Positions 1 through 64,000 of a DNA stretch of 64,000 nt are shown piece by piece (position 1 is the stretch's first letter; every line of letters begins with the position of its first letter). A model generated the notes under the pieces. That model did no database searches and was not told the origin of the DNA. It was given only the letters and a program-made list of their open reading frames with translations. Made by a program: the position numbers and the translations under genes. The stretch spans positions 124,001-188,000 of the forward strand of contig NZ_ALKN02000005.1 in the NCBI RefSeq assembly GCF_000293865.2, written 5' to 3'. The DNA comes from Limnohabitans sp. Rim28 (lineage in GTDB: Bacteria > Pseudomonadota > Gammaproteobacteria > Burkholderiales > Burkholderiaceae_C).

Positions 1-1452
1 GTCGCCGACCAGTTGGCCTGGGGCTTCGTAGTTGCTGCCGCCCACTTCAAAGGCCCGCGTTTCGAGTTGGCGCTGCAGCACGATGCCCGCCAGAGGATGC
101 GGTGAAGGCGGTTGTTGCGCGGCCAAGGCATGGGCTTCTTGCGCCAGCTGCGCGCCGTCTTGCGCACCAAAGGCGGCTTGCCAGGCGGCGGTGTCCAGCG
201 GGTAGTCGGGCGGGTCGATGGCCACCACCATGCCCGCGTTGGCATTGCGTTCGTTGCGCGAGTACTGGCTCATGCCGTTGGTGACCACGCGGCCCGGCTC
301 GCTGGTGGCGGCCACCACGGTGCCGCCAGGGCACATGCAAAAGCTGTAAACAGCCCGGCCGTTTTGTGCGTGGTGCACCAGTTTGTAGTCGGCCGCACCC
401 AGCAGCGGGTGACCTGCATGGCGGCCCCAACGGGCTTGGTCGATCACGCTTTGCGGGTGCTCAATGCGCACGCCAATGGAAAACGCTTTGGCCTGCATGG
501 CCACACCACGGCGGTGCAGCATGACAAAAGTGTCGCGCGAGCTGTGGCCCAGGGCCATGACGGCGTGGCGGGTGTGCAGGGTGTGGTGTTCTCCGGTGCG
601 CAGGTCTTGTACGTGCAGCCCCGTGAGTTGCTGGCCGTCTGCGGCGGACGAGAGCAGCACATCGCTCACGCGTTGCTCAAATCGGATATCGCCGCCCAGC
701 GCGATGATCTGCTCGCGAATGTGCTCGACCACCTTGACGAGCTTGAAGGTGCCGATGTGCGGGTGCGCGGCGTACAGGATGTCGGCGGGGGCCCCTGCCT
801 TGACGAACTCGTCCATCACCTTGCGGCCCAGGTGGCGCGGGTCTTTGATTTGGCTGTAGAGCTTGCCGTCAGAAAAGGTGCCTGCACCCCCTTCGCCAAA
901 CTGCACATTGCTCTCGGGGTTGAGGACCTTTTTGCGCCATAGGCCCCAAGTGTCTTTGGTACGCTCGCGCACCGGTTTGCCCCGCTCCAGCACGATGGGC
1001 TTGAAACCCATTTGCGCCAGCGCCAGGGCGGCGAACATGCCGCATGGCCCAAAACCCACCACCACCGGGCGTTCGCTGGCCTCAGAGCCAAAACCGGCAG
1101 GGGCTTGGCAGGGCGGGTGCCAAGCCATGTCGGGCGTGGTTTGGATGTGCGGGTTTTGTTCGAACTTGTGCAGCAAGGCGGCTTCGGTCTGGGCATCGGC
1201 CAGCGACACATCCACGATGTACACCGCCAGCAAATCGGCCTTGCGGGCGTCAAAGCTGCGTTTGAAGACGTGCAAAGAGGCGATGTCGGCGGCGCTGATG
1301 CCCAGTGCTTGGGCTGCGAGTTGGCGCAGCGCATCGATCGGGTGCGGCGTGGGCAGCCGGTCTTCGTCGGTTTCGGAGGGCGCATCGGCGGCGCGGCGCA
1401 CGTCGACCGGCAAGGCCGACAAGGGGAGTTTGAGTTCTGAAATCCGGATCAT
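1..1452 (-). CDS. FAD-dependent dehydrogenase (COG2509-like), 3' end cut by window
   Basis: Read on the minus strand from the ATG at 1452 this frame stays open to the window edge (484 codons), so the C-terminus is missing. It begins MIRISELKLPL. An N-terminal region of about 120 residues precedes a dinucleotide-binding stretch (PVVVGFGPCGMFAALALAQMG) followed by VLERGK, the usual FAD ADP-binding arrangement. Further on are GEGGAGTFSDGKL and, at the window edge, GGSNYEAPGQ, both typical of the uncharacterised FAD-dependent dehydrogenases of about 540 residues. The substrate is unknown. It lies 42 bp downstream of cysK on the same strand and may be co-transcribed. Family assignment is from recalled motifs; no physiological role is claimed. 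Confidence 0.85.
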   Translation of the reverse strand, partial: MIRISELKLPLSALPVDVRRAADAPSETDEDRLPTPHPIDALRQLAAQALGISAADIASLHVFKRSFDARKADLLAVYIVDVSLADAQTEAALLHKFEQNPHIQTTPDMAWHPPCQAPAGFGSEASERPVVVGFGPCGMFAALALAQMGFKPIVLERGKPVRERTKDTWGLWRKKVLNPESNVQFGEGGAGTFSDGKLYSQIKDPRHLGRKVMDEFVKAGAPADILYAAHPHIGTFKLVKVVEHIREQIIALGGDIRFEQRVSDVLLSSAADGQQLTGLHVQDLRTGEHHTLHTRHAVMALGHSSRDTFVMLHRRGVAMQAKAFSIGVRIEHPQSVIDQARWGRHAGHPLLGAADYKLVHHAQNGRAVYSFCMCPGGTVVAATSEPGRVVTNGMSQYSRNERNANAGMVVAIDPPDYPLDTAAWQAAFGAQDGAQLAQEAHALAAQQPPSPHPLAGIVLQRQLETRAFEVGGSNYEAPGQLVGD

Positions 1453-1494
1453 GGCAACCTCTGTGGCTTGTGGTTATCAAGCAAGAAGCGTTGA

Positions 1495-2415
1495 TTATCC
1501 TTGAGGCAAGAAACCATCGACCGACAAATAACGCTCGCCCGTGTCGTAGTTAAAACCCAAAACGGTGGCACCGGAGGGCAAGTTTGGCAGTTTTTGTGCA
1601 ATGGCCGCCAGCGTGGCCCCCGACGACAAGCCCACCAGCATGCCTTCTTCGCGGGCCGATCTGCGGGCGAACTCGCGTGCCTCTTCCGCATCGATGGGGA
1701 TCACGCCATCGAGCAGGCTGGTGTCGAGGTTTTTGGGAATGAATCCGGCCCCAATGCCCTGGATGGGGTGAGGCGCAGGTGTGCCACCAGAGATGACTGG
1801 CGAGGCCGCAGGCTCGACCGCAAAGACTTGGAGTTTGGGGAATTTGGCCTTGAGCACCCGGGCCACGCCTGTCAGGTGCCCTCCCGTGCCCACGCCGGTG
1901 ATCAGGGCGTCAATGCCCTCCGGAAAATCGGCCAAAATTTCCTGCGCGGTGGTGCGCACATGCACGTCGATGTTGGCAGGGTTTTCAAACTGCTGGGGCA
2001 TCCACGCGCCGGGTGTGCTGGCCACCAAGGCCTGGGCCCGGGCAATGGCCCCTTTCATGCCATCGGCGCGGGGCGTGAGGTCGAAGCTGGCGCCATAGGC
2101 CAGCATCAGGCGGCGACGCTCGATGCTCATGCTGTCGGGCATGACCAGCACCAGCTTGTAGCCCTTGACGGCAGCCACCATGGCCAGCCCGATGCCGGTG
2201 TTGCCCGAGGTGGGTTCGACGATGGTGCCGCCGGGTTTTAAGGCGCCCGATTTTTCAGCATCTTCAACCATGGCCAGCGCGATGCGGTCCTTGATCGAGC
2301 CGCCTGGGTTGCTGCGCTCGGACTTGATCCAGACATGGGCGTTTGCCCCAAACAGGCGTTGGATGCGCACATGGGGCGTGTGGCCGATGGTGTCAAGGAT
2401 GCTGTGGGCTTTCAT
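1495..2415 (-). CDS. cysK: cysteine synthase A (O-acetylserine sulfhydrylase)
   Basis: 306 residues, the normal length for a cytoplasmic PLP-dependent enzyme making L-cysteine from O-acetylserine and sulfide. The PLP lysine is about residue 42 in [12 protein letters not shown]. The substrate loop [12 protein letters not shown] follows, and [16 protein letters not shown] binds the PLP phosphate. The C-terminus ends [14 protein letters not shown]. The frame extends upstream to 2646, but [18 protein letters not shown] at 2415 is the conserved family start, so I use that. The loop sequence fits CysK better than CysM, although the two are hard to separate by eye. The FAD-dehydrogenase gene follows 42 bp downstream. 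Confidence 0.93.
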
Positions 2416-2546
2416 GGCGGCTCCTAAGGGTTGATGCAGTTCTGAGCCATTGTGCGCGGGGGGGGCGCAGGCCGATGTCTTGCACAGCACCAACAGAGCT
2501 GGGCCCCTGACACTGTGAGACGCAGTGCCTGGGGATGCGCTCAGGT

Positions 2547-2552
2547 GATAAT
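2547..2552 (+). promoter_or_regulatory. -10 element of the rnpB promoter
   Basis: GATAAT lies six bases before the inferred mature 5' end of RNase P RNA at 2559, the spacing expected of a sigma-70 -10 box. No good -35 hexamer is seen 16-18 bp upstream, so only the -10 is proposed. This is an inference from position. Confidence 0.45.
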
Positions 2553-2558
2553 CACGGC

Positions 2559-2911
2559 GTGAAGCTCGCCAGACCGTCGCTGGTGCAATTTCCGAAAGGA
2601 AGCACTGGAGGAACGTCCGGACTGCACAGGACAGCGTAGGAGGCAACGCCTCTCCACCGTGAGGTGAGGATCAGAGCAACAGAGACGAGCCGATTGAGTT
2701 CGGGTGAAACGGGCAATCTCTACGCGCAGCAATACCAAGTAGGCCTTCCTGAGGGTGTGCGGTTCGCCGCATGCCCTCTCCCTGTGGTTCCGCGGGGTGA
2801 GTTGGCGGGTAGGTAGCACCGAGCCGGGTGGGCGACCCCCGGCCCAGAGTAATGGCGGTCACGCAGCGGGCAACCGCTGCGCACAGAATCCGGCTTATCG
2901 GCGAGCTTCAC
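2559..2911 (+). ncRNA. rnpB: RNase P RNA, bacterial type A
   Basis: About 353 nt. The ends pair perfectly: GTGAAGCTCGCC at 2559 with GGCGAGCTTCAC ending at 2911 (helix P1). Conserved core segments are present: GAGGAACGTCCGGACT near 2610 (P4 5' side), GAGGATCAGAGCAACAGA (J5/15 region), CGGGTGAAACGGGCAATCTC, and CAGAATCCGGCTTAT near 2884 (P4 3' side). This RNA is the catalytic subunit that removes 5' leaders from pre-tRNAs, working with the RnpA protein. Several short minus-strand reading frames cross it and are not genes. Confidence 0.96.
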
Positions 2912-2975
2912 ACTTTTCCCCAGCACCCCGCCGCAGGCATGGCGCGACGCTGAATTCCAGAACCCAGGGCAACAA

Positions 2976-2997
2976 AAAACCCGCCGAGGCGGGTTTT
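2976..2997 (-). terminator. bidirectional Rho-independent terminator between rnpB and the IscR-like gene
   Basis: AAAACCCGCC-GAG-GCGGGTTTT is a G/C stem flanked by A and T runs. Read on the minus strand, the stem is followed by six T, so it best terminates the IscR-like gene whose stop is at 3018. Read on the plus strand it has only four T and could weakly end rnpB. Confidence 0.75.
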
Positions 2998-3017
2998 GGC
3001 TTGGGCGACCGAGAGGC

Positions 3018-3539
3018 TCAGCTGCGTGAGGGCATCAGGCTGCCACCCAAGGCGAACACCGAATTGGGTGCGGTGATTTTCAGCGCACTTTTGGGCTTGG
3101 CAAACACGCCGCGCTTGACGGCAGGCTGCGGCGCAGGCTCTACGGTCACGCCTTTGGTGCGCTGTTCGGCCACCAGTTGGCGCAGGCTGATGGACTGCAA
3201 ATGGGTCAGCATTTTTTCATTCAAGCTGGCCCACAGTTCGCTGTTCATCCAACCCCCTTCTGCGGAGGCTTCTTCGTCAGAGGGAGCATCCACCGCGCCC
3301 ACGATGTCGGCCATGGTGATTTTTTCGGCATTGCGGGACAGCGAGTAACCGCCACCTGGGCCGCGTGTGCTTTCGACCAAGCCATGCTGACGCAGTTTGC
3401 TAAAAAGCTGTTCCAAGTAGGACAGAGAAATTTGATGGCGTGTGCTGATGGCGGCCAAAGATACAGGTCCGCGGTCTTCTCGCAAAGCGACATCGATCAT
3501 GGCAGTGACTGCAAATCGGCTTTTGGTGCTCAAACGCAT
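3018..3539 (-). CDS. Rrf2/IscR-family transcriptional regulator lacking the Fe-S ligands
   Basis: 173 residues starting MRLSTKSRFAVTAMIDVALRE, a clear Rrf2 winged-helix DNA-binding domain (ISLSYLEQLFSKLRQHGLVESTRGPGGGYSL). The C-terminal tail (ITAPNSVFALGG) also matches recalled betaproteobacterial IscR. In IscR three Cys and one His just after the wing hold a [2Fe-2S] cluster. Here that segment reads AVDAPSDEEASAEGGWMNSELW: no Cys at all, and the ligand His is replaced. The raw sequence at 3240-3300 confirms this. There is no iscS/iscU nearby; the gene stands alone and ends at a terminator. It may act as a constitutive 'apo' type regulator or sense something else. Fold certain, signal unknown. 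Confidence 0.88.
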   Translation of the reverse strand: MRLSTKSRFAVTAMIDVALREDRGPVSLAAISTRHQISLSYLEQLFSKLRQHGLVESTRGPGGGYSLSRNAEKITMADIVGAVDAPSDEEASAEGGWMNSELWASLNEKMLTHLQSISLRQLVAEQRTKGVTVEPAPQPAVKRGVFAKPKSALKITAPNSVFALGGSLMPSRS

Positions 3540-3719
3540 GGTGGGCTCCTTTTAGCGTTGTGGTGGGCTGTAGATGCAGACCCAACCTGGGGTGTCAAAA
3601 CATATCGTGTACGTTTGTGACTGATCGGTCGTTTCTCAAACTGTCATTCAGCTGAGGGTGTATCGCGATTATTCAAGGCTAAAAGGCGCATTTGGGGTGT
3701 GTAGGGGATTAACAGAAGA

Positions 3720-4427
3720 TTAAAACCTTTCATAGCCTTCCAGTTGCCGCCATTGACCGGGCTCCAGAGGCGCCAAACTCAGCCGTCCCACCCTTTGGCG
3801 ACGCAGGTCTTGCAGGGGACATTGTTCGTCCAGCCAGCGGCCCAAATCCAGCCCGTCGATGTCTTTTCCTGCGATCCGGAGCACCGTGAGTTGGTCGGTC
3901 TGGCGGTTGATGCTGGCGCGGATGCCCGGGCCGTTCAGGGCCTTGACCAGGTCCCCGGGCACTTCGCCGCCCAAAGTGGCCATCCATTCTTGCTCCATCG
4001 GGCTGCGGCGGTCTTCCAGGTGGCGCAGCACGCTCAAGTCGTCTGTGAAGATGCACAAACCACTGGCGGGCTTGGCCAATGGCAGCGGCATTTGCATTTT
4101 GGCCAGGCGTTCAGGCCCCCAAATACCAGGCTGGGGGGCTTTGAGGCCCACGGTGTCTTGCAGCCAGGCCAAGTTGGCCGCCCGGTGCGCGGGCTTGAAC
4201 AGCACCAGGGTCATGGGTGCGAGCGCGGCCATCGAGACCAAGCGGTTCACCTGCACGGCTTGTTCTTCACGCACCCGCCGGGCCGGGTCGGTGACCACTT
4301 TGCCCGCCACCTGTACACCACCGGCCACGATCAGGGCCTCGGCTTCACTGCGTGAACAGTTTTGCTCAGCGGCCACCCGTTTGGCCAGGCGTATGCCTTC
4401 TTCAGAGGAGATCATCCATGCTTTCAA
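3720..4427 (-). CDS. S4-domain RsuA/RluB-family pseudouridine synthase-like protein, catalytic Asp missing
   Basis: 235 residues. An N-terminal S4 RNA-binding domain (about 10-62, CSRSEAEALIVAGGVQVAGKVV) is followed by a domain resembling the RsuA/RluB/RluE/RluF pseudouridine synthases. In active members the motif GRLDxDTxGLLLLT carries the catalytic Asp. The aligned stretch here is LPLAKPASGLCIFT (residues 115-128), so the Asp position is Ala118 and the Arg/Asp pair is gone. The rest of the strand (SGLCIFTDD, GIRASINRQTDQLTVLRIAG) is kept. It may be an RNA-binding protein without isomerase activity, or use another residue. The Nudix-MBL gene ends 16 bp upstream on the same strand. Confidence 0.75.
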   Translation of the reverse strand: MKAWMISSEEGIRLAKRVAAEQNCSRSEAEALIVAGGVQVAGKVVTDPARRVREEQAVQVNRLVSMAALAPMTLVLFKPAHRAANLAWLQDTVGLKAPQPGIWGPERLAKMQMPLPLAKPASGLCIFTDDLSVLRHLEDRRSPMEQEWMATLGGEVPGDLVKALNGPGIRASINRQTDQLTVLRIAGKDIDGLDLGRWLDEQCPLQDLRRQRVGRLSLAPLEPGQWRQLEGYERF

Positions 4428-4443
4428 AAATGCTCAAAGCGAA

Positions 4444-6090
4444 TCAAGACAGGGTTTGCTCGCGGATGTGGTCCACATGCGCTTGCAGGGAACGTGCCGC
4501 CACAGGCCACAAGCGAGGCGGCACGTCGTCGTAGGCTTTTTCCACCCATTCTTTCAAGCTGCCTTGGGGCAAGGCTTGCATGGCGGCGGCTATTTTGGCC
4601 TCGCGCTTCAAGCGGTGGGCCTTCAGGTGCGTGATGGCTTGGTGGGCAAAACCCAGCACATGGCCGTGCGCGGGCAGGATGAACTCGATGTTCCCGGCCT
4701 TGCAGGCGGCGGCCAGTTTGTCCAGCGAATCGAGGTAGTCGCCCATGTGGCCATCGGGTGGGTCGATCACGGTGGTGCTGCCGTTGAGCACATGGTCGCC
4801 CGAGAACAGCAGGCCGTCTTCTTCGAGCACCAGACACAGGTGGTTGGCCGCGTGGCCAGGGGTGTGCACCACGCGCAGGGTGTGGACGATCTCGCCATCC
4901 GAGCCGGTGCCTTGCAGCACCAATTTTTCACCGTCGGCCAGTTCGCGTTCGGGCGCGAAGCGGCTGTTGGCGCGGGCGGTCGCCTTGGAGGCCAAGCCCA
5001 AAATCGGTGGCTTGTTGGCGCACAGCGCCTGAAGTGGGGCTGCACCGGGTGAGTGGTCCGGGTGTGAGTGGGTGCAAACAATCATGCGGATTTGTCCGCC
5101 CGCTGCACGCCATAGGCGTTGCAGATGGTCGTCGTCGGCCGGGCCGGGGTCGATCGCGATGTAGCCGGTGTTCGGGTCGCCCACCAAATAGCTGTTGGTG
5201 CCCGGGCCGGTCATCACGCCGGGGTTGGGTGCGGTCAGGCGCTGCAGGTTTTTCAGCAGCTGCACAGCTTGGTCGGTTTTCCAGTCCAGATGGTGGTGGA
5301 TTTGCCCGTCGGGTGTGACCAGCGCCAACTCACCAAAAGGGGCTTCGTGCTCCATGTAGCGCGCTTCATTGCCCGCCAGCCAGCCGGCGCGGGGGCAGCT
5401 GGTCCACAGGGGTTCGTCGTTGACTGCGCAGGCTTGCAACACCGCATCTACCGTCGCAAACGCTTTCAGGCGCTCCAATGTGCGAACGGTGGGGTACACC
5501 ATGAAAAACTGACCGGCTTCGTGGCGCGTCAACGCCTCCACCGGGCTCACCCAAACAGGCTCAAATTGTTCGGTTTCGTCGGCCACAGGCGTTTGGCCTT
5601 CTGGCATGCGGGCCACCAAAAAAGGCACGTCAAAGCGGCGCGGCAGGTCGCGGTCGGTGATCCAGTGGGCCAGCACAAAGACCTGATCAGCCGCCAGTGT
5701 CAGGCCCTGAGTCTGGCACTGTGGGACAAAAGCGGCTTTGCGTTCAATCTGCGCAATGTCGCTGTTGTTGGCCCAGCGGCCATCGGCATGGCGGGCGAAC
5801 AAAATACCCAGTTCCTCAAAGCTCTCACGGATGGCGGCAATCGCTTGCGTCAGGTGCAAGTCACTTTGCTTGGGGCGGCGTGAGGCCATGCTGTGAGCCT
5901 GTGCGTCGGCCGCGTCAATGCCGCCGCCCGGAAATACATAGGCACCGGGTGCGAAACTGGCCGTCATGGAGCGGCGGGTCATCAGGACCTCAAGGCCTTG
6001 CGGGCCATCGCGCAGCAGCAGCACGGTGGCGGCGGGGCGCAGGGGCGCGGGTTCACGTTGGGGGTGTAAGAGTTGGGATGTGCGTGCCAT
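4444..6090 (-). CDS. Nudix hydrolase / metallo-beta-lactamase-fold fusion protein
   Basis: 548 residues with two hydrolase domains. Residues about 18-240 form a Nudix domain: [11 protein letters not shown], then RESFEELGI at about 88-96, the core of the Nudix box. From about 260 ([23 protein letters not shown]) it is a metallo-beta-lactamase domain of the LACTB2/glyoxalase II kind, with the metal motif THSHPDHS near 340, [12 protein letters not shown] and [16 protein letters not shown]-terminal helix-rich tail matches LACTB2. The fusion suggests hydrolysis of a nucleotide-linked (perhaps CoA or diphosphate) ester or thioester in two steps, but no substrate can be named. It lies upstream of the S4-domain gene on the same strand and is divergent from dapF. 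Confidence 0.85.
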
Positions 6091-6140
6091 GCCCCATTAT
6101 CAGGCGGCTGATGCCGCATCCCCGGGCGATAATCCCGAAC

Positions 6141-7022
6141 ATGCACATTCGATTTACCAAGATGCAAGGGGCCGGCAACGACTTTGTCGTGCTCGACGAG
6201 ACCCGCGGCCTCTTGGGCCTGAGTTCGGCCCAGTACCGATTTTTGGCCGACCGCCACTTTGGCGTGGGGGCCGACCAGATCCTGACCGTGCGGCCTTCGC
6301 CGGCACCTGGGCTGGATTTCGAATACGTGATCCACAACGCCGATGGCGGCGAGGTGGAGCACTGCGGAAACGGAGCCCGTTGTTTTGTGCGCTATGTCCG
6401 AGACAAGGGTCTGACCGATAAAACCACGGTCCGCGTGAAAGTTCAAAAAGGCGAGATCGAGCTGCGCATGAACCGCGATGGCCGTGTCACGGTGGACATG
6501 GGCACGCCCGTGTTCGATTGGGCCAACGTGCCCTTCAACCCCATTGGCCTCATCAGCGACCAGGTCAACGGCTGGCCGGTGTTTGATTTGCCCCTGGGCG
6601 AGCTGGGCATTGTTCCTTCTATGGCCCGTGTGGGTGTGGTGTCCATGGGCAACCCGCACGCGGTGCAGCGCGTGGACAACGTGGCCACCTTTCCAGTGCG
6701 GGTCCAGGGTCCGCTGATCGAAAACCACCCGGCTTTCCCCAACCGGGTGAATGCGGGTTTCATGCAGATCGTCTCGCGCAGCCAGATCAAACTGCGCGTT
6801 TTCGAGCGCGGTGCCGGCGAGACCCTGGCTTGCGGCACGGGCGCGTGCGCGGCGGTGGTGGCGGGCGTTCGACAGGGCTGGCTAGACGCTCGCGTGGATG
6901 TACAAACACATGGCGGCGTCCTCACCATCGAGTGGGCTGGTCAGGCCGACAGCCCGGTGCTGATGACCGGCCCGGCCACATCCGTTTTTGAGGGCAGCAT
7001 TGACGTGCCTGACTCACTTTGA
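6141..7022 (+). CDS. dapF: diaminopimelate epimerase
   Basis: 293 residues from the ATG at 6141 ([19 protein letters not shown]); the open frame runs further upstream but has no family sequence there. DapF interconverts LL- and meso-diaminopimelate, giving the precursor of lysine and of peptidoglycan (MurE in this window uses meso-DAP). The two catalytic cysteines are present: about residue 75 in EHCGNGARC and about residue 231 in [11 protein letters not shown]. It heads the operon-like set dapF-DUF484-xerC, the same order as in Escherichia coli. The next gene starts 25 bp downstream. Confidence 0.96.
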
Positions 7023-7047
7023 CCTTTTGAATTTCTGGAGCTGCCCA

Positions 7048-7731
7048 ATGATCCCCTCCGAGCCCATGAGCCCCATCACCGAAGACGACATTGCCAATTA
7101 TTTGGTGAACACGCCTGATTTCTTTGAGCGCCATGCTTCCCTTTTAGCCACCGTGCAATTGACGCACCCTCAAAGCCATCGAGCTGTGGGTTTGCAAGAG
7201 CGCCAGGCGCAAATGCTGCGCGACAAGATCAAGGGCCTTGAGCACCGCATCATGGACATGATGCGCCATGGCCATGAAAACATGCTGCTCACCGACAAGC
7301 TGCACCGGTGGTCCTGTGAACTCTTGGTGACCCCCCACGACCAGCTGGCCGAGTCTGCCGTGTTCAACATCCGCGAGTTGTTCCAAGTTCCCCAATTGGC
7401 CTTGCGCCTGTGGTCACTGGGGGGTGTGCACGCACAAGCGCCCTATGCGCAGGGCGTGACAGAGGCGGTGCAAGCCTTGGCCACCTCCTTGGACACGCCT
7501 TACGTGGGACCTAACGCTGGCTATGAGGCGGTGCAGTGGTTGGACCAACCCACCCAAGCCGCTTCGGTGGCTTTGCTGGCACTGCGGGCCGCACCTGGTC
7601 AACCGGCTTTTGGCTTGATGGTTCTGGCTTCGCCCGATGCCCAACGCTTTAACAACCAAATGGGCACCGATTTGCTGGAGCGTTTGGCCGAATTGGCGGG
7701 GGCGGCTTTGTCGGTTTTGCGGGCCCCCTGA
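7048..7731 (+). CDS. DUF484 family protein (GAF-like)
   Basis: 227 residues, start ATG at 7048 after CTGGAG. The N-terminus (ITEDDIANYLVNTPDFFERHASLLATVQLTHP) and the following coiled-coil segment (QERQAQMLRDKIKGLEHRIMDMM) are the DUF484 signature. The C-terminal half is a GAF-like domain (FGLMVLASPDAQRFNNQMGTDLLERLAELAGAAL). The biochemical function is unknown. Its fixed place between dapF and xerC in many proteobacteria is the main contextual clue. Six bases separate it from xerC. Confidence 0.9.
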   Translation: MIPSEPMSPITEDDIANYLVNTPDFFERHASLLATVQLTHPQSHRAVGLQERQAQMLRDKIKGLEHRIMDMMRHGHENMLLTDKLHRWSCELLVTPHDQLAESAVFNIRELFQVPQLALRLWSLGGVHAQAPYAQGVTEAVQALATSLDTPYVGPNAGYEAVQWLDQPTQAASVALLALRAAPGQPAFGLMVLASPDAQRFNNQMGTDLLERLAELAGAALSVLRAP

Positions 7732-7737
7732 CCCGCC

Positions 7738-8709
7738 ATGACGTCAGCAGCCCAGGACCCACTGGTCACGCGTTACTTGGACCATGTCCGTTTTGAAAAG
7801 CGCCTGGCCGAACGCACCTGCACGCTGTACCAACTGGACTTGACCCGTCTGGCTTCCATGGCAGCCGACGCGCAAGTGCCTTTGTTGCAGGTGCAAAGCG
7901 GTCATGTGCGCCGTTGGGTGGCTCAAATGCACAACGCCGGGCGCAGCGGGCGGGGCATTGCACTCATTTTGTCTGGCTGGCGCGGTTTTTACACATGGCT
8001 GGGTTTGGAAGGCCTGATTCCGCTCAACCCGGTATCCGATGTGCGTGCGCCGCGTGTGCGCAAGCCCTTGCCCAAAGCCTTGGGCGTGGACGAAGCGGTG
8101 CAATTGGCCGAGCACGAAGAGGCCAACGACGACCCTTGGCTGGAAGCCCGGGATGCTGCGATGGTCGAGTTGCTTTATGGGTGCGGTTTGCGCATCGCAG
8201 AGTTGACGGGTTTGGATGTGGTGGCCAGCACAGACGCCGCCCGCGCCGGGCGCGGCTGGATTGACCTGCCCAACGCCGAGGTGCAAGTGCAAGGCAAGGG
8301 CAGCAAACGCCGCAGTGTGCCTCTGGGCCGCTCCGCGGTAGAGGCACTGACGCATTGGTTGACGGTGCGCACCCAATTGACCGGTATGTTGACCCATCCA
8401 GTCCCCGGCGCATCCAGTTTGGCGCTGGCGCTGTTTCCCGGGCAGCATGGCACACGGCTCACGCCACGCGCTGTGTCTCAGCGCCTGAAGCGCCGCAGCT
8501 TGCTGGCGGGATTGGCCACGCCAGTGCATCCACACATGCTGCGCCACTCTTTTGCCAGTCATGTGCTGCAGTCGAGTGGCGATCTGCGGGCCGTGCAGGA
8601 GCTGCTGGGTCACGCCAACATCAGCACCACCCAGGTTTACACGCGGCTGGATTTTCAGCACTTGGCCAAAACCTACGACGCAGCGCATCCGCGTGCCAAG
8701 CGCAAATGA
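7738..8709 (+). CDS. xerC: site-specific tyrosine recombinase XerC
   Basis: 323 residues. The N-terminal SAM-like core-binding domain (residues about 8-95) precedes the catalytic domain with the tyrosine-recombinase set: Arg in GCGLRIAELTGLD, Lys in GKGSKRRSVPLG, HxxR in HPHMLRHSFASH, His in LLGHANISTTQ and the nucleophile Tyr in VYTRLDFQHL. The PHMLRHSFASHVLQSSGDLRAVQELLGHANISTTQ region is strongly XerC/XerD-like. XerC works with XerD at dif to resolve chromosome dimers at division. The dapF-DUF484-xerC context favours XerC over XerD. Confidence 0.94.
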   Translation: MTSAAQDPLVTRYLDHVRFEKRLAERTCTLYQLDLTRLASMAADAQVPLLQVQSGHVRRWVAQMHNAGRSGRGIALILSGWRGFYTWLGLEGLIPLNPVSDVRAPRVRKPLPKALGVDEAVQLAEHEEANDDPWLEARDAAMVELLYGCGLRIAELTGLDVVASTDAARAGRGWIDLPNAEVQVQGKGSKRRSVPLGRSAVEALTHWLTVRTQLTGMLTHPVPGASSLALALFPGQHGTRLTPRAVSQRLKRRSLLAGLATPVHPHMLRHSFASHVLQSSGDLRAVQELLGHANISTTQVYTRLDFQHLAKTYDAAHPRAKRK

Positions 8710-8827
8710 AGCCTTGGCGTCGCCTTCAAGCGGCTTGTGAGGCCAAGCCCAAGCGGATGAGCTCAAGCTTGAATTCATCGCTACACTCCCCAACTCTTGT
8801 TGTCTTGTTCCCCACCGGAAGCGTGCC

Positions 8828-9943
8828 ATGTCCTTGATCCCCACCACCATCCTGACCGGCTTTTTGGGCTCGGGTAAAACCACTTTGCTCAAGCGCGTGC
8901 TGACCGAGGCCCATGGTCAAAAGATCGCCGTCATTGAAAACGAGTTTGGTGAAGAAAACATCGACAACGACATTTTGGTGTCCGACACCAACGAGCAAAT
9001 CATCCAGATGAGCAATGGTTGTATTTGCTGCACCATCCGTGAAGACCTGCGCGTGACCCTGCAGTTGTTGGCGGCCAAGCGCCGCAAGGGTCTGCTGAGT
9101 TTTGACCGCATCGTCATCGAGACCACCGGCTTGGCCGATCCAGGCCCGGTGGCGCAGACCTTTTTCATGGACGATGAAATCGCGGAAACCTTTTTGCTCG
9201 ATTCCATCCTGACTTTGGTGGACGCCAAGCACGCGGCCCAGCAATTGAATGAACGCCAGGAAGCACGCCGTCAGGTGGGCTTTGCCGACCAAATCTTCAT
9301 CAGCAAGGCCGATTTGGTCTCGCCCCAAGAGCTGGACGCTTTGCAGCACCGCTTGAAACACATGAACCCGCGCGCACCGCAAAAGGTGGTTCATTTTGGC
9401 GAAGTGGCTTTGTCCGAAGTGTTCGATCTCAAAGGTTTCAACTTGAACGCCAAGTTGGACATTGACCCGGACTTTTTGAAAGACGATGCCCATGGACACG
9501 ACCATGACCATGTGCACGGCGAGCACTGCGACCATCCGTCGCACCAGCACGGTGCAGCGACCGAGCACGCCCATGACCATGAGCACGGCGAGCATTGTGA
9601 TCATCCGTCGCACCAACAAAACCAAGGTCATCACCACCACCACGACGACGATGTCAAAAGCTTTGTTTTCAAGTCGGAACGCGCGTTTGACCCTGCCAAG
9701 TTAGAGGACTTTTTGGGCGCTGTCGTGAACATTTACGGCCCACGGATGCTCAGATACAAAGGCATCTTGAACATGCAGGGCACCGAGCGCAAGGTCATTT
9801 TCCAAGGCGTTCACCAGCTCATGGGCAGCGATTTGGGACCCATGTGGGCTGCAGGCGAGACGAAAATGAGCAAGATGGTGTTCATTGGCATCGACTTGCC
9901 CAAGGACATCCTGTTGCAGGGGCTTGAACAAAGCTTGGTGTGA
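8828..9943 (+). CDS. CobW/COG0523-family GTP-binding protein, putative zinc metallochaperone
   Basis: 371 residues. A G3E GTPase domain opens the protein: Walker A GFLGSGKTTLLKR at about 11-23, the metal-binding CxCC motif in NGCICCTIRED, ETTGLADPGP, and SKAD for base recognition. From about residue 218 comes a long His-rich segment holding two copies of GEHCDHPSHQ and a final run of five His. The CobW C-terminal domain follows (SERAFDPAKLEDFLGAVV ... NMQGTERKVIFQGVHQL). The family inserts or delivers metals; a His-rich loop usually points to zinc or nickel/cobalt. No metalloenzyme neighbour identifies the client, and I see no convincing Zur box in the 118 bp upstream. Confidence 0.9.
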   Translation: MSLIPTTILTGFLGSGKTTLLKRVLTEAHGQKIAVIENEFGEENIDNDILVSDTNEQIIQMSNGCICCTIREDLRVTLQLLAAKRRKGLLSFDRIVIETTGLADPGPVAQTFFMDDEIAETFLLDSILTLVDAKHAAQQLNERQEARRQVGFADQIFISKADLVSPQELDALQHRLKHMNPRAPQKVVHFGEVALSEVFDLKGFNLNAKLDIDPDFLKDDAHGHDHDHVHGEHCDHPSHQHGAATEHAHDHEHGEHCDHPSHQQNQGHHHHHDDDVKSFVFKSERAFDPAKLEDFLGAVVNIYGPRMLRYKGILNMQGTERKVIFQGVHQLMGSDLGPMWAAGETKMSKMVFIGIDLPKDILLQGLEQSLV

Positions 9944-10035
9944 AGCGTTTGCTCTCGGGATTGGCGGATGGTCGTGTTTTTTTCAACAAAATCGCTTTAA
10001 TCGTTCGGCGTCAGATTTTTTACCGTTCTAGTCGC

Positions 10036-10041
10036 TACAAT
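10036..10041 (+). promoter_or_regulatory. possible dksA promoter -10
   Basis: TACAAT sits about 150 bp before the dksA start, in a locally AT-rich stretch (9970-10040). The -35 region 17 bp upstream is poor. Otherwise I see nothing in the 250 bp between the CobW gene and dksA. Position-based inference only. Confidence 0.35.
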
Positions 10042-10193
10042 CGCCCGCCTGCAACGGTGCCTTTTGGCGACGTTTTAAAGCCGAATCCACGATCGATCCA
10101 TGGGTTCGAGATCAGCATGAACAGTGTTCCTTCGGTGCGTGCGGTTTGCGTGCTGTTCGAGAACTGCCTTCTTACAAGGCTAGGAGACAAGAC

Positions 10194-11357
10194 GTGACGA
10201 CCCCCAAAAAATCACCTGCTAAAGCAGCCTCTAAAGCTGCAAAGACAGCGGTGACTGCCCAGAAAAAATCCCCGGCAGTCAAGCCGTCCGTTGCAGCCAA
10301 ACCCCAGCCGAAGGCCAAAACTGTGGCGCAAGTCAAAGCCGTTAAAAAGGTGCCTGTAAAAGCCAAACCGGTTAAAACGGTGCCTGCCAAAGCCAAGCCG
10401 GTTAAAACGGCGCCCGCCAAAGCCAAGCCGGCTAAAACGGCACCCGCCAAAGCCAAACCGGTTTCTGCTTCTCTTGCCAAACCCAAGCCAAAGTCAAGTC
10501 CACCCTCCAAACCTGCCGTCAAAGCCAAGTCAGCACCTGCCAAGCCGGTGGTGAGTTCCGCCAAGGCGGCTAAAAAGCCGCCCGTTTTAGCCAAAACTGT
10601 TGCAGCCAAGTCTTCTGTGTCCAAGCCAAGTGCTGTCAAAGAATCTTCGAAGAAGTCTTTGACAGCCCCTCAAGTGAAACCCATGACCGTTCAAACCAGC
10701 GAGGCTGTTGAAGCCTCCATTGCGCCCGTTCCGCTCACGCCAGTGGCGTCAGACCAGCCTGTGCGTGCCGCTCGCCCGTCCGCCAGGTTGGCTCAAATCA
10801 CCGTGCCCTCCTTGCCGCCAGCCGTGGCCTCCACTGCCGCCAAGTCGAGTTTCCTGCCCAGTTCGGCGCCCCCCGCACAAAGTGTTCCTTTTGCACCGAT
10901 CAAAAAAGACCCGAAGCTCGCCAACAACTGGAAATCCAAAAAAGTCGATGCCCTGACCGATGCTGAAATCTTGGCCATGCCCGATGACCAGTACATGAAC
11001 GACACGCAGCTGGCCTATTTCCGGCGCAAGCTCAGCATCCTCAAGCAAGACATCCTCAACAGTGCCGGCGCCACCACAGAGCACCTGCGCGAGGACACCG
11101 TGGTGGTTCCCGATCCCGCCGACCGGGCCACGATCGAGGAGGAGCATGCTTTGGAGCTGCGCACCCGTGATCGCGAACGCAAATTGCTGAAGAAGATTGA
11201 ACAATCCATACACCGTATCGATGCAGGCGATTACGGCTTTTGTGACGAGACAGGCGAGGCCATTGGCGTGGGTCGTTTGTTGGCCCGCCCGACGGCAACC
11301 TTGTCTTTAGAGGCGCAGCAGCGTCGTGAGCTGAAGCAGAAAATGTTCGGCGATTGA
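10194..11357 (+). CDS. dksA: RNA polymerase-binding transcription factor DksA with basic N-terminal extension
   Basis: 387 residues from a GTG at 10194, preceded by AGGAG seven bases upstream. The frame stays open to 10146, but that region lacks a ribosome site. Residues about 1-235 are low complexity, rich in Lys, Ala and Pro, like histone H1 tails, with a tandem 10-residue repeat. Residues about 240-387 are DksA: coiled coil (YFRRKLSILKQDIL ... ERKLLKKIEQSIHRI) and a C-terminal globular part GDYGFCDETGEAIGVGRLLARPTATLSLEAQ. Only one of the four zinc cysteines of E. coli DksA is present, which as I recall is normal for beta- and alphaproteobacterial DksA. It binds the RNAP secondary channel and mediates the ppGpp response. 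The extension could bind nucleic acid. Confidence 0.9.
   Translation: MTTPKKSPAKAASKAAKTAVTAQKKSPAVKPSVAAKPQPKAKTVAQVKAVKKVPVKAKPVKTVPAKAKPVKTAPAKAKPAKTAPAKAKPVSASLAKPKPKSSPPSKPAVKAKSAPAKPVVSSAKAAKKPPVLAKTVAAKSSVSKPSAVKESSKKSLTAPQVKPMTVQTSEAVEASIAPVPLTPVASDQPVRAARPSARLAQITVPSLPPAVASTAAKSSFLPSSAPPAQSVPFAPIKKDPKLANNWKSKKVDALTDAEILAMPDDQYMNDTQLAYFRRKLSILKQDILNSAGATTEHLREDTVVVPDPADRATIEEEHALELRTRDRERKLLKKIEQSIHRIDAGDYGFCDETGEAIGVGRLLARPTATLSLEAQQRRELKQKMFGD
10359..10478 (+). repeat. tandem 30-bp repeat within dksA (KAKPxKTxPA)
   Basis: Three near-perfect 30-bp units at 10359, 10389 and 10419, and a diverged fourth at 10449, encode KAKPVKTVPA, KAKPVKTAPA, KAKPAKTAPA and KAKPVSASLA. They lie in the basic N-terminal extension. 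Unit number is likely to vary between strains by slippage. Confidence 0.85.
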
Positions 11358-11395
11358 GTCTGGCCAAACCGGGCTGACGGCTCGGTGAAGCTTTG

Positions 11396-11420
11396 AAAAC
11401 CCCTTGATTGGGGTTTTTTT
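11396..11420 (+). terminator. Rho-independent terminator of dksA
   Basis: AAAACCCC-TTGATT-GGGGTTTT stem-loop running into seven T, 38 bp after the dksA stop. It separates dksA from the dcw cluster. Confidence 0.9.
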
Positions 11421-11645
11421 ACGTCTGGAAGCTTGATATTGTTAAAAACAGCAGATGACTTGCCTCAAATGAGTTTGATATTTTTATTTGATTTACTCCT
11501 TGAGATCTTACTTTCATAGCCTCTTGTAAGTGCCTAATTTACAAGGAAATTTAGTCCAAGTGTGCTTGCGATTTCGGCGCTAAGCCCTTGATTTCATTGA
11601 AAAAAAACGATCTTCTGTGTTTGAGTTGGCGTGAAATCCTGATAC
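11421..11645. other. AT-rich gene-free stretch upstream of mraZ
   Basis: About 225 bp between the dksA terminator and the MraZ boxes. It is distinctly AT-rich against its surroundings and contains no convincing reading frame. Its right end holds a plausible sigma-70 promoter (TTGAGT at 11621, TACAGT at 11643, 16-bp spacer), so it probably carries the main dcw promoter. I see nothing else in it. Confidence 0.5.
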
Positions 11646-11648
11646 AGT
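11621..11648 (+). promoter_or_regulatory. putative dcw cluster promoter (PmraZ)
   Basis: TTGAGT (11621-11626) and TACAGT (11643-11648), 16 bp apart, each match the sigma-70 consensus at four of six bases. The -10 overlaps the first AGTG box, so MraZ bound there would be expected to block RNA polymerase. Inference from sequence only. Confidence 0.45.
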
Positions 11649-11680
11649 GCAAAAAAGTGCAATTAAGTGGGGAAAAGTGT
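11646..11680 (+). promoter_or_regulatory. MraZ operator: four AGTG boxes at 10-bp spacing
   Basis: AGTGC, AGTGC, AGTGG and AGTGT begin at 11646, 11656, 11666 and 11676, exactly one helical turn apart, 38 bp before the mraZ start. MraZ is known to bind short direct repeats of about this spacing upstream of its own gene (TGGGN in E. coli, AAAGTG-type in Mollicutes). The phasing and position fit autoregulation of the dcw cluster. Confidence 0.75.
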
Positions 11681-11717
11681 CTCCGCTGGTACTTTTGAAC
11701 TGAAAAAGGTCGTGGCT

Positions 11718-12146
11718 GTGTTTCAAGGGGCTTCATCGCTGAGTCTGGATGCCAAAGGGCGGTTGTCTGTGCCGACCCGGCACCGTGACGTCCTGAGCGC
11801 CACAGCGCAAGGGCAGCTGACGATCACCAAGCACCCACACGGATGTTTGATGGTTTTCCCTCGGCCTGAGTGGGAAAAGTTCCGCGAGCGGATTGCCCAA
11901 CTGCCCATGTCGGCCCAGTGGTGGAAGCGGATCTTTTTGGGCAATGCCATGGATGTGGAGATGGATGGCACGGGCCGCGTGCTGATCTCGCCCGAATTGC
12001 GACAAGCCGCAGGCATTTCCAAAGACACCATGCTGCTGGGCATGGGCAATCACTTTGAGTTGTGGGACAAAGCCGCTTACGACGCCCAAGAGGCGCAGGC
12101 CATGCAGGGCGATATGCCGGATGTGTTCAAAGACTTTTCTTTTTGA
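11718..12146 (+). CDS. mraZ: transcriptional regulator MraZ
   Basis: 142 residues from the GTG at 11718 ([24 protein letters not shown]), placed 8 nt after AAAGG. An ATG at 11667 in the same frame would add 17 residues but lies inside the operator boxes, and the family starts at this point. Two AbrB-like MraZ domains are visible, each with a DxxGR core ([10 protein letters not shown] at about 10 and [14 protein letters not shown] at about 80). MraZ forms a ring that binds repeats upstream of the division and cell wall cluster and represses it. First gene of the dcw operon; rsmH follows 5 bp downstream. Confidence 0.92.
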
Positions 12147-12151
12147 GCGCC

Positions 12152-13081
12152 ATGACCGACACCGTATTGACCCACACCACCGTTCTCTTGAATGAGGCTG
12201 TGCATGAGTTGTTGCAGGCGACAGCTGGCGCTGACGGCGCTTACGTGGATGCCACGTTTGGTCGCGGCGGACATTCCCGTCTGATTTTGTCGCGCCTCTC
12301 GGCGCAGGGTCGCTTACAAGCTTTTGACAAAGACCTGGAGGCGATTGCTGAGGCGGCCTTGATTTCAGACGCCCGGTTTGCCATCCGCCATGAAGGTTTT
12401 TCGAACCTGGGTGAACTGCCGCCCGGCAGTGTGGATGGCGTGCTGATGGACTTGGGCATCAGCTCCCCCCAAATTGACAGCCCCGAGAGGGGTTTTTCTT
12501 TTCGTTTTGACGGCCCACTGGACATGCGCATGGACACCACGCGCGGACAAAGTGTGGCCGATTGGTTGGCCACTGCAGAGGTGGATCAAATCACGGAGGT
12601 GATACGTGACTATGGCGAAGAACGGTTTGCTTTTCAGATTGCAAAGGCGCTTGTGGCTCGCCGACAAGAACGGGGCCCAATTTCAAGCACCACCGATTTG
12701 GCCCAGCTCGTGGCTGACACGGTCAAAACCCGCGAGCCGGGCCAGAACCCTGCAACGCGGACATTTCAGGCTTTTCGGATTTTCATCAACGCAGAGCTTG
12801 CGGAGCTTGAACAAGCGCTAGAGGCCAGTCTGCTCGTCATGGCCCCGGGCGCCCGGCTGGTGGTGATCAGCTTTCATTCGCTGGAAGACCGTATCGTGAA
12901 GCAGTTCATGGCCAAGCATGCCAAAGAGGTGGTGGACCGCCGCGTGCCTTTTGCTGAGCCGGTCAAGATGCGTTTAAAGCTGTGTGGTCGGATTCGCCCC
13001 AGCGAGTCAGAGGTGCGCGGCAACCCCCGTTCGCGCAGCGCCATCATGCGCATGGCTGAGCGCACCGAGGTGCCCGCATGA
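12152..13081 (+). CDS. rsmH: 16S rRNA m4C1402 methyltransferase RsmH (MraW)
   Basis: 309 residues from the ATG at 12152. The SAM-binding start is [48 protein letters not shown] and [16 protein letters not shown] are hallmark RsmH segments. The enzyme N4-methylates C1402 in 16S rRNA. It follows mraZ and overlaps ftsL by four bases (ATGA), the standard dcw order. Length is normal. Confidence 0.96.
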
Positions 13082-13407
13082 TGCGTTTGAGCATGTTCTT
13101 GCTGGTTGCCATCGTGAGCAGCGCCTTGTGGTTGGTGCACAGCCATTACGAGTCCAGGCGCCTGTTCATGGCGCTGGAGACAGCACGCAAAGAAAACCAG
13201 CGCATCGAAGTGGACCTTGACCGCATGGAAGTTGAGCGACGGGCGCAAACCACGCCTTTGCGTGTGGAGCAAATCGCACGCCAGCAATTGCAAATGCGCA
13301 ATGTCTCTCCCGCCATTACCCAATACGTGACCACCACGGGTGCGGTCAATTCGACCGTACCTGGGAAAACATCTGCTGCGCCAGCTGCAAGCGGAGGCGC
13401 CCGATGA
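13078..13407 (+). CDS. ftsL: cell division protein FtsL
   Basis: 109 residues. One membrane segment near the N-terminus (about 3-20, [18 protein letters not shown]) is followed by a heptad-like coiled coil ([29 protein letters not shown]). This is the FtsL bitopic layout; it pairs with FtsB and FtsQ in the divisome and activates FtsWI. ATGA overlap with rsmH; four-base overlap into ftsI. Assignment rests on topology, size and position, since FtsL sequence is poorly conserved. Confidence 0.9.
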
Positions 13408-15143
13408 ACCGCGGCCGCAGTGTGCAGCTGAGTTCCAGCCCTTTGCTGGCCAGCAAGACGCCGGTTTGGCGCAGCAAATTGATCGTGGGCTTGATGGCTT
13501 TGGGGTTCACGGGCTTGGTGGGCCGTGCAGCGCATGTTCAGGTCATCGACAATGATTTTTTCATCAGGCAGGGTGAAGTGCGTTTTGCCCGAACCTTGAG
13601 CTTGCCCGCTAACCGTGGCCGCGTGTTGGACCGCAATGGCGTGTTGTTGGCCTCGAGTGTGCCGGCCCCCAGCATTTGGGCCAACCCGGAGGACTTGGAG
13701 CGTGACCCGCTCAAACTGCGGCAGCTGGCCAAGTTGCTGGAGATGGCCCCCGCCGAACTGGACGCCAAGCTCAAGAACGAAGAAAAAACCTTTGTGTGGC
13801 TGCGCCGTCAAATGGACGAGTCGGTGGTCAAAGAAATTCGTGCCCTCAACATCAAAGGGGTGTACGACATCAAAGAGTACAAACGCCTCTACCCTGAGGG
13901 CGAGGCCGCAGCCCACATCGTGGGCTTCACCAACGTTGAAGACAAAGGTCAAGAAGGCGTTGAGCTGATTTTCCAAAAGCAGTTGGCCGGTCAAGCGGGC
14001 TCAAGGCGCGTGATCAAGGACCGTTTGGGCCGCGTGGTCGAGGCAGTGGGCGAGACGGTTCAGCCCATCGATGGCCAGGACCTGCAGTTGAGCATTGACA
14101 GCAAGGTTCAGTTTTATGCTTACCAGACCCTGCGTGATGCGGTGGCGCAGCACAAGGCCAAGGCCGGCAGTGTGGTGGTATTGGATGCGCAAACCGGTGA
14201 AATTTTGGCCTTGGCCAACTACCCCAGCTATTCGCCGGACAAGCGCGGCAACCTGACGGGCGAGCAGCTGCGAAATCGGGCCTTGACCGACAGCTTTGAG
14301 CCCGGCTCCACCATGAAGCCGTTCACAGTGGCTTTGGCCTTGCAACAAGGTTTGGTCAAACCCGAGACACCGATTCAGACCGCACCCGGCCGAATCACCA
14401 TCACAGGCTCCACCATCAGTGATGTGCACCCTTATGGGGTGTTGACGGTCAACGAGGTCATCCAAAAGTCCAGCAACGTGGGCACGGTGAAGATGGCCAT
14501 GCAATTGCAGCCCCGCGAAATGTGGGAAATGTTTGCAGACTTGGGTTTTGGTCAAAAGCCCCAGTTGCCCTTTCCGGGTGTGGTCAGCGGTCGGCTGCGG
14601 CCTTACAAGACATGGCGTCCGGTGGAGCAGGCCACCATGAGCTACGGTTACGGCGTCTCCAGCAGTTTGTTCCAGGTGGCCCGTGCGTACACGGTGTTTG
14701 CGCGCGATGGTGAAATTGTGCCCGCCACCCTCATGAAAACCACCCAGCCCGCAGTGGGCACGCGCGTGTACAGCCCCGAGCACGCCATCGCCATGCGCAA
14801 GATGCTGCAAATGGCCTCAGGCCCAGGCGGCACCGGTCAAAAGGCCCAGACCATGGGTTATTCGGTGGGTGGCAAGTCAGGCACTGCACGCAAGCAAGAA
14901 GGCAAGGGCTACGCCAGCAAAAAATACCGTGGCTTTTTTGTCGGCATTGCCCCCATTGACCAGCCCCGCATTGTGGTGGCGGTGATGATCGACGAACCGT
15001 CCAATGGTGTTTACTACGGCGGTGCCGTGGCTGCGCCCGTGTTCAGCCAGACGGTTCAGCAAACCTTGCGTTTGATGGGCGTGCAGCCTGACATGGCGGT
15101 CAAGCCTCAAATCGTGGCCAAAGCCGTCGAGGAGTCGTTCTGA
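13404..15143 (+). CDS. ftsI: peptidoglycan D,D-transpeptidase FtsI (PBP3)
   Basis: 579 residues. An N-terminal membrane anchor (about 28-48) is followed by the non-catalytic pedestal (RGRVLDRNGVLLASS) and the transpeptidase domain with all three penicillin-binding motifs: SxxK in PGSTMKPF (Ser at about 302), SxN in KSSNVGTVK, and KSGT in GGKSGTARK. It cross-links septal peptidoglycan in the periplasm with FtsW. Overlaps ftsL and touches murE (TGATG). Confidence 0.96.
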   Translation: MNRGRSVQLSSSPLLASKTPVWRSKLIVGLMALGFTGLVGRAAHVQVIDNDFFIRQGEVRFARTLSLPANRGRVLDRNGVLLASSVPAPSIWANPEDLERDPLKLRQLAKLLEMAPAELDAKLKNEEKTFVWLRRQMDESVVKEIRALNIKGVYDIKEYKRLYPEGEAAAHIVGFTNVEDKGQEGVELIFQKQLAGQAGSRRVIKDRLGRVVEAVGETVQPIDGQDLQLSIDSKVQFYAYQTLRDAVAQHKAKAGSVVVLDAQTGEILALANYPSYSPDKRGNLTGEQLRNRALTDSFEPGSTMKPFTVALALQQGLVKPETPIQTAPGRITITGSTISDVHPYGVLTVNEVIQKSSNVGTVKMAMQLQPREMWEMFADLGFGQKPQLPFPGVVSGRLRPYKTWRPVEQATMSYGYGVSSSLFQVARAYTVFARDGEIVPATLMKTTQPAVGTRVYSPEHAIAMRKMLQMASGPGGTGQKAQTMGYSVGGKSGTARKQEGKGYASKKYRGFFVGIAPIDQPRIVVAVMIDEPSNGVYYGGAVAAPVFSQTVQQTLRLMGVQPDMAVKPQIVAKAVEESF

Positions 15144-16687
15144 TGCAGACCCTGCACAGCGCCTCACAAGCCGCCTCTTGGTTGCGCACCCGTGTGACCG
15201 GTGCACTTCGCACCGACAGCCGACAGGTTCAGCAAGGCGATGCGTTCATCGCATGGCCCGGCGCAGCCACCGACGGGCGTCGATTTTTGGCACAAGCTTT
15301 GGCGCAGGGGGCCAGTGCCTGCTTGATGGAAGAGGCGGGCCATGCACCTTGGTTGACCGCTTTGCAGGGCAAAGTCCCCGACGACAAATTGGCCTGCATG
15401 CCGCAACTCAAATCGCAAACGGGCTGGGTGGCCGATGCGTATTACGAGCAGCCCAGCCAAACTTTGCAGGTGTTGGCGGTCACGGGCACCAACGGCAAAA
15501 CCTCGACCGCTTGGTGGCTGGCGCAGGCTTTGTCATCGCCCGTGTTGGCACAGGCTTGCGCCGTCATCGGCACGCTGGGTGTGGGGCGCGTTCCTCATTT
15601 GGTGTCGACCGGCATGACCACACCTGATCCGGTGTTGGTGCAGCAAGAATTCAGGGCCATGGCCGATGCCGGCGTGACCCATTGCGCCATCGAGGCTTCG
15701 TCCATTGGTTTGGCCGAAGACCGACTGAACGGCACGCAGATTCGCGTGGCGGTGTTCACCAACTTCACACAAGACCATTTGGACTACCACGCTGACATGG
15801 GGCAGTACTGGTCTGCCAAAGCGGCCCTGTTCAGCTGGCCTGGTTTGCAGGCTGCGGTCATCAACACCGACGATGCACAAGGTGCACTGTTGGCCCGCCA
15901 GTTGCAAGGCGGCCCCTTGGACGTTTGGACGTGTTCGAGGCAAGGACCTGCCCGTTTGAAAGCACGCGCATTGCACAGCGCCGATGGCTTGGCCTTTGAC
16001 GTGATCGAAGGCGATGCGGTGCAGACGCTGCACACCGATTTGATGGGCGACTACAACATCGACAACTTGTTGGGCGTGATCGGTTGCTTGCGTGCGCTGG
16101 GGTTTGACTTGGCGCAGGCCGTGCAGGCTTGTACGCACTTGAGTGCGGTGCCTGGCCGCATGCAAAGGGTTCGTGTTGGCCAAGCGCCGTCGGTGCAAGG
16201 CGAGCTGGATGCAAGCTTGCCCCTCGCAGTGGTCGATTACGCGCACACGCCCGATGCCATTGTTCATGCCTTGTCAGCACTCAGGTCGCAGGCACGTTTG
16301 CGTGGCGGCCATTTGTGGTGTGTGCTGGGTTGTGGTGGGGACCGCGATGCGCTCAAGCGCCCCTTGATGGCCGCTGCGGCAGAGGCTTGTGCCGATCGGG
16401 TGATGTTGACCAGCGACAACCCCCGCTCTGAATCGCCTGAAGCGATTTTGGCAGCCATGGTGGAGGGGCTCCAGCACCCAAGCCAAGCCTTTGTGCAAGC
16501 TGACCGCGCCTTGGCGATTGCCCAAGTGCTGGCTCAGGCGGCAGCGCAGGACGTTGTGTTGGTGGCCGGTAAAGGCCACGAGAGCGAGCAAGACATCATG
16601 GGCGTGCGCCATCCTTTTTCGGATGTGGCGCATGTTCGCCAGGCCCTGCAGCAGCGCACGGCGCAATGTCAGGGAGACACCGCATGA
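15143..16687 (+). CDS. murE: UDP-MurNAc-tripeptide synthetase MurE (meso-DAP adding)
   Basis: 514 residues. Mur ligase fold: N-terminal substrate domain (GALRTDSRQVQQGDAFIAWPG), the ATP loop VTGTNGKTSTAWW, the carbamylated-lysine region, and the C-terminal domain with TSDNPRSESP. The DNPR motif selects meso-diaminopimelate over lysine, agreeing with the dapF gene in this window. It adds the third amino acid of the stem peptide in the cytoplasm. The stop overlaps the murF start by four bases. Confidence 0.96.
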   Translation: MQTLHSASQAASWLRTRVTGALRTDSRQVQQGDAFIAWPGAATDGRRFLAQALAQGASACLMEEAGHAPWLTALQGKVPDDKLACMPQLKSQTGWVADAYYEQPSQTLQVLAVTGTNGKTSTAWWLAQALSSPVLAQACAVIGTLGVGRVPHLVSTGMTTPDPVLVQQEFRAMADAGVTHCAIEASSIGLAEDRLNGTQIRVAVFTNFTQDHLDYHADMGQYWSAKAALFSWPGLQAAVINTDDAQGALLARQLQGGPLDVWTCSRQGPARLKARALHSADGLAFDVIEGDAVQTLHTDLMGDYNIDNLLGVIGCLRALGFDLAQAVQACTHLSAVPGRMQRVRVGQAPSVQGELDASLPLAVVDYAHTPDAIVHALSALRSQARLRGGHLWCVLGCGGDRDALKRPLMAAAAEACADRVMLTSDNPRSESPEAILAAMVEGLQHPSQAFVQADRALAIAQVLAQAAAQDVVLVAGKGHESEQDIMGVRHPFSDVAHVRQALQQRTAQCQGDTA

Positions 16688-18141
16688 GCGCGGTTCACAC
16701 CCCCATGAACTTGCAACTCGAATCGGCATTGGCTTGGCTGAGCCAAGCGCGCGGCGTGAATGTGCAGGCTGTGGTGGCCGACCGGGTCCACACCGACAGC
16801 CGCAGCTTGCGCGCGGGCGATCTGTTTGTGGCGTTGCGCGGCGAGCGGTTTGATGGCAACCAGTTCATGGCCCAAGCCAAGGCGCAAGGCGCAGTGGCCG
16901 TGGTGTGCGAAGCCTCTGGTGAAGCCGAAGCCACAGCCCAGGGCTTGCCTGCGCTGGTGGTGCCTGACGCCCGCTTGGCCTTGGGCGAATTGGCCGCAGG
17001 CTGGCGTGCACAGTTTGATCTGCCTTTGATCGCAGTGACCGGCAGCAACGGCAAAACCACGGTGACCCAAATGATCGCGGCCATTTTGCGTGCACACGTC
17101 GGTGACGGCGCCTTGTCAACGCAGGGCAACTTGAACAACGACATTGGCGTGCCCCTGACCTTGCTCAACTTGCGCAGCCATCACCGCCTGGCTGTGGTGG
17201 AGTTGGGCATGAACCACCCTGGCGAAATCGCTTATTTGGCCCAGTTGACCCAACCCACCGTGGCCCTGGTCAACAACGCGCAGCGTGAACACCAAGAATT
17301 CATGGGCACTGTTGAGGCAGTGGCGCAAGAAAACGGTGCAGTCTTGCTGTTTTTGCCCAGCCAAGGTGTGGCGGTCTACCCGACGGACGAAACGCACACC
17401 CCCGTTTGGCAGACCCAATCGGGCGCTCGCACACAACACACGTTTGCCATGGGCCATGGCGATGGGGTTGCCGATGTTCGGGCAGCTGTGGTGGTCTGGC
17501 AGTCGGGTGCTTGGCAATTCACACTCAAAACGCCGGTGGGCACAGCCCCTGTCCGCTTGCACATCGCTGGCCGACACAATGTCAAAAATGCCTTGGCAGC
17601 CAGCGCTTGTGCCTTGGCGGCAGGGGTGCCGCTGGTGGCGGTTGCGCAAGGGTTGCAAGCCTTTGAGCCCGTCAAGGGCCGGTCGCGCGCTTTGTTGGTG
17701 CACACCTCGGCAGGCGAAATGACGTTGGTCGACGACACTTACAACGCCAACCCCGATTCGGTGCGTGCGGCCATCGATGTGCTGACCGAATTGCCTTCGC
17801 CACGCCTCTTGGTTTTGGGCGACATGGGTGAGGTCGGTGACCAAGGACCGGCATTCCATGCCGAAGTGGGCGCCTATGCAGCGGAGTGCGGTATTGAGGC
17901 TTTCTACACCTTGGGTGACTTGTGCCAACACGCAGGTCAGGCCTTTGGATCAGCCCAGCATTTTGAAAACATGGACAGCCTGTTGGCGGCCGTTGCACAG
18001 CATGCGGCGCACTTTCAGAGCATGGTTGTCAAGGGGTCTCGCTTCATGAAGATGGAGCGTGTGGTCGAGGCGGTGCAAGCCTTGGACTTGTCCAACAGCC
18101 CACAACACCACAACAAAAAAGGGGAGGCCCATGCTGCTTAG
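16684..18141 (+). CDS. murF: UDP-MurNAc-tripeptide-D-alanyl-D-alanine ligase
   Basis: 485 residues from the ATG at 16684, which overlaps the murE stop as ATGA. An upstream in-frame ATG at 16666 lies inside murE and is less likely. Mur ligase signatures: [29 protein letters not shown] loop [36 protein letters not shown] and [16 protein letters not shown], the last typical of MurF. It adds D-Ala-D-Ala to complete the pentapeptide. Its last 11 bases overlap mraY. Confidence 0.96.
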
Positions 18142-19309
18142 CTTGGCCCAATGGCTGCAAAGTTTATCGCCCGAATGGGGGTTTTTGCGCGTTTTCCAAT
18201 ACATCACGTTTCGTGCGGTGATGGCGGCGATGACCGCTTTGCTGATCGGCCTGGCTGCAGGGCCTTGGGTGATTCGGCGCTTGACTTCACTCAAGATCGG
18301 CCAACCCATCCGTGGCTATGGCATGGCATCGCACTTGGCCAAAAGTGGTACGCCCACCATGGGTGGCGTGTTGATTTTGATGTCCATCGCCATTTCGACC
18401 CTGTTGTGGTTTGATTTGTCCAACCGCTTTGTCTGGATTGTGCTCATCGTGACCTTGGGTTTTGGCGCGATTGGCTGGGTTGACGACTGGCGCAAAGTGG
18501 TCAACAAAGACCCTGAGGGCATGCGTTCACGCGAAAAGTATTTCTGGCAATCGGTCGTGGGCTTGTTGGCCGCATTGTGTTTGGTGTTCAGCATTTCCGA
18601 AAACTCCAACGAGCGGGTGTTGGACTTGTTTGTTCAGTGGGTCATGTCGGGCTTTGAAGTGAGCTTGCCCCTGAAGGCCGGTTTGCAGGTGCCCTTCTTC
18701 AAAGAGATCACTTATCCACTGGGCGTGCTGGGCTTTGTGGTGCTGACCTATCTGGTGATTGTGGGTTCAAGCAACGCGGTCAATCTCACGGACGGTTTGG
18801 ATGGCCTCGCCATCATGCCGGTGGTGATGGTGGGCTCGGCCTTGGGTGTCTTTGCATACGTGACAGGCAGCTCGGTTTTTTCCAAGTACTTGTTCTTGCC
18901 GCATATCCCCGGATCGGGTGAACTCTTGATCTTTTGCGCCGCCATGGCGGGTGCGGGCTTGGCCTTTTTGTGGTTCAACACCCATCCCGCTCAAGTCTTC
19001 ATGGGGGATGTGGGCGCACTGGCCTTGGGCGCCGCTTTGGGCACCATCGCTGTGATCGTGCGCCAAGAAATTGTGTTGGCGATCATGGGCGGTATCTTCG
19101 TGGTGGAAGCCCTGTCGGTGATGGCGCAGGTGACTTACTTCAAGTACACCAAGAAAAAATACGGTGAAGGTCGGCGCATCTTGAAGATGGCGCCCTTGCA
19201 CCACCACTTCGAAAAGAGTGGCTGGAAAGAAACGCAGGTTGTGGTCCGTTTCTGGATCATCACCATGCTGCTGTGCTTGGTCGGCCTGTCGACCCTGAAG
19301 CTGAGATAA
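18131..19309 (+). CDS. mraY: phospho-N-acetylmuramoyl-pentapeptide transferase MraY
   Basis: 392 residues from the ATG at 18131, directly after GGGGAGG, overlapping the murF end by 11 bases. About ten membrane segments. Family motifs: [26 protein letters not shown] (Asp pair for Mg2+), [14 protein letters not shown], and [22 protein letters not shown]. It transfers phospho-MurNAc-pentapeptide to undecaprenyl phosphate, making lipid I at the inner membrane. Confidence 0.97.
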
Positions 19310-19312
19310 GCC

Positions 19313-20950
19313 ATGCAGCTCCAAGGCCAACATGTTCTGATCCTCGGTTTGGGTGCTTCTGGCCTGGCGATGGCCCGTTGGTGTGCCCGCGCTGGAGCCG
19401 AAGTGTCCGTGGCCGACACCCGTGATGCCCCTCCCCAGTTGGCCGCCTTGCAGGCCGAGTGGCCATCGGTGCGTTTTGTTGCCGGTCCCTTGGTCGCCGG
19501 ATTGGTGGAAGGCACCTCGGTGCGTGCCGTATTCCGCAGTCCAGGTTTGGCACCCGAGGTGGTTGCGCCGGTGGTGAACGCCGCGCAAGCCATGGGCTTG
19601 TGGCAAGGTGGTGAGCTGAGCCTGTTCGCGGCCGCATTGAACGACCTCTCCACACGCTGTGCGTACCAACCGCATGTGTTGGCGATCACGGGCACCAATG
19701 GCAAAACAACCGTGACCGCGCTCACGGGTCAGTTGGTGGCGCGTGCAGGCAAGTCGGTGCAGGTTGCGGGCAATATTGGCCCCACCTTGCTGGACACTTT
19801 GACCGAAGCCTTGACGCAGGCGCAAACCCAAATAGACGCTCAGGCCGCATCAGAGGTGCAAGACAACGTCGAAATCGAGTTGCCAGCGGAATCCACTTCC
19901 TCTGAAACTGAATCCAAAATCACCCAGCGACACCCTCTGGCAGCAGCCCTCCCCGAAGTGTGGGTCTTGGAGTTGTCCAGCTTCCAATTGGACAGCAGCG
20001 AGGGCTTTGAGCCCACAGCCGCCACGGTGCTCAATGTGTCGCAAGACCATTTGGATTGGCATGGCGACATGACGGCCTATGCAGCGGCCAAAGCCCGTAT
20101 TTTTGGGCTTCAAACCCTGATGGTGCTCAACCGCGAAGAGCCCCAAGTCATGGCCATGCGCCCAGCGCCTGTCCGTGCAAAGTTGCAAAAACCCGTAGAA
20201 CGGGAATGCCTGCTGTTTGGGGGTGACATGCCGCAGCGGCCCGGTGATTTCGGCATCGAAGTGGCCAACGGCATGACGTGGCTGGTGCGTGCACTCGAGG
20301 CCGATGAAACACGTCGCCGCCGCAAGGACCAAGACGACGATTTGCACATTCAACGTTTGATCCCTGCCGATGCCTTGCGCATTCGGGGCCGCCACAACGC
20401 TGTCAACGCCTTGGCCGCTTTGGCTTTGGCCAGCAGTGCAGGTTGCGCTTTGGGCCCCATGTTGTACGGTTTGCGCGAATACCGGGGTGAGCCCCATCGG
20501 GTCGAGCCGGTGGCCATCATCGATGGCGTTGAATTTTTTGACGACAGCAAGGGCACCAACGTGGGCGCTACGGTGGCCGCACTCAAGGGTTTGGGCGCTG
20601 ATCGGCGGATCGTGGCCATCTTGGGTGGCGAGGGCAAGGGGCAAGACTTCTCGCCTTTGGCTGAGCCCATTGCACGTTTTGCCCGAGCCGTGGTGCTGAT
20701 TGGCCGGGATGCCCCGCTGATTCGGGCAGCACTGCAAGACAGCGCAGCGCCATTGCACGATGCCGCAGACATGGCCTCTGCCGTGAGCTTGGCAGCCGAG
20801 TTGGCCCAAAGCGGTGATGCGGTGTTGATGTCCCCCGCCTGCGCCAGTTTCGACATGTTTGACCACTACGTGCACAGGGCCGAGGTTTTTGTCCAATCGG
20901 TCAGCCAATTGGCGGAAGCCGCCGGTGTGGCCATGGAGGGCGGGCTGTGA
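19313..20950 (+). CDS. murD: UDP-MurNAc-L-alanine-D-glutamate ligase MurD, enlarged
   Basis: 545 residues, about 100 longer than E. coli MurD. The core is intact: [22 protein letters not shown] loop [13 protein letters not shown] (about 125-137), [33 protein letters not shown], and [17 protein letters not shown] with [12 protein letters not shown]. Two inserts explain the length: an acidic, Gln/Glu/Ser-rich stretch at about 167-206, and a charged loop at about 315-345 ([14 protein letters not shown]). The second I recall from other Burkholderiales; the first looks more variable. Adds D-Glu to the nucleotide precursor. Confidence 0.95.
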
Positions 20951-22248
20951 GCGAGGTCATGTCTTTCACCCAACGACTGCAAGCCAGTGTTGCACGCATG
21001 GGCAGTGTGTTGACGGGCGGCGCTTGGGGTGGTCAGGCGGCGTCTCAGCAAGGTTTACCGGTCAATCTGGGTGTCTACGACTTGGCCAGCCGTTCGCGGG
21101 GCCAAGGCTCGCGCATGATGGGTGTGGACCAAAGCTTGGTTTGGGTGGTCGTGGCCTTGGTGCTGTGGGGCATGGTCATGGTTTATTCCGCCTCGATTGC
21201 GATGCCGGACAACCCCCGCTTTTCACGCTATACCCATACGCACTTTTTGATCCGCCATGTCATGGCCATCACGGTCGGTTGCGTCATGGCATTGCTGGCC
21301 TTCCAAGTGCCCATGGAAACTTGGGAAAAAATGGCCAGGCCCTTGTTTGTGTTGTCCTTGATCCTGCTGGCCTTGGTGTTGTTGCCCTTTATTGGTAAAG
21401 GCGTCAACGGCGCACGGCGCTGGATTTCTTTTGGCGTGATGAACTTTCAGCCCTCAGAGTTGGCCAAGCTGGCGACCATCATTTATGCCGCCAATTACAT
21501 GGTGCGCAAAATGGAAGTGAAGGAAAATTTCTTCAAGGCCGTCTGGCCCATGGGCGCAGCGGTGGGTTTGGCGGGCGTTTTCTTGTTGGCCGAACCCGAC
21601 ATGGGCGCCTTCTTGGTCATTGCCACCATTGCCATGGGCATTTTGTTCTTGGGCGGTGTCAACGCCCGGATGTTTTTCCTCATCTTGGGTGTTTTGATCT
21701 TGGCCTTTGTGATCATGATCGCCGAGTCGCCCTGGCGCCGCGAACGCATCTTTGCCTACCTGGACCCCTTCAGTGCCGAGCATGCCTTGGGCAAAGGTTA
21801 TCAATTGACACACTCCTTGATCGCGATTGGGCGTGGCGAAGTGTGGGGCGTGGGTTTGGGCGGCAGCGTGGAAAAGCTGCATTGGCTGCCCGAGGCGCAC
21901 ACCGATTTCTTGTTGGCGGTCATTGGCGAAGAGTTTGGCCTGATCGGTGTGTCCTTGGTGATCTTCATGTTCCTCTGGCTCAGCCGCAGGATCATGGTGA
22001 TTGGCCGTCAGGCGATTGCTCTTGAGAAAGTGTTCTCAGGCTTGGTGGCGCAAGGTGTGGGCATCTGGATCGGCTTTCAGGCCTTCATCAACATGGGTGT
22101 GAACTTGGGTGCATTGCCCACCAAGGGCTTGACGTTGCCTTTCATGAGTTACGGCGGCTCTGCCCTCATGATGAACTTGATTGCCATCGCCGTGGTGTTG
22201 CGCATCGATGCCGAAAACAAGCAAATGATGCGTGGGGGCCGCTCATGA
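20947..22248 (+). CDS. ftsW: peptidoglycan glycosyltransferase FtsW
   Basis: 433 residues from a GTG at 20947 overlapping the murD stop as GTGA; an ATG four codons on is an alternative. SEDS-family membrane protein with about ten helices. Motifs: [70 protein letters not shown], and the C-terminal [19 protein letters not shown]. It polymerises septal glycan strands with FtsI. The cytoplasmic N-terminal tail of about 60 residues before the first helix is moderately long. Confidence 0.95.
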
Positions 22249-23315
22249 CCGCCAAACAAAAAACAGCGCTGGTCATGGCTGGCGGTACCGGCGGTCATAT
22301 TTTCCCGGGTTTGGCGGTGGCTGAAGCGCTGCGCGAGGCGGGTTGGCAAGTTCACTGGCTGGGCGCGCCCAACAGCATGGAGCACGACTTGGTACCAACG
22401 CGCGGGTTTGCGTTCGAGCCCGTGGCATTTGGCGGCGTCCGTGGCAAAGGCATTCAGACCCTGGCTTTGCTGCCATTGCGCTTGCTGCGTGCGTTCTGGC
22501 AAAGCTTGCAGGTGGTGCGGCGCGTCCAGCCTGATGTGGTGTTGGGCTTGGGGGGTTACATCAGTTTTCCGGGCGGCATGATGGCCAGCCTGTGGGGCAA
22601 GCCCTTGGTCTTGCACGAGCAAAATTCGGTGCCAGGCATGGCCAACAAGATCTTGTCGCAGCTGGCAGACCGGGTGTTCACGGCCTTCCCCGGGGTTTTC
22701 AAAACCGGGCAGTGGGTGGGTAACCCCTTGCGCAGAGCTTTTACCGAGCAAGCCTCGCCCGCTGAGCGCTTTGCAGGTCGCAGTGGTCCGCTGCGCCTGC
22801 TGGTGGTCGGCGGCAGTTTGGGGGCCAAAGCCTTGAACGACATCGTGCCGCAAGCCTTGGCTTTGATGAGCCCTGACAAGCGCCCCGTCGTCACCCACCA
22901 AAGTGGTGCCAAACAAATCGATGCGCTGCGCACCAATTACCAAGCCGCAGGTGTGGAGGCCGAATTGACCCCTTTCATCGACGACACGGCCAGCGCTTTT
23001 GCGCAGGCCGATGTGGTCATTTGTCGCGCGGGTGCCAGCACCGTGACCGAGCTGGCCTCAGTGGGCGTGGCCGCCTTGTTTGTGCCTTTCCCTTTTGCGG
23101 TCGACGACCACCAAACCACCAATGCCCAGTTCTTGGTGGGCGCTGGCGGTGGATGGCTCATGCCGCAAGCCGAATTGACGGCGCAGGGTTTGGCCGATTG
23201 GTTGAGCCGCCTCGACCGCGCGCAGTTGTTGGCGGTGGCAGACAAGGCCAGTGCACAGAAAAAAAATCAGGCGACCCGGGAGGTCTTGATGGCTTGTGAG
23301 GAGTTGGCAGCATGA
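22245..23315 (+). CDS. murG: UDP-GlcNAc:lipid I GlcNAc transferase MurG
   Basis: 356 residues. GT28/GT-B fold with the glycine-rich N-terminal loop [40 protein letters not shown], the second glycine loop [12 protein letters not shown], and the donor-binding [17 protein letters not shown]. It adds GlcNAc to lipid I on the inner face of the membrane, giving lipid II. ATGA overlaps on both sides. Confidence 0.97.
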
Positions 23316-24742
23316 AACACGCCATCCGAAAAATTCACTTCATTGGTGTGGGCGGCTCGGGCATGAGTGGGATCGCCGAGGTCTTGCTCAACTTGGGTTA
23401 CCAAATCTCAGGTTCAGACTTGTCAGACAGTGCCACTTTGCGCCGATTGGCCGCACTCGGCATTGAGACCCATGTGGGCCACAGTGCTGAGCACGTGAAA
23501 GACGCCGATGCGGTGGTGACTTCCACTGCCGTCAAGGCTGACAACCCCGAAGTGCAGGCAGCGCGCACACGCCACATTCCCATCGTGCCGCGAGCGGAGA
23601 TGTTGGCTGAGCTCATGCGCATGAAGCAAGGCGTGGCCATCGCGGGTACGCATGGCAAGACCACCACCACCAGTTTGGTCGCCAGTGTCTTGGCCGAGGC
23701 CGGACTGGACCCGACATTCGTGATCGGCGGAAGACTCAATAGCGCAGGGGCCAATGCCAAATTGGGCACCGGTGATTACATTGTGGTCGAGGCCGACGAA
23801 TCCGATGCGTCGTTTTTGAATTTGTTGCCCGTGATGGCGGTGGTGACCAACATCGATGCCGACCACATGGAAACCTATGGCCATGACTTGGCCAAACTCA
23901 AAGGCGCTTTTGTCGAGTTTTTGCACCGCATGCCTTTTTACGGCACGGCGATTGTGTGTTCAGACGATCCAGGCATTCAGTCCATCGTTGAGCGCATCGC
24001 TCGGCCCGTGACCACGTATGGCTTGCACGAAGGCGCACAAGTGCGCGCCTTGAATGTTCGGGCCGACAACGGGCGTATGCACTTCACGGTTCAACGCCGC
24101 AATGGGGTCACCTTGCCCGACATGCCCATTGTTTTGAACTTGCCCGGTGAACACAACGTCCTCAATGCCTTGGCGGCCATTTCGGTAGCGGTCGAATTGG
24201 GCGTGGACGATGCGGCTGTTCAAAGAGCCTTGGCCCAATTCAAGGGCGTTGGTCGCCGCTTTCAGCGTTATGGCGATGTCGCCACGGCAGACGGCACAGG
24301 CCGTTTCACGGTCATCGACGATTACGGTCACCACCCTGTGGAGATGGCCGCCACTTTGGCGGCAGCGCGTGGCGCGTTTCCAGGCCGCCGTTTGGTCTTG
24401 GCCTTCCAGCCGCACCGTTACAGCCGCACACGCGATTGCTTTGAAGACTTTGTCAAAGTCATCAGCCAAGGCTGTGACAGTGTGCTGTTGTCCGAGGTCT
24501 ATGCCGCTGGTGAAGCCCCGATCGTGGCCGCAGATGGCCGCTCATTGGCGCGTGCCTTGCGGGTCGCGGGCAAGCTGGAGCCGGTGTTTGTTGACCAAAT
24601 TGCCGACATGCCTCGCATGGTGATGGACAACGCACGCGATGGCGACGTGCTCATTTGCATGGGCGCTGGCTCCATTGGTGCCACCCCAGCCCAACTGGTG
24701 GCCTTGGCCGGTTCGGTGGCAACGCAGGAGGCTGCAGCATGA
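23312..24742 (+). CDS. murC: UDP-N-acetylmuramate-L-alanine ligase MurC
   Basis: 476 residues. N-terminal Rossmann loop [19 protein letters not shown] loop [41 protein letters not shown], and [18 protein letters not shown] in the C-terminal domain. First Mur ligase of the pathway, adding L-Ala to UDP-MurNAc in the cytoplasm. Ends in an ATGA overlap with ddl. Confidence 0.97.
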
Positions 24743-25719
24743 CCGGTTCAAGGCTGCCATCGAATGCAAAGCTGGGCAAAGTGGCCGTGTTGATGGGCGG
24801 ACGCTCGGCCGAGCGTGAGGTGTCCCTCATGTCGGGCCAGGGCGTCCTCAAAGCGCTTTTGGACAGCGGTGTCGATGCCCATGCCTTTGACCCCGCACAG
24901 CGCGACTTGATGGCTTTGAAGCAGGAAGGCTTTGACCGCTGCTTCATTGCTTTGCATGGCCGCTTTGGCGAAGACGGCACCGTGCAAGGCGCCTTGGAAT
25001 TGATGGGCATCCCCTACACAGGTTCTGGCGTCATGGCGTCCAGCATGGCCATGGACAAGGTGATGACCAAGCGTGTCTGGCAAGCCGAAGGTTTGCCCAC
25101 GCCGCGCCATGTGCTGGTGCATCCTGCCCAAATTGACAAACTGTCGGCCGATGAACTGATCGCTGTTTTGGGTTTGCCTTTGATCGTCAAGCCCGCGCGC
25201 GAAGGTTCATCGATTGGTGTGAGCAAGGTCACCCAAGCGGCCGATTTGCCCGCTGCATTGCGTGTAGCCGCCGCCTGCGACAGCGATATTTTGTGTGAGC
25301 AATGCATCGTGGGCGACGAGGTGACCTGCCCCGTGTTGGGTGATGGCAGCGATGCCCAAGCCCTGCCCATGATTCGGATCGTGGCGCCCGACGGCAACTA
25401 CGATTACCAAAACAAATACTTCACAGACGACACGCAGTACTTGGTGCCCTGTGGATTGCCCGAATCAGAAATGGCAGCCATCGATGCCTTGGTCATCAAG
25501 GCCTACCAAGTTATGGGGTGCAGGGGCTGGGGCCGCATCGACGTGATGATCGACGCGGCTACGCGTCAGCCTTACTTGCTTGAGATCAACACCTCGCCAG
25601 GCATGACGGGTCATTCGCTGGTGCCCATGTCGGCACGCGCAGCAGGCATGTCTTACGAAGCCCTGTGCTGCCATTTGGTGGCCCACGCCAGCCTCGATTA
25701 CAAAGGGGTCGCGCAATGA
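24739..25719 (+). CDS. ddl: D-alanine-D-alanine ligase
   Basis: 326 residues from the ATG at 24739 overlapping murC. ATP-grasp enzyme. N-terminal [46 protein letters not shown], the ATP-grasp loop [18 protein letters not shown], and [24 protein letters not shown] carrying the metal ligands. It supplies the dipeptide used by MurF. The dcw position makes it the DdlB type. Confidence 0.96.
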
Positions 25720-26519
25720 GCAACAGCCTGCCTTTGCCCACCGATGTTCGGCTCATGAATCTGGCGGCTGCGTTGCTGTTGCTGGTGTTCGTGGTGCTGT
25801 CTTTGGGCAGCGGGGCTTGGTGGGTGTTGCGCCATCCCGTATTTGCCATTCAATCGATCACTGTGCAGGGCGAGGTGGTTCGCAGTCATGCAGCGAGTTT
25901 TCGCAACCATGTGGTGCCGCAGTTGAGTGGTAATTTCTTCACCCTGAATTTGGCGCAAGCACAGCAGGCGTTTCAGTCGGTGCCCTGGGTCCGCGAGGCG
26001 GTGGTGCACCGCGTTTTCCCCGGACAACTGCGCTCGGTGGTGCTGGAGCATCAGCCGATGGCGACTTGGGGTGAAGAAGGCGGCAACTTCATGGTCAATG
26101 AACAGGGCCAAGTGTTTGAAGCGCCGGTGGAAGACGTGGACATCGAGAAGCTGCCGCGCATGCAAGGACCAGAGGGCACATCCCAGTTGGTCACACGCAT
26201 GTACCGGGTCATGACGCCTTTGTTTGAAACCCTCGACTTCAGACTTGAAAAAATCGAATTGACGGCCCGTGGCAGTTGGCGGGTATGGACCGACAGCGGC
26301 GCACTCGTGGAGTTGGGCCGGGGTACGGAAAGCGAGCTGATGCAACGGGTGGATTTGCTCTTGAAGACATTGCCCCAGGTCACGGGTCGGTACAACCGGA
26401 CACCGTTGGCTTTGTTGGGCGCTGACCTCAGACACAAAGATGGCTATGCCTTGCGTTTGCGGGGAGTGAGCACGCTGGCTGAGAACGACAAAAACGGTCT
26501 TGATGGGTCAAGACGATGA
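25716..26519 (+). CDS. ftsQ: cell division protein FtsQ
   Basis: 267 residues from the ATG at 25716 overlapping ddl. A short cytoplasmic tail, one membrane helix (about 15-38), then a POTRA domain ([27 protein letters not shown]) and the FtsQ beta domain ([30 protein letters not shown]). Bitopic divisome scaffold contacting FtsL/FtsB in the periplasm. Order ddl-ftsQ-ftsA is standard. Confidence 0.94.
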
Positions 26520-26543
26520 CATTAAACGGAAACGGTGGTTGAC

Positions 26544-27773
26544 ATGGCAAAAGAGTACAAAGATCTGGTCATTGGCTTGGACATTGGCACCTCCAAGGTC
26601 ATGGCGGTGGTGGCTGAGGTCATGCCCGATGGTCAACTCAAGATCGCAGGTCTTGGGATTGCACCCGGCAACGGCCTCAAGCGGGGCGTGGTGGTCAACA
26701 TCGACGCCACAGTGCAAAGCATTCAGCAAGCCTTGAAAGAGGCCGAGCTGATGGCCGATTGCAAGATCACCCGGGTCAATTGCGGCATCACGGGCAGCCA
26801 CATTCGCGGCATCAACTCGAGTGGCATGGTGGCCATCAAGGACAAGGAAGTGACCCAGGCCGACCTGGCCCGAGTGATGGAGACGGCGCGTGCCATCAAC
26901 ATCTCCAGCGATCAGCGCTTGCTGTTGGTCGCGCCCCAAGAATTCGTGATCGACGGGCAAGAAGTCAAAGAGCCGATTGGCATGAGTGGCATGCGCCTCG
27001 AAGCCAAAGTGCACATCGTGACCGGCGCCCAAAGTGCGGCAGAAAACATCATCAAGTGTGTTCGCCGCTGCGGCTTGGAAGTGGACCAACTGCTGCTCAA
27101 CCCGCAATCGTCGAGCTTGGCCGTTTTGTCCGAAGACGAGCGCGAACTGGGCGTGGTGTGTGTGGACATCGGTGCAGGCACAACCGATGTGGCGATTTTC
27201 GCCAACGGCTCCATTCGCCATACAGCGGTGATCCCGATTGCAGGTGACTTGATCACCAGCGACATTGCCATGGCTTTGCGCACCCCCACCAAAGATGCCG
27301 AAGACATCAAAGTCGAAAGTGGCTATGCCAAACAAATGTTGGCTGATCCGAATGCGCAAGTCGAGGTACCCGGCTTGGGTGACCGGGGGCCTCGCATGCT
27401 CAGTCGTCAGGCTTTGGCTGGCGTCATCGAACCACGCATCGAAGAAATTTTCTCGCTCGTGCACCAAGTGATCCGTGAGTCGGGCTACGAAGAGGTCTTG
27501 TCTTCGGGCATCGTCTTGACCGGTGGCAGCGCGGTGATGCCCGGCATGATCGAGTTGGGCGAAGACATCTTCCTCAAGCCCGTGCGCAGGGGGCTGCCCA
27601 AATATTCTGGCGGGTTGGCCGACATGGTGAGCCAGCCCCGAGCAGCCACCGTGATGGGCTTGCTCGAAGAGGCCCGATTGGCCCGTTTGCGTGGCTACAA
27701 GGTCACGCAAAAGAAAAGCTCTGTGAACAACGCTTTCGGGCGGTTCAAAGACTTCATCGTGGGGACCTTCTGA
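26544..27773 (+). CDS. ftsA: cell division protein FtsA
   Basis: 409 residues from the ATG at 26544 (MAKEYKDLVIGLDIGTSK); an in-frame GTG at 26535 would add three residues. Actin-fold ATPase: phosphate loop GLDIGTSKVMAVVAE, CVDIGAGTTDVAIF, LTGGSAVMPGMIEL. The C-terminal amphipathic helix (NNAFGRFKDFIVGTF) is the membrane-targeting sequence. It tethers FtsZ filaments to the inner membrane. 146 bp separate it from ftsZ. Confidence 0.96.
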   Translation: MAKEYKDLVIGLDIGTSKVMAVVAEVMPDGQLKIAGLGIAPGNGLKRGVVVNIDATVQSIQQALKEAELMADCKITRVNCGITGSHIRGINSSGMVAIKDKEVTQADLARVMETARAINISSDQRLLLVAPQEFVIDGQEVKEPIGMSGMRLEAKVHIVTGAQSAAENIIKCVRRCGLEVDQLLLNPQSSSLAVLSEDERELGVVCVDIGAGTTDVAIFANGSIRHTAVIPIAGDLITSDIAMALRTPTKDAEDIKVESGYAKQMLADPNAQVEVPGLGDRGPRMLSRQALAGVIEPRIEEIFSLVHQVIRESGYEEVLSSGIVLTGGSAVMPGMIELGEDIFLKPVRRGLPKYSGGLADMVSQPRAATVMGLLEEARLARLRGYKVTQKKSSVNNAFGRFKDFIVGTF

Positions 27774-27844
27774 TGCGCTGGATCCTCGCATTCACGATTC
27801 GTGGCAGCCCTCTTTGGTCCAGGCCATGTCGATGTTGACAAGCC

Positions 27845-27873
27845 TTGACCCCCTCAAAAAAATTGACTTTAAA
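27845..27873 (+). promoter_or_regulatory. possible ftsZ promoter
   Basis: In the 146-bp ftsA-ftsZ gap, TTGACC (27845) and TTTAAA (27868) are 17 bp apart, within an A-rich stretch unlike the flanking genes. A separate ftsZ promoter is common in other bacteria. A second TTGAC at 27863 has no good partner. Inference only. Confidence 0.4.
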
Positions 27874-27919
27874 AAAACGTTTACAAATTCCGGCAACTGC
27901 AGATATTTAGGAGAGCACC

Positions 27920-29128
27920 ATGACCATTGAAATGATCCAAACCGAAGAATTCAACCAAGGCACCCAGATCAAGGTGATCGGCGTGGGCGGTGGCGGCGGC
28001 AATGCTGTCGAACACATGATCGTGAGCGAGGTCCAAGGCGTTGAGTTCATTTGTGCCAACACCGACGCGCAAGCCTTGGCGCGCAGTGCTGCACACCGTT
28101 TTGTGCAACTGGGTCAGACGGGCTTGGGCGCTGGCAGCAAGCCAGACAAGGGCCGTGAAGCGGCTGAGGCGGCTGAATCAGAAATCCGTGCCGCCATCGA
28201 AGGCGCGCACATGTTGTTCATCACCGCTGGCATGGGCGGCGGCACTGGCACAGGCGCAGCCCCCGTGATTGCCAAAATCGCCAAAGACATGGGCATTTTG
28301 ACCGTGGGTGTGGTGACCAAGCCCTTCGACTTCGAAGGCAAGCGCCGCATGACCAATGCCGATGAAGGCATGCGCGAACTCGAAGCCAATGTGGATTCCT
28401 TGATCGTGGTGCTGAACGAAAAACTGCTGGAGTTGCCCGGCGGTGAAGACATGACGCAAGACGAGGCCTTCTCGCACGCCAACGACGTGCTGAAAAACGC
28501 CGTCGGCGGCATTGCGGAAATCATCAACGTGCCTGGCCATGTGAACGTCGACTTTGAAGATGTGCGCACCGTCATGGGCGAGCCTGGCAAAGCCATGATG
28601 GGCACTGCAGCGGCCAGCGGCCCTGACCGTGCCCGCATTGCTGCAGAGCAAGCCGTGGCCTGTCCCTTGTTGGAAGGCGTTGACTTGAAAGGTGCACGCG
28701 GCGTTTTGGTGTTGATCAGCGCAGCCAAGGGCTCTTTGAAGTTGTCCGAGTCCAAGCAAGCCATGAACACCATACGCGACTGCGCCTCAGAAGAAGCCCA
28801 CGTCATCTACGGTACGGCTTACGACGAAAGCTTGGGTGACCAGATCCGCGTGACCGTGGTTGCAACCGGTTTGCTCAAGGCAGGCGCTGTGCGTCCGGAA
28901 CTCAAGGTGCTGCGCACCGGTACCGACAACGTGCCATTCATGATGGGCGGGCAAGATGCGGTGTCGGCGCCTTTGACCTCGGCCGCCAGCTTGGGTGCCA
29001 GCGGCATGAACACACCTGCCATCTGGCGCAGCAACCGCACCCATGCGGCTGCGCGAGTAGACGGTATGGCCAATGCCGGTATGGACGACATCGAGATTCC
29101 AGCTTTCTTGCGCAAGCAGGCAGACTGA
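27920..29128 (+). CDS. ftsZ: cell division protein FtsZ
   Basis: 402 residues, ATG at 27920 after TTTAGGAGAGCACC. Tubulin-fold GTPase: IKVIGVGGGGGNAV, signature GMGGGTGTGAAPVIA near 106, T7 loop NVDFEDVRTVM. A linker follows, and the conserved C-terminal peptide MDDIEIPAFLRKQAD (binds FtsA/ZipA/MinC) ends the protein. Polymerises into the Z ring. Confidence 0.98.
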   Translation: MTIEMIQTEEFNQGTQIKVIGVGGGGGNAVEHMIVSEVQGVEFICANTDAQALARSAAHRFVQLGQTGLGAGSKPDKGREAAEAAESEIRAAIEGAHMLFITAGMGGGTGTGAAPVIAKIAKDMGILTVGVVTKPFDFEGKRRMTNADEGMRELEANVDSLIVVLNEKLLELPGGEDMTQDEAFSHANDVLKNAVGGIAEIINVPGHVNVDFEDVRTVMGEPGKAMMGTAAASGPDRARIAAEQAVACPLLEGVDLKGARGVLVLISAAKGSLKLSESKQAMNTIRDCASEEAHVIYGTAYDESLGDQIRVTVVATGLLKAGAVRPELKVLRTGTDNVPFMMGGQDAVSAPLTSAASLGASGMNTPAIWRSNRTHAAARVDGMANAGMDDIEIPAFLRKQAD

Positions 29129-29165
29129 TCGGCCCCCCAGCCTTGGCAACACCGCAGTAAGGGTC

Positions 29166-29187
29166 AGAAGGGCAGCGATGCCCTTCT
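29166..29187 (+). other. stem-loop with GCGA tetraloop between ftsZ and lpxC
   Basis: AGAAGGGCA (29166-29174) and TGCCCTTCT (29179-29187) form a perfect 9-bp stem closed by a GNRA-type GCGA loop, 18 bp before the lpxC start. No T run follows, so it is not a textbook terminator. It could be an mRNA processing or stability element that sets the ftsZ/lpxC ratio. Confidence 0.7.
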
Positions 29188-29205
29188 GGCCTTTAAAATT
29201 GGCAC

Positions 29206-30129
29206 ATGCTTGCACAACGCACACTCAAAACCTTGACCCAAGCCGTCGGCGTGGGTTTGCACAGCGGCCAGCGGGTCGAACTGACCTTGCGCCCTGCAGC
29301 ACCTGACACGGGTATCGTGTTTCGCCGGGTCGATCTGCCCGAGCCTGTGGACATCCCCGTTCGCGCTGAATCGGTCACGGACACCCGCCTGGCCTCCACC
29401 ATTTCAGTGGGTCAAGCCAAGGTTTTTACCGTCGAGCACCTGATGTCGGCCTGCGCAGGGCTGGGCATCGACAACCTGTATGTCGACATCACAGCCGAAG
29501 AAGTCCCTATCCTGGATGGCTCCGCCTCTTCTTTTGTCTTTTTGTTGCAAAGTGCGGGCATCGTTGAACAATCAGCACCCAAGCGGTTTTTGCGAGTGCT
29601 CAAGACCGTTCAGGTCAGCGAGGGCGAGGGCGCCAACATCAAGTGGGCCAAATTGGAGCCTTATCACGGCTACAAGCTCAGCTTCGAGATCGACTTTCGG
29701 CACCCCGCGGTGGACTCCACCGGCCAACAGGTGGTGTTTGACATGTCGGAAGGCGTGTACTCGCGCGACATTGCCCGCGCCCGCACTTTTGGCTTCACCA
29801 AAGACGTGGAAATGATGCGCGCCAACGGCTTGGCCCTGGGTGGTGGCTTGGACAACGCCATCGTCATGGACGACTACAAGGTCCTCAATGCCGATGGATT
29901 GCGTTATGACGACGAGTTCGTCAAGCACAAAATCTTGGACGCCATGGGTGACCTTTACATCGTGGGCAAGCCTTTGTTGGCCGCCTACAGCGCCTTCCGT
30001 TCGGGTCATGCCATGAACAACCTGTTGCTGCGCGCGTTGTTGTCGCAGCCTGATGCCTATGACGTGGTGACTTTCGACAAAGCCAGCCAGGCCCCAAAGG
30101 GCTTTGCGGCCCTGCAACCGGCCTGGTGA
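29206..30129 (+). CDS. lpxC: UDP-3-O-acyl-N-acetylglucosamine deacetylase LpxC
   Basis: 307 residues. Start [23 protein letters not shown]; zinc ligands in [16 protein letters not shown] and in [15 protein letters not shown]; the [14 protein letters not shown] His is the catalytic acid. Commits UDP-GlcNAc to lipid A synthesis in the cytoplasm. It closes the dcw cluster as in E. coli and marks the organism as an LPS-bearing Gram-negative. Confidence 0.97.
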
Positions 30130-30133
30130 ACTT

Positions 30134-30160
30134 TTGAGCGGCGGTGGACTGCCCGCTCAA
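30134..30160. terminator. candidate hairpin terminator between convergent lpxC and the EamA gene
   Basis: TTGAGCGG and CCGCTCAA form an 8-bp stem around an 11-nt loop just after the lpxC stop, followed on the plus strand by GAACTTTTCC. The T run is short, so termination would be weak. Confidence 0.4.
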
Positions 30161-30188
30161 GAACTTTTCCGTTCAAGCACCGGCCTGC

Positions 30189-31103
30189 TCAAGCACCCGT
30201 TGTATCCAGTTTGTCGGGCTTTTTTTGAGGCCAAAGCACACAGGCAATCGAGGCCACCATCAAGGCCACCGCAGCCCAGTCTTGCCAGTGCAAGACCTCC
30301 TCCAGCCAGACTGCACCACTGAACACGCCCAGAACGGGAATCAGCATCACGCTCAGGGTTGACGCCACGGGCGGCAAACTGCGCGCCAGATAAAACCAAG
30401 CGGCATGTGCAAAGCCAAACACCAGCACCGCATTGAACACAATCGCAAACCCGTTGGATGGCGTGGGCGCCACCCATTGATCGGACTCCAACACCAAAGC
30501 CAACACCGTCATCACCCCGGTGGTCATCAAGGTCATCCAAAAAGAAATGGCCAAAGTCGGCACGGGCATGCGGGTGCGGCGCAGCATTTGCGTGCCCAGT
30601 GCCCAGGTGCTGGCAGCCACCAAAGCCAACAACACACCGGTGGGCCTGCCACTGAGATTGGACAGTTCGTGCCACAACAACAGCACCACGCCCAGGCTGG
30701 CAGCCGCCACACCGGCCCAAGAGCGTTTGGCCAGTTGGTCACCAAAAAACCAGGCGCCCAACAAGGCCGAAAACATGGGCATGGTGTAGCCCAAAATCGC
30801 AGCCCGTCCGCTCGACAAGGATTGCACCGCGATGATGATCAGCGCGTGCCAAATGAACATGTTGAACACCGCCAACACCAGCAGCTCACGCCAATGCGCA
30901 CGCGGAATTCGAAACGGCACCTTCATGGCCAGCAGCGCCAAACCCAACACAGGCGTGCCCAGCCAAAGGCACAGGCTGCGAAACGTCAGGGGTGGAAAGC
31001 CAGTGACCCCCAACTTCATGATGGGCCAGTTGATGCCCCACACCAGGGTCAGCAAAACCAGCAGGGTCCATTGTGTGGAGGTCAATTTGTGCATGGGCTG
31101 CAT
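30189..31103 (-). CDS. EamA/DMT-superfamily transporter
   Basis: 304 residues with about ten membrane segments and two EamA repeats. The N-terminal LTLVWGINWPIMKLGVTGFPPLTFRSL and the second-half LSVMLIPVLGVFSGAVWLEEVLHWQDW are typical of the RhaT/YdcZ-like drug/metabolite transporter group. The substrate is unknown. A second start (MHKLTSTQW) three codons on is equally possible; no ribosome site stands out for either. Convergent with lpxC, divergent from pyrF. Confidence 0.88.
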   Translation of the reverse strand: MQPMHKLTSTQWTLLVLLTLVWGINWPIMKLGVTGFPPLTFRSLCLWLGTPVLGLALLAMKVPFRIPRAHWRELLVLAVFNMFIWHALIIIAVQSLSSGRAAILGYTMPMFSALLGAWFFGDQLAKRSWAGVAAASLGVVLLLWHELSNLSGRPTGVLLALVAASTWALGTQMLRRTRMPVPTLAISFWMTLMTTGVMTVLALVLESDQWVAPTPSNGFAIVFNAVLVFGFAHAAWFYLARSLPPVASTLSVMLIPVLGVFSGAVWLEEVLHWQDWAAVALMVASIACVLWPQKKPDKLDTTGA

Positions 31104-31171
31104 CTTAGACGGACCCGTGTCACTCTGCTGTCACCCAACCAGCTTCATGGCGCCCCCTTAAAATCCCCGGC

Positions 31172-32014
31172 ATGACCTTTTTAGACATGCTGCGCGCCGC
31201 TGAGCGCCAAAACGGCTCCATGCTCTGCGTGGGCCTGGACCCCGAACCCACCAAATTTCCGGACCGCTACAAAGGCGACGCCAACAAGATCTACGACTTT
31301 TGCGCCGCCATCGTGGACGCCACGGCCGACCTGGTCAGCAGTTTCAAACCGCAAATTGCCTACTTTGCCGCCCACCGCGCCGAGGGTCAACTCGAACGCC
31401 TGATGGAACACATGCGCCGCGTGGCCCCCCAAGTCCCGATCATTCTGGACGCCAAGCGCGGCGACATTGGCAGCACGGCCGAGCAATACGCCAAAGAGGC
31501 CTTTGAGCGCTACGGCGCCGATGCCGTGACCCTCTCACCCTTCATGGGCTGGGACTCGGTGGCACCGTACCTCAAGTTCGAAGGCAAAGGCGCATTCTTG
31601 TTGTGCCGTACCTCCAACCCCGGCGGCGACGACCTGCAAAACCAGCGCCTGGCTTCGGTTGAAGGCCAACCCCGCTTGTACGAGCATGTGGCCCGCCTGG
31701 CTCAAGGCCCCTGGAACCTGAACGGCCAACTCGGTTTGGTGGTCGGTGCAACCTATCCCGCAGAGATCGAACGCGTGAGAGAACTCGCTCCCACATTGCC
31801 CCTGCTGATCCCCGGTGTGGGCGCACAAGGGGGTGACGCCGTGGCCACCGTCAAGGCCGGTTGGCGTGCCAACGCCGATGGTTCCAGCGCTGGTTCGGTC
31901 ATCGTCAACTCATCGCGTGCGGTGCTGTATGCGTCCAGCGGTGACGACTTTGCTGAGGCCGCACGCCAGGTGGCCATGCAGACCCGCGACACGCTCGAAG
32001 CGGCCAAGGCCTGA
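31172..32014 (+). CDS. pyrF: orotidine 5'-phosphate decarboxylase (long type)
   Basis: 280 residues, the longer 'type 2' family found in Burkholderiales, mycobacteria and others. Motifs: [31 protein letters not shown], and the catalytic loop [22 protein letters not shown] (Asp-Lys-Asp). Carries out the last step of UMP synthesis. The next gene starts 8 bp downstream. Confidence 0.96.
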
Positions 32015-32022
32015 AGGCCCTG

Positions 32023-33381
32023 ATGACCACCGCCGTCAAGCCAGCAACCGACGGCATGCATCGGATGGCCCTGCTGTCATTGCTGACCGCAGTCTTTCTC
32101 GGCTCGCTCGATCAATCGTTGGCCAACACGGCCCTGCCTGCGATCGGTGCGGCCATGCAACGCACGCCTGCCGAGTCGGTCTGGGTGGTCCATGCGTATC
32201 AGTTGGCCGTGGTGGCCGTGTTGTTGCCGTTGGCCGCGTTGGGGGACCGCTGGGGCGCCCGCAAGGTGTTTCTGCTGGGCATGTTGCTGTTCAATCTGGC
32301 GGCGTTGGGCAGCGCTTGTGCCACGAGCTTGGAGTGGTTGGCCTTTTTTCGTGCCATTCAGGGTGTGGGTGCGGCAGGGGTCATGAGCGTCAATTTGGCG
32401 CTGATTCAGCGCATTTTCCCGCCTGAGAAGTTAGGGCGCGGCGCCGGGCTCAACGCCCTGATCGTGGGTTTGGGCTTCAGCTTGGGGCCGACAGTGGCCT
32501 CGTTGTTGCTGGCCGTCTTGCCTTGGCCCTGGTTGTTTGGTTTTCAGGCCCCGTTGGGCCTGATGGCCGGGTTGCTGGCGCGGCGTTACCTGCCCCGCAC
32601 GGAAGCGGCAAAGACCGACGAGCCCTATGACCGTGTGCTGGCGTTGATGTCGGCTGTTTGCTTTGCCTCGCTGGTGTTCACGCTCAGTGCCATCGCGCAG
32701 CAAGAAGGTGTTGTCGTGGTGGTCGGCTCACTGGTGCTCATGTTGGGCAGCGGCTACTGCTTGTTGCGCCGCCAGCGAGGGCATGTGGCGCCTGTGCTGC
32801 CGATGGATTTGATGCGCAGGCCCTTGTTCAGCTTGTCGGTTTTCACCTCGTTCAGCGCTTTCACGACCCAGGGCTTGGCGTTCGTGGCTTTGCCTTTCTT
32901 TTTTCAACAGCAGCTGGGCCGCCCTCCCCTGGAAACGGGGGTGCTCATGTCGGTTTGGGCGCTGGTGGTGGCCATGATGGCACCCGTCGCAGGCACGCTG
33001 TCTGACCGATACCCACCCGCGATCCTGGGCGGTGTGGGCTTGAGCATTCTGAGCATGGGCATGGCCGGGTTGGGCGTGATGAGCGCTGATGTGCCGTTTG
33101 GCCTGATGGCGCTGTGCATGGCGCTGTGCGGTATGGGTTTTGGTTTGTTCCAGTCACCGAATTTGCGCGCCATCATGACCAGTGCACCTGCCCACCGCAC
33201 CAGTGGCGCCAGCGGCATGGTGGCAATGGCGCGGCTGATCGGGCAGGCCAGCGGGGCGGCTTTGGTGGCCCTGTGTTTCAACTTGTTTGGGCCGCTGGGC
33301 GCAGGTCGGGCCATCCTGTTGGGGGCCGTGGCGGCAGGCCTGGGGGCTGTGCTGAGCATGGCCCGACTTCGCGCCCGGTAA
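32023..33381 (+). CDS. MFS transporter, DHA2 (EmrB/QacA)-like
   Basis: 452 residues, about 12-14 membrane segments. The start LTAVFLGSLDQSLANTALPAIG and motif A ALGDRWGARKVFLLGM, plus motif C-like GLNALIVGLGFSLGPTVAS, place it with the drug:proton antiporters. Substrate unknown. It is close behind pyrF, and its stop lies one base from the stop of the convergent antitoxin gene. Confidence 0.87.
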   Translation: MTTAVKPATDGMHRMALLSLLTAVFLGSLDQSLANTALPAIGAAMQRTPAESVWVVHAYQLAVVAVLLPLAALGDRWGARKVFLLGMLLFNLAALGSACATSLEWLAFFRAIQGVGAAGVMSVNLALIQRIFPPEKLGRGAGLNALIVGLGFSLGPTVASLLLAVLPWPWLFGFQAPLGLMAGLLARRYLPRTEAAKTDEPYDRVLALMSAVCFASLVFTLSAIAQQEGVVVVVGSLVLMLGSGYCLLRRQRGHVAPVLPMDLMRRPLFSLSVFTSFSAFTTQGLAFVALPFFFQQQLGRPPLETGVLMSVWALVVAMMAPVAGTLSDRYPPAILGGVGLSILSMGMAGLGVMSADVPFGLMALCMALCGMGFGLFQSPNLRAIMTSAPAHRTSGASGMVAMARLIGQASGAALVALCFNLFGPLGAGRAILLGAVAAGLGAVLSMARLRAR

Positions 33382-33382
33382 G

Positions 33383-33679
33383 TCACGAGCCGGGGTGCTC
33401 CGCAATGAATTGACGCAGCGCAGCGTCAATACGCGTTTGCCAGCCATCGCCGCTGGCTTTGAAATGCGCAATCACTTCTGGCGATAGTCGCATGCCCACT
33501 CGCACCTTCGTAATCTCAGCTTTGGGCCTACCGCGTGGTGTCAACAAGGACTGCGTTCGTTCAGGACTGAAAAGTTGGCCGAGCACTTCACCGGCGGGTC
33601 TCGCTTTGGCCAAGTCTTCTACCGTCCAGGCCGGATTGTCTGTGTCGGGTGTGTGTGACTGGGTTTTGCGTTTGCTCAT
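33383..33679 (-). CDS. BrnA-family (ribbon-helix-helix) antitoxin, orphan
   Basis: 98 residues from the ATG at 33679; an in-frame ATG at 33724 would add 15 residues. The N-terminal half DNPAWTVEDLAKARPAGEVLGQLFSPE and C-terminal RHH helix pair (VRVGMRLSPEVIAHFKASGDGWQTRIDAALRQFIAEH) match BrnA/DUF4415 antitoxins. BrnA normally neutralises the RNase BrnT encoded just upstream. Here the 248 bp upstream hold no BrnT-like frame, so it is an orphan. It is divergent from cas3, and a decayed relative lies past the CRISPR array. Confidence 0.85.
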   Translation of the reverse strand: MSKRKTQSHTPDTDNPAWTVEDLAKARPAGEVLGQLFSPERTQSLLTPRGRPKAEITKVRVGMRLSPEVIAHFKASGDGWQTRIDAALRQFIAEHPGS

Positions 33680-33927
33680 GGCGTGGAGTTTTAAGCGCTT
33701 GACTATGCGCTGATGGTTGATCAAGTCAAAGCAGATGATTTGGCTTCTTTATTGTGCCCACAAAAATAGCACACAAGAAATTTTGAGGCATCTCAATATT
33801 TGAGTCAAAAAACAATTATTCTGGTGACTAATGAGATCTAAAGTTAATGTTTTATATGGATGCATCATGCTTGCTTTTGCAATTCATCTATTTGGAGTGC
33901 GCGCAGGGGTGATTCGGGGGCTGGTAC
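33680..33927. other. AT-rich divergent intergenic region between brnA and cas3
   Basis: 248 bp, much more AT-rich than the core genes on the left. It must hold promoters for both the leftward antitoxin gene and the rightward cas operon. An inverted repeat is annotated separately. No confident -35/-10 pair can be assigned and no reading frame is convincing. Confidence 0.5.
33783..33804. promoter_or_regulatory. inverted repeat TTGAG/CTCAA with a third half-site
   Basis: TTGAG-GCAT-CTCAA occupies 33783-33796, and a further TTGAG follows at 33800. The three half-sites sit in the shared brnA/cas3 intergenic region, about 125 bp from cas3 and 104 bp from brnA. RHH antitoxins bind short palindromes near their own promoters, so BrnA is a candidate ligand. 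Unproven. Confidence 0.45.
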
Positions 33928-36246
33928 ATGAATGAGCAAGCCACACCAACTTATTACGCCCACACAGGCAATCGTTCAGATGGCACGGATTGGCAGCCCC
34001 TCAAAAATCACCTCACGTCAGTCGCACAGCTGGCGCAAACCCGTGCGCAAGCATTTGGGGCCGCAGATTGGGCTCACTTGGTCGGGTTGCTGCACGACCT
34101 GGGTAAATACTCTCGAGCTTTTCAAAAGCGACTCCATGGCAGCAATGAGCGGGCCGATCATGCGACGGCAGGGGCCAAGGTTGTGGTTGATCACATCGTC
34201 GAAATCATGGGGCCGCAATTTTTGCCGTTGGGCAAATTATTGGCCTTTGCTATTGCTGGGCACCACACAGGTTTGGCCAATGGGATTGATGAAGGGCAGG
34301 AACGCTCAAACCTGAAACAACGATTGGCTCTGGAGTTTGGCAAAAACCTCCCTGCTTTGGACGAACTCTGGCGGCAAGAAATTGAGCTGCCAAAGACTTT
34401 GCGAATTCCCGCATTGAAGCCACATTTACCTCAAGGCAAGTACACCAATTTTGGCTTGATATTTTTTGCTCGGATGCTCTTTTCTTGCCTGATTGACGCA
34501 GACCGCATCGACACCGAAAACCATGCACGTTCTACCGACGGCAAAGCGCCGTTAGCGACTAATTTCCCCAACATCGCAATTCTGCAAGCTCAATTAGGCC
34601 AACATTTGCAGCAGCTGGCTAAAGGGGCAAAACAGACGGATGTAAATGTCTTGCGGCAACACATCCTGACCCATGCACGCCAACAAGCGCTCAAACCCCG
34701 TGAGTCTGGCTTGTATTCACTGACGGTGCCTACGGGCGGTGGAAAAACACTGACATCGCTGGCCTTCGGGTTGGATCATGCGGTTCAGCATCAGCTGCGC
34801 CGCGTGATTTACGTTATTCCATTCACCAGCATCATCGAGCAAACCGCCGATGTATTTCGCCAGGCCATGGGTGAACACAAAGATGCGGTGCTTGAGCATC
34901 ACAGTGCTTTTGATCGTGACAAGTTGCCCGAAGAAATCAAAACGGCCAGCAAATCCCGCCAAGCGGATTACCGCGACAAGCTGCGATTGGCCATGGAAAG
35001 CTGGGATGCGCCCATTGTGGTGACCACTGCGGTGCAGTTCTTTGAATCGCTGTTCTCTGATCGCACAACGCAATGCAGAAAATTGCACAACATTACAGGA
35101 AGCGTCATCGTGCTGGACGAGGCTCAAACGCTGCCCCTGAAGCTGTTGCGGCCCATCATGGCCAGCATTGATGAATTGGCCCTCAACTATGGTTGTTCGG
35201 TGGTCCTTTGCACGGCCACACAACCCGCGCTGAAAGACAGCGATGAGTTCAACAATGGGTTCAGCAAGGTGCAGGAAATTGCACCCAACCCACAAGAGCT
35301 TTTTAAAAAACTGCGACGAACGCAAGTCCAACCTTTGGGTGTGCAAAGTGACGAGCAGTTGGTAGCGCACCTTCGTAGCCACACTCAAGTGCTAATGATT
35401 GTTAATAACCGGCGACATGCGCGTGAACTTTTCGACGGCATTGCGATCGAAGAAGGCGCATATCACCTGACCACTTCGATGTGTGCGGAACATCGAAGCG
35501 AAAAACTGGCCCAAATTCGCCAACGTCTTAAGGATGGTCTGGCCTGCCGATTGGTCGCCACGTCATTGATTGAGGCGGGGGTGGATGTGGACTTTCCCAC
35601 GGTGTACCGAGCTGAAGCGGGGTTGGACTCGATTGCCCAAGCCGCAGGCCGTTGTAACCGCGAAGGCAGACGTTTGTTGGCAGACAGTCAGGTTTATGTT
35701 TTTCAAAGTCCAGATTGGAAAGCCCCGCCTGAGCTGGCGCAGTTGGCCGCCCCCATGCGCTCCATTTTGCGCAACCATGAAGGCGATGTGCTTGCGCCAG
35801 AGGCATTGAAAAGCTACTTCCAGCAGGTGTACTACGCCAAAGGTGCCGATCTGGATCATCACCAAATCCTGAACAAGATTCGCATCACCGATGGCTGTGA
35901 TTTCCCGTTCCAAGACATTGCCCGTGACTTTCGCATGATCGACAGCCACATGCTGCCAATCATCGTGCCGTTTGATGACGTGGCCAGTGACAACCTTGAA
36001 TTGCTGCGCAACCTGCCCGAAAACATGAGCGTAGGAAAAATCGCGCAAAAGCTGCAGCGCTATGTGGTGCAAGTGCCAGAGAGGACATTCGTGCAGCTGC
36101 TCAAGCTGGGTGCTGTCGCTGTCATTGCACCTGAGAAATTTGGCAACCAGTTTTACGAACTGGTTGCGCAATCGCTTTACAGCCCGATTGCTGGCTTGAA
36201 CTTTTCAGACCCTGTTGCCATGAGCGCAGAGTCTGCTGTTTTCTAA
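33928..36246 (+). CDS. cas3: CRISPR-associated helicase/nuclease Cas3 (type I-C)
   Basis: 772 residues. N-terminal HD nuclease domain: HLVGLLHDLGKYSRAFQKRL (His-Asp at about 60), DHATAGAK, GHHTG. SF2 helicase domain: Walker A VPTGGGKTLTSLAFG near 268, DEAQ box in VLDEAQTLPLKLLRP near 397, CTATQPAL, then motif V/VI SLIEAGVDVDFPTVYRAEAGLDSIAQAAGRCNREGR. Cas3 is recruited by Cascade to degrade the non-target strand. First gene of the cas operon; cas5c follows after 15 bp with a GGAGG site. Confidence 0.96.
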   Translation: MNEQATPTYYAHTGNRSDGTDWQPLKNHLTSVAQLAQTRAQAFGAADWAHLVGLLHDLGKYSRAFQKRLHGSNERADHATAGAKVVVDHIVEIMGPQFLPLGKLLAFAIAGHHTGLANGIDEGQERSNLKQRLALEFGKNLPALDELWRQEIELPKTLRIPALKPHLPQGKYTNFGLIFFARMLFSCLIDADRIDTENHARSTDGKAPLATNFPNIAILQAQLGQHLQQLAKGAKQTDVNVLRQHILTHARQQALKPRESGLYSLTVPTGGGKTLTSLAFGLDHAVQHQLRRVIYVIPFTSIIEQTADVFRQAMGEHKDAVLEHHSAFDRDKLPEEIKTASKSRQADYRDKLRLAMESWDAPIVVTTAVQFFESLFSDRTTQCRKLHNITGSVIVLDEAQTLPLKLLRPIMASIDELALNYGCSVVLCTATQPALKDSDEFNNGFSKVQEIAPNPQELFKKLRRTQVQPLGVQSDEQLVAHLRSHTQVLMIVNNRRHARELFDGIAIEEGAYHLTTSMCAEHRSEKLAQIRQRLKDGLACRLVATSLIEAGVDVDFPTVYRAEAGLDSIAQAAGRCNREGRRLLADSQVYVFQSPDWKAPPELAQLAAPMRSILRNHEGDVLAPEALKSYFQQVYYAKGADLDHHQILNKIRITDGCDFPFQDIARDFRMIDSHMLPIIVPFDDVASDNLELLRNLPENMSVGKIAQKLQRYVVQVPERTFVQLLKLGAVAVIAPEKFGNQFYELVAQSLYSPIAGLNFSDPVAMSAESAVF

Positions 36247-36261
36247 AGATTTGGAGGATAA

Positions 36262-36939
36262 ATGAGCTACGGCATCAAACTGCACATCTGGGGTGAATAC
36301 GCTTGCTTCACTCGACCGGAGATGAAAGTGGAGCGTGTGAGCTACGACGTGATCACGCCATCAGCGGCGCGTGGCATTTTGGAGGCGATTCACTGGAAGC
36401 CGGCCATTCGATGGCAGATTGACCGCATACATGTGCTCAAGCACATACGGTTTGAGTCGATCCGACGCAACGAAGTGGGCAGCAAGATTTCGGCTCGTAA
36501 CGTGACTTCGGCGATGAATGCCAAAAGCACGCAAGACCTGCACCTCGTGTCGGACGAGGATCGCCAACAGCGCGCAGCAACGGTTTTGCGTGATGTGGCC
36601 TATGTGATCGAAGCGCACTTTGAGATGACCAGCAAGGCGGGCAGCGATGACAACGTTGGCAAACACCTCGACCAATTCAATCGTCGTGCACGAAAAGGGC
36701 AGTGCTTTCATCAGCCATGTATGGGCACACGCGAATTCGCGGCTCACTTTGCGCTGCTGGGCGAAGGTGATCAATGGCCACAGAGTGAATTGAATGAGGC
36801 CCAAAAGAACAGAGATCTGGGGTGGATGCTTCATGACATTGACTTTGCCGCTGGCTATGTGCCGCATTTCTTCAGGGCTGAATTGAAGGATGGTGTGGTT
36901 GAGGTCCCCGCATTTCAAAGCGAGGGTTTCAAGTCATGA
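36262..36939 (+). CDS. cas5c: type I-C CRISPR protein Cas5c (Cas5d), crRNA-processing
   Basis: 225 residues, ATG at 36262 after GGAGG. The N-terminal RAMP fold (YGIKLHIWGEYACFTRPEMKVERVSYDVITPSAARGILEAIHWKPAIRW) is the Cas5d signature. In type I-C this subunit itself cuts pre-crRNA at the repeat hairpin, since there is no Cas6, and stays at the 5' handle. No cas6 is present in this locus, in agreement. ATGA overlap with cas8c. Confidence 0.95.
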   Translation: MSYGIKLHIWGEYACFTRPEMKVERVSYDVITPSAARGILEAIHWKPAIRWQIDRIHVLKHIRFESIRRNEVGSKISARNVTSAMNAKSTQDLHLVSDEDRQQRAATVLRDVAYVIEAHFEMTSKAGSDDNVGKHLDQFNRRARKGQCFHQPCMGTREFAAHFALLGEGDQWPQSELNEAQKNRDLGWMLHDIDFAAGYVPHFFRAELKDGVVEVPAFQSEGFKS

Positions 36940-38171
36940 TTCTCAGTCGACTTAATGAGTTGTACAGCAGGTTGCTAACTCAATACGATGAATCAGGTAG
37001 TAAGCCTGTTTGCCTAGTACCGTCATATGGCTTTAGTGATGAAAAAGTTGGCTACCTTTTGGTGCTTGATGAACAAGGGAATTTGAAAGATGTTCAGCCA
37101 AATTTGGTAGAAGTGAAAAAAGGTAAGAAAACGCTGCAGGATGAGCGTCGAATGCGAGTGCCGTGTGCATTTGGACGATCAGGAAAATTTACCGAAAAGG
37201 CGTTCAATGCAGGAAAGAACGTTGCATTCTTTCTATGGGACAAGCCTGAATTTTTGCTGGGTGTTTTACTCAATGGTAAAAAAATTGAACTGGCAGATTT
37301 GCCTTATCGCGCTTTCAAAGCCAAGCAGAAAGATCTGATTGGTACTTCAGAAGATCCGGGGCTGAAAGCGGTGTTGAAATTCCTAGATCAATGGCAACCC
37401 GAAAATTTCGAAAAACTGTCGTTCTTTAATTCCGAAATGCTCAAGTCAAATTTCGCGTTCAAATTGGACGGAGATCTGAGCATCATTGCTGACAGGGCTG
37501 CGGCTGTTAAATGTTGGGATGACTATTGTAAAGATCAGAAAAATTCCGTGACTAGGCAGTGCTTAATTACTGGAGAGGTTGGGTCGCTTGCTGAAACCCA
37601 CCCTGTTCTCAAGGTTGCAGGTGGTCAATCATCTGGCGTTGCAATCGTGACCTACAACGAAAAAGCTTATGAGTCATTTAGTAAAAGCCAAGGTGACAAT
37701 GCTCCTGTTTCAGAGCAAGCCGCCTTTGCGTACACCACTGCGCTGAACTATTTGCTGCGACGCGAATACGGCCATTGCCTTGCGATTGGTGACACCAGCA
37801 CTGTCTTTTGGGCGCAAGCAAAAGATGCACAGCAAGAACAAGAAGCCGCCAGCTTATTTGCCAGCATCGTTAACCCACCTACGGACGATGGACAGTCCAA
37901 CAAGGTAAAGCACATTCTGGAGAAAATTTCCAAGGGTCGACCATTTGAAGAGGTCGCACCTGAAGTTGATCCGTGTACAAAATTTTTTGTTTTAGGTCTG
38001 GCACCTAACGCAGCCAGATTATCGATTCGATATTGGCTTGAAAGTACCCTAGGTGAGTTGGGGCCGCGTTTGGTTGAGCATTGGAAGGACATGCAAATTG
38101 AACCGCATCCCTGGCAGCCAGAAAGCCCACCTTCATCACAACTCCTTTTGCTGGAGCTGGTTCCGTTAAGG

Positions 38172-38178
38172 AAAAAAA
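38172..38178 (+). other. A7 homopolymer at the cas8c frameshift
   Basis: The zero frame reads AGG AAA AAA ACG and the downstream frame reads AAA AAC GGA AAG. Either one A has been lost from an original run of eight, the assembly is one base short, or polymerase/ribosome slippage on the run recodes it. Confidence 0.8.
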
Positions 38179-38388
38179 CGGAAAGCATGACTACCGTGGT
38201 CGCAAGTTTGACGACATTCCACATCAACTGGCTGGGGAGTTTTTGCGCAGCATCCTGACGGGGCAACGCTATCCCCGTCAATTACTCACAAAACTCGTGC
38301 AGCGCTTGCGTTCGGACGGCGACGTTAATGGACTGCGTGCGTCACTCATCAAAGCGTTGTTGCACCGCGACCATCGCAAAGGTTTTAC

Positions 38389-38396
38389 AAAGGAGG
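38389..38396 (+). promoter_or_regulatory. strong internal Shine-Dalgarno inside cas8c
   Basis: AAAGGAGG, a near-complete match to anti-SD, lies eight bases before an in-frame ATG at 38405, inside the C-terminal part of cas8c. It is as good as the sites in front of the free-standing cas5c and cas7c genes, and marks the internal start of the small subunit. Confidence 0.85.
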
Positions 38397-38404
38397 CTAT
38401 CCCC

Positions 38405-38800
38405 ATGTCACTTGAATTAGAGAATGGACCACTGGCTTATCGCCTTGGGTGCTTGTTTGCTGTGTTGGAACAGGCCCAGCGCGGTGCGTTGGGCGATGTG
38501 AATTCCAGCATCGTCGACCGCTATTACGGAACCGCATCCAGCGTACCGTACTCGGTCTTTCCACGGTTGATTGCCGGTTGTCAGAACCACCTGTCCAAGA
38601 TTCGCAAGGACAAGCCGGGCTTTGCGGTCAATTTGGATAAGCAATTGGGCAGTGTGATTGCAAGTCTCCCGCATTCATTCCCTAAGCAACTCACCATTGA
38701 GCAGCAAGGTCAATTTGCTGTGGGGTACTACCAACAAAAGCAAAGTTTCTTCGCCAAGAAAGACAGCTTGCCATCCGCATCACCCACCCCAAGTAATTGA
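38405..38800 (+). CDS. cas11c: type I-C small subunit Cas11c, internal start in cas8c
   Basis: 131 residues starting [23 protein letters not shown], in the same frame as the C-terminal half of cas8c. The segment is mostly helical, as expected for a Cas11 small subunit, with [35 protein letters not shown] in the middle. In type I-C systems the small subunit is known to be made from an internal start within cas8c. The near-perfect Shine-Dalgarno here supports the same. It lies downstream of the frameshift and does not depend on translation through it. cas7c starts 17 bp after its stop. Confidence 0.8.
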
Positions 38801-38817
38801 ATCAAAGGAGAATCCAC

Positions 38818-39699
38818 ATGACCATTCAAAACCGCTACGAATTTGTTTATCTGTTTGACGTGACCAACGGCAATCCGAACGGTGACCCGGATGCAGGCAA
38901 TATGCCGCGTCTTGATCCCGACTCCAGCCGTGGCCTGGTGACGGATGTTTGCTTGAAACGCAAGATTCGAAATTTCATTGAGTTGATTGAAGATCAAACG
39001 CAGGGTTACGACATTTACGTCAAAGAAAAAAGTGTTTTGAACCTTCAGAATAAAAAAGCCTATGAGGCACTTTGCATCACTCCAGAATCTAAAAAAATGC
39101 CGAAAGACGAGGTCAAGGCTCGTGAAGTGACAGCTTGGATGTGTAAAAACTTTTTTGACGTTCGCACCTTTGGTGCAGTCATGACTACCGAGGTCAACAG
39201 TGGTCAAGTAAAGGGCCCGGTCCAACTGACTTTTGCAAAATCCGAAGACCCCGTTATTCCATTGGAAGTGTCCATCACCCGCATGGCTGTCACCACCGAA
39301 AAAGAAGCCGAGGCCCAATCGGGTGACAACCGCACCATGGGCCGCAAGCACATCGTGCCTTACGGCCTTTACCGTGCGCACGGTTTCATTTCAGCGCATT
39401 TGGCCAAGAAAACCACAGGCTTTTCAGACGATGACTTGAGCAAGCTTTGGCAAGCACTTGAGCAGATGTTTGAGCATGACCGCTCTGCTGCCCGTGGCGA
39501 AATGGTGGGTCGACATTTGGTGGTCTTCAAGCACGCCACAGCTTTGGGCAATGCACCTTCACATGAATTGTTTGAACGCGTGGTGGTGGATCGGGTTCAA
39601 GGCGAGAAGGGGTTGCCTGCACAAGCGTTCTCAGACTATTCGGTCAAGCTCGACGGGCAAGCGATCAAGGGCTTCAAGCACGTTGTAGAAGTCGTTTGA
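38818..39699 (+). CDS. cas7c: type I-C CRISPR backbone protein Cas7c (Csd2)
   Basis: 293 residues, ATG at 38818 seven bases after AAAGGAG. The N-terminal motif [28 protein letters not shown] is the Cas7/Csd2 signature, and [11 protein letters not shown] plus the His-rich [16 protein letters not shown] follow. About seven copies form the crRNA-binding backbone of the type I-C Cascade. Confidence 0.96.
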
Positions 39700-39745
39700 T
39701 TTTTTGAGGCGGTTGATCGATAAACTGCACTGCCATCACACCACT

Positions 39746-40423
39746 GTGGATACGCCTCTCGCCATCTCCGCCCTGCAGCACTATGCCTATTGCCCGCGCC
39801 AGTTTGCTTTGATTCATCTGGAGCAAGCTTGGAGTGACAACCACTTCACGGCGCAGGGCAATGTGTTGCACGCGCGTGTGGACAGCCAAGAGGCTGAAAC
39901 ACGCGGCAGCAAGCGCAGCGAACGGTCGGTGGAGGTTCGGAGTGAGCGCTTGGGGCTTTACGGCAAGCTTGATTTGTTAGAGGTGTTCAGCCAGGCCGAT
40001 GGCAGCAAGAGCTATGTGCCGGTCGAGTACAAGCGCGGCAAGCGCAAAGTGATGGATTGGGACCGCATTCAGCTTTGTGCCCAAGCCATTTGTTTGGAAG
40101 AAATGCGCGGCGTGTCGATTGCCGAAGCCGCCTTGTGGTACTGGCAAGAACGCTTGCGTGAGGTGGTGTCACTGGATGCGCGTTTGCGTGCCGACACCGT
40201 GGCTTGCATCGAGGCCGCACGCGCTGTCTTGCAAAGTCAAATCACACCAGCACCCACAACCGACGTTAAACGCTGCAAGGCGTGTTCGCTCATGGACGAG
40301 TGTGCGACTGCGGTGGTGCGCAAAGACCGATCTGCCCGGTACGTCCAAACATTGTTTGAGGGGCCTCCTTTGGGTGGCGATGCAAATATCGATGCCAACA
40401 AACATGTTGAGAGTTCAACTTGA
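39746..40423 (+). CDS. cas4: CRISPR-associated exonuclease Cas4
   Basis: 225 residues from the GTG at 39746 (VDTPLAISALQHYAYCPRQFALIHLE). The frame also opens at a TTG at 39704, directly behind the cas7c stop, adding 14 residues; neither has a good ribosome site and the choice is open. RecB-type nuclease residues: His in LHARVD, Asp in LYGKLDLLE, and Glu/Lys in VPVEYKRGKRK. Fe-S cysteines: one in YAYCPRQ and three in CKACSLMDEC. Trims prespacers and selects PAM-bearing ones with Cas1-Cas2. TTGA overlap with cas1. Confidence 0.93.
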   Translation: MDTPLAISALQHYAYCPRQFALIHLEQAWSDNHFTAQGNVLHARVDSQEAETRGSKRSERSVEVRSERLGLYGKLDLLEVFSQADGSKSYVPVEYKRGKRKVMDWDRIQLCAQAICLEEMRGVSIAEAALWYWQERLREVVSLDARLRADTVACIEAARAVLQSQITPAPTTDVKRCKACSLMDECATAVVRKDRSARYVQTLFEGPPLGGDANIDANKHVESST

Positions 40424-41436
40424 AGAAGCTGCTCAATACCCTCTACATCACGCGACCTGAATGCTATTTGCATAAGGAGCGCGAGACCGTTGTGATCAAA
40501 CAAGGGGACAACAAACTTGGCCAGTTTCCCATGTTGGCCTTGCAAAACATTTTGTGTTTTGGACAGGTGAGTGTGTCGCCCGGGCTCATGGCGGCGTGTC
40601 TTGAGTCTGGCGTCGGGTTGTCTTTTTTTACCGAGTTTGGAAAATTTCAGGCCCAGGTCATGGGCATGCCCAAGGGCAATGTGCTGTTGCGGCGCACGCA
40701 ATACCGTTGGGCTGACGACGAAGAAAAATCGGTATCTGTAGCGCGCTTGATGATTGCGGCCAAGGTGGGCAATTGCCGCGCAGTGCTGATGCGTGAGCAA
40801 CGCAATCATGGGGCCAGTGATGCGTTGGCTCACGCGGCAGAAAAAATGGCCGCACTTTTGGAGAACATACGTCATGCCCGAAATGTGCCGCAACTGATGG
40901 GCTTGGAGGGCGAAGCTGCCAGTGTTTATTTTGGGGTGTTCAATTCGTTGTTGAGGTCGCATGGGTTCGATTTCTCGGGGCGGGTTCGTAGGCCACCCGG
41001 CGATCCGGTCAATGCCTTGCTTTCATTTGCCTATGTTTTGTTGGCCAGCGAATGTGCGTCGGCTTTGGCGGGTGTGGGGCTGGACCCTTATGTTGGGTTT
41101 TTGCACCAAGATCGACCCGGCCGAAAAAGCCTTGCACTGGACTTGATGGAGGAGTTGCGCGCACCGCTGGCTGATCGTTTTGTGTTGACCCTCATCAACC
41201 GAGGGCAGATGAAGTTGGATGATTTTGTGACCGAGGCGAGTGGTGCTGTGCGACTGAAAGACGATGCCAGAAAAACTTTTTTGACGGCCCATCAAGAGCG
41301 CAAGAAAGAAAGCCTGAAACACCCCTATTTGGAAGAGAGCATTGAGCTGGGTTTGCTGCCCCATGCACAAGCCCTGCTGTTGGCCCGTCACCTGCGTGGC
41401 GACATGCAGTACTACACGCCATTTGCAGTGAGGTGA
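40420..41436 (+). CDS. cas1: CRISPR integrase Cas1 (type I-C)
   Basis: 338 residues from a TTG at 40420 that overlaps the cas4 stop; GTTGAGAG just upstream can serve as ribosome site, and KKLLNTLYITRPECYLHKE is the expected I-C Cas1 start. Catalytic residues: Glu in GLEGEAASVYFGVFNSLL, His in GFLHQDRPGRKSLALDLMEE, and Asp in the same helix. Integrates new spacers at the leader end with Cas2. Confidence 0.96.
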   Translation: MKKLLNTLYITRPECYLHKERETVVIKQGDNKLGQFPMLALQNILCFGQVSVSPGLMAACLESGVGLSFFTEFGKFQAQVMGMPKGNVLLRRTQYRWADDEEKSVSVARLMIAAKVGNCRAVLMREQRNHGASDALAHAAEKMAALLENIRHARNVPQLMGLEGEAASVYFGVFNSLLRSHGFDFSGRVRRPPGDPVNALLSFAYVLLASECASALAGVGLDPYVGFLHQDRPGRKSLALDLMEELRAPLADRFVLTLINRGQMKLDDFVTEASGAVRLKDDARKTFLTAHQERKKESLKHPYLEESIELGLLPHAQALLLARHLRGDMQYYTPFAVR

Positions 41437-41440
41437 TCGC

Positions 41441-41734
41441 ATGTTGATGCTGGTGACCTATGACGTGAACGTGACCACCCGTGCGGGGGAACGGCGCTTG
41501 CGTCACATCGCCAAAGTCTGTTTGGACCATGGCGTGCGCGTGCAAAATTCTGTATTTGAATGCGAAGTTGATCCTGCTCAGTGGGTTCAATTCAAGGCTG
41601 AGTTGTTGCGCATTTATGACCCGAACCAGGACAGTTTGCGGTTTTATTCGCTGGGTAAACGTGGCGTGGAAAAGGTAGAACACTGCGGGGCAAAGCCGAC
41701 CTTCAACCCGTTGCACAGCACGTTAATTTTGTAG
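41441..41734 (+). CDS. cas2: CRISPR-associated Cas2
   Basis: 97 residues, ATG at 41441 five bases after cas1. The first beta strand carries the conserved Asp (LVTYDVN). RRLRHIAKVCLDHGVRVQNSVFECEVDP and a C-terminal tail GVEKVEHCGAKPTFNP are as in other I-C Cas2 proteins. Structural core of the Cas1-Cas2 integrase. The CRISPR leader begins right after its stop. Confidence 0.95.
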   Translation: MLMLVTYDVNVTTRAGERRLRHIAKVCLDHGVRVQNSVFECEVDPAQWVQFKAELLRIYDPNQDSLRFYSLGKRGVEKVEHCGAKPTFNPLHSTLIL

Positions 41735-41775
41735 CGCTAACCCTGCGCACTCATGTTTTAGCTAAAGGGTTAGCG
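41735..41775. repeat. 10-bp inverted repeat at the leader start, with a third half-copy
   Basis: CGCTAACCCT (41735-41744) and AGGGTTAGCG (41766-41775) are perfectly complementary around a 21-nt loop, immediately after the cas2 stop. GGTTAGCG occurs again at 41857-41864, 48 bp before repeat 1. The absence of a T run argues against a simple terminator. Confidence 0.7.
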
Positions 41776-41782
41776 GTATCTC

Positions 41783-41795
41783 TAAGCCTTTGATT
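41783..41795 (-). promoter_or_regulatory. consensus IHF-binding site in the leader
   Basis: On the minus strand AATCAAAGGCTTA fits WATCAANNNNTTR at every defined base. IHF bends the leader for spacer integration in type I-E and I-F systems. This one lies 117 bp from repeat 1, farther than in I-E. Confidence 0.45.
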
Positions 41796-41911
41796 TTTAT
41801 CGATTTTTCAATAATCAATTGTTACTTGATTTCGGTTGATTGACTAAAACCAGCCTGGTTAGCGAAATGCGGTCTGAGAAGCCAGTAGTGGCATGGTGTT
41901 ATCTTAAAGGG

Positions 41912-43516
41912 GTCGCCCCTCATGCAGGGGCGTGGATTGAAACCCAGATCACACTTGCTATGTCGAGGTGTTTGCGGTCGCCCCTCATGCAGGGGCGTGG
42001 ATTGAAACCCCTTTGCTGGCAAGCAAATAGCCGTTGATCGTGTCGCCCCTCATGCAGGGGCGTGGATTGAAACGACAGTGCCCGACCAAAACGGTCTGAC
42101 ATGCAAAGTCGCCCCTCATGCAGGGGCGTGGATTGAAACTTCGTCAATCCAGGTGTCGCTGGCGTCAGACGTGTCGCCCCTCATGCAGGGGCGTGGATTG
42201 AAACAAGGCTATCAAAAAACGGCCTTGATTGCCACCAAGTCGCCCCTCATGCAGGGGCGTGGATTGAAACACGCTGGAGCTGTATGCGGGCGAAGACCGT
42301 GCAAGTCGCCCCTCATGCAGGGGCGTGGATTGAAACTGTCGTGGCCGCCTCAAGCTGGGCTTTGAGGGCGTCGCCCCTCATGCAGGGGCGTGGATTGAAA
42401 CACGCCACCGGTGTGGAGGTCATCGCGCCGCCGCGTCGCCCCTCATGCAGGGGCGTGGATTGAAACGTGTTGAGGCCTCCAGTACCGCTCTGATGCGAAG
42501 TCGCCCCTCATGCAGGGGCGTGGATTGAAACGCGTTGGAGTTTGCCGTGTTCGCGGTGGTGTTGGTCGCCCCTCATGCAGGGGCGTGGATTGAAACGCCG
42601 TGGCTGTGGCGCGCGGCAAGGCCAAAATCAGTCGCCCCTCATGCAGGGGCGTGGATTGAAACGCAGCGGTGCAAAGCGCAGCAGCCGAAGCACAAGTCGC
42701 CCCTCATGCAGGGGCGTGGATTGAAACTATCCAAGTCGATCCACCGTCTGTGGATGTCCAGGTCGCCCCTCATGCAGGGGCGTGGATTGAAACTTTGCCC
42801 ACCATGGCCTGAGTTGCCGCCAGTGGGTCGCCCCTCATGCAGGGGCGTGGATTGAAACCTGTCATATGCCCAAAATTCCACAGACCAAGAGCGTCGCCCC
42901 TCATGCAGGGGCGTGGATTGAAACCTGCGCTACTGGCAACAAAGCACAGACGACGCGATGTCGCCCCTCATGCAGGGGCGTGGATTGAAACATGTCCTCA
43001 AACATGGCCATGACACCAGCCTCCGTCGCCCCTCATGCAGGGGCGTGGATTGAAACATGCTCCACAAAAGCGAAGAGCGCTACCTGGACGGTCGCCCCTC
43101 ATGCAGGGGCGTGGATTGAAACGATCCATTGCCCCCGTTGTAAGACACATTGCGAAGTCGCCCCTCATGCAGGGGCGTGGATTGAAACACCCAGGTCGCC
43201 ATCTTGCAAAACGGTGTGGCGGTCGCCCCTCATGCAGGGGCGTGGATTGAAACTTCGTGCAGCTGGGTCATGGGGTTGAGGCCACGCGTCGCCCCTCATG
43301 CAGGGGCGTGGATTGAAACAGGTCGGTGACAGACCAGGTGGTCAGCCTGCAAAAGTCGCCCCTCATGCAGGGGCGTGGATTGAAACCGGTGCGGTAAAAC
43401 GCACGCCCTTGTCTGCCCCGTCGCCCCTCATGCAGGGGTGTGGATTGAAACAGTTTTTCCTCTCGACCCCTGCCAAGTGGAAAAGTCACCCCTCATGCAG
43501 CGGCGTGGATTAAAAC
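41912..43516 (+). CRISPR. type I-C CRISPR array, 25 repeats and 24 spacers
   Basis: The repeat is 32 nt, opening GTCGCCCCTCATGCAGGGGC and closing GTGGATTGAAAC; CCCCT/AGGGG gives the small hairpin cut by Cas5c, and GTGGATTGAAAC is the usual I-C 3' end. Starts run 41912, 41977, 42042, 42108 and so on to 43485. Spacers are 33-35 nt and all look different. Repeats 1-23 are identical; repeat 24 (43420) has one change and repeat 25 (43485) three. This marks the left side, next to cas2, as the leader end. Short reading frames spelling APHAGAWIE or SPLMQGRGLK repeatedly are repeat artefacts. Confidence 0.98.
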
Positions 43517-43548
43517 CAAGTGAAGGTTGTTGCAGGGCCAAAACTAAG

Positions 43549-43573
43549 GTCTCGAGTCATGCAGGGCATTCCA
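43549..43573 (+). repeat. decayed 26th CRISPR repeat
   Basis: GTCTCGAGTCATGCAGGG starts 32 bp after repeat 25, one spacer length away, and keeps GTC and TCATGCAGGG of the consensus in register. The 3' half is lost. It shows the array once extended further right. Confidence 0.6.
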
Positions 43574-43593
43574 ATGATCACTCCACGCCTGTG

Positions 43594-43701
43594 TTGTTGC
43601 CCCAGCAAAACCTCGTTTATAGGCTGCTTCTGTGCAAGGTCACGCGAAGTCCACGATGGATTGTCAATGTCGGGTTTGTGAGACTGAATTTTGGTTTTCT
43701 C
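43594..43701 (-). pseudogene. decayed BrnA-like antitoxin N-terminal fragment
   Basis: Read leftward, this frame gives KTKIQSHKPDIDNPSWTSRD and then LAQKQPINEVLLGQ, which lines up with KTQSHTPDTDNPAWTVEDLA and KARPAGEVLGQ of the intact antitoxin at 33383-33679. A stop codon (43702-43704) sits where the start should be, and the RHH half is missing. Orientation is the same as the intact copy. It is broken and overlaps nothing else real. The match is by eye but in register over about 35 residues. Confidence 0.7.
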
Positions 43702-43763
43702 CTAGCTCCCTGCGTGTATAGCTTGAGCATGTTGTCAAGTTCTTCATGGCGCAGCGCTCAGAT

Positions 43764-43790
43764 AAAAAACAAAAGGCCCGAAGGCCTTTG
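43764..43790 (-). terminator. Rho-independent terminator with TTCG loop, for the acyl-CoA dehydrogenase gene
   Basis: On the minus strand CAAAGGCC-TTCG-GGCCTTTTG is followed by six T. It lies 170 bp past the stop of the leftward acyl-CoA dehydrogenase gene and would stop readthrough into the CRISPR array. Confidence 0.88.
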
Positions 43791-43958
43791 TCTAAATTTT
43801 GGATTCCAAAATTATTGCGAGATTCCGTTACCACTGCGGGTTTGCAGACCTGCATTGCTGCAGGCGGCTGGTTCGTTTACGCACTCGCTCTCGAACCGTC
43901 TTTCAAAGAGTTTAGCAAACGAAGATCAGGTTTGGTCTGACGCCGTTTGCTGGGGTGC
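43791..43958. other. gene-free stretch between terminator and acyl-CoA dehydrogenase
   Basis: Together with 43517-43763 this makes about 440 bp without an intact gene. The left part holds the decayed repeat, the brnA-like fragment and the terminator. In this right part I see no gene, tRNA or repeat. The frames crossing it (for example 43438-43962) begin inside CRISPR repeats and show no family sequence. Confidence 0.5.
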
Positions 43959-45137
43959 TTAGGCCTTTGCCGCCTGCTGCGCCTTGTGTACCAGCTTGCG
44001 CGCCATGCTCCAGCGGTGCACTTCGCTGGGGCCGTCGTACACCCGGAAGGCGCGCATGTCCAAAAAGATGCGCATGACCGGTGTTTCGGCCGTCACGCCC
44101 TGGCCGCCCAGTATCTGCACGCAGCGGTCCACCACGCGCCATTCGGCTTCGGAGCAGGCCACCTTGGCGCGGCTCGATTCAAAGCCGCCTTTGTGACCTT
44201 GGTCGAGCAGCCAAGCCGTGTGCCAGATGTGCAGACGGGCGGTGTGCAGGTCGATGTCGTTGTCGGCCAGCATGAAGCCCACGCCTTCGTGTTCGGCCAG
44301 TGGTTTGCCAAAAGCATGGCGTCGGCTGGCGTAGTCGAGCGCAATGTCGTGCGCGCGGCGGGCCTGCCCCAGCCAGCGCATGCAGTGCGTCAGGCGTGCG
44401 GGGGCCAGCCGAATTTGGGCATAGCGAAAGCCTTGACCCACTTCGCCCAGCACATCGGTGGCGGGCACACGCAAGTTCTCAAAGTGCAGCACGCCGTGGC
44501 CGCCCGTGAAGCAGTTGTCCATGGCATCCATGCTGCGTTCGTGTCGGATGCCGGGCTTGTTCATGTCTGACAAAAACATGGTGGCTGTACCGTCTTCCAT
44601 GCGGGCCATCACGATGACGTAGTCGGCCCCTTCGGCACCGGTGATGAACCATTTGACACCGTTGATCACATAGTCATCGCCCTCTTGCACCGCAGAGGTG
44701 GTGAGCATGGACGGATCGGCACCCGCGCCCGGTGCGGGCTCGGTCATGGCAAAGCATGAGCGCGTGAGGCCTGCTACCTGTGGGCGCAGCCAGCGTTCTT
44801 TTTGCGCGGGCGTGGCCACTGCCTCCATCAGGTGGATATTGCCTTCGTCGGGCGCGTGGATGTTGAGTGCCGTGGGTCCCAAGTTGGAGTAACCGGCTTC
44901 TTCAAAGACGACCGCTTTGGCGATGTGGCTCAGACCCAGGCCACCCATCTCAAGGGATGCATGGGGGGTGAGCAAGCCCGCAGCGCGAGCACGGCCAACC
45001 AGTTCTTCACGAAGTTCTTTGGATGGGCCGTGTGGGCCGTGGCGCGGGTCGCCTTCAAGCGGAATGACTTGCTCTGCAATGAACTGCCGCGTGCGGTCAC
45101 GCAGGGCCGCCATGTCGGGTGGAATGTCAAAGTTCAT
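43959..45137 (-). CDS. acyl-CoA dehydrogenase family protein
   Basis: 392 residues, full length. Acyl-CoA dehydrogenase fold: CFAMTEPAPGAGADPSML (FAD/substrate loop), VINGVKWFITGAEGADYVIVMAR, ASRRHAFGKPLAEHEGVGFMLADN, and the C-terminal QILGGQGVTAETPVMRIFLDMRAFRVYDGPSEVHRW. The YDGPSEVH ending is that of the ACAD10/11-like branch rather than short-chain enzymes. Substrate unknown. An acyl-CoA synthetase two genes away suggests fatty- or aromatic-acid activation and oxidation in this neighbourhood. Confidence 0.92.
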   Translation of the reverse strand: MNFDIPPDMAALRDRTRQFIAEQVIPLEGDPRHGPHGPSKELREELVGRARAAGLLTPHASLEMGGLGLSHIAKAVVFEEAGYSNLGPTALNIHAPDEGNIHLMEAVATPAQKERWLRPQVAGLTRSCFAMTEPAPGAGADPSMLTTSAVQEGDDYVINGVKWFITGAEGADYVIVMARMEDGTATMFLSDMNKPGIRHERSMDAMDNCFTGGHGVLHFENLRVPATDVLGEVGQGFRYAQIRLAPARLTHCMRWLGQARRAHDIALDYASRRHAFGKPLAEHEGVGFMLADNDIDLHTARLHIWHTAWLLDQGHKGGFESSRAKVACSEAEWRVVDRCVQILGGQGVTAETPVMRIFLDMRAFRVYDGPSEVHRWSMARKLVHKAQQAAKA

Positions 45138-45366
45138 GGGCCCAAGGTCTTTAGAGAAATGGTGAAGAAAACGCGCATGCAGGGATTGGAAGGCTTGGCG
45201 CCAGCTTGTACTGTCCGGCCTGCGACTTGCTGTCGCCCGGGTGTCTGAACCTGCAGCTTTGAGCGCCGCCTGTCATCTTCGGGGCATGCCTGAAATCGAG
45301 CGGGTGCTAGTCTGTCCGAAATGACGGAAAAACCCGTCCATGCCCCCGCCAAAAGAAGGACACACC

Positions 45367-45984
45367 ATGAAGCTTTACACCGCCCACCGCGCCCCCAGCC
45401 CCCGCCGGGTGCTGATGTTTTTGGTGGAGAAAAACATCACCGGCATCGAGATGGTCAATATGGACCTGAATGGCGGCGAGCACCGCAAGCCCGAATACCT
45501 GGCCAAAAGCCCTTTGGCCAAAGTGCCCGCGCTGGAACTGGACGACGGCCGCGTGATCACCGAGACGCGGGCGATCTGCACTTTGCTGGAGGGGCGTTTT
45601 CCCGAGCCCAATCTGATGGGTGTGGGCGATGAACGTGGCTTCATCGAAATGGCCGACCGGCAGGTGGAGTTGTATTTGCTGGGTGGCATTGCCAATGCGA
45701 TCCGCCACAGCCACCCGGGACTGGCGGCTCTGGAAAAACCCCAGTTCCCCGAGTTTGGCCGCTCTCAGGCCGAGAAGGTGCGGGAGGTGGCGCGGGGCTT
45801 TGACCAGCGCCTGCAAAGCCAGCCCTTTATTGCGGGCGAGCGCTTCACCATTGCCGACATCACCGCGTTTTGCGCGTTGGAGTTCGCACGCGGCCTGATG
45901 AAATTTGTGCCTGGCGACGAAGGCATGCTGGCCCTGCAGGCTTGGCGCGACCGCATGAACGAGCGGCCCAGCGCCAAAGTCTGA
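45367..45984 (+). CDS. glutathione S-transferase family protein
   Basis: 205 residues from the ATG at 45367, after AAGGA; the open frame begins 27 bases earlier without a ribosome site. Thioredoxin-like N-terminal domain (MKLYTAHRAPSPRRVLMFLVEK ... SPLAKVPALELDDGRVITETRAIC; the ES/ET pair binds glutathione) and an all-helical C-terminal domain with the N-capping motif ERFTIADITAFCALEFA. Cytosolic detoxification or isomerase activity; class not resolved. Convergent with the acyl-CoA synthetase, 14 bp apart. Confidence 0.9.
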   Translation: MKLYTAHRAPSPRRVLMFLVEKNITGIEMVNMDLNGGEHRKPEYLAKSPLAKVPALELDDGRVITETRAICTLLEGRFPEPNLMGVGDERGFIEMADRQVELYLLGGIANAIRHSHPGLAALEKPQFPEFGRSQAEKVREVARGFDQRLQSQPFIAGERFTIADITAFCALEFARGLMKFVPGDEGMLALQAWRDRMNERPSAKV

Positions 45985-45998
45985 TCGGCTGAAAACGA

Positions 45999-47618
45999 TC
46001 AGCTGAACACGCCGCCGTAGTCCTTGCGCAGCTCGTTCTTTTGCACCTTGCCGGTGCCGCCCACAGGCAGGGATTCGAGGAATACCACATCGTCGGGCAC
46101 CCACCACTTGGCCACTTTGCTGGCCAAAAAGTCCAGGATCTCTTGCTTCTCAACCGTTTGCCCTGGCTTGCGCACGATGAACAGCAGCGGACGCTCGTCC
46201 CACTTGGGGTGCTTGACGCCGATGACGGCGGCCATGGCCACAGCAGGGTGACCGATGGCCGCGTTTTCCAGGTCGATCGAGCTGATCCACTCGCCACCGG
46301 TTTTGATCACGTCTTTGGTGCGGTCGCGGATTTGCATCGTCCCTTGCGCATCGATGGTGGCGATGTCGCCGGTGGGGAACCAGCCCTCCACCAATGCGGT
46401 CTTGTCGGCTTTGAAATAGCGCTCGACGATCCACTGGCCGCGCACCATCAGCTCGCCTTGGGAGGCGCCGTCACGCGGCAAGGTCGCGCCTTTTTCATCC
46501 ACGATTTTGATTTCAATGCCCGAGACCGCGCGGCCTTGTTTGGCCACGATGGCGTGTTGATCGGCGGCAGGCTTTTGGCGGTCGGTGCGGGTCAGCAAAC
46601 TCATGGTGGCCACGGCGGTGGTTTCGGTCATGCCCCAGCCGTGGCGCACTTCCACACCATAGGTGTCCATGAACTTGGCGATCAGTGCCATGGGCATGGC
46701 CGAGCCGCCCACGCAGGTGCGCTTCATGTGGGCAAAGCGCAAATTGTTTTGCTCGACGTGCTGGATCAGGCCCATCCAGATGGTGGGCACGCCCGCGCTG
46801 ATGGTGACCTGCTCGGCGTCCATCAGCTCGTACAAGCTGGGGCCGTCGAGCTTGGGGCCGGGCAAGACCAGCTTGGTGCCCGCAATCAGTGCGGCATAGG
46901 GGATGCACCAGGCGTTGATGTGGAACATGGGCACCACCGGCAAGATGGCCTCTTGGGTGGACAGGCCCAGCACATCGGGCATGCAGCCGGTGGTGGCGTT
47001 CATGACGATGGCGCGGTGCGAGTACAGCACGCCCTTGGGGTTGCCGGTGGTGCCCGAGGTGTAGCACAGGGCTGCGCCGGTGTTTTCGTCCAGCTCGGGC
47101 CAATCGAAGGTGTTGCTGTGGCCTGCGATCAGGTCTTCGTAGTTCAACACGCTCACGCCGTCTATGGCGGGGGTGTTGGCCGCATCGGCCAAGCACACCC
47201 AGGCACGGACTTTGGGGCAATGCGCCGCAATGCCTTTGACCAGCGGCGCAAAGGTGGCATCGAACAGCACCGCTTCGTCTTCGGCGTGGTTGATCACATA
47301 GATGAGCTGCTGTGGATGCAGGCGCGGGTTGCAGGTGTGCATGACCATGCCGCTGCCCGAGACGGCGTAATACGCTTCCAGGTGGCGGTGGTTGTTCCAA
47401 GCGATCGAGCCGACCGCGCTGCCCGCCTTCAGGCCCATCTGGGATAAGGCGTTGGCCAGCTGGCGTGAACGTTTGGCGGCATCGGCAAAGGTGCAGCGGT
47501 GCAGGGGGCCGTGCGTTTCGCGCGAAACGATGTCTTGCTCGCCAAATTGGGCGGCGGCATGTTCGAGGATGCCCGAAATCAACAGAGGGCGATTCATCAT
47601 GAGGCCGGATGTGGGCAT
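45999..47618 (-). CDS. long-chain-fatty-acid-CoA ligase-type AMP-dependent synthetase
   Basis: 539 residues. ANL-superfamily motifs: P-loop [68 protein letters not shown] (hinge), and the C-terminal Lys in [15 protein letters not shown]. It activates a carboxylic acid to its CoA thioester with ATP. Similar proteins are annotated as medium/long-chain ligases; chain length cannot be read here. The hydrolase gene lies 28 bp upstream on the same strand. Confidence 0.9.
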
Positions 47619-47646
47619 GGCAAAAGTCTCCAGTGTTTTGAATGGT

Positions 47647-48822
47647 TTACAGCAGCGCCGCGTACACCAGATCGCGGAACAGGGGTCGATAGTAATCTCT
47701 TTGGTTGGGGGCCTGAATCATCAGCATGGCGTACATGTCGAGCGCCGGGTCGATGAAAAACGTGGTGCCCGCGATGCCGCCCCAGTAGTACAAACCCACC
47801 GAACCGGGCACGGGCGACCGGCCCAAGTGGGTGCGCACCGCAAAGCCCAATCCAAAGCCATGACCTGGCGGCAGCAAGGTGCCATCTGCAGGCATACCAC
47901 CCAGGTGGTCGGCGGTCATGTAATCCAATGTGTGGGGGCCGAGCAGGCGCACACCGTCCAATTCGCCTCGGTTGCGCAGGCATTGCAAAAAGCGGGTGTA
48001 GTCCATGGCGGTGGACATCAGGCCGCCGCCGCCGCTTTCCATGGCGGGCACTTCTCGGGGTTCGATCACCTTCATCGGCTCGCCCCCATCCGGGTCGTGC
48101 GCGAAGGGCTCGGCCAAGCGGTGCTGCTGCCCGGGCGGCACGGCAAAGCCGGTGTCCACCATGCCCAGCGGTCCAAATATTTCGGCTTGCAAAAATGCGC
48201 CCAAACCTTGCCCGCTCACCACCTCGACCAGTCGCCCCAGCACATCGGTGGCGCGGCTGTAGGCCCACACGGTGCCAGGTTGGAACTGCAGGGGCAGCGC
48301 GGCCAGCGTTTGCGAAAACGCGGCATTGGTCCGCTCGCGCGAGGCGATGTTCACCTCGCCGTATTGGCGCTGCACGGGCGATTCGCCCAAAAATTCATAC
48401 GTCAGTCCCGCCGTGTGGCGCAGCAGGTCTTGCACCGTGGCCGGGTTGCGCACCGGCTCCAGGCCATGGGCCGTGGCCACTTGCTGCTTGGAGTACTCGG
48501 GCAGCCAGCGGCCCACCGGATCGGAGAGCAACAGCAGGCCGCGCTCGACCAGCATCATCACCGCCACCGACACGAGCGGTTTGGTCATCGAATAGATGCG
48601 GAAGATGCTGTCGGTTGTCATGGGGGTGCCCTTGCCGGGGTCTTGCTGCCCAACGGCCTCGAACAAACCGATTTGCCCGCGCCGGGCGATCATCGCCACC
48701 GCACCGGGTAACCTGCCGCTGGCCACTTCGCGGCGCAGCACATCCATCAGGCGCTGCGTCCGCTCGGGGGACAGGCCCACGGCAGCAGGGTGGGCGTGGG
48801 GCAAAGCGGGGTGCGTGGTCAT
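47647..48822 (-). CDS. serine hydrolase, beta-lactamase (class C/EstB) fold
   Basis: 391 residues without a signal peptide. SxxK nucleophile motif SMTK at 78-81 in FRIYSMTKPLVSVAVM, and the tyrosine motif YSR at about 189 in GTVWAYSRATDVLGRLVEVVSG. The C-terminal GLYYWGGIAGTTFFIDP matches the third (KTG-like) box of the family. Cytosolic members act as esterases or carboxylate hydrolases rather than antibiotic resistance enzymes. Probably co-transcribed with the acyl-CoA synthetase. Confidence 0.88.
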   Translation of the reverse strand: MTTHPALPHAHPAAVGLSPERTQRLMDVLRREVASGRLPGAVAMIARRGQIGLFEAVGQQDPGKGTPMTTDSIFRIYSMTKPLVSVAVMMLVERGLLLLSDPVGRWLPEYSKQQVATAHGLEPVRNPATVQDLLRHTAGLTYEFLGESPVQRQYGEVNIASRERTNAAFSQTLAALPLQFQPGTVWAYSRATDVLGRLVEVVSGQGLGAFLQAEIFGPLGMVDTGFAVPPGQQHRLAEPFAHDPDGGEPMKVIEPREVPAMESGGGGLMSTAMDYTRFLQCLRNRGELDGVRLLGPHTLDYMTADHLGGMPADGTLLPPGHGFGLGFAVRTHLGRSPVPGSVGLYYWGGIAGTTFFIDPALDMYAMLMIQAPNQRDYYRPLFRDLVYAALL

Positions 48823-48964
48823 CGGGTGCTCCTAAAGAAGGATGTTTTGTACACCAGCACGGCGCAGCGGGGTATCACCTGCGGCGCAAACAGATCACTG
48901 GCTTGTCGCCCATGCGTCAAAGGCTTGAACCTTGGCACTGTGCGAGCCTTGCTAGACTGATTTC

Positions 48965-49324
48965 ATGCGCATATCAGAACTCTCGGCCAGGACCCAGGTG
49001 TCGGTGCACCGCTTGCGGCGCTACGAAGCGGCGGGCCTGATTGCGAGCCGGCGATTGCCCAATGGCTACCGCGATTACGAGGAGAAAACGGTCCGGCATG
49101 TGGTCTTCATCGCCATGTCCCGAGAGATGGGCTTTTCGCTGCCCTTCATCGCCGAGTACGTGCCCAAATTTCAATCCGGCCAGTTGACGCCTCAGGACAT
49201 GATCGAGGCGATCCACCAGCGTGTGGCAGACATCGACCAGGCCATTGCAGAACACAAAGCACTTCGCAAGAAACTGATCGAGCACATCGCATGGTTTGAA
49301 ACCCGACAAAGGAAATTGAAATGA
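48965..49324 (+). CDS. MerR-family transcriptional regulator
   Basis: 119 residues. N-terminal winged helix-turn-helix MRISELSARTQVSVHRLRRYEAAGLIASRRLPNGYRDYEEKTV, then a dimerising coiled coil (MIEAIHQRVADIDQAIAEHKALRKKLIEHIAWF). It has no cysteine, so it is not a thiol-liganded metal sensor. ATGA overlap with the thioesterase gene suggests they act together; divergent from the hydrolase gene. Confidence 0.9.
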   Translation: MRISELSARTQVSVHRLRRYEAAGLIASRRLPNGYRDYEEKTVRHVVFIAMSREMGFSLPFIAEYVPKFQSGQLTPQDMIEAIHQRVADIDQAIAEHKALRKKLIEHIAWFETRQRKLK

Positions 49325-49728
49325 GTCCACTCGACATGTTGAAAAAGATCAACGCCATGGCCGAATTCAACCGCTGGTGCGGCATTGAGGTGACGGTGGC
49401 TGAACCCGGTTTTGTGGAAATCCAGATGCCTTGGCGCCCCGAAGTCGGTCAGTATTCTGGCTTCTTGCACGCGGGTTTGATCGGCACCTTGATCGACACC
49501 GCGTGTGGTTTCGCAGCGGGCACCGTGGCGGGGCCGAATTTGTTGGCGGCCCATTTTTCGGTCAACTGCCTGCGGCCTGCCGTGGGTCAGAAGTTCATTG
49601 CCCGGGCTCGCGTGGTCAAGCCGGGCAAGGCCCAGGTGTTCACCAGCTGTGATTTGTTCGCGGTGGATGCCGATGGCGAAAGGCTGGTGGCGAACGGTCA
49701 AACTTTGCTGACCGTGGTCGCCGCGTAA
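49321..49728 (+). CDS. PaaI-family hotdog thioesterase
   Basis: 135 residues. Hotdog fold: GQYSGFLHAGLIGTLIDTACGFAAGT is the PaaI catalytic helix region (usual HGG replaced by LHAG), followed by HFSVNCLRPAVGQKFIARARVVKPGKAQVF. Hydrolyses acyl- or aryl-CoA thioesters; the substrate is unknown. Translationally coupled to the MerR gene. Fits the acyl-CoA theme of the neighbouring genes. Confidence 0.9.
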   Translation: MSPLDMLKKINAMAEFNRWCGIEVTVAEPGFVEIQMPWRPEVGQYSGFLHAGLIGTLIDTACGFAAGTVAGPNLLAAHFSVNCLRPAVGQKFIARARVVKPGKAQVFTSCDLFAVDADGERLVANGQTLLTVVAA

Positions 49729-49752
49729 TCGGTTCAACGCGGCAAATGGCCC

Positions 49753-50151
49753 TCAAGCTGCAGGTGCTGCAAATCGCTCCCGCAAATAGGCCACGATCTC
49801 GGACGAGTCTTGCAGCCAACGGGTTTGACCATTGGCTTCGGTGATCTTCAGGCACGGCACCTTGGTCGCGCCACTGCCTTCTTGCAAGTCATTTCGGTTG
49901 GCTGCATGGTGCTGCGCGTCGCGCTTTTCAATCGGCAGCGACAGGCGGCGCATTTCTTGGCGCACTTTGATGCAAAACGGACAGGTGCTGAACTGGTAAA
50001 GCGCCAGGCTTTGGCACTGCTGGTCCACGCGGGCTTGGGCAGCAGGTTCGCGAACCACGCCAGCGGGTTGTGTCAGGCGCTCTTTGAGCAGCATGACGGG
50101 GCCCAGCACGATGCGCAGGGTTCTGAAGAAGGCACGGATGACGGTTTTCAT
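49753..50151 (-). CDS. glutaredoxin-like protein with N-terminal hydrophobic helix
   Basis: 132 residues. A Grx domain starts at about 50 (LALYQFSTCPFCIKVRQEM), with the dithiol CPFC at 57-60, the cis-Pro in ATKVPCLKI and a C-terminal DSSEIVAYLRERF. The first 25 residues (VIRAFFRTLRIVLGPVMLL) are hydrophobic and could anchor it to the membrane. A thiol-disulfide role is likely; partner unknown. It lies 50 bp before the uvrA stop on the same strand. Confidence 0.87.
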   Translation of the reverse strand: MKTVIRAFFRTLRIVLGPVMLLKERLTQPAGVVREPAAQARVDQQCQSLALYQFSTCPFCIKVRQEMRRLSLPIEKRDAQHHAANRNDLQEGSGATKVPCLKITEANGQTRWLQDSSEIVAYLRERFAAPAA

Positions 50152-50200
50152 AAGGTTTCAACAGTTCAAAAGTGGGTGGAAGAAAGAACAGGCAGCGCCG

Positions 50201-53140
<2,940 letters not shown>

Positions 53141-53298
53141 AGTGGGCGGCCAAATCAGCAAAACTTTCGATTATCCCCTTTGGCGCCTGGGTGGGGGCAG
53201 GCTGGGTTTGATCGGGGACAATGTTGCTTTGGCATTTGCCTTTTGTTTTGCCTGCTGTGGCCATTCACGTGCATCCCCATTTTTCAGATTCTTTGGAC

Positions 53299-54486
53299 AT
53301 GACCCCCACCGAGCGCCGTGCGGCCGCCTCGCTGGCCAGCATTTTTGCGCTGCGCATGTTGGGTTTGTTTCTGGTTTTACCCGTCTTTGCCCTGGAAGCT
53401 CGCCGTTACCCTGGCGGTGAAGACCCGGTGTGGCTGGGCTTGGCCATGGGCATATATGGCCTCACACAAGGCCTTTTGCAGCTGCCCTTTGGCATGGCGT
53501 CAGACCGCTTTGGCCGCAAGCGCGTGATTGTGCTGGGTTTGCTGGTTTTCGCCTTGGGCAGCTTTTGGGCGGCAGCGGCCTCCGATTTGATGAGTTTGCT
53601 GGTGGGGCGTAGCCTGCAAGGTGCAGGGGCGGTGTCGGCGGCCGTGACGGCTTTGCTGGCCGATTTGACGCGTGACGAAGTGCGCACCAAGGCCATGGCT
53701 TTGGTCGGTGGCAGCATCGGTTTGATGTTCGCCTTGTCCTTGGTGGTGTCGCCTTGGCTGACCGCCTGGATCGGTCTGTCTGGGCTTTTTGGGCTGACGG
53801 GCTTGTTGGCTTTGGCGGGTATCGGGGTGGTCGTTGGGTGGGTGCCGCCTGCACCTGAGCCGGTGACCGGGCAGGGTCGGGGGCACTGGCGGGATGTGCT
53901 GGCGCATGCCGACCTGATGCGCCTGAATATCGGGGTGTTTGTTTTGCATGCGGTGCAGCTGGCCATGTGGGTGTCGGTGCCGGCCTTGCTCGTTCAAGCG
54001 GGATTGCAGACGGCGCAGCACTGGCAGGTGTATTTGCCAGCGGTTTCTTTGTCTTTTTTGTTTTTGGGCGTGGTGTTTGCTGCCGAGCGGCGCGGACACC
54101 TGAAAAAGGTCTTTCTTTTGTCGATCGCTCTGATCGCGTTGGTCGAAGTTGGTTTGCTGGTTCAGTCAGCAGGCACCACCAGTTTGAGTGGGATGGCGTT
54201 GCTCCTGCTCGTGTTTTTCTGTGGTTTCAATGCACTGGAAGCCACCCAGCCCAGCTTGGCGTCGCGCATCGCGCCTCAGGCCATGCGGGGCACGGCCATG
54301 GGGGTCTACAACACCCTGCAGTCGCTGGGCTTTTTTGTGGGCGGCTTGGGGGGCGGCTGGTTGGTTAAATCTTGGGGCAGCCCGGTGCTTTTTTTGTGCT
54401 GTGGCGTGGCCATGTTGGGTTGGTTGCTGCTGGCTTGGCGCATGCAAATGCCTGGCCGCGGTCGCCCGGTGGTGCCATCGGCCTGA
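53299..54486 (+). CDS. MFS transporter (YajR-like)
   Basis: 395 residues from the ATG at 53299 (MTPTERRAAASLASIFALRMLGLFLVLPVFALEA); the frame opens earlier at 53221 but that region is not family-like. Twelve membrane segments; motif A GMASDRFGRKRVIVLGL. The EARRYPGGEDPVWLGLAMGIYGLTQGLLQLPFG segment is typical of the YajR group. It lacks YajR's C-terminal soluble domain. Substrate unknown. Its place between uvrA and ssb is common in Burkholderiales. Confidence 0.88.
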   Translation: MTPTERRAAASLASIFALRMLGLFLVLPVFALEARRYPGGEDPVWLGLAMGIYGLTQGLLQLPFGMASDRFGRKRVIVLGLLVFALGSFWAAAASDLMSLLVGRSLQGAGAVSAAVTALLADLTRDEVRTKAMALVGGSIGLMFALSLVVSPWLTAWIGLSGLFGLTGLLALAGIGVVVGWVPPAPEPVTGQGRGHWRDVLAHADLMRLNIGVFVLHAVQLAMWVSVPALLVQAGLQTAQHWQVYLPAVSLSFLFLGVVFAAERRGHLKKVFLLSIALIALVEVGLLVQSAGTTSLSGMALLLLVFFCGFNALEATQPSLASRIAPQAMRGTAMGVYNTLQSLGFFVGGLGGGWLVKSWGSPVLFLCCGVAMLGWLLLAWRMQMPGRGRPVVPSA

Positions 54487-54564
54487 GGGCAGGAGAGGGC
54501 TGCTGCAGTCCACGGCAGCGGCCCGGATTGGCCCCATAATTGCTGTATCTATCGAGGAGTTTCC

Positions 54565-55062
54565 ATGGCATCCGTCAACAAAGTCATCATCGTCGGCAAC
54601 TTGGGCGCTGACCCCGAAACCCGCTACCTGCCTTCAGGTGACGCGGTCACCAGCATCCGCGTGGCCACCACAGACCGCTACAAAGACAAGCAAACGGGCG
54701 AGATGAAAGAGGCCACAGAGTGGCACAGCATCAGTTTTTTCGCCAAATTGGCCGAGATTGCAGGCCAATACCTGCGCAAAGGCAGCCAGGTGTATGTCGA
54801 GGGGAGTTTGCGCACCCGCAAATACACCGACAAAAACGGCGTTGAGAAATACGCGACCGATATCCGGGCCGACAGCATGCAAATGCTGGGCAGCCGCCAA
54901 GGCATGGGTGGTCCATCCGAAGACGGTGGCAGCGGCGGTGGCTATGCCCCGCGCCAAGCCGCGCCGGCCCGCCCTGCAGCCGCCCCGGCCAACCGCCCTG
55001 CGGCTGCGGCCAAGCCTGCCCCCAGCAGCTTTGACGACATGGACGACGATATTCCGTTCTGA
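54565..55062 (+). CDS. ssb: single-stranded DNA-binding protein
   Basis: 165 residues, ATG at 54565 after GAGGAG. OB fold [82 protein letters not shown]; a Gly/Ala/Pro-rich linker; and the acidic interaction tip DDMDDDIPF. Tetrameric protein that coats ssDNA and recruits repair proteins. A terminator follows. Confidence 0.97.
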
Positions 55063-55091
55063 GAACACGTTTGAACCGATGCCCATCCCCT

Positions 55092-55120
55092 AACCCGTGG
55101 TCAAGCCCACGGGTTTTTTT
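55092..55120 (+). terminator. Rho-independent terminator of ssb
   Basis: AACCCGTGG-TCAAGC-CCACGGGTT followed by seven T, 30 bp past the ssb stop. Confidence 0.92.
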
Positions 55121-55137
55121 ATGGCCTGACGCAGCAC

Positions 55138-56121
55138 ATGACCCCGCCCTCTTTTTTGAAACCCGTGCAGCACCTCGGTTTTGCCTGGTTTGCCATGGTC
55201 ATGGGTTTATGCGGCTTGTCTCTGGCTTGGCACCGAGCCGCAGCCTGGGGAGATGTGGCTGTGCTGGTGTCGGTCGCTTGGGGCGCTTTGGCCGCGTGTG
55301 TCTTGAGCGTTTTGATGGTTGCCACTGCCCTGCGCATGTGGTGGTTTCCAGAGGCAGTACGGGCAGATTTGAAGCACCCAGTACGCCATGTTTTTGTAGC
55401 GGCCTTGCCAGCTTCTTGGGTGTTGATGGCCAGTGTCGGCGCCGTTCACTGGGGGCGGACGTTGTGGGCTGAGGCTTTGTGGATGTTGGGTTCTGCCAGC
55501 TTGCTGGCGGTGAGTGGGGCGGTGGTGGTGAGTTGGTTTCGTTCGGATCGAAGCCAAGACCGTTTTTGGCTGGGCATGACGCCTGCTTTGTTCATTCCCG
55601 TGGTGGGCAATGTGTTGCCGGCTTTGGCCGGTATGGTTTTGGGACATCCGGTTTGGGCTGCGTTTCAATTTGGCCTTGCCGCCTTGCTGTGGCCGGTGGC
55701 TGGGGGTCTGATTGGCTGGCGCATCCGCCGCTTGGGCATGTGGCCGCCACGCCTGCTGCCTTTGACCTTCATCACCGTGGCGCCCCCTTCTGTATTGGCT
55801 TTATCGGGTTTGAACCTCGGTTCACCGTACTCGGTGGTTGTCGGGCTTTGGTGCCTGGCGGTGCTGTTTTTATGTGGGTCTGCTTGGGCGGCCCATGGGG
55901 TCGTCAAGCAAACATTTGGCATGCCTTTTTGGGGGATGTCCTTTCCTTTGGCGGCATTCGCGGCTTTGTCATTGGCCTTGTCCGTGCGGCACGTTCAGAC
56001 GCAGCCTGGGGCATTGGCTGTTTTGGTGCTGGTTTCTGCTTTGATCGCTTGGCTTTTGCTGTCAACTTGGGTGGGTCTATGGCAGGGCCGATTGCTGGTG
56101 CCTGAGCCGTCCGCACCTTGA
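55138..56121 (+). CDS. SLAC1/TehA-type (TDT family) membrane transporter
   Basis: 327 residues, about ten membrane segments. The first helices (HLGFAWFAMVMGLCGLSLAWHRAA) and the spaced ALPASWVLMA, GNVLPALAGMV and PLTFITVAPPSVLALSG segments fit the tellurite-resistance/dicarboxylate transporter family, which includes the SLAC1-type anion channels. Specific substrate (sulfite, malate, chloride or tellurite-related) cannot be read. The start ATG lies 18 bp past the ssb terminator. Confidence 0.8.
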   Translation: MTPPSFLKPVQHLGFAWFAMVMGLCGLSLAWHRAAAWGDVAVLVSVAWGALAACVLSVLMVATALRMWWFPEAVRADLKHPVRHVFVAALPASWVLMASVGAVHWGRTLWAEALWMLGSASLLAVSGAVVVSWFRSDRSQDRFWLGMTPALFIPVVGNVLPALAGMVLGHPVWAAFQFGLAALLWPVAGGLIGWRIRRLGMWPPRLLPLTFITVAPPSVLALSGLNLGSPYSVVVGLWCLAVLFLCGSAWAAHGVVKQTFGMPFWGMSFPLAAFAALSLALSVRHVQTQPGALAVLVLVSALIAWLLLSTWVGLWQGRLLVPEPSAP

Positions 56122-56200
56122 AGGTGCTGTTGAGGGTGACTGGTGGAGATTTCTTGTGGCGCCCGTGGCGTGCGCTTTCAAGCTCGGTCAGAATAGCCGC

Positions 56201-57535
56201 ATGAACGAAATCACCTCCCGGTTCTTGCCGCCAGAAGACGCCCAAAGGCGTGAGTTGCACAATGAAGTGCATGCGCGCCCGCCTGCCCGGGTCAGGTTGC
56301 CAGCGTTGATTGTTTATGTGGCGCTGCTCAACGCGGGCATCTCGCGTGAGCAAGAGTGGGCGCATTTGCGGCTTCTACCCGGTCATGCCGATTTGGGTCT
56401 GGACCAATTGCAGGGCAATTTTTTGCGTTTGCGCTGCGACCACTTCACCGTCAAATGGGAGCGGCACACCGAGTTCACCCGTTACTCCATCGTTCAAAAT
56501 TTACCGCCGAATGCGCAATGGGGTGCCGACTTGCCTGAGTTGGCTCCGCATGTGGCCGCTGGCACCGACTGGCTGCGCGCCTTGCCGGGCCAAACCATGG
56601 CTGCCATCGAGCTGGGCATGTTGACCGCCGATATCGAAGCGCCCAACTTGATCGCACAAGCCCAGAGCTGGTTGGGTGAGGGCACGGTTTTGGCGTCTCG
56701 CATGGGCAACACTGCCGAGGGCCATTCGCATTCGTGCATCCTGACCCATTTCCGAATTGGTGCCGATGGTTTTGAGCGCATGTTGGTGGTGGCCCCAGAA
56801 GACACCAGTGAAGCCAGGGCCGGACGCATTTCGCAGCGCTTGCTCGAATTGGAAACCTACCGTTTGATGGCTTTGCGGGGTTTGCCGGTGGCCAAAAACT
56901 TGTCGACCATGTTGTCAGCGGCCGAAGCGCAATTGGCCGACATCACGGGTTTGCTGGAGCGCAAGGGTGAGACCGATCAGGCCTTGCTGGATTTGTTGGT
57001 GTCCTTGGCGGCGCGCATCGAACGTGCCACGGCCGAACATGGGTTCAGGTTTTCGGCGACACGCGCTTACGACACGCTGGTCAGCCAGCGACTGACCGAA
57101 TTGCGCGAGCGCCCTATTTCTGGCACGCAAACGCTGGGCGAGTTCATGCAGCGGCGCTTGTCGCCTGCCATGGCCACTGTGATGGCGACCGAAAAGCGCT
57201 TGGCGTCTTTGGCGGAGCGGGTTTCCCGCACCAGTGCCTTGCTGCGCACCCGCGTGGACATTGCCACCGAGGCTCAAAACCAGGTCTTGCTGGAAAAACT
57301 CACCCGGGGTCAAGCGTTGCAACTGCGCTTGCAAGTCACGGTGGAAGGCCTGTCCATGGCCGCTATTTCGTATTACGTGGTGAGTCTGCTGTTGTACGCT
57401 TTCAAGGGCTTGAAGGCTTATGGCTTGCCCTTCAATCCTGAAATTGCCGTCGCCATGCTGCTGCCTTTGGTGCTGTGGAGCGTGTGGCGCAGCCGTCAAA
57501 AAATCCACGAAAAACTGAACCGATCGGACACTTGA
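56201..57535 (+). CDS. DUF3422 family membrane-anchored protein
   Basis: 444 residues from the ATG at 56201. N-terminal LHNEVHARPPARVRLPALIVYVAL and KWERHTEFTRYSI are DUF3422 hallmarks. A helical region follows, with a possible coiled coil (about 240-380). Two membrane segments end it (about 390-435: VEGLSMAAISYYVVSLLLYAFKGL and EIAVAMLLPLVLWSVWRSRQK). Most of the protein would face the cytoplasm. No function is known. The LysR gene starts 4 bp after its stop. Confidence 0.88.
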   Translation: MNEITSRFLPPEDAQRRELHNEVHARPPARVRLPALIVYVALLNAGISREQEWAHLRLLPGHADLGLDQLQGNFLRLRCDHFTVKWERHTEFTRYSIVQNLPPNAQWGADLPELAPHVAAGTDWLRALPGQTMAAIELGMLTADIEAPNLIAQAQSWLGEGTVLASRMGNTAEGHSHSCILTHFRIGADGFERMLVVAPEDTSEARAGRISQRLLELETYRLMALRGLPVAKNLSTMLSAAEAQLADITGLLERKGETDQALLDLLVSLAARIERATAEHGFRFSATRAYDTLVSQRLTELRERPISGTQTLGEFMQRRLSPAMATVMATEKRLASLAERVSRTSALLRTRVDIATEAQNQVLLEKLTRGQALQLRLQVTVEGLSMAAISYYVVSLLLYAFKGLKAYGLPFNPEIAVAMLLPLVLWSVWRSRQKIHEKLNRSDT

Positions 57536-57539
57536 CCTT

Positions 57540-58535
57540 ATGGAGTTGCGTCAACTGCGGTATTTTGTGCGGGTGGTGGAGCTGGGCAGCATCAGCCGGG
57601 CCGCTTTGGATCTGAACCTGGTGCAATCGGCCTTGAGCCAGCAAATCACCCGGCTCGAAGGAGAGCTCAGCACACGTTTGCTGCAGCGCAGCCCACAGGG
57701 CGTGACACCCACTGAGGCCGGTGTGGCTTTTTTCCGGGAGGCGCAATTGACCTTGCGTCACGCTGAGCAAGCCATTCGCGCTGCCCAGCATGCGCGTTTG
57801 TCCGGCACGGTCAGTGTGGGCCTGGCCCCCACCACGGCAGCTGTTCTGGGCTTGCCGCTGATGCAGGCCATGCGTGAACGCTACCCGGATGTGCGCTTGC
57901 ACATGGTGGAGAGTTTGTCGGGCCACTTGTCGACCATGCTCAACGCACGGCAGCTGGATTTGGCGGTCTTGTTTGACTTGCCGATGGCCGGTGGCCAATC
58001 CTTGCAGGCAGCCAGGCGCTGGAGCGTTTTGCCGCTGATTGAAGAGGATATTTTTCTCATCAGTGCACGATCAACCAGAGCCAAAAAATTTCCGCAAAGC
58101 CTGCGCATGTCGCAACTGTGTGATGAGCCGCTGATTTTGCCGACGGGGCCGCATGGCTTGCGCAGTGGCCTGAATGCGGCATTTTCTCGAGCCAAGTTGG
58201 CGCCGCGTGTGGTCATGGAAATGGACTCCTTGGCCATGCTGATGGATGCCGTGAGCGCAGGCCTGGGCTCTACCTTGCAACCTTGGGCTGCCGTAGCGCG
58301 CCTGCAAGGCGCTACCGAGAGCCTTTGCATGACGCGCATTACCGATCATCAAGTCAAACGTGTGAATTTTTTATGCGGTTTGTCGGACGATGAATTGTCG
58401 CCTGCAGCCTTGGCGACCCGCGTCGTGATGTCGGATTGTGTGCGCACGCTGGTTCGGTCAGGTGTCTGGTTGGGTGCGAGCCTGAGTGTTCCAGCATCCC
58501 ATGTTGAGGTGGGCCACTCGGCGGTTAAGTTTTGA
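57540..58535 (+). CDS. LysR-family transcriptional regulator (Nac/TsaR-like)
   Basis: 331 residues. N-terminal HTH MELRQLRYFVRVVELGSISRAALDLNLVQSALSQQITRLEGELSTRLLQRS, then a periplasmic-binding-protein-like sensor domain (GTVSVGLAPTTAAVLGLPLMQAMRERYPDVRLHMVESLSGHLSTML). This N-terminus resembles Nac and aromatic-sulfonate regulators. It follows DUF3422 closely and runs convergent into the second LysR gene, overlapping it by 11 bp at the 3' ends. Its target is not obvious from context. Confidence 0.9.
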   Translation: MELRQLRYFVRVVELGSISRAALDLNLVQSALSQQITRLEGELSTRLLQRSPQGVTPTEAGVAFFREAQLTLRHAEQAIRAAQHARLSGTVSVGLAPTTAAVLGLPLMQAMRERYPDVRLHMVESLSGHLSTMLNARQLDLAVLFDLPMAGGQSLQAARRWSVLPLIEEDIFLISARSTRAKKFPQSLRMSQLCDEPLILPTGPHGLRSGLNAAFSRAKLAPRVVMEMDSLAMLMDAVSAGLGSTLQPWAAVARLQGATESLCMTRITDHQVKRVNFLCGLSDDELSPAALATRVVMSDCVRTLVRSGVWLGASLSVPASHVEVGHSAVKF

Positions 58536-59448
58536 CCACTGACTTGCGGCGGCCTTCCGGACGCAAGCCCAGCAGCAACTCATAAAGCTTTTCAGCCGCT
58601 GGTGTGAAGCTGCGGCCTTTACGGCGAATCAGTCCAATGCGCCTGGTGATGATGGGGTCAAACAAAGGGACGCTCGCCAATACGGGGTGATCTGCGCTGG
58701 GCATGGCCAATGAGGGGACTGCGGCCACACCCATGCCGGCTTCGACCAAACCCAACAAGGTCGTGACATGCTGGGCTTCATAAATACTTTGCGGTCTTTG
58801 ATCGGCAGAGGCCAAGGCCAAATCGAGCAGCATGCGATTGCCTGAAGATTTGGAAACCGACATGAAGTCGTATTGACCCAGTTCTTGCCAGCTGACTTTT
58901 TTCTTTTTGGCAAGCGGGTGGTCTTTTCTGCAAGCTGCGACAAAGCGCTCTTCCAGAATGCTGCGAAATTCAATGCCGGGTTCGTCATTGCCCATGAAGT
59001 TGACGCCGAAGTCGGCTTCGCCACTGGCGACGACCGACAAGACCTCATTGGCGCTGGCATCGTGTACTTTGATTCGGATGCGTGGAAACCTGGCGTGGTA
59101 AGTGCGCAGGACTTGTGGCAAGAAGTAGTAAACAGCAGAAGGTACGCAGGCGACGGTGACTTCGCCCATGCGCGCACCTCCAACTTCTCGGATGCCCAAC
59201 AAGGTCTCATCCAGGTCGTCAAGCAAAAGACGCACCTTGCGTGCGAAGTCTCTGCCAACGCCCGTCAGACTCATGCTGCGGGTGCTTCTGTCGATCAATT
59301 TCACGCCCAAAGCGTTTTCGAGTTTGTCGATTCGACGGCTGAAAGCCGGTTGTGAAATGTGCACGGCTTCGGCTGCTTTTCGGAAGTTGCCCAGTTCCGC
59401 TGCCGCAGAAAAAGCCTGAAGGTCATGCAAATCGAAGTTGATGTTCAT
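58525..59448 (-). CDS. LysR-family regulator of the adjacent tricarboxylate operon (putative)
   Basis: 307 residues. HTH FDLHDLQAFSAAAELGNFRKAAEAVHISQPAFSRRIDKLENALGVKLIDRSTRSMSLTG; effector domain with GEVTVACVPSAVYYFLPQVLRTYHARFPRIRIKVHDASANEVLSVVASGEADFGVNF. It is divergent from the PrpF/GalD-like gene across 86 bp that contain an inverted repeat, the classic LysR layout, so it most likely controls that operon in response to one of its substrates. Confidence 0.9.
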   Translation of the reverse strand: MNINFDLHDLQAFSAAAELGNFRKAAEAVHISQPAFSRRIDKLENALGVKLIDRSTRSMSLTGVGRDFARKVRLLLDDLDETLLGIREVGGARMGEVTVACVPSAVYYFLPQVLRTYHARFPRIRIKVHDASANEVLSVVASGEADFGVNFMGNDEPGIEFRSILEERFVAACRKDHPLAKKKKVSWQELGQYDFMSVSKSSGNRMLLDLALASADQRPQSIYEAQHVTTLLGLVEAGMGVAAVPSLAMPSADHPVLASVPLFDPIITRRIGLIRRKGRSFTPAAEKLYELLLGLRPEGRRKSVVKT

Positions 59449-59470
59449 GTCGATTTCAGTGTTGTGTTTT

Positions 59471-59497
59471 TTGCATCAATACTTTTTAAAAATGCAA
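59471..59497. promoter_or_regulatory. inverted repeat in the LysR/operon intergenic region
   Basis: TTGCAT (59471-59476) and ATGCAA (59492-59497) form a perfect 6-bp dyad around a 15-nt AT-rich centre, midway between the divergent LysR and PrpF-like genes. LysR proteins bind such interrupted dyads; this is the likely operator. Confidence 0.6.
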
Positions 59498-59534
59498 TTC
59501 ACAAAATTCTACACAGATCGCATCATCCGCACCC

Positions 59535-60608
59535 ATGACTACTTCATTGCCTTGCGTCCTGATGCGTTCAGGAACTTCACGCGGTCCTTTTTTCCTTCGT
59601 GAATGGTTGCCTCAAGACGATCGCTTGAGAGATCGTGTTTTGCAAAGCGCCATTGGTGCAGCCGATCCTTCGCAGATCAACGGACTCGGTGGCGGCTCTA
59701 CCTTGACCAGCAAGGTCGCCATGGTTTCGAGATCTTCTCGCGTGGACTGTGATGTGGATTACCTGTTTGCCCAGGTGGGCCCGAACGGGGTCGATACCCG
59801 ACCCAATTGTGGAAACATGTTGGCGGGTGTCGCGCCATTCGCTGTCGAGCAAGGCTTGATCTCGGCCACAGATGGCATGACCTCGGTTCGTGTGCACAAC
59901 GTCAATACCGGGGCGCGCATTGATGTGCAAATTCACACACCCAATGGCCAAGTGACTTACGACGGCAACATCAGCATGGATGGGGTGGCCGGCACAGCTG
60001 CGCCGGTTTACTTGAGTTTTTTGGATGCATGGGGCGCTGTGACTGGAAAGCTTTTTCCGACGGGTGAGCGCATCAACTTGATCGATGGTGTGGAGGTCAC
60101 CTGCATCGATGCAGCCATGCCCATGGCCTTGATGAACGCCCAGAGTTTGGGCGTCACGGGCACTGAGAGCGCTTCTCAGCTCGACGCGATGCCCGATCTT
60201 TTGGCCCGCATGGAGCGCATTCGACTGCAAGCCGGTCTCCTCATGGGTTTGGGCGATGTCTCTGCCAGTGTGATGCCCAAACCTGTATTGGTGAGTCAAG
60301 CGCAAGACCCGATGGCCATCGTGTCACGCTATTTCACGCCTTGGCAATGCCATACCGCCCATGCCGTCACGGGCGCCATTGGTGTCGTGACAGCGTTTGC
60401 ATTGCCCGGCACGGTGGCCAGCCGGACGGTTTGCCTTGAAGGCGAACAAATTTTCAAAGTGGTGCACCCCTCGGGTGTGATTCAGATTGCTGCTGAGGTC
60501 CGGGAGGAATCAGGTCAGCTGCAGGTGGTTCGGGCATCCGTGGTTCGTACGGTTCGAAAAATCATGGAAGGTGCTTTGCAGCTTCCTGCCGATTTGGTTT
60601 TTTCTTAA
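59535..60608 (+). CDS. PrpF-superfamily isomerase (4-oxalomesaconate tautomerase/aconitate isomerase-like)
   Basis: 357 residues. PrpF family sequence: LPCVLMRSGTSRGPFFLREWLP at the start, INGLGGGSTLTSKVAMVS, RPNCGNMLAGVAPFAVEQGL with the conserved Cys, and HTAHAVTGAIGVVTAF. Members move double bonds in unsaturated tricarboxylates: 2-methylaconitate (PrpF), 4-oxalomesaconate (GalD), or cis/trans-aconitate. Here the neighbouring tcuA and a tricarboxylate-type receptor suggest an aconitate-like substrate, but the sequence does not decide. Nine bp to the next gene. Confidence 0.88.
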   Translation: MTTSLPCVLMRSGTSRGPFFLREWLPQDDRLRDRVLQSAIGAADPSQINGLGGGSTLTSKVAMVSRSSRVDCDVDYLFAQVGPNGVDTRPNCGNMLAGVAPFAVEQGLISATDGMTSVRVHNVNTGARIDVQIHTPNGQVTYDGNISMDGVAGTAAPVYLSFLDAWGAVTGKLFPTGERINLIDGVEVTCIDAAMPMALMNAQSLGVTGTESASQLDAMPDLLARMERIRLQAGLLMGLGDVSASVMPKPVLVSQAQDPMAIVSRYFTPWQCHTAHAVTGAIGVVTAFALPGTVASRTVCLEGEQIFKVVHPSGVIQIAAEVREESGQLQVVRASVVRTVRKIMEGALQLPADLVFS

Positions 60609-60617
60609 GGAGTTTTC

Positions 60618-61580
60618 ATGTTTTCGCGCGATTTCAAAAAGATATTGACCGCCTTGGTTTGGAGTTCATCGGTACTGGCCTACGCTTACCCTGACAGAGC
60701 GGTCACCCTGGTTGTGCCCACCGCTGCAGGCGGTGGCAATGACGCCATGGCCCGCGTCATTGCCCAAAAAATGGCGCCTTTGCTGGGACAGTCGGTGATC
60801 GTTGAGAACAAAGCGGGTGCGAATGGTTCGATTGCCACTGAGTTTGTAGCCCGTGCCTCAGCAGACGGTCATACCGTGCTTTTTGGGTATGTCGCAACCC
60901 ATGCGATGAACCCGGCTTTGCAAAAGCTGCGTTACGACCCGGTCAGCGACTTCGAGCCGGTGGGCTTGGTCGGCTACTCCCCCACTTTGATGGTCGTCAC
61001 GCCACAATTGAAGGCCGCTGATGCAAAGGCTGTTTTGTCGTCCATTCAGGCGCAGGACGGTAAATTGAGTTATGCCTCGGCGGGGAATGGGACGGCGCCA
61101 CATTTTGCCGCTGAACTCTACAAACTCAACATGAAAGCCTCCTGGATGCATGTGCCCTACAAGGGCTCTGCACCCGCAGTCAACGACACGGTGGCGGGTC
61201 ACACGCACATCATGTTCCCCAGCCTTTTCACCGCCTTGCCGCACGTCAAGTCGGGCAAATTGCATGCTGTTGGCATTGCGGGCAGTCGCCGTTCTCCTGC
61301 TTTGCCAGGGGTTCCCACTCTGAAAGAGTTGGGTATCCCCGGGTTGGACGTGACGCAGTGGTATGCCCTGTTTGTGCCCGCTAAAACGCCAAAAGCGGTG
61401 GTCGATAAACTCAATGCGGCACTCAATCAAGTGCTTACCGACAAGGACACGGTGGCTCGCATCGAAGCGCAGGGTGCCGATGTTCAAACCAGCACGCCCG
61501 AAGAGTTGAAAACGCTGGTTCGCGATGACCTTGCCAAGTGGCGGCGGGTGGTGCAACAAGCCAAACTCTCGGCAGATTGA
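60618..61580 (+). CDS. Bug/TctC-family periplasmic tricarboxylate-binding receptor
   Basis: 320 residues after AAGGAG. An N-terminal signal peptide (about 1-24, ILTALVWSSSVLAYA) precedes the Bug fold: YPDRAVTLVVPTAAGGGNDAMARVIAQKMAPLLGQSVIVENKAGANGSIATEFVARA. This large betaproteobacterial family feeds tripartite tricarboxylate transporters or acts as an orphan sensor. No tctA/tctB membrane genes are seen in this window, so its partner may lie to the right or elsewhere. Confidence 0.92.
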   Translation: MFSRDFKKILTALVWSSSVLAYAYPDRAVTLVVPTAAGGGNDAMARVIAQKMAPLLGQSVIVENKAGANGSIATEFVARASADGHTVLFGYVATHAMNPALQKLRYDPVSDFEPVGLVGYSPTLMVVTPQLKAADAKAVLSSIQAQDGKLSYASAGNGTAPHFAAELYKLNMKASWMHVPYKGSAPAVNDTVAGHTHIMFPSLFTALPHVKSGKLHAVGIAGSRRSPALPGVPTLKELGIPGLDVTQWYALFVPAKTPKAVVDKLNAALNQVLTDKDTVARIEAQGADVQTSTPEELKTLVRDDLAKWRRVVQQAKLSAD

Positions 61581-61598
61581 ACCTGTCCAAAAGCAAGT

Positions 61599-61621
61599 GG
61601 GTATCAGTTTTAATGATACCC
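61599..61621. promoter_or_regulatory. palindrome GGGTATCA-N7-TGATACCC, probable operator
   Basis: A perfect 8-bp inverted repeat with an AT-rich 7-nt centre lies in the 116-bp gap between the Bug gene and the SDR gene, 75 bp before the SDR start. Two-fold symmetry and spacing suit a dimeric repressor, for example of the GntR type. No T run follows, so it is not a terminator. The regulator is not identified. Confidence 0.6.
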
Positions 61622-61696
61622 CCATCCTTGGATGCTGGTACACAGCACAGTGTCCAGGGCATACATTTGAAAGTTGATTTTCAAATGGGATTTTTC

Positions 61697-62452
61697 ATGG
61701 ACTTGCAACTCAAAGACAAAACCGCACTTGTAACTGGGGCCAGCGTGGGCATTGGGCGTGGCATTGCCAAGGCCTTGGCTGCAGAGGGCGTGCGTGTGGC
61801 GGTGTCGGCTCGGCGGGTGGACAAGTTGCGCGAGTTGGCGGACGAAATTGTGGCCGCTGGCGGACATGCGCCGGTGATCATTGAATCGGACTTGTATGCG
61901 GACGACGCGGCCAAACGCTTGGCCGAGGCGGCTTTGGCGGGTTTGGGCAGCGTGGACATTTTGGTGAACAACGCTGGTGGTTCGCGCAGCTTCAAAGAGT
62001 TGCATGTCAGCGAAGAGGCCTGGCAAGAAGCCATCACTTTGAACTTTCACCGCCCGCGCCAAGTGGCCGATGCCTTGATCGACCAAATGATTGAGCGCAA
62101 GTGGGGCCGCATCATCAACATCACTGGCAAGAGCGAGCCCGAACACACCAACGGCGCGTTTTGCGCCAAGGCGGGCATGCACAGCTGGGCCAAGGGTTTG
62201 TCGCGCATGGTCGGCAAGCATGGGGTCACGGTGAACTGCGTGCCACCGGGGCGTATCCATTCCGAGCAGATTTTTCGCAATTACACACCCGAGTACCGCC
62301 AGTGGCAGTGCGACAACGAAATTCCTGTAGGCCGCTATGGCGAACCAGAAGACATGGCCAACCTGGTCACGTTTTTGGCCTCGCCTTTGGCCAGTTACAT
62401 CACGGGCGCCGTGATCCCGGTGGACGGTGGTTTGCGCAAATACCAGTTCTGA
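61697..62452 (+). CDS. SDR-family protein with non-canonical active site
   Basis: 251 residues from the ATG at 61697, six bases after GGGA; an ATG at 61685 would add four residues. Rossmann loop TGASVGIG at 13-20, NNAGG at 91-95 and a C-terminal ASPLASYITGAVIPVDGGLR make it a classical SDR. But the catalytic Ser position is Gly (NITG at 141-144), and four residues before Lys158 there is Ala in place of Tyr (GAFCAK). Substrate and even activity are uncertain. Probably part of the tcu-like operon. Confidence 0.85.
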   Translation: MDLQLKDKTALVTGASVGIGRGIAKALAAEGVRVAVSARRVDKLRELADEIVAAGGHAPVIIESDLYADDAAKRLAEAALAGLGSVDILVNNAGGSRSFKELHVSEEAWQEAITLNFHRPRQVADALIDQMIERKWGRIINITGKSEPEHTNGAFCAKAGMHSWAKGLSRMVGKHGVTVNCVPPGRIHSEQIFRNYTPEYRQWQCDNEIPVGRYGEPEDMANLVTFLASPLASYITGAVIPVDGGLRKYQF

Positions 62453-62484
62453 TCAAGCTTGGGCACAGTGCCCTGAAAGTGTTT

Positions 62485-63927
62485 ATGACGGTCGATGTTT
62501 TGGTGATTGGCGGCGGCAACGCGGCCCTGTGTGCGGCGCTCATGGCCCGCGAAGCCGGTGCCAGTGTGATGCTGCTCGAATCGGCGCCGCGCGAATGGCG
62601 CGGCGGCAATTCAGGCCACACACGCAATTTGCGCTGCATGCACGATGCGCCGCAAGACGTGTTGGTCGATGCCTATCCGGAAGAAGAGTTTTGGCAAGAC
62701 CTGCTCAAGGTCACCGGCGGCCTGACCAACGAGCATCTGGCCCGCTTGGCGATTCGCCATTCAGCCACCTGCCGCCCTTGGATGGTCAAGCACGGCGTGC
62801 GCTTTCAGCCTTCGTTGTCCGGAGCTTTGCACACGGCCCGCACCAATGCCTTCTTCATGGGCGGTGGCAAGGCGCTGGTCAATGCTTTCTACCGCAGCGC
62901 CGAAAAGCTGGGTGTGCAGATCCACTACAACGCCGAGGTGGATACCGTCGAATTGGACGAGGGCCGCTTCGTGGCCGCGTCGGTGATGCACAAACAGGCC
63001 GATGGCAGCGTGCGGCGCGAACGGATTGAAGCCCGCACCTGCGTGTTGGCGGCTGGGGGCTTTGAGTCCAACCGCGAGTGGCTGCGCGAAGCCTGGGGCC
63101 AGAACGAACGCGGTGAGTACCCGGCCGACCAGTTTTTGATTCGCGGCACACGATTTAACCAAGGCGTGCTGCTCAAGCACATGCTGGCGCAAGGCGCTGA
63201 CCGCATTGGCGACCCCACCCAGGCGCACATGGTGGCGATTGATGCCCGTGCACCTTTGTACGACGGCGGCATTTGCACCCGCATCGACTGCGTGTCTTTG
63301 GGTGTGGTGGTCAACCGCGAAGCGCGGCGTTTTTACGACGAGGGTGAAGATTTTTGGCCCAAGCGTTACGCCATCTGGGGCCGTTTGGTGGCGCAGCAGC
63401 CGGGGCAGGTGGCGTATTCCATCATCGATGCCAAAGCCATTGGCCGTTTCATGCCCCCTGTGTTTGAAGGCACCCAAGCAGACAGCCTGCCCGAGTTGGC
63501 GCGCAAACTGGGCCTGGACGAGGCGACGTTCATGCAAACCTTGAACGACTACAACGCGGCCTGCCGTGAAGGCACCTTTGACCACACGGCGCTGGACGAC
63601 TGCCACACCGAGGGCGTGAGCCCCGCCAAAACCCATTGGGCCAGGCCTTTGGACACTGCGCCTTATTACGCTTACGCCGTCAGGCCCGGCGTGACTTTCA
63701 CCTATTTGGGATTGAAAACCGATGAGACCACCGCTGTGCGATTCAACGACCAGCCCAGCCCCAATTTGTTTGTGGCCGGCGAGATGATGGCGGGCAATGT
63801 GCTGGGCAAGGGCTACACCGCCGGGGTGGGCATGACGATTGGCACGGCTTTTGGCCGCATCGCCGGCGAGCAGGCGGCCAAAGCCGTGAAAGCCCAAAAG
63901 GAAGGAGCTTCCCATGCAAACGCTTGA
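62485..63927 (+). CDS. tcuA: FAD-dependent tricarballylate dehydrogenase TcuA-like
   Basis: 480 residues from the ATG at 62485. The frame is open back to 62101, but that part is the SDR gene in another frame. FAD ADP-binding motif VLVIGGGNAALCAALMAREAGASVMLLES at the start; GGNSGHTRNLR, LAAGGFESNREW, and GEMMAGNVLGKGYTAGVGMTIGTAFGRIAG at the C-terminus, as in fumarate-reductase-like flavoproteins and TcuA. TcuA oxidises tricarballylate to cis-aconitate, passing electrons to TcuB. Its stop overlaps the tcuB start by 14 bp. Confidence 0.88.
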   Translation: MTVDVLVIGGGNAALCAALMAREAGASVMLLESAPREWRGGNSGHTRNLRCMHDAPQDVLVDAYPEEEFWQDLLKVTGGLTNEHLARLAIRHSATCRPWMVKHGVRFQPSLSGALHTARTNAFFMGGGKALVNAFYRSAEKLGVQIHYNAEVDTVELDEGRFVAASVMHKQADGSVRRERIEARTCVLAAGGFESNREWLREAWGQNERGEYPADQFLIRGTRFNQGVLLKHMLAQGADRIGDPTQAHMVAIDARAPLYDGGICTRIDCVSLGVVVNREARRFYDEGEDFWPKRYAIWGRLVAQQPGQVAYSIIDAKAIGRFMPPVFEGTQADSLPELARKLGLDEATFMQTLNDYNAACREGTFDHTALDDCHTEGVSPAKTHWARPLDTAPYYAYAVRPGVTFTYLGLKTDETTAVRFNDQPSPNLFVAGEMMAGNVLGKGYTAGVGMTIGTAFGRIAGEQAAKAVKAQKEGASHANA

Positions 63928-64000
63928 AGCCCTGACGCGTGACGCCCGTGCCCTGGCGCTTGGCGAGTTGACAGCCCCGGAAGCCGAAGTGGCCCGGCAG
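63914..64000 (+). CDS. tcuB: TcuB-like electron-transfer protein, 5' end only
   Basis: ATG at 63914 after GAAGGAG, overlapping tcuA by 14 bp in another frame; 29 codons fit before the window ends. The sequence MQTLEALTRDARALALGELT and EAEVARQ agrees with my recollection of TcuB N-termini just before the first CxxC Fe-S motif. The call rests mainly on the tcuA-tcuB gene order; the diagnostic cysteines are outside the window. Confidence 0.65.
   Translation, partial: MQTLEALTRDARALALGELTAPEAEVARQ

Follow-up and report, generated by a model that had tools for sequence, protein, structure and literature searches.

The window, a 64,000-nucleotide stretch of DNA, contains a type I-C CRISPR-Cas locus in which one operon runs in the order cas3-cas5c-cas8c-cas7-cas4-cas1-cas2 and is followed by a CRISPR array. 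The whole type I-C gene set (cas3, cas5c, cas8c, cas7, cas4, cas1c, and cas2) is present, with cas8c in two pieces. The features are as follows, with L002 and L003 denoting the loci of two congeneric metagenome genomes used for comparison.

33928..36246, + strand: cas3, NCBIfam match (HD and core domain models)
36262..36939, + strand: cas5c, NCBIfam match
36936..38258, + strand: cas8c 5' part, an open reading frame matching PF09709 and TIGR01863, with 412 codons aligned to L002 and L003
38172..38178, + strand: A7 run, read from the sequence, where the Cas8c frame is lost; A8 in L002 and L003
38177..38800, + strand: cas8c 3' part in the -1 frame, 207 codons plus stop, matching PF09709 378-559 and TIGR01863 396-585
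38389..38396, + strand: AAAGGAGG, a Shine-Dalgarno-like motif read from the sequence, eight bases before an internal ATG
38405..38800, + strand: predicted Cas11c small subunit of 131 aa from the internal ATG, matching 7kha_K, 8g9s_H, and PF09709 444-559
38818..39699, + strand: cas7 (csd2), NCBIfam match with a query beginning at the upstream TTG 38797; ATG read from the sequence
39704..40423, + strand: cas4, frame as listed with a provisional start codon, NCBIfam match
40420..41436, + strand: cas1c, NCBIfam match
41441..41734, + strand: cas2, NCBIfam match
41912..43516, + strand: CRISPR array, 25 repeats of 32 nt and 24 spacers

A split large subunit and a predicted hidden small subunit

Every cas gene other than cas8c scored above its NCBIfam cut-off, Cas3 through its HD and core domain models, in agreement with a first-pass annotation that had called these genes full length; the adaptation genes are intact. 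That annotation had also counted 23 identical repeats. The 23 identical 32-mers are there, but the array includes two degenerate repeats at its distal end. Just upstream of cas3 lies a gene for a BrnA antitoxin (33383-33724, minus strand; PF14384, E 8e-22), and just past the array is a brnA fragment (43649-43701; 54 bases, 80% identical to the upstream brnA), so that the cas locus may have been inserted beside or between brnA copies.

The open reading frame at 36936-38258 comprises 440 codons, the first 414 in the frame of the relatives and the last 26 out of frame. Its final two native residues are lysines from the A7 run, and it ends with a TGA at 38256-38258, while the -1 frame is open beyond the run to 38800. 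The two parts match adjoining stretches of both family profiles, covering 1-387 and 378-559 of PF09709 and 3-391 and 396-585 of the 588 positions of TIGR01863, although the 3' part alone scores under the TIGR01863 cut-off. The split in cas8c is therefore confirmed as real in the given sequence, and no single intact Cas8c large subunit is encoded in the window. The first-pass annotation was right to place a -1 frameshift at 38172-38178 and to assign both halves to Cas8c.

Within the 3' part, after the break and in the intact -1 frame, an ATG at 38405 stands behind AAAGGAGG, a motif that is the same in L002 and L003 and nearly so in the next relative, L004 (66% over the protein). The predicted 131-aa product matches the solved Cas11 chains 7kha_K and 8g9s_H (E about 7e-21) as well as PF09709 444-559. 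Across 41 cas8c genes, the window excluded, 35 have a start codon with at least five matching Shine-Dalgarno bases within 12 codons of the Cas11c column, compared to 29 of 779 control stretches from these genes, centred on codons 60 to 420. Passages of PMC7684278 describe an internal ribosome-binding site in Desulfovibrio vulgaris Cas8c that yields a separate small subunit (Cas8c residues 489-612), present in two copies per Cascade and sharing the fold of the Cas8c C-terminus.

At the sequence level, then, the cas8c gene of the window carries an internal Cas11c start, a feature absent from the first-pass annotation. In L003 numbering, this start lies 78 codons past the beginning of the A-run, and the distance from the new stop to ATG 38405 is 146 bases. 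From this arrangement, Cas11c should still be made despite the break, and the lesion should remove Cas8c while sparing Cas11c, Cas5, Cas7, Cas3, and the adaptation genes. We infer that strong polarity on the downstream genes need not occur.

The A7 run among relatives

Genome contigs scanned with the 3' part yielded 12 loci, including L002 and L003 with 93 and 92% protein identity to the query. The gene is rare in the genus, because a search with the L003 protein found carriers in only 3 of 90 genomes: the window, with two pieces, and two genomes with one frame. The latter are 100 and 96% identical to the L003 protein and correspond to the L003 and L002 loci. Neither of these two congeners has a split gene; both have A8 at the site and a single open cas8c frame of 621 codons.

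Over 5,051 aligned bases of the operon (33928-38978, nearly all coding), the window is 93.2% identical to L002 and 93.6% identical to L003, and these two are 93.5% identical to each other. Because the distance between L002 and L003 equals the distance of each from the window, A8 is ancestral by parsimony. Apart from an indel at its cut end, this alignment contains no indel but the missing A. Downstream of 38978, cas7 has three gaps against the relatives, summing to 12 bases, and at 39705, between cas7 and cas4 or in the first codon of cas4 as listed, a one-base difference separates the window (T6) from L003 (C plus four T's) but not from L002. The remainder of cas4, cas1, and cas2 has no indels relative to either. 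With the base at 39705 set aside, every frame change in the cas genes is compensated except the A7 shift, and the earlier statement that no other decay is visible stands, as we found no other clear frame-breaking indel there.

Substitutions offer a further view of the two parts. The first 412 codons of cas8c have a dN/dS of 0.13 against L002 and 0.11 against L003, and changes found only in the window are synonymous and nonsynonymous in a ratio of 17:8 in the 3' part and 20:10 in the 5' part. By these counts, the two parts appear similarly constrained, with no visible loss of constraint in the codons downstream of the break. The 75 codons between the run and the Cas11c start, which serve Cas8c only, contain one synonymous and two nonsynonymous window-only changes. 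This stretch is too short to date the event, and the changes are too few to support relaxed selection after the break.

Other parts of the operon differ in history. At 38979-39202, cas7 of the window resembles that of the more distant L004 and lacks a longer lysine-rich segment found in L002 and L003, while the flanks of this stretch are about 91 to 94% identical to L002 and L003, a mosaic that suggests recombination within cas7. The L002 array (L002 9852-10416) has a repeat that differs at three positions from the repeat shared by the window and L003; nonetheless, upstream of 38979 the cas genes of L002 and the window share 93% identity.

The A7 run sits in an 11-residue insert, KKNGKHDYRGR, that among aligned Cas8c proteins occurs only in the window, L002, and L003. 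L004 has no residue of it. Besides L002 and L003, the alignment included 39 Cas8c proteins, and the longest filler in those columns among them is six residues. Because the insert is absent from all 39, it appears, together with its run, to be private to this clade as far as sampled. An AlphaFold2 model of L003 Cas8c built with 41 sequences (mean pLDDT 85.2, pTM 0.80) predicts a short hairpin at the break, with strands at 412-414 and 417-419 (mean pLDDT 75 for block 411-420), preceded by a helix at 401-408 and followed from 430 onward by a helical region. On this model, a break at the hairpin would leave the 5' fragment with the N-terminal lobe and without the helical part. Runs of eight or nine A or T also occur elsewhere in cas8c of L012, L112, L121, and L004, and at least eight A or T in a row are found in 6 of 42 cas8c genes, counting L002 and L003.

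Wider surveys of 399 genomes of the family and 398 of the phylum found TIGR01863 matches in 53 and 30 genomes, respectively; two of these genomes, G000 and G279, were common to both, leaving 81 distinct genomes with a match. Only in the window was the match split across two frames of one contig. In six other genomes it was cut, across two contigs in G203, G311, and G398 and at a contig start in G619, G631, and G727. The remaining 74 had the match in one open frame, including G317, where a TGA was tallied inside the match but the locus reads as a closed 586-aa gene. No relative of the Cas8c 3' part was found in viral contigs. A coding-frame HMM applied to 464 kb of the genome counted 162 frame changes, most of them seemingly normal overlaps between genes, but missed the cas8c shift, and its count was not used. 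Two plasmid-collection entries, NZ_CP119142.1 and NZ_CP119140.1 (2.17 Mb, labelled Neisseria gonorrhoeae), contain a Cas8c-like stretch at 42% identity with no annotated feature shown, and N. gonorrhoeae is described in part of PMC10865793 as lacking endogenous CRISPR.

Accounting for the missing base

We consider it likely that a one-base contraction of an A8 run on the window lineage produced a real, recent, null or nearly null Cas8c allele. The relatives have A8 and the window A7, the frame is open on either side, and the change is the sole internal indel in 5 kb. Runs of at least eight A or T are mutable in Salmonella, where a section of PMC8538453 reports mutations in about 12.3% of such loci. 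Replication slippage in the homopolymer would have removed one A, so that Cas8c would be made as a 440-residue fragment (414 native and 26 foreign residues) without the helical C-terminal region. Cascade would then be left without a working large subunit, with PAM reading and the scaffold for small subunits expected to fail and interference lost or nearly lost. Cas11c would still be made from the internal start at 38405, and cas3, cas5, cas7, cas4, cas1, cas2, the leader, and the array would remain. With the other genes and the array intact, the allele is best viewed as a young and easily reversible null rather than part of a decayed locus.

No cause for the loss or recent target emerged from the spacers. 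None was convincingly self-targeting (best genome match outside the array, 87% over 30 nt, E 0.054), leaving self-targeting unsupported as a reason for the loss, and none matched any of 50,697 phage records at E 0.1.

The first-pass annotation had offered a recent event or an assembly error, and a lone contraction of a run kept at A8 by the two closest relatives fits both. Assembly or base-calling errors commonly take the form of an isolated single-base change within a long homopolymer while the rest of the gene is clean; the cell would then have A8 and an intact cas8c, and the base at 39705 adds a second homopolymer difference. Against this, we compared 16,536 bp of flank with the genomes of two relatives, matched at 75 to 89% identity, and only 1 of 110 frame-changing gap events, many of them compensated or counted in more than one locus, fell in a homopolymer of at least five bases (at 54560, just upstream of an ATG). 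Several events outside homopolymers (e.g., 47640, 48826, and 62454) were uncompensated within 60 bases. Of 19 runs of at least eight bases in 464 kb of the genome, 15 lay inside open frames of at least 150 codons, a count biased because contracted runs would go unlisted. The genome is 100% complete in 67 contigs. That no general homopolymer problem is visible in the flank speaks against an error, although it cannot clear the A7 site itself, and we regard an error there as unlikely.

A different possibility is that the run is real and is read through, if RNA polymerase or ribosomes slip at A7 often enough to supply useful full-length Cas8c. A -1 shift or one added A at the run restores the RKKNGK residues of the relatives, and small amounts of Cas8c may suffice for Cascade. 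The slippage rates available all come from cited work outside the genus of the window. Excerpts of PMC6260861 give 0.39% insertions by Escherichia coli RNA polymerase at one A7 run but no rescue of a GFP reporter for runs of fewer than eight A's, and PMC5574713 states in part that insertions increase exponentially with run length. According to passages in PMC1088944, selection against runs becomes evident at a length of nine in a large share of the 108 genomes analysed, so seven A's fall short of the length needed in many genomes; the run length needed depends on the organism, with shorter runs allowed and slippage in some species seemingly productive on eight A's. A portion of PMC5009743 discusses pseudogene-like genes that frameshifting may allow to be read.

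For ribosomes, because the zero-frame codons are AGG AAA AAA ACG, the only -1 motif is the tetramer A_AA.A, with no X_XXZ_ZZN heptamer in register, and the section of PMC4066793 that measured six shift-prone tetramers with a strong pseudoknot ranks A_AA.A last. RNA from 38150 or 38180 on folded no better than shuffles (z of +0.9 to +1.4 for three stretches), and no stem-loop beating shuffles followed the run, by a folding method that does not cover pseudoknots. Nothing conserves the split, since both other carriers are in frame. Full-length Cas8c from slippage would be expected to reach a few tenths of a percent at most, programmed recoding is poorly supported, and useful readthrough of either kind seems very unlikely. 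The proposal in the first-pass annotation that slippage acts as a dial on activity is not supported, given these rates, the ranking of A_AA.A, and the lack of RNA structure better than shuffles.

Least probable of all, in our judgment, is a working but altered Cascade in which an N-terminal lobe joins C-terminal pieces translated on their own. The predicted hairpin that holds the break (412-419 of L003) sits where the N-terminal lobe gives way to the helical C-terminal region, Cas11c has its own start and, in the portion of PMC7684278 cited above, the fold of the Cas8c C-terminus, and a TTG at 38243, 13 bases before the stop of the first open reading frame, could restart translation. Residues 415-490, however, are missing from both the native 5' part and Cas11c, and a split of this kind was seen in no relative and in none of the genomes surveyed.

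A probable reversible loss of interference and its known counterparts

Homopolymer frameshifts and broken cas genes are ordinary. What makes a contraction at this site of interest is its geometry: Cas8c would be off and Cas11c kept, reversal is one base away, and the run is known only in this clade. The window provides a clean natural type I-C example in which one base costs the large subunit and a predicted hidden small subunit and the adaptation genes survive, and such alleles show CRISPR immunity switched off with an easy way back. One might view the run in its clade-specific insert as an on/off switch for interference, with an off state in which Cas8c is lost and Cas11c and the adaptation genes are expressed. 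If so, a subpopulation would keep recording spacers and maintaining the crRNA backbone without cutting and would revert by one base. Run length does toggle the frame between relatives (A7 versus A8), as in phase-variable genes, but between different genomes of the genus only. A single unverified allele is ordinary, while a mixed population would constitute a contingency switch on adaptive immunity; we consider such a switch highly improbable, if not quite so improbable as a working split protein. Among the titles and opening lines of abstracts listed by literature searches, and in excerpts of PMC6546361 and PMC10333696, no report of a homopolymer switch in cas8c appeared, which is not proof of absence; frameshifts annotated in a CRISPR locus of Mycobacterium lacus are mentioned in PMC10333696.

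Among known systems, the type I-C locus of D. vulgaris (8dej/7kha; Cas8 chains such as 8g9t) shares with the window its gene set and order, a Cas8c represented over its whole length, and a Cas11c encoded within cas8c. The window departs from that and other type I-C systems in that its cas8c is not one open frame. The genes rescued by slippage at A9, as described in part of PMC1088944, likewise have an A-run at a frame junction and a one-A mutation, but the window has seven A's rather than nine and no conserved overlapping organization of reading frames. The closest counterparts are L003 and L002, with 93 to 94% DNA identity over 5 kb of the operon and, unlike the 39 other aligned Cas8c proteins, the same insert and the same run site. 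They differ from the window in having A8, an intact 621-aa Cas8c, a longer cas7 variant segment, and, in a comparison by eye, 12 complete spacers of which none equals a spacer of the window.
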